A DNA stretch of 33,089 nt from Beijerinckiaceae bacterium (GTDB taxonomy: Bacteria > Pseudomonadota > Alphaproteobacteria > Rhizobiales > Beijerinckiaceae). Each line of letters opens with the position of its first letter. The first letter of the stretch is position 1. Of the stretch, positions 1-33,089 are shown piece by piece. The DNA is taken from NCBI GenBank assembly GCA_025459195.1, contig JALORF010000013.1:1-33089 (forward strand), in the 5' to 3' direction. Position numbers and translations under genes: made by a program. The notes beneath the pieces were generated by a model that did not search any database, was not told where the DNA came from, and saw nothing but the letters and a program-made list of their open reading frames with translations.

Positions 1-1
1 C

Positions 2-703
2 CTGCTCGGTGCCCTCAATGCCGAACGCGCGGCGCGCCGCGCCTGCGTCCTGATCACCGCATTGGACGGCGGGGCGCAAAGACTGGTGCTGGAAAGCGAC
101 TTGGTGCGCGAGCCGCTGCTCTCTGATCCGCTCTGGCCGGTCCTGCGGGAGAGCTTCCGGAGTGGCAAGAGCGGCACCGTCGAGCATGATGGCAAGGCGC
201 TGTTCCTGAATGTGCAGGTGCCACCGGTGAAGCTGGTGGTGACCGGAGCCGTCCACATCAGCCAAGCCCTTGTGCCGATGGCGCGGGAACTGGCGCTGGA
301 TCTGGTGGTGATCGATCCGCGCACGGCCTTTGCTTCGCCGGAGCGCTTTCCGGGTGTGCGGCTGATTGCCGATTGGCCGGATGCTGCACTGAAGCAGGTG
401 CCGCTCGACCGCTACACCGCCTTTGTTGCGCTCACCCACGATCCCAAGATCGACGACCCGGCGCTGGAAGCAGCGCTCAGGTCCGAGTGCTTCTATGTGG
501 GGGCGCTTGGTTCGCGCAAGACTCATGCCCGGCGCGTCGAGCGCTTGCAGGCAGCCGGTTTCAGCGCCGATGACATCGCGCGAATCCGCGCTCCGATCGG
601 GCTCAATATCGGGGCGGTCAGTCCGGCGGAGATCGCGCTGTCGATTGCCGGCGAGATCGTGGCGACACTGCGTGCCGAGCGTGTGGCGCTGAAGGCCGTG
701 TGA
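2..703 (+). CDS. xdhC: XdhC family molybdenum cofactor insertion protein (5' end cut by window)
   Basis: XdhC-family proteins bind molybdenum cofactor, protect it, help its sulfuration and pass it to apo-xanthine dehydrogenase or related molybdenum hydroxylases in the cytoplasm. The frame is open from base 2 to the TGA at 701-703, giving 233 visible residues. The first visible residues (LLGALNAERAARR) look like the family's N-terminal helix, so probably only a few residues are missing. An N-terminal XdhC/CoxI domain is followed by a C-terminal Rossmann-type XdhC domain, with the typical stretch FYVGALGSRKTHARR and the ending PIGLNIGAVSPAEIALSI. An internal TTG at 62 is in frame but lies inside the N-terminal domain, so it is not the likely start. 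The next gene begins 4 nt downstream, which points to an operon and a shared role in cofactor supply. The target enzyme is not in the window. Confidence 0.88.
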   Translation: MLGALNAERAARRACVLITALDGGAQRLVLESDLVREPLLSDPLWPVLRESFRSGKSGTVEHDGKALFLNVQVPPVKLVVTGAVHISQALVPMARELALDLVVIDPRTAFASPERFPGVRLIADWPDAALKQVPLDRYTAFVALTHDPKIDDPALEAALRSECFYVGALGSRKTHARRVERLQAAGFSADDIARIRAPIGLNIGAVSPAEIALSIAGEIVATLRAERVALKAV

Positions 704-707
704 GGCG

Positions 708-2348
708 ATGCGGTTCGGGCCGATCCCCATTGAAGCGGCGCTTGGCGGCGTGGTTGCCCACGCGGTCCGTCATGGGGAATTCGTGCTGCGAAAAGGCGCG
801 ATCATCGGGCCCGAGCAGGTGGCGCAACTCCGGCAGGCTGGAGTGGCTGATATTGTCGTGGCCCTGGCCGAGCCCGGCGACCTTGGCGAAAACGACGCTG
901 CCGCCCAGCTTGCAGCGGCCTTTGCCGGTGCAGGGGTCACCATCGAAGCGCCATTCACCGGACGCTCCAACCTTTTTGCCCGCGAGGCCGGCCTGCTCAG
1001 GCTGGACGAGGCCGCGATCCACGCCATCAACACGATCGACGAGGCAATCACTCTTGCCACTTTGCCACCCATGCGCAGTGTCAAGGCCGGCGAGATGGTC
1101 GGCACGGTCAAGATCATCCCCTTTGCCGTGGCGGGTGTGCTGGTCGCAGAGGCACAGTCTCGCGCCCGGGCCGGCAGCCTGCCGCCAATCACGGTCGCAC
1201 CCTACCGGCCCTTGCGGGTTTCGGTGGTCTCGACCCTGCTGCCGGGTTTGAAGCCAGGCATCGTTGACAAGACGCTTGGCGTGCTGGCCGAGCGATTGCT
1301 GCCACTGGCAGGATCGCGGATTGTGAGCGAGGTGCGGATCGCCCATGTGCCGGACGCTCTGGCGCGCGCGCTGAGCGATGTTGCGGCAGCCGACACCGAT
1401 CTTGTGATCGTGTTCGGTGCCTCCGCCATCACCGACCGGCGCGATGTAATCCCTGCCGCAATCGAGGCGGCGGGTGGCCGGATCGACCATCTCGGAATGC
1501 CGGTGGATCCCGGCAACCTGCTGCTCATCGGCCAACTGGCGGGATTGCCGGTGATCGGCGCGCCAGGTTGCGCCCGAAGTCCGAAAGAGAACGGCTTTGA
1601 CTGGGTTCTGCAACGGATTGCGGCGGGACTGCCGGTGACCCGCGCGGACATCCAGCACATGGGGGTTGGCGGGCTTCTGATGGAGATCGTGTCGCGGCCA
1701 CAGCCGCGTGCGCCAGCCATGGCCGCGGGGCAATCCCGGATCGGGGCGGTGGTGCTGGCGGCTGGCCGATCGACCCGCATGGGCACGAACAAGCTGCTTG
1801 CTCCGCTCGCCGGAAAGCCGGTTGTCCGGCATGTGGTGGAAGCGGCACTTGCTTCACGCGCAAGGCCTGTCGTGGTCGTCACCGGGCACCAGCAAGCTGA
1901 GATCGAAGCGGCACTGCACGGGCTCGATGTCCGGTTTGTGCATAATGCTGCCTACGTCGATGGCATGTCGACATCGCTGAAAGCCGGGATGGCCTCGCTG
2001 CCCGGGGAGGATACTGGCTGTGTTGTCCTGCTTGGTGACATGCCATTGGTGAGACCGGCGATCATCGACCGGTTGATCGATAGTCATCTGGCGCAGCCGG
2101 CGGCCCGGGCGCTGGTGCCTGTGGCGGGCGGCAGACGCGGCAACCCCGTCTTGCTGACATCGTCGCTGCGCCCTGTGCTGGCGGGACTTGCCGGCGATGT
2201 CGGTGCCAGGGCGCTGCTTCAGGCGGCAGGCGATGACGTGCTCGATGTCATGGTGGGGGAAGACGAGGCCGTGCTGATCGACGTGGATACGCCCGAGGCC
2301 CTGGAGCGGGCGCGGTCACTGGCCGCGAATGCGCCGGAGGGTGGATAG
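708..2348 (+). CDS. Fused molybdopterin-binding (MoCF) / MocA-like molybdenum cofactor cytidylyltransferase
   Basis: The protein has 546 residues and two parts. Residues about 1-335 resemble the MoeA/MogA-type molybdopterin-binding fold, with a segment around residue 235 (VFGASAITDRRDVIP). Residues about 343-546 are a MobA/MocA-type nucleotidyltransferase: the nucleotide-binding motif VVLAAGRSTRMG with its following Lys lies at about 348-362, the metal-site motif LLGDMPL at about 441-447, and GGRRGNPVLL and DIDTPEA-like elements (here IDVDTPEA) follow. MocA transfers CMP from CTP to molybdenum cofactor to make the cytosine-dinucleotide form used by xanthine and CO dehydrogenase-type enzymes. 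Placement directly after xdhC (4 nt gap) fits that route. Such fusions are annotated in alphaproteobacteria as molybdopterin-binding/glycosyltransferase family 2 proteins; the exact job of the N-terminal half is inferred. The gene ends 26 nt from the convergent GGDEF-EAL gene. Confidence 0.85.
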   Translation: MRFGPIPIEAALGGVVAHAVRHGEFVLRKGAIIGPEQVAQLRQAGVADIVVALAEPGDLGENDAAAQLAAAFAGAGVTIEAPFTGRSNLFAREAGLLRLDEAAIHAINTIDEAITLATLPPMRSVKAGEMVGTVKIIPFAVAGVLVAEAQSRARAGSLPPITVAPYRPLRVSVVSTLLPGLKPGIVDKTLGVLAERLLPLAGSRIVSEVRIAHVPDALARALSDVAAADTDLVIVFGASAITDRRDVIPAAIEAAGGRIDHLGMPVDPGNLLLIGQLAGLPVIGAPGCARSPKENGFDWVLQRIAAGLPVTRADIQHMGVGGLLMEIVSRPQPRAPAMAAGQSRIGAVVLAAGRSTRMGTNKLLAPLAGKPVVRHVVEAALASRARPVVVVTGHQQAEIEAALHGLDVRFVHNAAYVDGMSTSLKAGMASLPGEDTGCVVLLGDMPLVRPAIIDRLIDSHLAQPAARALVPVAGGRRGNPVLLTSSLRPVLAGLAGDVGARALLQAAGDDVLDVMVGEDEAVLIDVDTPEALERARSLAANAPEGG

Positions 2349-2374
2349 CCGACAGGGCTGTGCGGTTCGTCCGC

Positions 2375-4579
2375 TCAGGCTGCCTTTGCGAAGCGACCGC
2401 CGTCTGCCAGCATGGCATCGATGTGGTCGGCGGTGACCGGCCGCGAGAACAGGTAGCCTTGCAGTTCGTGGCAACCGACCGCCTGAAGGAAGCGATGCTG
2501 CTCTTCGGTCTCGATGCCTTCGGCGCAGACGATGAGGCCGAGCGCACGGCCCAGATGCACAACCGAGTGGACCAGAATGGCCGACTCACCCGTGGTTTCC
2601 ATCGATTCCAAGAATGAGCGGTCGATCTTGATCTTGTCGAAGGAGAAGCGGCGCAGATAGATCAGCGACGAATAGCCGGTGCCGAAATCATCGAGCGCCA
2701 GACTGATACCATGCTGGCGCAACTGTGCGATGGCGTCCTCGGCCTTCTCCTCGTCCTCGACGATCATGCCCTCGGTCAGTTCCAGTTCCAGCCGGGTGAG
2801 ATCGAAGCCCACCGCATTGACCGAGGCCACCAGATCGCGTGCGAAATTCGGCTGCTTGAACTGGGCCGCCGAGACATTGACGGCGACGCGCAGGCTGCCC
2901 CAGCGCTGGCCATCCTCGCAGGCGCGGCGCAGAACCCAGTTGCTGAGCGGCACGATCAACCCGCGCTGTTCGGCGAGTGCGATGAACTCGAGCGGCGGGA
3001 TCAGCCCGCGCACCGGGTGACGCCAGCGCACCAGCGCCTCAACCCCGAGAATCCGGAGGCCGTCCGCGGAAACCTGCGGCTGATAGTGCAGTTCAAGCTG
3101 GTCGTTGGCGATGGCATCGCGCAATTCTTCCTCGACCAGTTGCTTCATCTTCATGTTGGCGTCGAGGGTGCGCTCGAAGAAGCGATGCCGGTTGCGGCCG
3201 TCATTCTTGGCTTCATAGAGCGCGCTGTCGGCGAGCTTCATCAGCGCTTCCATGTCGGCATCCTCGTGCGGTGCCAGCACGATGCCGATGGAACACCCGA
3301 TGCTGATTTCCGCCCCGCCAATCTGGATCGGTTGACTCAGCACCTCGCGCAGGCGGATGGCCAGGGCCGCTGCCTCATGGCTGGTTTCCGTCGCGATCTG
3401 GACGACGCCGAACTCGTCACCACCAAGGCGCGCCACGACGTCGGCACCGCGCACCGTGTCGGAAATGCGCCGGGCCGCCTCGCGGATGACGGCATCGCCC
3501 GCCTGGTGGCCGAGCGTGTCGTTGACCTCCTTGAAGCGGTCAAGATCGATCAGGTGCAAGGCAAAGCCGCCGTGACTGCGCTTGCTGCGCTCAATCTCTT
3601 CTGTCAGCCGCTGGCTGAAGCTCAGGCGGTTGAGCAGGCCGGAGAGGTGATCGTTGCTGGCAAGGCGATTGGCCTTCTCCTCCTCGCGCGACATCTCGGC
3701 ACCGAGCTTGCGCAACCGGTCGAACAGAACGCCAAAGGCTGCGGCAATGGCGACAATGCCGGTGACGATCATCATCAGCAGGTTGGGAAGCAAGGCAGCG
3801 CCCGGCCGTTCCGGTTCCCAGGAGAGGAAACCGACGCGGTTGCTCTCGGCATCGAGGATGTTCATCGCAAAGGTCGGGACGTGCGCTTCGCCGGTGCGGA
3901 AGCGCAGTTGCGCCAGCCCATAGCGCTTGCCGATCTCGCGCAGGGTGTTGTCGGCCAGGCTCCTGATCGCGATGACCATATCGGCCTGCTGGCTGCCGCC
4001 GTCTGCTGCCGACCTGACCGGAACCACGGAGGCGAGCGCGAGCGTCGAGCCATCATGGATCAGGGCGGATGCGCCATATTCGCGCTCGAAGCCAGGGGAA
4101 GCCAGGTTGAAGCCGACATCGCGGGCCTGTGAGGGACGGCCAAGGCTGACCTGATTGATCAGGTGCTGCACCATCGGCTTCAGCAAACGGAAGCCTGCCG
4201 CACTGGCCGGCGTGCCGGCTTCGGCGCCGATGATGACGCCCTGCTGGGCGTCCAGCACGTAGATCGAATCGAAGCCGAAGAAGTGCCAGCCATTGTCGAG
4301 GCGTGATCTGAGTTCGCTGGTGCCCGACAGGCTGCTGCCGCCACCATAGCGCCCGGATTGCCCCGAGGCGATGATCGCGGCCTGATACTGCGCTTCGCTG
4401 AGCTCTGCCGCGACCGCCATCGACAATCGTGCCAACTGGTTATTAGTCGAGCTGCGGTTGGTTTCTTCGGTCAGCGTGATCAGGGTCGAGGTCATCAGCA
4501 CGATGACGCACAGGATGATGCCGCCCAACAAAATGGACGCGCGAGAAACGAACGCCGATGATCTCGATGAAAAAGACAA
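2375..4579 (-). CDS. Membrane-bound GGDEF-EAL protein (diguanylate cyclase/phosphodiesterase)
   Basis: This 734-residue protein should make and/or degrade the second messenger cyclic di-GMP. It has a first membrane helix at about residues 13-36, a periplasmic sensor region of about 220 residues (CHASE4-like in layout, not firmly assigned), a second helix at about 262-284, then GGDEF and EAL domains. The GGDEF motif is intact at 386-390 and the inhibitory I-site RGAD sits at 377-380 with the correct 5-residue spacing. The EAL motif is intact at 514-516 and the DDFGTGYSS element starts at about 630, so both activities look possible; which dominates cannot be read from sequence. The assigned start is a TTG without a clear Shine-Dalgarno, so the first few residues are uncertain. 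It lies 109 nt downstream of the Anbu gene on the same strand; co-transcription is possible but not shown. Confidence 0.9.
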   Translation of the reverse strand: MSFSSRSSAFVSRASILLGGIILCVIVLMTSTLITLTEETNRSSTNNQLARLSMAVAAELSEAQYQAAIIASGQSGRYGGGSSLSGTSELRSRLDNGWHFFGFDSIYVLDAQQGVIIGAEAGTPASAAGFRLLKPMVQHLINQVSLGRPSQARDVGFNLASPGFEREYGASALIHDGSTLALASVVPVRSAADGGSQQADMVIAIRSLADNTLREIGKRYGLAQLRFRTGEAHVPTFAMNILDAESNRVGFLSWEPERPGAALLPNLLMMIVTGIVAIAAAFGVLFDRLRKLGAEMSREEEKANRLASNDHLSGLLNRLSFSQRLTEEIERSKRSHGGFALHLIDLDRFKEVNDTLGHQAGDAVIREAARRISDTVRGADVVARLGGDEFGVVQIATETSHEAAALAIRLREVLSQPIQIGGAEISIGCSIGIVLAPHEDADMEALMKLADSALYEAKNDGRNRHRFFERTLDANMKMKQLVEEELRDAIANDQLELHYQPQVSADGLRILGVEALVRWRHPVRGLIPPLEFIALAEQRGLIVPLSNWVLRRACEDGQRWGSLRVAVNVSAAQFKQPNFARDLVASVNAVGFDLTRLELELTEGMIVEDEEKAEDAIAQLRQHGISLALDDFGTGYSSLIYLRRFSFDKIKIDRSFLESMETTGESAILVHSVVHLGRALGLIVCAEGIETEEQHRFLQAVGCHELQGYLFSRPVTADHIDAMLADGGRFAKAA

Positions 4580-4688
4580 AAGCAGCCACCACCACGAAGA
4601 ATCCGAGGAGAGACTGCGGCAAACACTTTAAGATGTTGTTGACGATAGCAGTGCCGGTGCAGGCAACATGGCGTCCGACCAGTCGCGA

Positions 4689-5438
4689 TCAACCGTCCTG
4701 GCGTGGCAGGTAGGGCGGGCGCGGAATGGCCATGTGGGCGGCCCGGAGCGCGGCCGACCAGCGCTCGCGCAGGTCATGGAAATAAGGTTCCCCGGCCTCG
4801 ATGCGGTGCACCAGTTCCGGCTTCAGCGCGTCGGCCCGCATCACCAGCACGTCGATGGGCAGCCCGACACCAAGATTGGAGCGCATGGTCGAGTCCATCG
4901 AGATCAGGGCGACCTTCAGCGCATCATAAAGCTGTGTCTGGTGGGTCACCGCCCGGTCGAGGATCGGTTTGCCATACTTGTGCTCTCCGACCTGGAGGAA
5001 CGGCGAATCAAGTCCGCATTCAATGAAGTTGCCGGCAGCGTAGATCATGTAGAGCCGCATCGGAGCGTTGCCGATCCGCCCGGCGAACAGGAAGGAGATG
5101 TCGAACTTGACGTTGGCTTCCTCCAGAGCCTGCGCGTCAAGCTGGTGCACCTTGCGAATGGCACGCCCGACAACCTGGGCGGCGCGGAACATCGTCGGTG
5201 CCGTCTCCAACGTTTCGAGTTCATCGGTGTCCGGATTGTGCACGCCCTCCTGAAGCAGCCCGAGAACCGTCTGCGTCACCGAAAGATTGCCGGCGGACGC
5301 CAGTGCGACGGTCCGGTCATGCGTGGTGAAGACATTGAGCTTGCGAAAGGTCGAGACATTGTCGAGGCCCGCATTGGTGCGGGTGTCGGCAATCATCACG
5401 AGGCCCTCGCGGACCAGTATCCCGGCGCAATATGTCAT
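4689..5438 (-). CDS. Anbu (ancestral beta subunit) proteasome-type protein
   Basis: The 249-residue product matches the Anbu family, proteasome/HslV-related N-terminal nucleophile hydrolases found in many proteobacteria. After removal of Met the protein would begin with Thr1 (MTYCAG), the expected nucleophile. Counting from that Thr, Asp17 lies in the motif IADTRTNAG and Lys32 in STFRKL, matching the catalytic Thr/Asp/Lys pattern of proteasome beta subunits. The ATG is preceded by a strong Shine-Dalgarno (GAGGTGA, about 5 nt away), so the start is firm. Anbu particles have been reported as open-ring or helical assemblies, and their substrate is unsettled. Here it is the last gene of the typical set ATP-grasp, alpha-E, transglutaminase-like, Anbu, 108 nt after the transglutaminase-like gene. 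Confidence 0.93.
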   Translation of the reverse strand: MTYCAGILVREGLVMIADTRTNAGLDNVSTFRKLNVFTTHDRTVALASAGNLSVTQTVLGLLQEGVHNPDTDELETLETAPTMFRAAQVVGRAIRKVHQLDAQALEEANVKFDISFLFAGRIGNAPMRLYMIYAAGNFIECGLDSPFLQVGEHKYGKPILDRAVTHQTQLYDALKVALISMDSTMRSNLGVGLPIDVLVMRADALKPELVHRIEAGEPYFHDLRERWSAALRAAHMAIPRPPYLPRQDG

Positions 5439-5546
5439 GGTTCACCTCGGCGGTTGCACCCGGCTGGTAGCACCGACGCAAGTGACTGGCCATGGGCAGG
5501 CGCAATCCGACGGCTTGCAGCGCGCGGCAGGGGGGTCGGCATGCGG

Positions 5547-6374
5547 CTACTGGTCGATCCGGATGACGCTCAGGGCCACATGGGCCGTCTCACCGCCGCC
5601 GCCGACGCGGGTCATGCGCACCGGCGCAACATCTGCATGGTCAAGGCCGACCGCAACCCGGACATGCCGATCGGTCGGGCACAGGTCGAGGCACGGATCA
5701 AAGCCGATCCAGCCAAAGCCGGGCACGTCGCTTTCGGCCCAGGCATGGCGCTCGGCAAGGCGCGGCACGGACGGATCCACCGGCTCTCGCTGCGGGGCCA
5801 GGTAGCCCATGACGAAGCGGGTGGGAATGCCAAGCTCGCGCGCGCAGACGCAGAACACGTGCACCATGTCGGCAGCGCTGCCGCTCCGTCGCGCGAAGGC
5901 TTCGCTGGCGGTCGTCGGTCTTGCATCCTGATCATCGGCAAGCGCTATCTCGCCATGCAGGGACGACATCAGCGCATGGAGCGTTTCGAGCGGCGTCTGC
6001 TCGGGTCTTGCCAGCTTGCGGGCAAAGATGATCAGCGCCTCGGCGGGCTGGGTGGCCTGCGTATGGCGCAGAAACACGCCGGACGGCACCACATCGGCCA
6101 CGCCGCGCACGAAGCCGGTGGTGTCGGTGGTCTCGATGATTCCGTCGATGCGGATGGCCAGATGATCGAAAGGGCCATCGGCCTGGAACTGGTGAACGAG
6201 ATTGCCGAACGCATCCTCGTCAGAGCGAAGGCGGCCGTCGATCGACGGCTCGATCCGCCAAGAGACCACGACCTGACCTTCATGGTCACGCGGCATGACC
6301 CTCAAGGCCTGCATGATCGAGCGCACGGGCGTCTCGTAGCGGTAGGCTGTCTCGTGGGAGATCCGGATACGCAC
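5547..6374 (-). CDS. Transglutaminase-like protein of the Anbu operon, apparently lacking the catalytic Cys
   Basis: The product has 275 residues from a GTG start at 6372-6374. The frame is open further upstream to an ATG at 6476, but that start would overlap the alpha-E gene; the GTG has a good Shine-Dalgarno and begins right at the conserved N-terminal strand VRIRISHETAYRY. An N-terminal beta domain is followed by a transglutaminase/papain-like core. The His (H210 in RHAWAE) and Asp (D226 in GFDPC) of the triad are present. At the place where family members usually show a G-x-Cys-x-D motif, this protein reads GSAADMVHVF, with Ala at 167. Two cysteines follow at 175 and 177 but are not in the canonical place. 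The protein may therefore be a non-catalytic or altered family member; the alignment is by eye. It is third in the Anbu operon, 52 nt after alpha-E. Confidence 0.87.
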   Translation of the reverse strand: MRIRISHETAYRYETPVRSIMQALRVMPRDHEGQVVVSWRIEPSIDGRLRSDEDAFGNLVHQFQADGPFDHLAIRIDGIIETTDTTGFVRGVADVVPSGVFLRHTQATQPAEALIIFARKLARPEQTPLETLHALMSSLHGEIALADDQDARPTTASEAFARRSGSAADMVHVFCVCARELGIPTRFVMGYLAPQREPVDPSVPRLAERHAWAESDVPGFGWIGFDPCLDLCPTDRHVRVAVGLDHADVAPVRMTRVGGGGETAHVALSVIRIDQ

Positions 6375-6382
6375 GGGCTCGA

Positions 6383-6391
6383 CCTTCTTCC
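6383..6391 (-). promoter_or_regulatory. Ribosome binding site deciding the GTG start of the transglutaminase-like gene
   Basis: On the minus strand the segment reads GGAAGAAGG and lies 8 nt upstream of the GTG at 6374-6372. No comparable site precedes the upstream ATG at 6476, which lies inside the alpha-E gene. This is the main reason for choosing the shorter protein. Confidence 0.6.
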
Positions 6392-6426
6392 GACAAAGGC
6401 TCCAGACCTGAGGCTCAGATATGGGC

Positions 6427-7368
6427 TCAGACCAGATACTGCTCCGAAATCGTGGAGCCAAGCCTGTTGTTGTCATCGATGAATTCGGTGATGAACTCGT
6501 GCAGGCCGTTATCGTAAATGTCGCCCATCTTGCGGTTGGCGAGCGTGCTCAACGTCTTGCGGGCCATGCGCTGCGAAGGGCCCTGGCGGCCATAGGTTTC
6601 CCCCAGCGCATCCAGAAAGCGGCTGATGTTCTCGTAGCAACTGGCAAAGGAGCGCGGCATCTGCCGGTTGAAGATCAACAGGTCTGCGACCAGCCAGGGC
6701 TTGATCGACTCGCGGTAAACCCAGTGATAGGCGGTCAGGGCCGAGACCTCGCGCAGGATGGTGGTCCACTGGAAGTAGTCCAGAGACCCGCCGACCCGCT
6801 CTGTCTCGGGCAGCAGGACGTGATACTTGACGTCGAGGATGCGGGCGGTGTTGTCAGCGCGCTCGACATAGACTCCAAGGCGCGAGAACCAGTAGGCATC
6901 CGAGCGCAACATCGTGCGGTAGGCCGAGCCGTCGAAGGTCAGAGACAGGGTTTTGACGAACTCGATGAAACGGCCGTAGTCATCGCGCGTCAGCTTGCGG
7001 CCGTCGTATTTCTTCAGTTCCAGCCAGGCGCTGTTGAGCGCATCCCACATCTCGTAGGTGAGCGCCGTGCGCACGGCACGGGCATTGGCGCGGGCAATCT
7101 CGATGCAGTTGCGGATCGAGGAGGGATTTTCCGAGCTGAAGCACAGGAACTGGTGAACATTGGCCTCATTCGCGGTCTGGTGATGCTGGCCGAACAGTTC
7201 GTCGCAACCGGCTGTCTTGACGCAGCTTTCCCACTCCGATGCTGCGCCGCCATAGCTCGATGGCAGGTTGGAGAGCCGTGTTGTCGCTTCAAGGATCCGG
7301 GCAAGGTATTCGGCGCGCTCGACATAGCGCGAAACCCAGTAAAGACTGTCTGCGGTGCGGGAGAGCAT
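6427..7368 (-). CDS. Alpha-E domain protein (DUF403 family) of the Anbu operon
   Basis: This 313-residue protein of the all-helical alpha-E family starts with the family's typical MLSRTADSLYWVSRYVERAE. The frame extends 32 codons upstream, but those codons overlap the ATP-grasp gene and do not resemble the family. The ATG at 7368 has an AGGA about 8 nt upstream and follows the ATP-grasp stop by 16 nt. Alpha-E proteins are genetically linked to circularly permuted ATP-grasp enzymes and are thought to act with them in making an unknown peptide or peptide-like product. No catalytic residues are established for the family, and none are claimed here. Its position between ATP-grasp and transglutaminase-like genes is the usual order. 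Confidence 0.92.
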   Translation of the reverse strand: MLSRTADSLYWVSRYVERAEYLARILEATTRLSNLPSSYGGAASEWESCVKTAGCDELFGQHHQTANEANVHQFLCFSSENPSSIRNCIEIARANARAVRTALTYEMWDALNSAWLELKKYDGRKLTRDDYGRFIEFVKTLSLTFDGSAYRTMLRSDAYWFSRLGVYVERADNTARILDVKYHVLLPETERVGGSLDYFQWTTILREVSALTAYHWVYRESIKPWLVADLLIFNRQMPRSFASCYENISRFLDALGETYGRQGPSQRMARKTLSTLANRKMGDIYDNGLHEFITEFIDDNNRLGSTISEQYLV

Positions 7369-7384
7369 GTGCGTTATCCTGTTC

Positions 7385-8800
7385 TCACGCGTCCAGGACC
7401 CAGGTGTCCTTGGTGCCGCCGCCCTGGCTGGAGTTGACCACGAGCGAGCCATCCTTGAGCGCAACCCGGGTCAAGCCGCCGGGCACGCAGCGGATGCCAT
7501 CGGAGCCGGTGAGCACGAAGGGCCTGAGATCGACATGGCGCGGAGCAACGCCAGAGGCCACAAAGGTCGGGCAGGTGGACAGCGCCAGCGTCGGCTGGGC
7601 GATGAAGCCTTCAGGTTCGGTCTTGAGCTTCTTGCGGAAGGTTTCGATCTGCGCCTTGGAGGCATGCGGGCCGACGAGCATGCCATAGCCGCCAGAGCCA
7701 TTGACCTCCTTGACGACCAGTTCGGGCAGGTGGTCGAGCACGTATTTCAGCGCATCGGGTTCCCGGCAGCGATGGGTCGGCACATTCTTCAGGATCGGCT
7801 CCTCGCCGGTATAGAAGCGCACGATCTCCGGCATGTAGCTGTAGACCGCCTTGTCGTCGGACACGCCGGTTCCGACCGCGTTGGTGAGGGTGACATTGCC
7901 GGCCTTGTAGGCTCCGATCAGGCCCGGCACGCCGAGCACGCTGTCGGCGCGGAAAGCGAGGGGGTCGATGTAGTCATCGTCGATCCGGCGATAGATCACG
8001 TCGACCCGCTTCGGCCCTTGCGTGGTGCGCATGTAGACGACCTCGTCGCGCACGAAGAGGTCAGAGCCTTCCACCAGTTCGATGCCGAGTTTGTCGGCCA
8101 GGAACGAGTGTTCATAGAAGGCAGAGTTGAACTGGCCTGGCGTCAGCAGCACGACGTTGGGATCGCGCGATGCGGTCCGCGGGGCCAGCGAGCGCAACGT
8201 GGCCAGCAAGGCATCGGGGTAATTCTCCACCGGCGCAACCCTGTGCTGCGAAAACAGTTCCGGGAAAAGCCTGAGCATGACCTCGCGGTTTTCCAGCATG
8301 TAGGACACGCCGGACGGGGTGCGGGCATTGTCTTCCAGCACATAGAACGTGTCGCCATCGACCCGCACGATGTCGATCCCGGCGATGTGGACGTAAAGAT
8401 CGTGCGGCACGGGCTGGTTGATCATTTGCAGGCAATAGCCGGCATTGCGATAGATCAGGTCCTCCGGAATGATGCCGGCGCGCAGGCATTCCTTCGGCCC
8501 GTAGATGTCCTTGAGGAACATGTTCAGCGCGGTGACCCGCTGGCGCAGGCCGCGATCCAGCAAGGACCACTCGGGGCCGGTGATGACACGGGGGATGATG
8601 TCGAAGGGGATCAGCCGTTCGGTGGATTGCTCGTCGCCATAGACCGCGAAGGTGATGCCGATCCGGCGGAAGAACACATCGGCCTGGCTGCGCCGCGTCG
8701 CGAATTCTTCGGGCGGCGTGTTCTTCAGCCAGGCTTCGAGTTTTGCATAGGCATCGCGCGTCGTGCCGTCAAAACCGCTCATCTCGTCAAAGGCTGCCAT
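7385..8800 (-). CDS. Circularly permuted ATP-grasp protein (type 2) of the Anbu operon
   Basis: This protein of 471 residues, the usual size for the family, is a predicted ATP-dependent carboxylate-amine ligase of the circularly permuted ATP-grasp group (DUF404/DUF407 type). Visible family elements include the N-terminal region FFRRIGITFAVYGD, the segment VLEDNARTPSGVSYMLENRE, and the C-terminal nucleotide-binding segment VVKEVNGSGGYGMLVGPHA. Comparative genomics (Iyer and colleagues on amidoligases) predicts that it forms a peptide bond in an unknown metabolite or protein tag, with alpha-E as partner. It is the first gene of the four-gene Anbu unit. The ATG at 8800 is preferred by homology; a purine-rich GAGGGATGAAG lies upstream at a rather long spacing, and an in-frame ATG six codons later is an alternative. 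Confidence 0.92.
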   Translation of the reverse strand: MAAFDEMSGFDGTTRDAYAKLEAWLKNTPPEEFATRRSQADVFFRRIGITFAVYGDEQSTERLIPFDIIPRVITGPEWSLLDRGLRQRVTALNMFLKDIYGPKECLRAGIIPEDLIYRNAGYCLQMINQPVPHDLYVHIAGIDIVRVDGDTFYVLEDNARTPSGVSYMLENREVMLRLFPELFSQHRVAPVENYPDALLATLRSLAPRTASRDPNVVLLTPGQFNSAFYEHSFLADKLGIELVEGSDLFVRDEVVYMRTTQGPKRVDVIYRRIDDDYIDPLAFRADSVLGVPGLIGAYKAGNVTLTNAVGTGVSDDKAVYSYMPEIVRFYTGEEPILKNVPTHRCREPDALKYVLDHLPELVVKEVNGSGGYGMLVGPHASKAQIETFRKKLKTEPEGFIAQPTLALSTCPTFVASGVAPRHVDLRPFVLTGSDGIRCVPGGLTRVALKDGSLVVNSSQGGGTKDTWVLDA

Positions 8801-9060
8801 CCGGCGTCTTCATCCCTCGGTCACTGGTCTTCTTCGGCGTGTCTTCTTGTTGACAGGACTGTGACAGGCAAAATTCAAGCCAGCAAGGGGCAAGTGCATC
8901 GGACAATTGCACTATTTGCGCTTGTTGATGCGCGGCTGTCTGCCGTGCCGCACCTTGCAATCCCGGCGCCGCCGCCGGATGCTCCGGATCGTCGGGCCCG
9001 ACGAACCGGACGGTTGCCAGGTCAAGATCCAGTCGGTGATCGGCTGAGCGGGGCGGGGCG
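8801..9060. other. Intergenic region upstream of the Anbu operon and downstream of the glycogen operon
   Basis: The 260 nt between the ATP-grasp start and the glgX-malQ stop hold no convincing gene. The promoter of the Anbu unit should lie here on the minus strand, but I see no sigma-70 pair that I would defend. A short inverted repeat, agtgca at 8893-8898 and tgcact at 8908-8913 with a 9 nt spacer, is a possible operator. No clear terminator with a T-run follows glgX-malQ. Confidence 0.4.
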
Positions 9061-12000
9061 TCAGCCGCGCTGGTCGCGCACTGCCGACAAGATGGCGTTC
9101 GCGAGCGGGGAGGCCAGCAGCGCGCCAATCTCCGGAGCCAGGACCCGGCGCCAGTTGGCGCGTTCCCGGTCGGTGCCCGGCAGGTTGATGCGGGTGGCAT
9201 CGCCGGCCAGATCATCCGCCTGGACCAACATCAGCACCGAGGGCGATGCCGCAAGGAAGTGGTGGATCTGCGCCACGGCCTGCGGCGTGAGGTCGGGTCC
9301 GTTGCCAAGGGTGACTCCGGCGCGGGCCATTGCCGCCAGCAAGGCAGCCTTTTCCATTGCACGCTCAGCCTGCAGTTCGGCTTTAAGGTGGACGGGCAAA
9401 AGGCCGAGCCCGATGATTTCCGAAAGATCGCTGCCTTGCCACCAGCCGGCCAGCGTCGGCAGATCGTGGGTGCCGACGCAAGCGGCGGCCATGGCAGGAT
9501 ATTGCGCGGGCGGCACGAAATCCTGCCCGTCGCGCTCGAGCCAGAGCACGCGATAGGAGAGGAGCTTGCGCTCGTCCATCGCGGCGCGAAAGCCATCCGG
9601 CACAGTGCCGAGGTCTTCGCCGATCACCATGCAGCGTGCGCGCTGGCTTTCCAGTGCCAGCACGGCCAGATGCGCGTCGCGGTCATAGCCGACATAGGCG
9701 CCTTCTGTGGCGGAGCCTCCGTCAGGCACCCAGAACAGGCGTTGCAAGCCCATGGCGTGGTCGATGCGCAGTGCTCCCGCATGCCGCATGTTCGCGGCCA
9801 GCAAGCGGCCAAAACTGCGATAGCCATCGCGCTCGGTTGCGAGAGGGTCCGGTGCAGGCAGGTTCCAGACCTGTCCGTTCGCTGCAAACGGATCGGGCGG
9901 CGCGCCGATCGAGACGCCGCGCGCCAGCCTGTGCTGGCAGGCCCAGGCCTCAGCCCCGTCCGGTGCCGAGCCCACGGCCAGATCGCGATACAGGCCGAGG
10001 GCAAGGCCGGTGGCTGCCGCCGCGTCGGCAAGCGCGCGCTCGCAAAGCCATTGCTGGAATTGCACAAACCGGATGTCGGCTCGATGGCCCGCCGCGAAGC
10101 TGGCGATTGCGGCCGGTTCGGCATCGCGCAGCGCTTGCGGCCATTGCTGCCACGGCTTGCCGCGCTGCTGGGCACTGATGGCTTCGAACGCGGCGAAATG
10201 GGCCAGATCGTCGCCGCCTGCGGCGATGAAGCCTGAGAACTCATCCTGAAGGGCGGCAAAAGAGCTGCCGGCTGCATGCTGCATGGCGCTGAAGGCTGCC
10301 GCCAGCATCTCGCGCTTGGCCTGCCAGATCGCTGGATAGTCGACCACGGTGCGCGCAGCGCTGGCCGTGAAAAGGGTTTCATGCCGCGCCAGCACATGCC
10401 GCAGGGCCGGAACGCTGGCGAAAGGCCCGCTGGCGAGATCAAGATAGATCGGATCGAGAAAACGCCGGTCACTCGGATGATACGGGCTGGCGCGCTCGCG
10501 GTCATGGCCGAACTGGGCATGCATCGGGTTGAGCCCGAGTGTCGCCGCCCCTTGCTCGGCAGCCATGCGGCCAAACCTGGCCAATGTGGTGAAGTCACCG
10601 ATGCCCTGATCGCCATCGCGGCGCAGGCCATAGAGGTGGGCTGCGATGCCGAAGGGGCGACGCTCCAGCCCGTCGGGCAGCCAGCAGGTGCGCGGCGCGA
10701 TGATCAGCGCGCATGTCTCCTCCGGGTGATCCTCGATGCCAAGCGTGTAGCGTCCCGCCGGCAGCGGCGGCAGGCCCACTTGGCGATGCTGGCGCGGCCT
10801 GCCATCGAGACCGCTGCGCTCATGGATGTCGCCGGTTGAGGGGGGGACCGGCAGGCGTTCAACGCTGCCATCTTCTCCTTGAAGCCGCAGCATGACCTGC
10901 CGGCCAGGCGACGGGGGCAGGGCCACGCGCAGAGGCGCATGTGCGGTGCCGATGAGGTTTAGGGGAAGTGCGCGTTCGTCACGCAGCGCCACGAGGCTTG
11001 CAAGGCTCTCACGCGCGTCTGCGGAGCTGGCTGCGGGCAGGCGCATGGCGGCCAGCAGGGCCCGCTGCACATCGGGCGTCACGGCATGATGGTGGCCCGA
11101 GACCTCCCACCAGTCCGGCGCGATGCCGGCGGCAGCGGCCAGCCGTGCCAGCAGGGCCGGGTCAGTCGGCGAGGGGCGGCGCGGGCGGGCGCTGGCCGTC
11201 TCCGTCAGGCACAGGACCGAGCGTGGTGCAACCTGCAGGGTCTCGCCCGCCGGGGTGTGATCCGCCAGCACCCAGTCATGGCTCTGCCTCGGGTCCGGCA
11301 GCACGCAGTCAACCGGTGCCTGCCCGGCATGGAGGATGACGATGGCGCGGCTGGCCCGGCTCTCATCTGGCGCGTGCAACAGGGCGATGAGCAGGCGGTT
11401 GTCCGGATCGGACCAGTCATGCTGCTGCATCGGTTGGCCGTCGGCGCGGAGCCAGGTCACATCAGGCAGGCCGCTCGCGTCCACAGGGTGGCCGGTGAGG
11501 GCTGCGTCGGCATGCAGGGCTGGCGTTGCCAGCCTGAGGCGGATCAGGCCGGCGGCGTGGGCCACCAGTTCCGTGTCGGCGTCGGTCCAATCCAGCCAGG
11601 ACAGGGCGTTGTCCTGGGCATAGGCATTGTTGTTGCCGCCCTGGCTGCGGCCCATCTCGTCGCCCATGGCGAGCATCGGCGTGCCGCGCGAGAGCAGCAA
11701 GGTTGCCAGCAACGCCCGCTGGTCTGCCGCACGCGCCGCCTGGATGGCCGCATCGGCGGTGTGGCCTTCCACGCCGTGGTTCCAGCTCAGGTTGGTGTCA
11801 GTGCCGTCGCGATTGTCCTCGCCGTTGGCCTCGTTGTGCTTGTCTGCATGGCTGACAAGGTCTGCCAGCGTGAAGCCATCATGCGCTGTGATGAAGTTGA
11901 TGCTGCGTGACACGGGGCGCTTGCGAGCCGCGAACACATCGGCCGAGCCGGCGAAGCGGGTGGCCATTTCGCCGATCATGCCAGCATCGCCGCGCCAAAA

Positions 12001-13232
12001 CCGCCGCGCTGTGTCGCGATAGCGGTCATTCCACTCGCCCCAGCCAGCGGGAAAGCGCCCGAGCTGGTAGCCGCCCATTCCGATGTCCCACGGCTCGGCG
12101 ATCAGCTTGAGCCGGCCGAGCACCGGGTCCTGGGTGATGGCGGCCAGTAGCGGGTGGTCGGAATCGAAGCCATCGGCGCGCCGCCCCAGCGTGGTGGCGA
12201 GGTCAAAACGAAACCCATGGATGCCGCCGCGCTGGGCAAAGCGCCGAAGGCTGTCCATGGCCAGGCGCAGCACGGCAGGCCGCTCCAGCGCCAGCGTGTT
12301 GCCGCAGCCGGCATCGTTGGCGTAGCGGCGCGGATCGTGGCAATCGAGCCGGTAGTAGCTCGCATTGTCGAGGCCGCGCAGCGAAACGGTGGGGCCGAGT
12401 TCATCGCCTTCGCCGCTGTGGTTCAGCACGACATCGAGCAGGGTTTCGATGCCGGCCGCTTCCAGTTTTTCGGTCGTGGCGGCGATCTCGTCCCAACCGC
12501 CAGGGGCGAGGCGCGGGTCGGGCGCACCGAAGGCCACCGGATTGTAGCCCCAGTAGTTGCTCAGACCCAGCGGGCCGAGATGGCGCTCGTCGAGCCAGGC
12601 AGCGACGGGCAGCAGCTCCACGCTGCTGATGCCGAGATCGGCCAGATGCTTCAGCGCGGCAGGATGGCCGAGGCCCGCGAAGGTGCCGCGCTTTGCTTCC
12701 GGCACCCTCGGGTGCAGTCTTGTGAAGCCACGCACATGCATCTCGTAGATCACGGTGCGGTTCCAAGGCACAGGCGCTGCCGACAACAAGGGCGCCGCGG
12801 GAGCCAGGATCACCGCCTTGGGCATGAAAGGGCCGCTGTCGGCATCATCGAAGGACAGGTCGGCGTCCGGATGTCCGATCTGGAAGCCGAACATCGACGG
12901 GTGCAGCGCAAAAGGCCGGTCGATCAGCCCGGCATGCGGATCCAGCAGCAGCTTGTGGGCATTGAAGCGGTGCCCCTCGCGCGGGGCGTGCGGCCCGTGG
13001 GCGCGCAGGCCATAGCGCATGCCTGGCCTCAGACCCTCGACATGGCCGTGAAAAACATCGCCCGTCCGCTCTGGAAGGACGATGCGGGCGGTCTCGCGAT
13101 CGGCTTCATCGAACAGGCACAGCTCGATCCGCTTGGCGTTCGCCGAGAACACGGCGACGTTTGCGCCGCCAGCATCGACAGTCACGCCAAGAGGATCAGG
13201 CGTGCCGGGCCTGAGGCGGAAACCGGAAGCCA

Positions 13233-13233
<1 letters not shown>
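9061..13233 (-). CDS. glgX-malQ: Fusion of glycogen debranching enzyme (GlgX) and 4-alpha-glucanotransferase (MalQ)
   Basis: A single 1390-residue frame joins two enzymes normally encoded separately. Residues 1 to about 670 are GlgX (CBM48 plus GH13), which removes alpha-1,6 branches from phosphorylase limit dextrin. The GH13 nucleophile Asp344 lies in GFRFDLA, the acid/base Glu380 in LIAEPWDIG, and His451-Asp452 in TAHDGFT. After a linker at about 672-690, the rest is a GH77 MalQ amylomaltase, which disproportionates maltodextrins: Asp1158 in LRIDHAMG, Glu1206 in VIGEDLG, Asp1257 in THDLPT. Both active sites look complete. The ATG shares one base with the pgm stop (TGATG), suggesting translational coupling. 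As the last gene of the operon it would turn branched dextrin into glucose and longer chains for GlgP. No stop or frameshift separates the halves. Confidence 0.95.
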
Positions 13234-14906
<1,673 letters not shown>

Positions 14907-16337
14907 TCAGTGCGTGGCGATCAGCGCGCGGTAGAGGTCGGCATACTGGCGGGCAGGGCTGCGCCAGGAGACGTCGCGGCCCATGCCGGCGCTGCCAAGC
15001 GCTGCGAAACGGCGCGGAGTTGCGAACAGGGCGGCGGTGCGCGCAACCGCGCCGCGCAAGCCATCCGCTGTGAGTTCATCGAACACCACGCCCGTGATCC
15101 CGTCTTCCACCGTGTCAGCCAGCCCGCCGACTCGGGAGACGACGGGCACCGAGCCATAGCGCAAGGCGCAGAGCTGCGTCAGCCCGCAGGGTTCGAACCG
15201 TGATGGCACGATCAGCGCATCCACGCCTGCCTGGATCTGGTGCGCCAGCGCCTCGTCATAGCCGATCTGCACGCCGATCTGGCCGGGATGGCTCGCCGCT
15301 GCCTGCCGGAAGCGTTGCTCCAGCGCTGGTTCGCCGGCTCCCAGCAGCACAAGCTGTGCGCCGAGGGCCAGCACGTCATCGAGGACATCGGCCAGCAGGT
15401 CGAGGCCCTTCTGCCAGGACAGGCGGCTGACCACGCCAAAGAGCAGCGTCTTGCGGTCTGTTGCAAGCCCGAAGCGCTGCTGGAGAGCAGCCTTGCAGGC
15501 CTTGCGGCCCGCCGGCGCTGCCACACTGAAACGGGCTGCGATCAGCGGGTCGGTCTCGGGGTTCCACACGGTGGTGTCGATGCCGTTGAGGATGCCGGAC
15601 ATGGTCGTGCCCCGATAGCGCAGCAGCCCGTCAAAGCCCATGCCGCCGGCTTCGGTGCGGATTTCATCGGCATAGGTTGGCGAGACCGTGGTGACATGGC
15701 TGGCCAGTTGCAGCCCGGCCTTGAGATAGCCGATCGCGCCATGATGCTCGAAGCCGTCAAAGCGGAAGCCCGAGGCGGGCAAGCCGAGCACCGGCAAGAG
15801 GCTGGCTGGAAACTGCCCCTGGAAGGCGAGGTTGTGGACGGTGAACACCGATGGCGGCGGCTTCGGCCCGCCATGGTGCAGGTAAGCCGCCGTCAGCCCG
15901 GCCTGCCAGTCATGGGCGTGGACGAGCTTTGGCTGGTAGCCCTTGACCGCACCGCGCCCGACGCTGGCCGCGATGGCCGACAGTGCCGCGAAGCGCAGCG
16001 CATTGTCGGGCCAGTCCCGACCATCGGGGCCCAGGTAGGGGTTGCCGTCACGGGCATAAAGATGGGGGCAGTCGAGCGCCAGCAGATCGAGGCCGGAGGC
16101 GGTGCCGCGCAGCAATCGGGCCGGCCCGCCGAACAGGTCGGCGATCGCCAGAACGGGCCGGGCCCCGCCAAGCGCTGCCAGGACGGCGGGATAGCCCGGA
16201 ACCAGCGTGGTCACGGCCACGCCTTCGTCCGCCAGCGCGCCGGGCAGGGCGCCGGCCACGTCCGCCAGACCGCCAGTCTTGACCAGCGGAAAGATTTCCG
16301 ACGTGACGGAAAGAACGGGGATGGGACGCTGTGCCAT
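14907..16337 (-). CDS. glgA: Glycogen synthase (ADP-glucose)
   Basis: GlgA transfers glucose from ADP-glucose to the non-reducing end of alpha-1,4-glucan (GT5 family). The 476-residue form starts at the ATG at 16337 ([14 protein letters not shown]); the frame extends 18 codons further into glgC, which I discount because family members begin close to this point. The N-terminal ADP-glucose site motif KTGGLADV has its Lys at about residue 20, and the C-terminal catalytic region [10 protein letters not shown] has its Glu at about 382. The start is 14 nt after the glgC stop, and pgm follows 33 nt downstream. The Shine-Dalgarno is weak, which would fit translation coupled to glgC. Confidence 0.94.
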
Positions 16338-16351
16338 GGTCGCGACGTGCG

Positions 16352-17662
16352 TCACCCGAGTCGGTCGATCATGGCCTGGGTGATCAGGCACACGCCCTTT
16401 TCGCTGCGCCGGAAGCGCTGGGCATCAAGCACAGGGTCCTCGCCGACAACCAGCCCGTCAGGGATGACGACGCCGCGATCAACCACGACCTTGCTCAGAT
16501 GCGCGCCACGCCCGATTTCGACATAGGGAAGGATGACGGCCTCTTCGATGCGGGAATACGAATTCACGCGCGCCCCGGTGCACAGCAAGGTGCGCCTGAG
16601 ACTGGAGCCGGACACGATGCAGCCACCGGAGACGAGCGATGAGACCGCCATGCCGCGCCGACCATCTTCATCATGCACGAACTTGGCCGGCGGGGTGATC
16701 TCGCCATAGGTCCAGATCGGCCAGTCGCGGTCATAGATGTCGAGGTCGGGCACCACATCGGTCAGGTCGATGTTGGCTTCCCAGTAGGCATCGATGGTGC
16801 CGACATCGCGCCAGTAGGAACTGGCCTCCTTGCTGGAGCGGATGCATGAGCGCGAAAAGTGGTGGGCATAGGCTTTGCCGTGCTTGACCAGATAAGGGAT
16901 GATGTCCTTGCCGAAATCGCGGCTGGACTGGGGGTCGGCCGCATCCCGCTGCAATTCCGCCAGCAGGAACCTGGTGCGGAACACGTAGATGCCCATGCTG
17001 GCGAGAGCCATGTCGGGCTTGCCCGGCATCGCGGGCGGATCGGCGGGTTTTTCGAGGAAATCGACGATCCGGTCCTGCGCATCGATGTGCATCACGCCGA
17101 AGCCCGTTGCCTCGGTGCGAGGCACTTCGAGGCAGCCGATGGTGACATCGGCCCCGGTGTTGGCATGCTGCTGAAGCATGTGCTCGTAGTCCATCTTGTA
17201 GACATGGTCGCCCGCCAGGATGACCATGTAATCGGCGCCGGCGGTCTCGATGATGTCGATGTTCTGGTAAACGGCATCGGCGGTGCCGGCATACCACTTG
17301 TCCTCTGATATGCGCTGGCTGGCCGGCAGGATGTCGAAGCTCTCGTTGCGTTCCTGCCGGAAGAAGTTCCAGCCGCGCTGCAAATGCCGGATCAGGCTGT
17401 GCGCCTTGTATTGCGTGGCAACGCCGATGCGCCTGATGCCGGAGTTGAGCGCGTTCGAAAGGGCAAAATCGATGATGCGCGCCTTGCCGCCGAAATACAC
17501 CGCCGGCTTGGCGCGTCGGTCGGTCAATTCCATCAGCCGGCTGCCGCGCCCGCCTGCCAGCACATAGGCCATGGCGGAGCGGGACAGGGGCGCGCTGGCC
17601 CCGACCGACCGGTTGATCGAGGGCGCGGCGTCAATGTCGCTGGTCCTGATCCGTGTCGGCAT
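16352..17662 (-). CDS. glgC: Glucose-1-phosphate adenylyltransferase (ADP-glucose pyrophosphorylase)
   Basis: GlgC makes ADP-glucose from ATP and glucose-1-phosphate, the committed and allosterically controlled step of bacterial glycogen synthesis. The product has 436 residues. The nucleotide-binding motif [10 protein letters not shown] lies at about 34-43, followed by [18 protein letters not shown] and a C-terminal left-handed beta-helix region. The sequence resembles the Agrobacterium enzyme, whose class is activated by fructose-6-phosphate and pyruvate; that regulation is family knowledge and not visible directly. GGGAG lies about 10 nt before the ATG. The N-terminus is somewhat longer than in Agrobacterium, so a shorter start is possible. 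The gene lies 73 nt after glgB. Confidence 0.95.
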
Positions 17663-17735
17663 GGCGGCAACTCTCCCTGTGGGTGCTTCCGGGCCTGCGG
17701 ATCTTGAGCCCGCCAGCCGGTCGAAACGATTGAGA

Positions 17736-19988
17736 TCAGCCTAGTCTGCCATCCTGTGCGGTGGAAGGCTCGAATTGGAGATAGAGCGTCGCCAGCGGCG
17801 GGATGGTCAGGCAGGCCGATGCCGGTTGGCCGTGGGCTGCTTCCGCTTGCGCCCAGACCTGCCCGCCATTGCCTGCACCGCTGCCGCCATAGCTGCCGGC
17901 ATCGGTGTTGAGAATTTCGCGCCAGAGCCCGGCATGGGGCAGGCCGATGCGGTAGCCCTCGCGCCGGACTGGCGTGAAGTTGCAGACCACGACAACCGGC
18001 GGGCTGCCGTCATCCGAGAGCCTCAGCCAGACGAAGACGGATTGCTCCGCATCGTCGCCGACGATCCATTGGAAGCCTTCGGCCTCGCAATCGAGCCGGT
18101 GCAGGGCCGGAACAGACCGGTGCAGGTGGTTGAGATCGCGCACCAGCAGTTGCACGCCGCGGTGGGCGGGCGCATCGCACAGGTGCCAATCGAGGCTGGT
18201 TTCGTGGTTCCATTCGCCGCGTTGGCCGAATTCCTGGCCCATGAACAGCAGCTTCTTGCCGGGGTGGCCCCACATGAAGCCGTAATAGGCCCTGAGGTTG
18301 GCGAATTGCTGCCAGTCGTCGCCGGGCATGCGGCCAAGGATCGAGCCCTTGCCGTGTACGACCTCGTCATGGGAGAGCGGCAGCACGAAGTTCTCGGTGA
18401 AAGCATAGAGCAGGCCGAAGGTCATCTGGTCATGGTGCCAGCGGCGGTGGGCAGGCTCCTTGGCCATGTAGCGCAGGGTGTCGTTCATCCAGCCCATGTT
18501 CCACTTGAACCCGAAGCCCAACCCGCCGGCATGCACGGGCTGCGACACGCCGGGCCATGAGGTCGATTCCTCGGCAATGGTGGCCGTGCCGGGATGCTGG
18601 CCATAGGCCAGTGTGTTGACGTGGCGGAGGAAGGCCACGGCTTCGAGATTCTGGTTGCCGCCATGGATATTGGGCAGCCACTCGCCATCCTTGCGCGAGT
18701 AGTCGAGGTAGAGCATCGAGGCGACGGCATCGACGCGCAAGGCATCGATGTGGAAGGCATCCAGCCAGTAGAGTGCGTTCGCGGCCAGGATGTTTGCCAC
18801 CTCCGTGCGGCCGAAATCGTAGATCGCCGTGTTCCAATCCGGATGGAAGCCCTTGCGCGGGTCGGCGTGCTCATAGAGCGCCGTGCCGTCGAAGCGGGCG
18901 AGGCCGTGAACATCGGTCGGGAAGTGGGCCGGCACCCAATCGATGATGACAGCGAGCCCGGCCCGGTGCGCGGCATCGACGAAGCGCCGGAACCCGTCGG
19001 GATCGCCAAAGCGGCTGGACGGCGCGAACAGGCCGATGGGCTGGTAGCCCCAGGAGGCATCGAGCGGATGTTCCGAGACCGGCATCAGTTCGAGATGGGT
19101 GAAGCCCATCCAGACGGCATAGGGGATCAGTTCGGCTGCCAGCCGGTCATAATCGAGATAGCCGCCATCTCCGCTTCTGCGCCAGGAGCCGAGATGGACC
19201 TCGTAGGTCGTCATCGGCGCGCGGCGCTGGTTCCGCTGGCTGCGAAGCGCCATCCAGCCGTGATCGCTCCAGACATGGGCGGAAGGCCCGGCCACTTTCG
19301 AGGCCGTCGAGGGGCGCATTTCCGCCGCCATGCCCATCGGATCGGCCTTGAGGGGCAAAAGCTCGCCGCCCGGACCGGTGATCTCGTATTTGTAGGCGGT
19401 GCCGGCTGCGACGCCGGGCGCGAAAATCTCCCAGAGCCCCGAGGTAACCCGCTTGCGCATCTGGTGTCGGCGGCCATCCCAGGCATTGAAATCACCCACC
19501 ACCGACACGCGCGACGCATGCGGGGCCCAGACGGCGAAGTGAACGCCCTCAATGCCCTGATGACGCATCGGATGCGCGCCGAGCCGGTTGTAGAGCGTCC
19601 GATGCGTGCCTTCGAGCAGCAGGTGGTCATCGAGTTCGCCGAGCACTGGCCCGAACGCATAAGGATCGTCGAGTTCCCAACTGGCGCTGGCATTGCCCGC
19701 CTTCAGACGGTAGCCGGCAGCGCTGCCATGGGGCAGCAGGCCCTCGAAGAAGCCGGCATCATGTCGCCGGAAGAGATGGGCAAGCGGCTTGCCGCCGCGC
19801 TCGATCACGCTGACGGTCTCGGCATGCGGCACGAAAGCACGGATGACGACGCCCTTGGGCACGGAATGCGGCCCAAGCAGGGCGAAAGGATCACCATGGC
19901 GTGCTTCGACCAGGGCCGCGATCTGCGCATCGGAGGCACGCCAGTCGGCACCCGAGATGTCGTCAGCCCGTGTCGGTCGTCGTGACAC
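17736..19988 (-). CDS. glgB: 1,4-alpha-glucan branching enzyme
   Basis: GlgB cuts alpha-1,4 chains and rejoins them as alpha-1,6 branches. The 750-residue protein has an N-terminal branching-enzyme domain, a CBM48 module and a GH13 catalytic barrel. The catalytic residues are visible: nucleophile Asp420 in LRVDAVASM, acid/base Glu473 in [10 protein letters not shown] and Asp541 in LSHDEVVHG. The start is GTG at 19986-19988, supported by GGAG 5 nt upstream, and lies 12 nt after the glgP stop. The length is close to E. coli GlgB. It is the second gene of the operon. Confidence 0.96.
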
Positions 19989-20000
19989 CTCAGCTCCGCT

Positions 20001-22505
20001 TCATGTCACAGGACCACGGCTTGGTGGCTGTACCGGGACAGACCAGATCTCGCCGGCATACTCGGCAATGGTGCGGTCTGATGAAAACCAGCCCATGCGC
20101 GCCGTGTTCAGCACGGCTTTCGTCCACCAGCGGGCAGGGTCCTGCCAGAGGTCGTCGAGACCGCGCTGGGCTGCGAAGTAGGAATCGAAGTCGGCGCTGA
20201 CCATGAAATAGTCATGGTAGGTCACGGCCTCGACCAGTGCCTTGAACCGTGCGGGCTCGTCGGGCGAGTAGACCCCGCCGCCCACCGCGTCGAGCACCTC
20301 TTTCAGGATCGGCGAGGCTGCGATCACGCCTTGCATGTCGATGCCCTCGGCGCGGCGCATGGCGACCTGTTCGGTGGTCATGCCGAAGATGACGATGTTG
20401 TCGTCGCCGACATGTTCCTTCATCTCGACATTGGCCCCGTCGAGTGTGCCGATGGTCAGCGCGCCATTGAGGCCGAACTTCATGTTGCCGGTGCCGGAGG
20501 CCTCCATGCCGGCGGTGGAAACCTGCTCCGAGAGATCTGCTGCTGGAATGATCGTTTCGGCGAGGGAGACGTTGTAGTTCGGCAGGAACACCACTTTCAG
20601 CAGGCCGCGAATGGCAGGGTCGCCATTGATGACGCGGGCCACGTCGTTCGCCAGCTTGATGATCAGTTTGGCCTGATGGTAGCTCGCCGCAGCCTTGCCG
20701 GCGAAGATCTTGACTCGCGGGGTCCAGTTGCGTGTCGGATGCGCCCTGATCGCGTCGTAAAGCGCGATGGTCTCCAGGATGTTGAGCAACTGGCGCTTGT
20801 ACTCGTGGATGCGTTTGATCTGGACATCGAACAGCGCATCCGGATCGAGCCTGACGCCGAGCCGTTCCTTGACGGTGGCTGCCAGAACCAGCTTGTTGGC
20901 CCGGCGCTCGGCGCGGAAGCGCGCCTGGAAGGCGCTGTCGCCGGCGAGAGCCTCAAGGTCGCGCAAGCCTGCGGGATCATCGAGCAGCTTCGGGCCGACG
21001 GCCTCGACCAGCAACCGGGTCAGGCCGGGATTGGCTTCAAACAGCCAGCGCCGGAAGGTGATGCCGTTGGTCTTGTTGACGATCCGGCCCGGAAAGACGG
21101 CGTCGAGATCGCGGAACACCGTCTTGCGCATCAGGTCGCTGTGCAGGCCGGAGACGCCGTTGACCTTGTGCGAGCCCATGAAGGCGAGGTTGCCCATGCG
21201 CACACGCCGTCCGTTGTTCTCGTCGATCAGCGACACCGAGGCCATGAGACCGTCATCAAGGGCCGGGTTGGCCCGGATGCGCTCAAGCTCGGCCGCATTG
21301 AGCATGTAGATGATCTGCATGTGGCGGGGCAGCAGCCTCTCGAGCAACGGCACCGGCCAGCTTTCCAGCGCCTCGGGCAGCAGGGTGTGGTTGGTGTAGG
21401 AGAAGGTGTGCCGTGTGATCTCCCAGGCCGCGTCCCACGCGAGGGCGTGCTCGTCGATCAGCAGGCGCATCAGTTCCGGCACGGCAATGGCCGGATGGGT
21501 ATCATTGAGCTGGATCGCGACATTGTCGGCGAGTGTCAGGATGCTGCCGTGCTGGCTGATATGCCGGCGCACCAGATCCTGGAGCGAGGCTGAGGCAAAG
21601 AAGAACTCCTGCCTCAGCCTCAGTTCATGGCCGGCGGGGCTGGAATCGCTTGGGTAGAGCACTTTCGAGACCGCTTCGAGCCGAACCCGGTCTGCCAGTG
21701 CGCCAACATGGTCACCCCGGTTGAAGGCATCGAGCCTGAGCGGATCGGATGCCCTGGCCGACCACAGGCGCAGCGTGTTGACATGCTGCCCGCGCCAGCC
21801 GACGACCGGCGTGTCATAGGCCACCGCATCGACGCTCTCGGCAGGGCGCCAGATGTGGCGCAGGCCACCATCGCCATTGGTGATCGCCTCCACCGCGCCG
21901 CCAAAGCCGACGGGATAGGCGACTTCGGGCCGCTCGAACTCCCACGGATTGCCGAATGACAGCCAGTTTTCCGGATACTCGAGCTGCCAGCCATCCTTGA
22001 TGCGCTGCCGGAACAGGCCGTGATCGTAGCGGATGCCATAGCCGTAGGCCGCGATCGACAAGGTGGCCATGCTTTCCATGAAGCAGGCCGCCAGCCGTCC
22101 CAGCCCGCCATTTCCAAGCGCCGCATCCGGCTCGAGCGCGCGCAGGCGTTCGAGATCGACACCCAGATCGGTGAGCGCCGCCCGGGCTGTGGCCGTGAGG
22201 CCCAGGTTGCCGAGCGCATCGCCGAGCAGGCGGCCGATCAGGAACTCGAGCGACAGGTAATACACCCGCTTGCTGCCGGCAGCGTAGACCTTGCGTGTCG
22301 TCTCCATCCACGGGTCGACGATGCGGTCGCGGGTGGCGAGGACAGTGGCAATCAGCCAGTCGCGTTCGGAGGCGCTGTCGGTGTCCTTGCCGACCTCATA
22401 GGTCAGCTTGGCGATGATCGCGGCGCGGAACTCGGCGGCATCCGGCGCAAGGGCGGAAGCGACTGCAGTGGCTGGCTCGCTGGCGAGATTGGCGGTGGAT
22501 GGCAT
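20001..22505 (-). CDS. glgP: Glycogen/starch/alpha-glucan phosphorylase
   Basis: GlgP releases glucose-1-phosphate from chain ends of glycogen using phosphate and pyridoxal phosphate (GT35). From the ATG at 22503-22505 the protein has 834 residues, close to the family's 800-840. The frame continues upstream for 44 codons, but those residues are Arg/Ser-rich and unlike the family, so I chose the start just before the conserved helix AAIIAKLTYEVGKD. The cofactor-binding lysine is in EASGTGNMKFGLNGAL, at about residue 676. The Shine-Dalgarno is weak, which leaves the start open. It is the first gene of the glycogen operon, so breakdown and synthesis enzymes would share one promoter region. Confidence 0.93.
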   Translation of the reverse strand: MPSTANLASEPATAVASALAPDAAEFRAAIIAKLTYEVGKDTDSASERDWLIATVLATRDRIVDPWMETTRKVYAAGSKRVYYLSLEFLIGRLLGDALGNLGLTATARAALTDLGVDLERLRALEPDAALGNGGLGRLAACFMESMATLSIAAYGYGIRYDHGLFRQRIKDGWQLEYPENWLSFGNPWEFERPEVAYPVGFGGAVEAITNGDGGLRHIWRPAESVDAVAYDTPVVGWRGQHVNTLRLWSARASDPLRLDAFNRGDHVGALADRVRLEAVSKVLYPSDSSPAGHELRLRQEFFFASASLQDLVRRHISQHGSILTLADNVAIQLNDTHPAIAVPELMRLLIDEHALAWDAAWEITRHTFSYTNHTLLPEALESWPVPLLERLLPRHMQIIYMLNAAELERIRANPALDDGLMASVSLIDENNGRRVRMGNLAFMGSHKVNGVSGLHSDLMRKTVFRDLDAVFPGRIVNKTNGITFRRWLFEANPGLTRLLVEAVGPKLLDDPAGLRDLEALAGDSAFQARFRAERRANKLVLAATVKERLGVRLDPDALFDVQIKRIHEYKRQLLNILETIALYDAIRAHPTRNWTPRVKIFAGKAAASYHQAKLIIKLANDVARVINGDPAIRGLLKVVFLPNYNVSLAETIIPAADLSEQVSTAGMEASGTGNMKFGLNGALTIGTLDGANVEMKEHVGDDNIVIFGMTTEQVAMRRAEGIDMQGVIAASPILKEVLDAVGGGVYSPDEPARFKALVEAVTYHDYFMVSADFDSYFAAQRGLDDLWQDPARWWTKAVLNTARMGWFSSDRTIAEYAGEIWSVPVQPPSRGPVT

Positions 22506-22774
22506 AAGGCAAACACATTCCGGACAACGGGCCTGGCGACGGGCCGTGGAGAGCATCGATGCAGCGGAGCGCGGCTCGGTGGCGAACACGACGCGGCGCA
22601 CTGACCTTAGCGGAGCTTTTGCCGCACTGCGAGACAATCCGTTCGGTTCGGTTCGGTCCCGGTTCGGTCCCGGGCCGGGATCAGGCCAGGATCAGGTGTT
22701 GAAAGCCCCTTGCGCCGGGTGCCGTCGAGCGCCAAAGTAGGCGTCCCCACTCCATTGCCAGAAATGTTGTCTTC
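22506..22774. promoter_or_regulatory. Divergent intergenic region between glgP and a secreted-protein gene
   Basis: These 269 nt must carry the glycogen operon promoter (minus strand) and that of the small secreted gene (plus strand). I see no strong sigma-70 pair for either. The region holds the short tandem repeats listed separately at 22641-22696. No gene other than the discounted upstream extension of glgP is seen. Confidence 0.45.
22641..22696. repeat. Short tandem repeats in the glgP upstream region
   Basis: The unit gttcg occurs twice (22641-22650), followed by two exact 11 bp copies of gttcggtcccg at 22651-22661 and 22662-22672. After a short spacer, ggatcagg occurs twice, at 22678-22685 and 22689-22696, again with an 11 bp period. 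The period is close to one DNA helical turn, which would suit phased protein binding, but it could also be simple slippage repeats. Confidence 0.6.
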
Positions 22775-23137
22775 ATGAAACGCCTTGCCTTCGCTGCCAT
22801 TCTCGCGGTTTCACTCTCCTTGATGTCGCTGACCAGCGCCGCCCTCGCGCAGGTCCTTGGCCGCTACGATGTCGAAGGCCGCAATCCATCGGGCACGAGC
22901 TATTCGGGGACGGCCACGATCGAGAAGACCGGCGATACCTATCGCGTGGTCTGGAACATCGGCGGCACCCGCTTCATCGGCACCGGCATCGGCAGCGACG
23001 AGGGCATCGCCATCAGCTATCGGTCCGGCAGCAACACGGGCATTGCCCTGCTGGGCAAGGAACCGTGGGGCTATGGCCTTGTCTGGACCTACATGGGCGG
23101 GACGGACCTGGGCACCGAGCGCTGGACGCGGCGCTGA
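22775..23137 (+). CDS. Small predicted secreted protein of unknown function
   Basis: This 120-residue protein has a clear Sec signal peptide: MKR, then a hydrophobic core at about residues 4-22 and a signal peptidase I site after A25 (ALA followed by Q). The mature part of about 95 residues is rich in Gly, Thr and Tyr and looks all-beta (GRYDVEGRNPSGTSYSG, then TYRVVWNIGGTRFIGTGIG). I have the impression that similar short proteins occur in other Rhizobiales, but I cannot assign a function. No cysteines are seen in the mature part, so it is not a lipoprotein. It is divergent from glgP and upstream of tRNA-Trp, with no operon partner. A GC-rich hairpin follows directly after its stop. Confidence 0.82.
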   Translation: MKRLAFAAILAVSLSLMSLTSAALAQVLGRYDVEGRNPSGTSYSGTATIEKTGDTYRVVWNIGGTRFIGTGIGSDEGIAISYRSGSNTGIALLGKEPWGYGLVWTYMGGTDLGTERWTRR

Positions 23138-23154
23138 GCCGGCACCGTGCCGGC
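23138..23154 (+). terminator. GC-rich hairpin right after the secreted-protein gene
   Basis: gccggcac at 23138-23145 pairs perfectly with gtgccggc at 23147-23154, starting at the base after the TGA. There is no immediate T-run (the nearest is a TTTT about 20 nt on), so it may be an mRNA-stabilising or weak terminator hairpin. Confidence 0.4.
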
Positions 23155-23180
23155 CCGGTGCGCCACAAGCCGTTTTCGAC

Positions 23181-23209
23181 TTGAAAGCGCACGGCGCTTG
23201 CGGCATAGG
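23181..23209 (+). promoter_or_regulatory. Possible promoter for tRNA-Trp
   Basis: CTTGAAA with TTGAAA at 23181-23186 resembles the alphaproteobacterial -35 element, and CATAGG at 23204-23209 follows after 17 nt as a moderate -10. The tRNA begins about 38 nt downstream. Assigned by eye only. Confidence 0.4.
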
Positions 23210-23246
23210 AGCGATGTGGCGGCCAAGGTCGCCGCGCCGCTGGAAT

Positions 23247-23323
23247 AGGGGCTTAGCTCAGTCGGTTAGAGCGACGGTCTCCAAAACCGTAGGTCGAGAG
23301 TTCGAATCCCTCAGCCCCTGCCA
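23247..23323 (+). tRNA. tRNA-Trp (anticodon CCA)
   Basis: A complete cloverleaf can be drawn. The acceptor stem AGGGGCT (23247-23253) pairs with AGCCCCT (23313-23319), followed by discriminator G and an encoded CCA. The D-stem is GCTC/GAGC and the anticodon stem ACGGT/ACCGT. The loop CTCCAAA carries anticodon CCA at 23281-23283. The T-arm is GAGAG, TTCGAAT, CCCTC, with one A-C mismatch (position 52 against 62 in standard numbering). Its location before secE is the common alphaproteobacterial arrangement. Confidence 0.96.
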
Positions 23324-23372
23324 GCTTGCCTGCCCGATCTGATGGCCACTTGTGGTCCGGTGCGACCATGGA

Positions 23373-23400
23373 TTGACGCCGGCTGAATTTCGGGTAAACG
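23373..23400 (+). promoter_or_regulatory. Possible promoter for secE-nusG
   Basis: TTGACG at 23373-23378 is a strong -35 match. TAAACG at 23395-23400, 16 nt later, is a poor -10. The 202 nt between tRNA-Trp and secE contain no gene. They also hold an 8 bp hairpin, cggcgcgg at 23429-23436 with ccgcgccg at 23443-23450, that could end the tRNA transcript or act in the leader. Confidence 0.35.
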
Positions 23401-23428
23401 CTTCGCCACATTCCCTGAGATGTTGTGA

Positions 23429-23450
23429 CGGCGCGGCTCTCCCCGCGCCG
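23429..23450 (+). terminator. GC-rich hairpin between tRNA-Trp and secE
   Basis: A perfect 8 bp stem (cggcgcgg/ccgcgccg) with a 6 nt loop, followed 7 nt later by TTTT. It could be a weak terminator for tRNA-Trp or a leader element of secE; the distance to the T-run argues against strong termination. Confidence 0.35.
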
Positions 23451-23525
23451 CCGATGTTTTCGGGAGACGTCAACCAGTGTCAACAAGGCCGGCCCGGGGT
23501 GCTTCACCGAGGGCTTGAAAGAACG

Positions 23526-23723
23526 ATGGCGAAAAGCAATCCGTTCGAGTTTCTGCAGCAGGTGCGGTCCGAAGCGTCGAAGGTGACGTGGCCGACGCGC
23601 AAGGAAACCATGGTGACCACGGGCATGGTTTTGCTCATGATCGTCGTGGCCAGCCTGTTCTTCCTGTTCACCGACACGGTGATCCGCTGGCTGCTCGCGC
23701 TTGTGCTCGGCATCGGCCGCTGA
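23526..23723 (+). CDS. secE: Preprotein translocase subunit SecE
   Basis: This 65-residue single-span SecE belongs to the SecYEG channel of the inner membrane. The family core EASKVTWPTRKETM lies at about residues 16-29 and precedes one hydrophobic segment (about 30-57) that ends near the C-terminus. The frame is open upstream to an ATG at 23352, but that extension runs through the leader and does not resemble SecE; the ATG at 23526 gives the usual length of short alphaproteobacterial SecE. nusG follows 36 nt later, the standard pairing. Confidence 0.95.
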   Translation: MAKSNPFEFLQQVRSEASKVTWPTRKETMVTTGMVLLMIVVASLFFLFTDTVIRWLLALVLGIGR

Positions 23724-23759
23724 CATCGATGCCGGAAACGATTGAGGGTTCAAACTGAC

Positions 23760-24293
23760 ATGGCCAAGCGCTGGTACATCGTCCACGCCTACTCGAACTT
23801 CGAGAACAAGGTGCGCGATTCGATCCTCGCCCAGGCGAAGGAGCGGAGCCTCAGCACGCTGTTCGACGAGGTCATGGTTCCGACCGAGAAGGTCATGGAA
23901 GTCCGGCGTGGCCGCAAATACGAAACGGACCGCAAGTTTTTCCCCGGCTATGTGCTGGTCAAGTGCGATCTGACCGACGAGGTCTATCACCTGATCAAGA
24001 ACACGCCGAAGGTGACGGGCTTCCTCGGCGCGGACAAGTCCAAGCCGCAGCCGATTCCCGATGCCGAAGCAGAGCGCATCAAGGGGCAGGTGCAGGATGG
24101 TGTCGACCGTCCCAAGCCCACGATCATGTTCGAGGTCGGCGAGCAGGTGCGCGTGGCCGATGGCCCGTTCGCGTCGTTCAACGGCGTGGTCGAGGACGTC
24201 GATCACCCGCGCGCCCGCGTCAAGGTCGCCGTCTCGATCTTTGGCCGGGCCACTCCGGTCGAACTGGAATACAGTCAGGTCGAAAAGCTGTGA
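23760..24293 (+). CDS. nusG: Transcription termination/antitermination protein NusG
   Basis: NusG binds RNA polymerase and links it to Rho or to the leading ribosome. The 177-residue product starts with the canonical MAKRWYIVHAYSNFENKV. The N-terminal NGN domain includes FFPGYVLVKCDL, and a C-terminal KOW domain (about 125-177) includes VADGPFASFNGVVEDVD. An ATG six codons upstream (23742) is in frame but outside the conserved start. GAGGG lies about 12 nt upstream. The gene follows secE closely and precedes rplK by 191 nt. Confidence 0.97.
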   Translation: MAKRWYIVHAYSNFENKVRDSILAQAKERSLSTLFDEVMVPTEKVMEVRRGRKYETDRKFFPGYVLVKCDLTDEVYHLIKNTPKVTGFLGADKSKPQPIPDAEAERIKGQVQDGVDRPKPTIMFEVGEQVRVADGPFASFNGVVEDVDHPRARVKVAVSIFGRATPVELEYSQVEKL

Positions 24294-24484
24294 CTGTCAC
24301 GGGCAGGTGGAAAGAGGCAGTCGGCAGTTGTGAGACACTTGCCTGCCGCTGGAAGCCCACTGCCCTCACTTCGCGGGAGGCATGCCGGTTCGCCGCCGGA
24401 ACTCCATGCCGCACCGCGACCTTCAAACCGGCTTGCCGGCCCCCGCTTGGCGTTTGGGGGCGGAGCCAGATTGGGAGATGAGCC
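24294..24484 (+). promoter_or_regulatory. Leader region of rplK-rplA
   Basis: This is a 191 nt gap without a gene. It holds two hairpins: cggcag at 24322-24327 with ctgccg at 24343-24348, and gccccc at 24439-24444 with gggggc at 24456-24461. In many bacteria L1 represses this operon by binding the mRNA near the rplK start; the second hairpin lies close enough to take part, but I did not find a clear copy of the L1 site. Confidence 0.35.
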
Positions 24485-24934
24485 ATGGCGAAGAAAATCA
24501 CCGGCTACATCAAGCTCCAGGTTCCGGCAGGTGCCGCGAACCCGTCACCACCGATTGGTCCGGCTCTGGGCCAGCGCGGCCTGAACATCATGGAATTCTG
24601 CAAGGCCTTCAATGCGAAGACCGCCCAGATCGACAAGGGCACGCCGATTCCGGTCGTGATCACCGCGTTCCAGGATCGTTCGTTCACCTTCGAGATGCGC
24701 CAGCCGCCCGTGTCCTTCTTCCTGAAGAAGGCTGCCGGCCTGAAGATCGGCAAGAAGCCGGCCTCTGGCTCCAAGACCCCGGGCAAGGGCGCTCCTGCCG
24801 GCAAGATCACCGAAGCGCAGCTCGTTGAAATCGCCGAAAAGAAGATGGTCGATCTCAACTGCTCGACGGTCGAATCCGCAGTCTCCATGATCCGTGGCTC
24901 TGCCCGGGCCATGGGCCTTGAAATCGTGGCGTGA
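24485..24934 (+). CDS. rplK: 50S ribosomal protein L11
   Basis: L11 forms the GTPase-associated centre at the base of the L7/L12 stalk. The 149-residue product has the N-terminal motif [20 protein letters not shown] and the C-terminal rRNA-binding domain with [19 protein letters not shown]. It is slightly longer than the E. coli protein (142), mainly through a Gly/Lys/Ser-rich loop at about residues 90-105. The ATG follows GGGAGATGAGCC, so ribosome binding is well placed. rplA follows after 11 nt. Confidence 0.98.
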
Positions 24935-24945
24935 GGAGCTGACCG

Positions 24946-25635
<690 letters not shown>

Positions 25636-25692
25636 GGCGCAAGCCTGACCCGACGGTGCCGGCCCTGTCATGCCGGAAAGTGCCAATTCACA

Positions 25693-25722
25693 GCCTCGCA
25701 TCGTGAGATGCGGGGCTTTTTT
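25693..25722 (+). terminator. Rho-independent terminator after rplA
   Basis: gcctcgcatc (25693-25702) and gatgcggggc (25707-25716) form a 10 bp stem with one G-U pair and a GTGA tetraloop, followed directly by six T. It is the best terminator in the window and cuts rplKA off from the downstream genes. Confidence 0.9.
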
Positions 25723-25755
25723 GTGCATTTTCGCGGCTTTTGTCACAGAGCCGGC

Positions 25756-25783
25756 TTGGATTTGGCGCAATCCGTTCCATATC
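25756..25783 (+). promoter_or_regulatory. Possible promoter for nhaA
   Basis: TTGGAT at 25756-25761 and CATATC at 25778-25783 are separated by 16 nt, just downstream of the rplA terminator and about 30 nt before the nhaA start. The match is moderate and made by eye. Confidence 0.3.
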
Positions 25784-25804
25784 CGGGAAAACCCTTAATT
25801 CGAC

Positions 25805-25809
25805 AGGAG
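25805..25809 (+). promoter_or_regulatory. Ribosome binding site deciding the TTG start of nhaA
   Basis: AGGAG lies 6 nt before TTG at 25816. The longer reading frame, open from 25708, would start inside the rplA terminator, which excludes it. Confidence 0.65.
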
Positions 25810-25815
25810 CCAGCT

Positions 25816-27021
25816 TTGGCCGCTTCCCCTTCAGTATCGAGCCAGACCCCCGCAAGCGGAACGAACCCGGAGGTCGTCGGCGCCTTCGTGCTGATGGCGG
25901 CCACGGTGGCCGCGCTGATCTTCGCCAACACGGGGCTGGCGGGTGTCTACAAGGCTCTGCTCAACACGCCGATCAGTCTGGATGTGGGCAGCTTCCAGTT
26001 GGCGGATTCGCTGAAGAACTGGGTGAAGAACCTGCTTATGGCGATCTTCTTCCTGTTCGTCGGGCTGGAGATCAAGGCCGAGTTCAAGGAAGGCGCGCTG
26101 TCGGACCGCAAGCGCGCCATCCTGCCCTTCGCCGGCGCTGTGGGTGGTATGGCCGCGCCGGCGGCCATCTTCCTGGCGCTGGCAGGTTCAAACCCGGCTT
26201 ATGTCAATGGCTGGGCCATCCCTTCGGCCACCGACATCGCCTTCGCGGTCGGGGTGGTGGCGCTGCTCGGCTCGCGCGTGCCACCGGCGCTCAAGGCCTT
26301 CCTGCTGGCCGTTGCCGTGATCGACGATCTTGGCGCCATCCTCATCATTGCGGTGTTCTACACCGCCCAGATCAGTCTTGGGGCTCTGGGCCTTGCAGCG
26401 CTCGCCATTGTCGCGCTCGGCCTGCTCAACCTGCGTGGCGTGACACGGATCATGCCCTACATGCTGGTCGGCGTCGCGCTGTGGCTGTTCGTGCTCAAGT
26501 CCGGCGTCAATCCGACGCTCGCGGGCGTGATCACGGCGCTGTTCGTGCCGATGCGCAGCGCCGATGACAGCGTCCATCCTCTGCATGATCTGGTCGGGAA
26601 GCTGAAGTTCAGCGTCGTGTTCCTGATCATGCCGATCTTCGCCTTTGCCAACGCGGGCGTGCCGCTGACTGGCCTTGGGCTCGGCGACCTGCTCCATCCG
26701 GTCACGTCGGGCATCGCGCTTGGCCTTGTTGTCGGCAAGCCCATCGGCATCACGCTGCTGGTCTATCTTGCGGTGCGTTCCGGGCTCGCGCGGCTGCCGG
26801 ACAAGTCCACCTGGCTTCAGGTGGTTGGGGTGGCTTTCATCGCCGGCATCGGGTTCACCATGAGCCTGTTCATCGGTGTCCTCGCCTTTGGCGACGGCGA
26901 CCTGATGAACAAGGTGCGGCTTGGTGTTCTGCTGGGCTCGACCCTGGCGGCGCTTGCCGGCGTGGCTGTCCTGATTGCTGCCGCGCGGAAGGCTCCGGAG
27001 CCTGCGCTGTCACGGGCCTGA
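25816..27021 (+). CDS. nhaA: Na+/H+ antiporter NhaA
   Basis: NhaA exports Na+ (or Li+) in exchange for protons across the inner membrane and supports growth under salt and alkaline stress. From the TTG at 25816 the protein has 401 residues (E. coli 388). The ion-binding acidic residues are visible: Asp in IPSATDIAFAVGV, and the pair in AVAVIDDLGAI corresponding to E. coli Asp163-Asp164. The N-terminal FFLFVGLEIKAEF and C-terminal AGIGFTMSLFIG segments are typical, and about 12 hydrophobic spans can be counted. It is preceded by the rplA terminator and followed after 66 nt by another cation antiporter, suggesting a small ion-homeostasis unit placed within the ribosomal cluster. Confidence 0.95.
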   Translation: MAASPSVSSQTPASGTNPEVVGAFVLMAATVAALIFANTGLAGVYKALLNTPISLDVGSFQLADSLKNWVKNLLMAIFFLFVGLEIKAEFKEGALSDRKRAILPFAGAVGGMAAPAAIFLALAGSNPAYVNGWAIPSATDIAFAVGVVALLGSRVPPALKAFLLAVAVIDDLGAILIIAVFYTAQISLGALGLAALAIVALGLLNLRGVTRIMPYMLVGVALWLFVLKSGVNPTLAGVITALFVPMRSADDSVHPLHDLVGKLKFSVVFLIMPIFAFANAGVPLTGLGLGDLLHPVTSGIALGLVVGKPIGITLLVYLAVRSGLARLPDKSTWLQVVGVAFIAGIGFTMSLFIGVLAFGDGDLMNKVRLGVLLGSTLAALAGVAVLIAAARKAPEPALSRA

Positions 27022-27087
27022 GCCTGGTCGCGGAGGGGGGCGGCGTGCCGCTCCCACTGCTGTTCATCTCCTTCGAAAGAGCCTGCC

Positions 27088-28095
27088 ATGTTGTTTGATG
27101 TTGTCTTGCCGCTTGCCGGTGGTCTGATCCTGCTGGCGGTCGGGGGGGAGTTGCTGGTGCGCGGCGCTGTTCAGGTGGCCGAGCGGCTTGGTGTCTCGCC
27201 ATTGCTGATCGGGCTGACGCTTGTCGGGTTCGGCACGTCCATGCCGGAACTGGTGACCAGCGTCCAGGCAGCCATGATTGGCTCGCCCGGCATTGCGGTC
27301 GGCAACATCGTTGGTTCCAATCTGGCCAATATCCTGCTGATCCTGGGGCTCTCGGCCATCATTTTCCCGGTGGCGGTCTCGTCAAATGCCCTGAAGCGTG
27401 ATGGCACGCTGGTCGTGCTGACGGCCATCGCCCTGACGGCTGTCGGCCTGCTCTGGAGTCTCGACCGCATTGTCGGGACGATTTTTCTGGCAGGTCTGGT
27501 CAGCTACATCGTCTTCGCCTGGCGGCAGGAACGGGTCGTCGGTGGCTTGCCTGCCGGTGAGCACACCGCTGCTTATGAAAGGGCGGAGGCGTTCGAGGAA
27601 TTGCATGCGCCGGTGCTCAAGCCCGATGCCGAGACCATCAAGGCGATTTCGATCCCGATCTCGCTGGCCATGGCGCTCGGTGGTCTTTTGCTGGTCGTGT
27701 TCGGCGGCAAGGTTTTCGTCGACGGGGCCGTCACGCTGGCTCGCAGCTTCGGCATATCCGAGACCGTGATCGGCCTGACCATCGTGGCCGTGGGCACCTC
27801 GATGCCGGAACTCATCACCTCGATCGTGGCGGCGCTGCGCAAGCATGCCGATGTGGCGCTGGGCAATATTCTCGGCTCGAATATCTACAACATTCTCGGC
27901 ATCGGCGGTGTCACGGCCCTGATCGCCCCGACCGAGGTGCCCCGGCAGATCGCCACCTTCGATAACCTTGTGATGGTCGCCATTTCCGTGTTGCTGCTGG
28001 CAATGGCCCGCACGGGCTGGAAGATCGGGCGGCTGGAAGGCGCTGTGCTGGTGGCCGGCTATGTGGCCTATGTCTGGTGGATCTGGCCCAAGTGA
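27088..28095 (+). CDS. Calcium/sodium antiporter (CaCA superfamily, YrbG-like)
   Basis: This 335-residue membrane protein has the two inverted alpha-repeats of cation/Ca2+ exchangers. Repeat 1 holds GFGTSMPELVTSVQAA with GNIVGSNLANILLILG near residues 48-88. Repeat 2 holds AVGTSMPELITSIVAA with LGNILGSNIYNILGIGG near 235-275. Each repeat carries the ion-ligating Glu in PEL. About ten hydrophobic spans are present, with a hydrophilic loop at about 150-180. The bacterial family exchanges Ca2+ for Na+ or H+, and the substrate here is inferred. Its end touches the start region of the SDR gene, so co-expression with it is likely. Confidence 0.92.
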   Translation: MLFDVVLPLAGGLILLAVGGELLVRGAVQVAERLGVSPLLIGLTLVGFGTSMPELVTSVQAAMIGSPGIAVGNIVGSNLANILLILGLSAIIFPVAVSSNALKRDGTLVVLTAIALTAVGLLWSLDRIVGTIFLAGLVSYIVFAWRQERVVGGLPAGEHTAAYERAEAFEELHAPVLKPDAETIKAISIPISLAMALGGLLLVVFGGKVFVDGAVTLARSFGISETVIGLTIVAVGTSMPELITSIVAALRKHADVALGNILGSNIYNILGIGGVTALIAPTEVPRQIATFDNLVMVAISVLLLAMARTGWKIGRLEGAVLVAGYVAYVWWIWPK

Positions 28096-28103
28096 CGGCT
28101 GCA

Positions 28104-28925
28104 ATGGCAGCCACAATGCCCAGCGGCGCGGTTGTGGCCCTGCGCCCTGTGACAGTGATCACAGGGGCGTCGAGCGGGATCGGCCGCGAACTTGCCTTGC
28201 TGGCGGCGAAAGAGGGTGAGGTTCTGCTGCTCGGGCGCAACGAGGCTGGCCTGGCCGATGTCGCGCGGGCCATCGGGGCTGCCGGCGGGCGAGCCAGCCT
28301 GCTGGTGTCCGATGGCTCGGCTCCGGATGCGGTGCCGGCGATCATGGCGCACCTTGCTCGCCATGGCATGGTCTGCGACCAGCTCGTCAACAATGCAGGC
28401 ATCGGCTTTGTCGGGCTGGCCGATGCGCTTGCGCCCGACGCCCAGATGGCCTGCGTCGATCTCAACGTGCGCTTCGCGACAGCGCTGGCCCTGGCCGTCC
28501 TGCCAGGCATGCTGGCGCAGGGCAGGGGCGGTATCCTCAATGTCGGCTCGGTCGCCGGCTTCCTGCCGGGGCCTGGGATGACGGTGTATTATGCCACAAA
28601 GGCCTACCTGCGGTCGCTCAGCGAAGGGCTCTGGCACGAGGTCGCGGGCAGGGGGGTCCGGATCACGCTGCTCAGCCCCGGCCCCGTCAATACGCGCTTT
28701 CTGGAGCGTGCCACAGGCGGAGCCCGTGCCTCGGAAGCGACCCTGTTCCATGTGGATGTGCCGCGCGTCGCGCAGCAGGGCTGGGAGGGCTTCCGCGCCG
28801 GTCGTGCGCATGTGATTCCGGGTCTGGCCAACCGGTTGGTGCTCATGCTTGCGCCGTTTCTGCCGCGCAAGGCGCTCGGTGCCATGATCTTCAGGCGGCA
28901 AACGGCACGCCGTGGCGCGGCCTGA
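28104..28925 (+). CDS. Short-chain dehydrogenase/reductase (SDR family)
   Basis: This is a classical SDR of about 273 residues: the cofactor motif TGASSGIG near the N-terminus, NNAG, the catalytic Ser in LNVGSVAGF and the YxxxK motif in YYATKAY, all in proper order. The fold uses NAD(P)H to reduce or oxidise an unknown substrate; the sequence does not reveal which. The PGPVNTRF segment after the active site is typical. The start is uncertain: a GTG at 28077 would overlap the antiporter gene by 19 nt, and ATGs at 28104 and 28116 are alternatives; none has a good Shine-Dalgarno, which suggests coupling to the antiporter gene. No functional link with the antiporters is evident. Confidence 0.88.
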   Translation: MAATMPSGAVVALRPVTVITGASSGIGRELALLAAKEGEVLLLGRNEAGLADVARAIGAAGGRASLLVSDGSAPDAVPAIMAHLARHGMVCDQLVNNAGIGFVGLADALAPDAQMACVDLNVRFATALALAVLPGMLAQGRGGILNVGSVAGFLPGPGMTVYYATKAYLRSLSEGLWHEVAGRGVRITLLSPGPVNTRFLERATGGARASEATLFHVDVPRVAQQGWEGFRAGRAHVIPGLANRLVLMLAPFLPRKALGAMIFRRQTARRGAA

Positions 28926-29373
28926 GCCCGATTGCGCGGAAATGTCAATTATGTCCTTGGCAAACCGGTTCGTGTTCGCTAAGTGAGCCTCATTCCAGAT
29001 GACATTGGTGTGGCAACGCATCATGTTGGAAGCAGACAAGCAATTGTTTGCAGACCGGGCCAGCGAGCGAAAGGGTGACCTTTCGAACGGTGGTCCGTTG
29101 TCCTGTCCGAGACTGCTGGTGCTGCGCAAGCGGCTTAATCAATCAAGGCCACATTCTGGCCTTTTGGCCTGCATAGACGGGTGAGAACGGATTTTTCGGG
29201 GTGAAGAGCCCCTTGTGTCGGTTCGAACCATCACCTGAACACGCGTTTTGCGAATTCAGGGGGCAGGGCGTTGAGCGTCGTCCCGAAAGGACGTCGTGGC
29301 AAACGCCGCGATGTGCAGGCGGGACGGCTAACTTGAGCCGGCGGGGAGACCCGCCAAACCGGAGAGAGCCCAA
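28926..29373. promoter_or_regulatory. Long intergenic region before rplJ
   Basis: 448 nt with no convincing gene. A candidate promoter is TTGGCA (28957-28962) with TAAGTG (28980-28985) at 17 nt spacing, of low quality. A small hairpin aaggcc/ggcctt (29145-29150 with 29158-29163) followed by T may end the SDR transcript. The last 110 nt hold two hairpins listed separately and most likely form the L10 leader. Because the rplA transcript terminates upstream, rplJ-rplL-rpoB must be expressed from a promoter here or from read-through of the nhaA unit. Confidence 0.45.
29267..29307 (+). promoter_or_regulatory. Candidate L10 leader (autoregulatory mRNA structure)
   Basis: ggcgtt (29267-29272) pairs with aacgcc (29302-29307) and encloses an inner stem cgtcc (29279-29283) with ggacg (29289-29293), leaving an asymmetric internal loop. 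A second hairpin, ggcggg/cccgcc with a GAGA loop (29340-29355), lies nearer the rplJ start. L10 (with L7/L12) is known to bind such a bulged stem in its own mRNA to repress translation. Position and shape fit; the binding motif is not verified. Confidence 0.4.
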
Positions 29374-29801
29374 GTGGATCGTTCGCAAAAACGCGAAGCC
29401 GTGGCGGAACTGAACGAGGTCTTCAAGACCAACGCAGTTGTCGTCGTGGCCCACTACGCAGGCCTGACCGTTGCCGACATGCAGAAGCTCCGTCGCGAGA
29501 TGGGCAAAGCTGGCGGCACCGTGAAGGTCGCGAAGAACCGCCTGGCCAAGATCGCTCTCGAAGGCACGGATGCAGCCTCGATCGGAAACTTGTCATCCTT
29601 GGCGGTGCGATGGGCGCGACCGCCCTGAATGCGGACAGTGTCAAGGCGCTCGCCACGATGCCGTCCCTCGATGAACTGCGCGCCAAGCTCCTTGGCCTCC
29701 TGGTCGCTCCTGCGACCAAGATCGCGCAGCTCTCGACCGCACCGGCTGCCAAGCTGGCGCGCGTTTTCGGGGCCTATGCCAAGCGAGACGAAGCGGCCTG
29801 A
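29374..29801 (+). pseudogene. rplJ: 50S ribosomal protein L10, broken by an apparent internal deletion and frameshift
   Basis: L10 anchors L7/L12 dimers to the 50S stalk. A normal alphaproteobacterial L10 has about 172 residues. Here the GTG-started frame (GGAGAGAG upstream) gives a good N-terminal half to about residue 70 ([20 protein letters not shown]), then runs out of frame to a TGA at 29626-29628. The C-terminal half resumes in another frame from about 29586 ([17 protein letters not shown]) to TGA at 29801. The two halves total about 141 residues; the central stretch usually containing KGPTVIAYS-like sequence is missing. This fits a deletion of roughly 90-100 nt, not a multiple of three. 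A 63-codon frame starting at ATG 29610 could in principle make the L12-binding tail separately. Artefact or true lesion cannot be told apart here. Confidence 0.88.
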
Positions 29802-29855
29802 TGGCTACCTGAACCTGAACCCAAAAGTTCAAACTGACACACAAGGAAATGTGAC

Positions 29856-30239
<384 letters not shown>

Positions 30240-30244
30240 GCTTG

Positions 30245-30263
30245 CCGGCATGATGCCGGTTTT
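30245..30263 (+). terminator. Weak hairpin with short T-run after rplL
   Basis: ccggca (30245-30250) pairs with tgccgg (30254-30259) across a 3 nt loop and is followed by TTTT, starting 6 nt after the rplL stop. With a stem of only 6 bp it is probably a partial terminator or attenuator lowering rpoB expression relative to rplL. Confidence 0.45.
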
Positions 30264-30281
30264 CTGACACAGTTGCGTAAC

Positions 30282-30309
30282 GGCCCTGGGGCGAGACCCC
30301 GGGGCCTTT
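30282..30309 (+). terminator. Strong hairpin in the rplL-rpoB gap (attenuator or processing site)
   Basis: ggccctgggg (30282-30291) and ccccggggcc (30297-30306) form a 10 bp stem with one G-U pair and a CGAGA loop, followed by only TTT. In E. coli the same gap contains an attenuator and an RNase III site that set the ratio of ribosomal protein to RNA polymerase subunits; a similar role is inferred. The remaining bases to the rpoB start show no gene. Confidence 0.5.
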
Positions 30310-30462
30310 ACGGCGTTGGAGGCCTGCCCGTTGGCTGGCCCGCAGCTTCATCGACCACAGACATACGGCGCGCGGCAGCGCCGGGCGTCTGACCTGAGAG
30401 CCTCCGGACAACCGTCCGGCGACGACTTTCAGGTCAGCCGTTAGCGAAAAGCGAGGAACCAC

Positions 30463-33089
30463 ATGGCCAACACGCTCCAGGGTCGCAGGCGTATCCGCAA
30501 GTTCTTCGGCAAGATCAAGGAAGTCATCCAGATGCCGAACCTCATCGAGGTTCAGAAGGCGTCGTATGACCAGTTCCTGCTTGTCGACGAGCCCAAGGGC
30601 GGGCGCCCCGACGAAGGTCTCCAGTCTGTCTTCCGGTCGGTGTTCCCGATCTCGGATTTCTCTGGGGCTTCGATGCTGGAGTTCGTGAAGTACACGTTCG
30701 AAGCGCCGAAGTATGATGTCGACGAGTGCCGCCAGCGCGGCATCACGTTCGCTGCCCCGCTGAAGGTGACCTTGCGCCTGATCGTGTTCGATATCGACCC
30801 TGATACCCAGGCCAAGTCGATCAAGGACATCAAGGAGCAGGACGTCTACATGGGCGACATGCCGCTCATGACCGACAACGGCACCTTCATCGTCAACGGC
30901 ACCGAGCGCGTCATCGTCAGCCAGATGCACCGCTCGCCCGGCGTGTTCTTCGACCATGACAAGGGCAAGACCCATTCGTCCGGCAAGCTGCTGTTCGCAG
31001 CGCGCATCATTCCGTATCGCGGCTCCTGGCTCGACATCGAATTCGACGCCAAGGACGTGGTGCATGCCCGCATCGACCGCAAGCGCAAGCTGCCGGTGAC
31101 GTCGCTGTTCTATGCGCTTGGCATGGATGGCGAGGAAATCCTCAACCGGTTCTATGGCCGGATCGTGTTCGAGCGTCACAAGGATGCCTGGCGCATTCCG
31201 TTCGAAGCCGAGCGCATGAAGGGCTACAAGGCCACCGTCGACCTGATCAATGCCGACACCGGCGAAGTCATCGTCGAGGTTGGCAAGAAGCTGGTGGCCC
31301 GTCAGGCCCGCCTGCTGGCCGAGAAGGGACTGAAGTTCCTGCGCGCCACGGACGAGGATCTGATCAGCCAGTATGTGGCCGAGGACATGGTCAACCCGCA
31401 GACCGGCGAAATCTACGCCGAAGCGGGCGACGAAATCTCGGAAAAGCTGCTGAAGGCGCTGACCGATGCGGGCTTCGACGAGATCCCCGTGCTCGATATC
31501 GATCACATGACGATCGGGCCGTATATCCGCAACACGCTGAATGTCGATAAGAACTCCTCCCGCGAGGAAGCGCTGTTCGACATTTACCGCGTCATGCGTC
31601 CAGGCGAGCCGCCGACGCTCGAGTCCGCGCAGAACATGTTCCAGTCCCTGTTCTTCGACTCCGAGCGCTACGATCTGTCGGCCGTGGGCCGGGTCAAGAT
31701 GAACATGCGCCTCGACCTCGACGCCGAGGACACGGTGCGCATCCTGCGCAAGGAAGACATCCTGGCCGTGGCCAAGGCGCTGGTTGATCTGCGCGACGGC
31801 AAGGGCGAAATCGACGACATCGACCATCTCGGCAACCGGCGCGTTCGCTCGGTGGGCGAGCTGATGGAAAACCAGTATCGCCTGGGCCTGCTGCGCATGG
31901 AGCGCGCCATCAAGGAGCGCATGAGCTCCGTCGACATCGACACCGTGATGCCGCAGGATCTGATCAACGCCAAGCCGGCGGCGGCAGCCGTGCGCGAGTT
32001 CTTCGGCTCGTCGCAGCTTTCGCAGTTCATGGACCAGACCAATCCACTGTCGGAAGTCACCCACAAGCGCCGTCTCTCGGCACTGGGACCGGGCGGCCTG
32101 ACGCGCGAGCGCGCTGGCTTCGAAGTGCGTGACGTGCATCCGACGCACTATGGCCGCATCTGCCCCATCGAGACGCCGGAAGGCCCGAACATCGGCCTGA
32201 TCAACTCACTCGCCACTTTTGCGCGGGTGAACAAGTATGGCTTCATCGAGACCCCGTTCCGCAAGGTGCGCGACAGCCAGGTGACCAGCGAGGTCGTCTA
32301 TCTCTCTGCCATGGAAGAGGCCAAGCACAACGTTGCCCAGGCCGATGCCAGCATGGACAAGAACGGCAAGCTGACCGAAGACCTGATCGTCTGCCGTCAC
32401 GCCGGTGAGGTCATCGTGGTTCCGGTCGACAAGGTCGACCTGATGGAAGTTTCGCCCAAGCAGCTCGTGTCGGTCGCGGCAGCGCTCATCCCGTTCCTTG
32501 AGAACGACGACGCGAACCGTGCGCTGATGGGCTCCAACATGCAGCGTCAGGCCGTGCCGCTGGTCCGCGCCGATGCGCCCTTCGTGGGCACCGGCATGGA
32601 AAGCGTCGTGGCGCGCGATTCAGGTGCCGCGATTGCAGCACGCCGCGCGGGCATCATCGACCAGATCGATGCCACCCGTATCGTGGTGCGCGCCACCGAA
32701 GAGACGGACCCGACCAAGCCGGGCGTCGACATCTACCGGATGATGAAGTTCCAGCGCTCGAACCAGTCCACCTGCATCAACCAGCGGCCTCTGGTGCGTG
32801 TCGGCGACATCGTGAAGAAGGGCGACATCATTGCCGACGGTCCGTCGACCGATCTCGGCGAGTTGGCGCTCGGCCGCAACGTGCTCGTCGCGTTCATGCC
32901 ATGGAATGGCTACAACTTCGAAGATTCGATCCTGCTGAGCGAGAAGATCGTCTCGGAAGACGTGTTCACCTCGATCCACATCGAGGAGTTCGAGGTCATG
33001 GCCCGTGACACCAAGCTCGGCCCTGAGGAAATCACCCGCGACATTCCGAATGTGGCGGAAGAAGCCCTCAAGAACCTCGACGAAGCCGG
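30463..33089 (+). CDS. rpoB: DNA-directed RNA polymerase subunit beta (3' end cut by window)
   Basis: The start ATG follows GCGAGGAACCAC and the frame is open without interruption to the window end, giving about 875 of roughly 1380 residues. The N-terminus [18 protein letters not shown] is typical for alphaproteobacteria, and [19 protein letters not shown] lies near residue 140. The rifampicin region is intact, [18 protein letters not shown] then LSALGPGG. Asp524, His534 and Ser539 correspond to E. coli Asp516, His526 and Ser531 and carry the susceptible residues. The conserved [20 protein letters not shown] follows. It lies 223 nt after rplL, with two hairpins between. rpoC would be expected downstream, outside the window. 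Confidence 0.98.

Follow-up and report, generated by a model that had tools for sequence, protein, structure and literature searches.

The gene for ribosomal protein L10 (rplJ) in the genome studied here is interrupted by an out-of-frame hole of 91 nt. This observation is confirmed, and sequence comparison with relatives makes it highly probable that the hole is a local mistake in a fragmented draft assembly rather than the mark of an organism with a broken L10. The window, i.e. the whole stretch of 33089 nt that was analysed, is identical with contig C60 of a draft that comprises 3.23 Mb in 253 contigs, is scored 96.73% complete and, judged from its fragmentation and its neighbours, is probably itself a MAG. 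The relevant features of the window are the following.

24485..24934, + strand: rplK (L11), intact; PF03946 and PF00298
24946..25635, + strand: rplA (L1), open frame; full match to the L1 profile PF00687
29374..29585, + strand: 5′ part of rplJ; PF00466 positions 1-71 and alignment to intact relatives
29585..29586, + strand: junction, 91 nt absent in comparison with all measurable genomes of the genus
29586..29801, + strand: 3′ part of rplJ, residues 102-172 and the stop codon in another frame, including ATG 29610
29856..30239, + strand: rplL (L7/L12), intact, 127 aa; PF00542 and PF16320
30463..33089, + strand: 5′ part of rpoB, in frame and cut by the contig end

The 5′ part of rplJ starts with GTG at 29374 and comprises L10 residues 1-70 plus two bases of the next codon. 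Beyond 29585 this first frame runs on out of frame to a TGA stop at 29626-29628. The resulting ORF (29374..29628) matches the Ribosomal_L10 profile PF00466 at positions 1-71 of 100 with 74.3 bits (cut-off 22.8). It is this 5′ piece only that gives a match above the cut-off; positions 72-100 have no counterpart in the ORF, and the complete globular domain (profile 1-100) is not encoded. By tblastn and alignment, the 71 residues encoded by 29586..29798 are identical to residues 102-172 of L10 in the relative G030. The C-terminal part of L10, which carries L7/L12, thus appears to be present but in the other frame. In G030, rplJ is a single frame of 172 codons, while no such frame is found here and the gene is divided over two. 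In the window, the two halves are 91 nt closer together than in G030 and in two other relatives, G033 and G074. Base 29588, beside the junction, differs from all three, which is compatible with either a changed base or filler at the join.

In a DNA search of 67 genomes of the genus, 65 gave a match, including the one under study, and 62 of the 66 others had matching pieces on both sides of the break. All 62 show an excess of exactly 91 nt at 29585/29586. The distance was not measurable in four genomes: the sequence of G080 breaks off inside rplJ, the only match in G031 is weak and lies elsewhere, and neither G079 nor G089 gave a match. An intermediate state of rplJ was not found among the genus genomes examined. 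On the protein level, PF00466 matched in 59 of 61 genomes, and the 58 others besides the one under study reach at least profile position 98 in open frames 172 to 307 aa long. The drafts G031 and G054, scored 92% and 99% complete, gave neither an L10 nor an L7/L12 match, and therefore the rplJL operon is probably absent from these drafts. The 30 residues opposite the missing ones are carried by 142 of 142 full-length L10 records (109 distinct proteins). These 142, among which the loci of some genomes are repeated, were drawn from 183 records, of which 151 match by tblastn. Nine matching records are shorter than full length: the window and four further loci from its contig, three records truncated at contig ends, and locus L086, which has its own frame break. 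The preliminary description had claimed an rplJ gene broken by an out-of-frame internal deletion, with a left half to about residue 70, a right half from about base 29586 in a different frame, and about 30 central residues or 90-100 nt absent. It is borne out on all these points, and the alignment with close relatives that it had proposed for sizing the gap gave 30 residues and 91 nt. It was also right that frameshifting alone cannot restore the centre of the protein: since the 91 nt are absent, no frame change yields residues 72-101, and a programmed frameshift cannot give the whole protein.

Among the measurable genomes of the genus, the hole is seen only in the draft under study; outside the genus, the MAG L086 (Ga0077556) has a different hole. 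Measured against G030, its rplJ is out of frame and lacks 28 nt at about 2274-2280. To within about 3 nt, the right edges of that hole and of the one in the window meet the codon boundary before Leu103, which is probably a coincidence. For the order, PF00466 matched in 271 of 297 genomes, the weakest match being that of G300 (profile 35-100, cut by the contig end). Match places are listed for only part of these genomes, and a break such as the one in L086 would hardly show up with the profile; no rate of broken L10 is therefore given.

Both rplJ halves still look like parts of one coding gene at the sequence level. Compared with G030, 11 of 142 codons differ, all of them synonymously (2/70 in the left half, 9/72 in the right half). 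The comparison with G033 revealed 7 synonymous and 1 non-synonymous codons, and that with G074 25 synonymous and 3 non-synonymous codons. Only three changes, again all synonymous, are unique to this genome where the three relatives agree. This number (about 0.02 under neutrality, from codon fractions) is too small for dating the break. The codon count for the G030 rplL gene was left out because it is spoilt by a frame break in that gene. The left half differs from G033 at 0 of 210 bases, which prompted a check for a chimera of two strains. In the block 29391-29540 (150 columns), all nine pairs are at least 92.7% identical, including pairs without this genome, and the identity of the left half is therefore no sign of a chimera.

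The surroundings of rplJ are those of the uL10 gene in the rplKA-rplJL-rpoBC group. Both halves of rplJ, its position upstream of rplL and rpoB and its GTG start codon are shared with G030, G033 and G074; compared with an intact uL10 gene (PF00466), the one in the window lacks 91 nt, has its halves out of frame and leaves profile positions 72-100 unmatched. The expected order of rplJ, rplL and rpoB is preserved. As to the earlier statement that rplL and rpoB are intact, this holds for rplL, while for rpoB an open frame is seen for the first 875 codons only, the contig ending inside the gene at 33089, 3.5 kb beyond the rplJ break. The rest of rpoB and rpoC had no match in the draft itself, as searched with a 20-kb query from G074 holding both genes (40 of 286 first-look candidates scored); apart from C60, this query matched only 46 bp beyond rpoC. 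The interval between rplA and rplJ (25708-28925) holds a Na+/H+ antiporter gene, a gene of the Na/Ca exchanger type and an ORF that was classed by eye as SDR-like. The Na/Ca exchanger-type gene is absent at the corresponding site of G033, where about 155 nt are found in place of about 1.1 kb. An Rfam scan of 24000..31000 gave two matches, both below the gathering scores and taken as chance. Elsewhere in the window, a 1390-aa ORF on the minus strand (9061-13233) joins CBM48 and alpha-amylase matches to a GH77 4-alpha-glucanotransferase and adjoins other glycogen genes.

Several lines of evidence favour an assembly error. The 91 nt are present in 62 of 62 measurable relatives and the corresponding residues in all full-length L10 records, and both halves differ from G030 by synonymous changes only. 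The draft itself holds neither a second L10 gene (none at E up to 10 in a draft 96.7% complete) nor a stray copy of the missing segment: 24 matches to this segment in the bin consist of the two flanks on C60 and 22 chance-level matches of 14-37 nt. Furthermore, the draft is fragmented at this very place, with C60 ending in rpoB and the remainder unmatched, and comparable breaks occur in other drafts, namely in rplL of G030 and in rplJ of L086. In G030, rplL (L062, about 6989-6992) lacks 1 nt, which breaks its frame, and an adjacent base is changed; rplL is intact in the window and in G033. Finally, two biological routes to a deletion were tried and rejected. For replication slippage between repeats, the 40-nt flanks on either side of the gap were compared in G030, and no direct repeat of at least 6 nt was found. 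For Ku-based end joining, no Ku match was obtained in the draft; out of 14 genomes, the control search was positive only in Bacillus subtilis. A real deletion would thus not be readily explained by slippage or by Ku end joining. Among the options that the preliminary description had left open, an assembly that dropped about 90-100 nt is, on these comparisons, the best supported, the size now being 91 nt. The bacterium, which is probably Bosea-like, would accordingly possess an ordinary rplJ gene; the hole may have arisen from a wrong join or gap closing, or alternatively from a rare or chimeric assembly path chosen at rplJ. Both the absence of the gap from the cells and the origin of the wrong join are what we infer from this evidence. 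Most likely, the organism produces a normal, full-length L10.

Some points count against an assembly error. A join without shared overlap is not the commonest error of assemblers. In addition, the draft is not of poor quality throughout: in up to 73 kb compared, rplJ is the only gene with a clear frame break between well-conserved halves on the side of this genome. The scan covered the window, 20 kb of contig C245 and 20 kb of contig C42, where these are covered by G030 and G033 stretches, and its six tests comprised 29, 36, 33, 40, 41 and 43 ORFs of the relatives, real and chance ORFs alike. Nine ORFs were split over frames, two of which are rplJ itself. The others, sorted by eye, are antisense or overlapping ORFs, ORF ends or the G030 rplL break; this sorting includes two ORFs on C245 (near 600-1480 and 2170-2890) that are only roughly classed. 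Other such errors of the same draft were thus not seen in the compared parts. A further point comes from the literature. According to a study on MAGs, ribosomal protein genes are missing from them mainly through binning and not through assembly, and contigs with such genes are longer than average (PMC9723686). Our case resembles this picture in that a ribosomal protein gene appears defective in a draft more than 90% complete and the rest of rpoB and rpoC is unmatched, but whole genes are lost there whereas the hole here is internal, which binning does not explain. In favour of an assembly error, on the other hand, another study concludes that a large share of the pseudogenes called in assemblies are genuine genes (PMC11017572). 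The present gene, interrupted in a single draft but complete in related genomes, fits that picture; MAGs, however, were by the authors' own statement not assessed there, and the hole here is 91 nt and not a single-base indel.

The main rival explanation is a real deletion carried by some cells. A recent loss of 91 nt in part of the population or in one strain may have been taken into the consensus, the carriers being sick, short-lived or living beside cells with an intact gene. The clean junction and the lack of any other clear frame break in the compared sequence speak for this, and the small number of changes since the break is what a recent loss would leave. However, L10 is normally needed for growth, and a simple origin is missing, with no Ku match and no flanking repeat of at least 6 nt. 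Moreover, rplJ is kept in JCVI-syn3.0, as stated in an endosymbiont study (PMC9035817). L10 is nevertheless not indispensable everywhere, as the same study omits rplJ from its minimal translation set, which concerns extremely reduced genomes. Taken together, we regard a real, recent deletion as unlikely.

It is far less probable that the deletion is fixed in the species and that L10 is supplied by a second gene in the missing few per cent of the draft. A completeness of 96.7% and the unmatched rest of rpoB and rpoC leave room for such a gene, so that the absence of a second L10 is not proof. Nevertheless, the second copy considered in the preliminary description was searched for in the draft and not found, as no second PF00466 match was obtained there, and exactly one PF00466 match was found in 59 of 59 genomes and in 270 of 271 (G227 has two).

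Equally improbable is a functional split or shortened L10, made up of an rRNA-binding N-terminal piece and a C-terminal piece started at ATG 29610, or produced by a -1 frameshift. Both pieces retain their sequence, and ATG 29610 precedes the stop of the first frame at 29626-29628, so that coupled re-initiation is conceivable. However, the start at this ATG that had been suggested earlier gained no positive support: the codon corresponds to an old internal Met that also lies inside L10 of the intact relatives (M110, invariant in 30 aligned L10 proteins) and not to a new start. No good slippery heptamer was seen by eye at the junction, and the genus genomes examined show no intermediate state. 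The absent part also holds predicted elements of the globular domain. In the fold predicted for an intact relative from a 30-sequence alignment, at low confidence (mean pLDDT 61.1, pTM 0.48), it comprises the last part of helix 66-73 together with strand 78-83 and helix 88-99, and the N-terminal piece, if real, would therefore lose part of the sheet. The best solved L10 chain aligns to residues 3-167 of the intact relative, the absent part included. A few narrow literature searches gave no title that deals with an L10 in two pieces or with an internal deletion. That a free-living alphaproteobacterium should hold its L7/L12 stalk with a two-piece L10 lacking about 30 globular residues is most improbable of all.

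If the hole were real, it would mean that the base of the stalk can function although L10 has lost about 30 residues of its globular part, a finding that ribosome specialists would not expect. As an artefact, which is the reading favoured here, it calls for caution, as a universal gene may look broken in a draft scored 96.7% complete. This caution is sharpened by the sister draft G030, which has a break of its own in the next gene, rplL.
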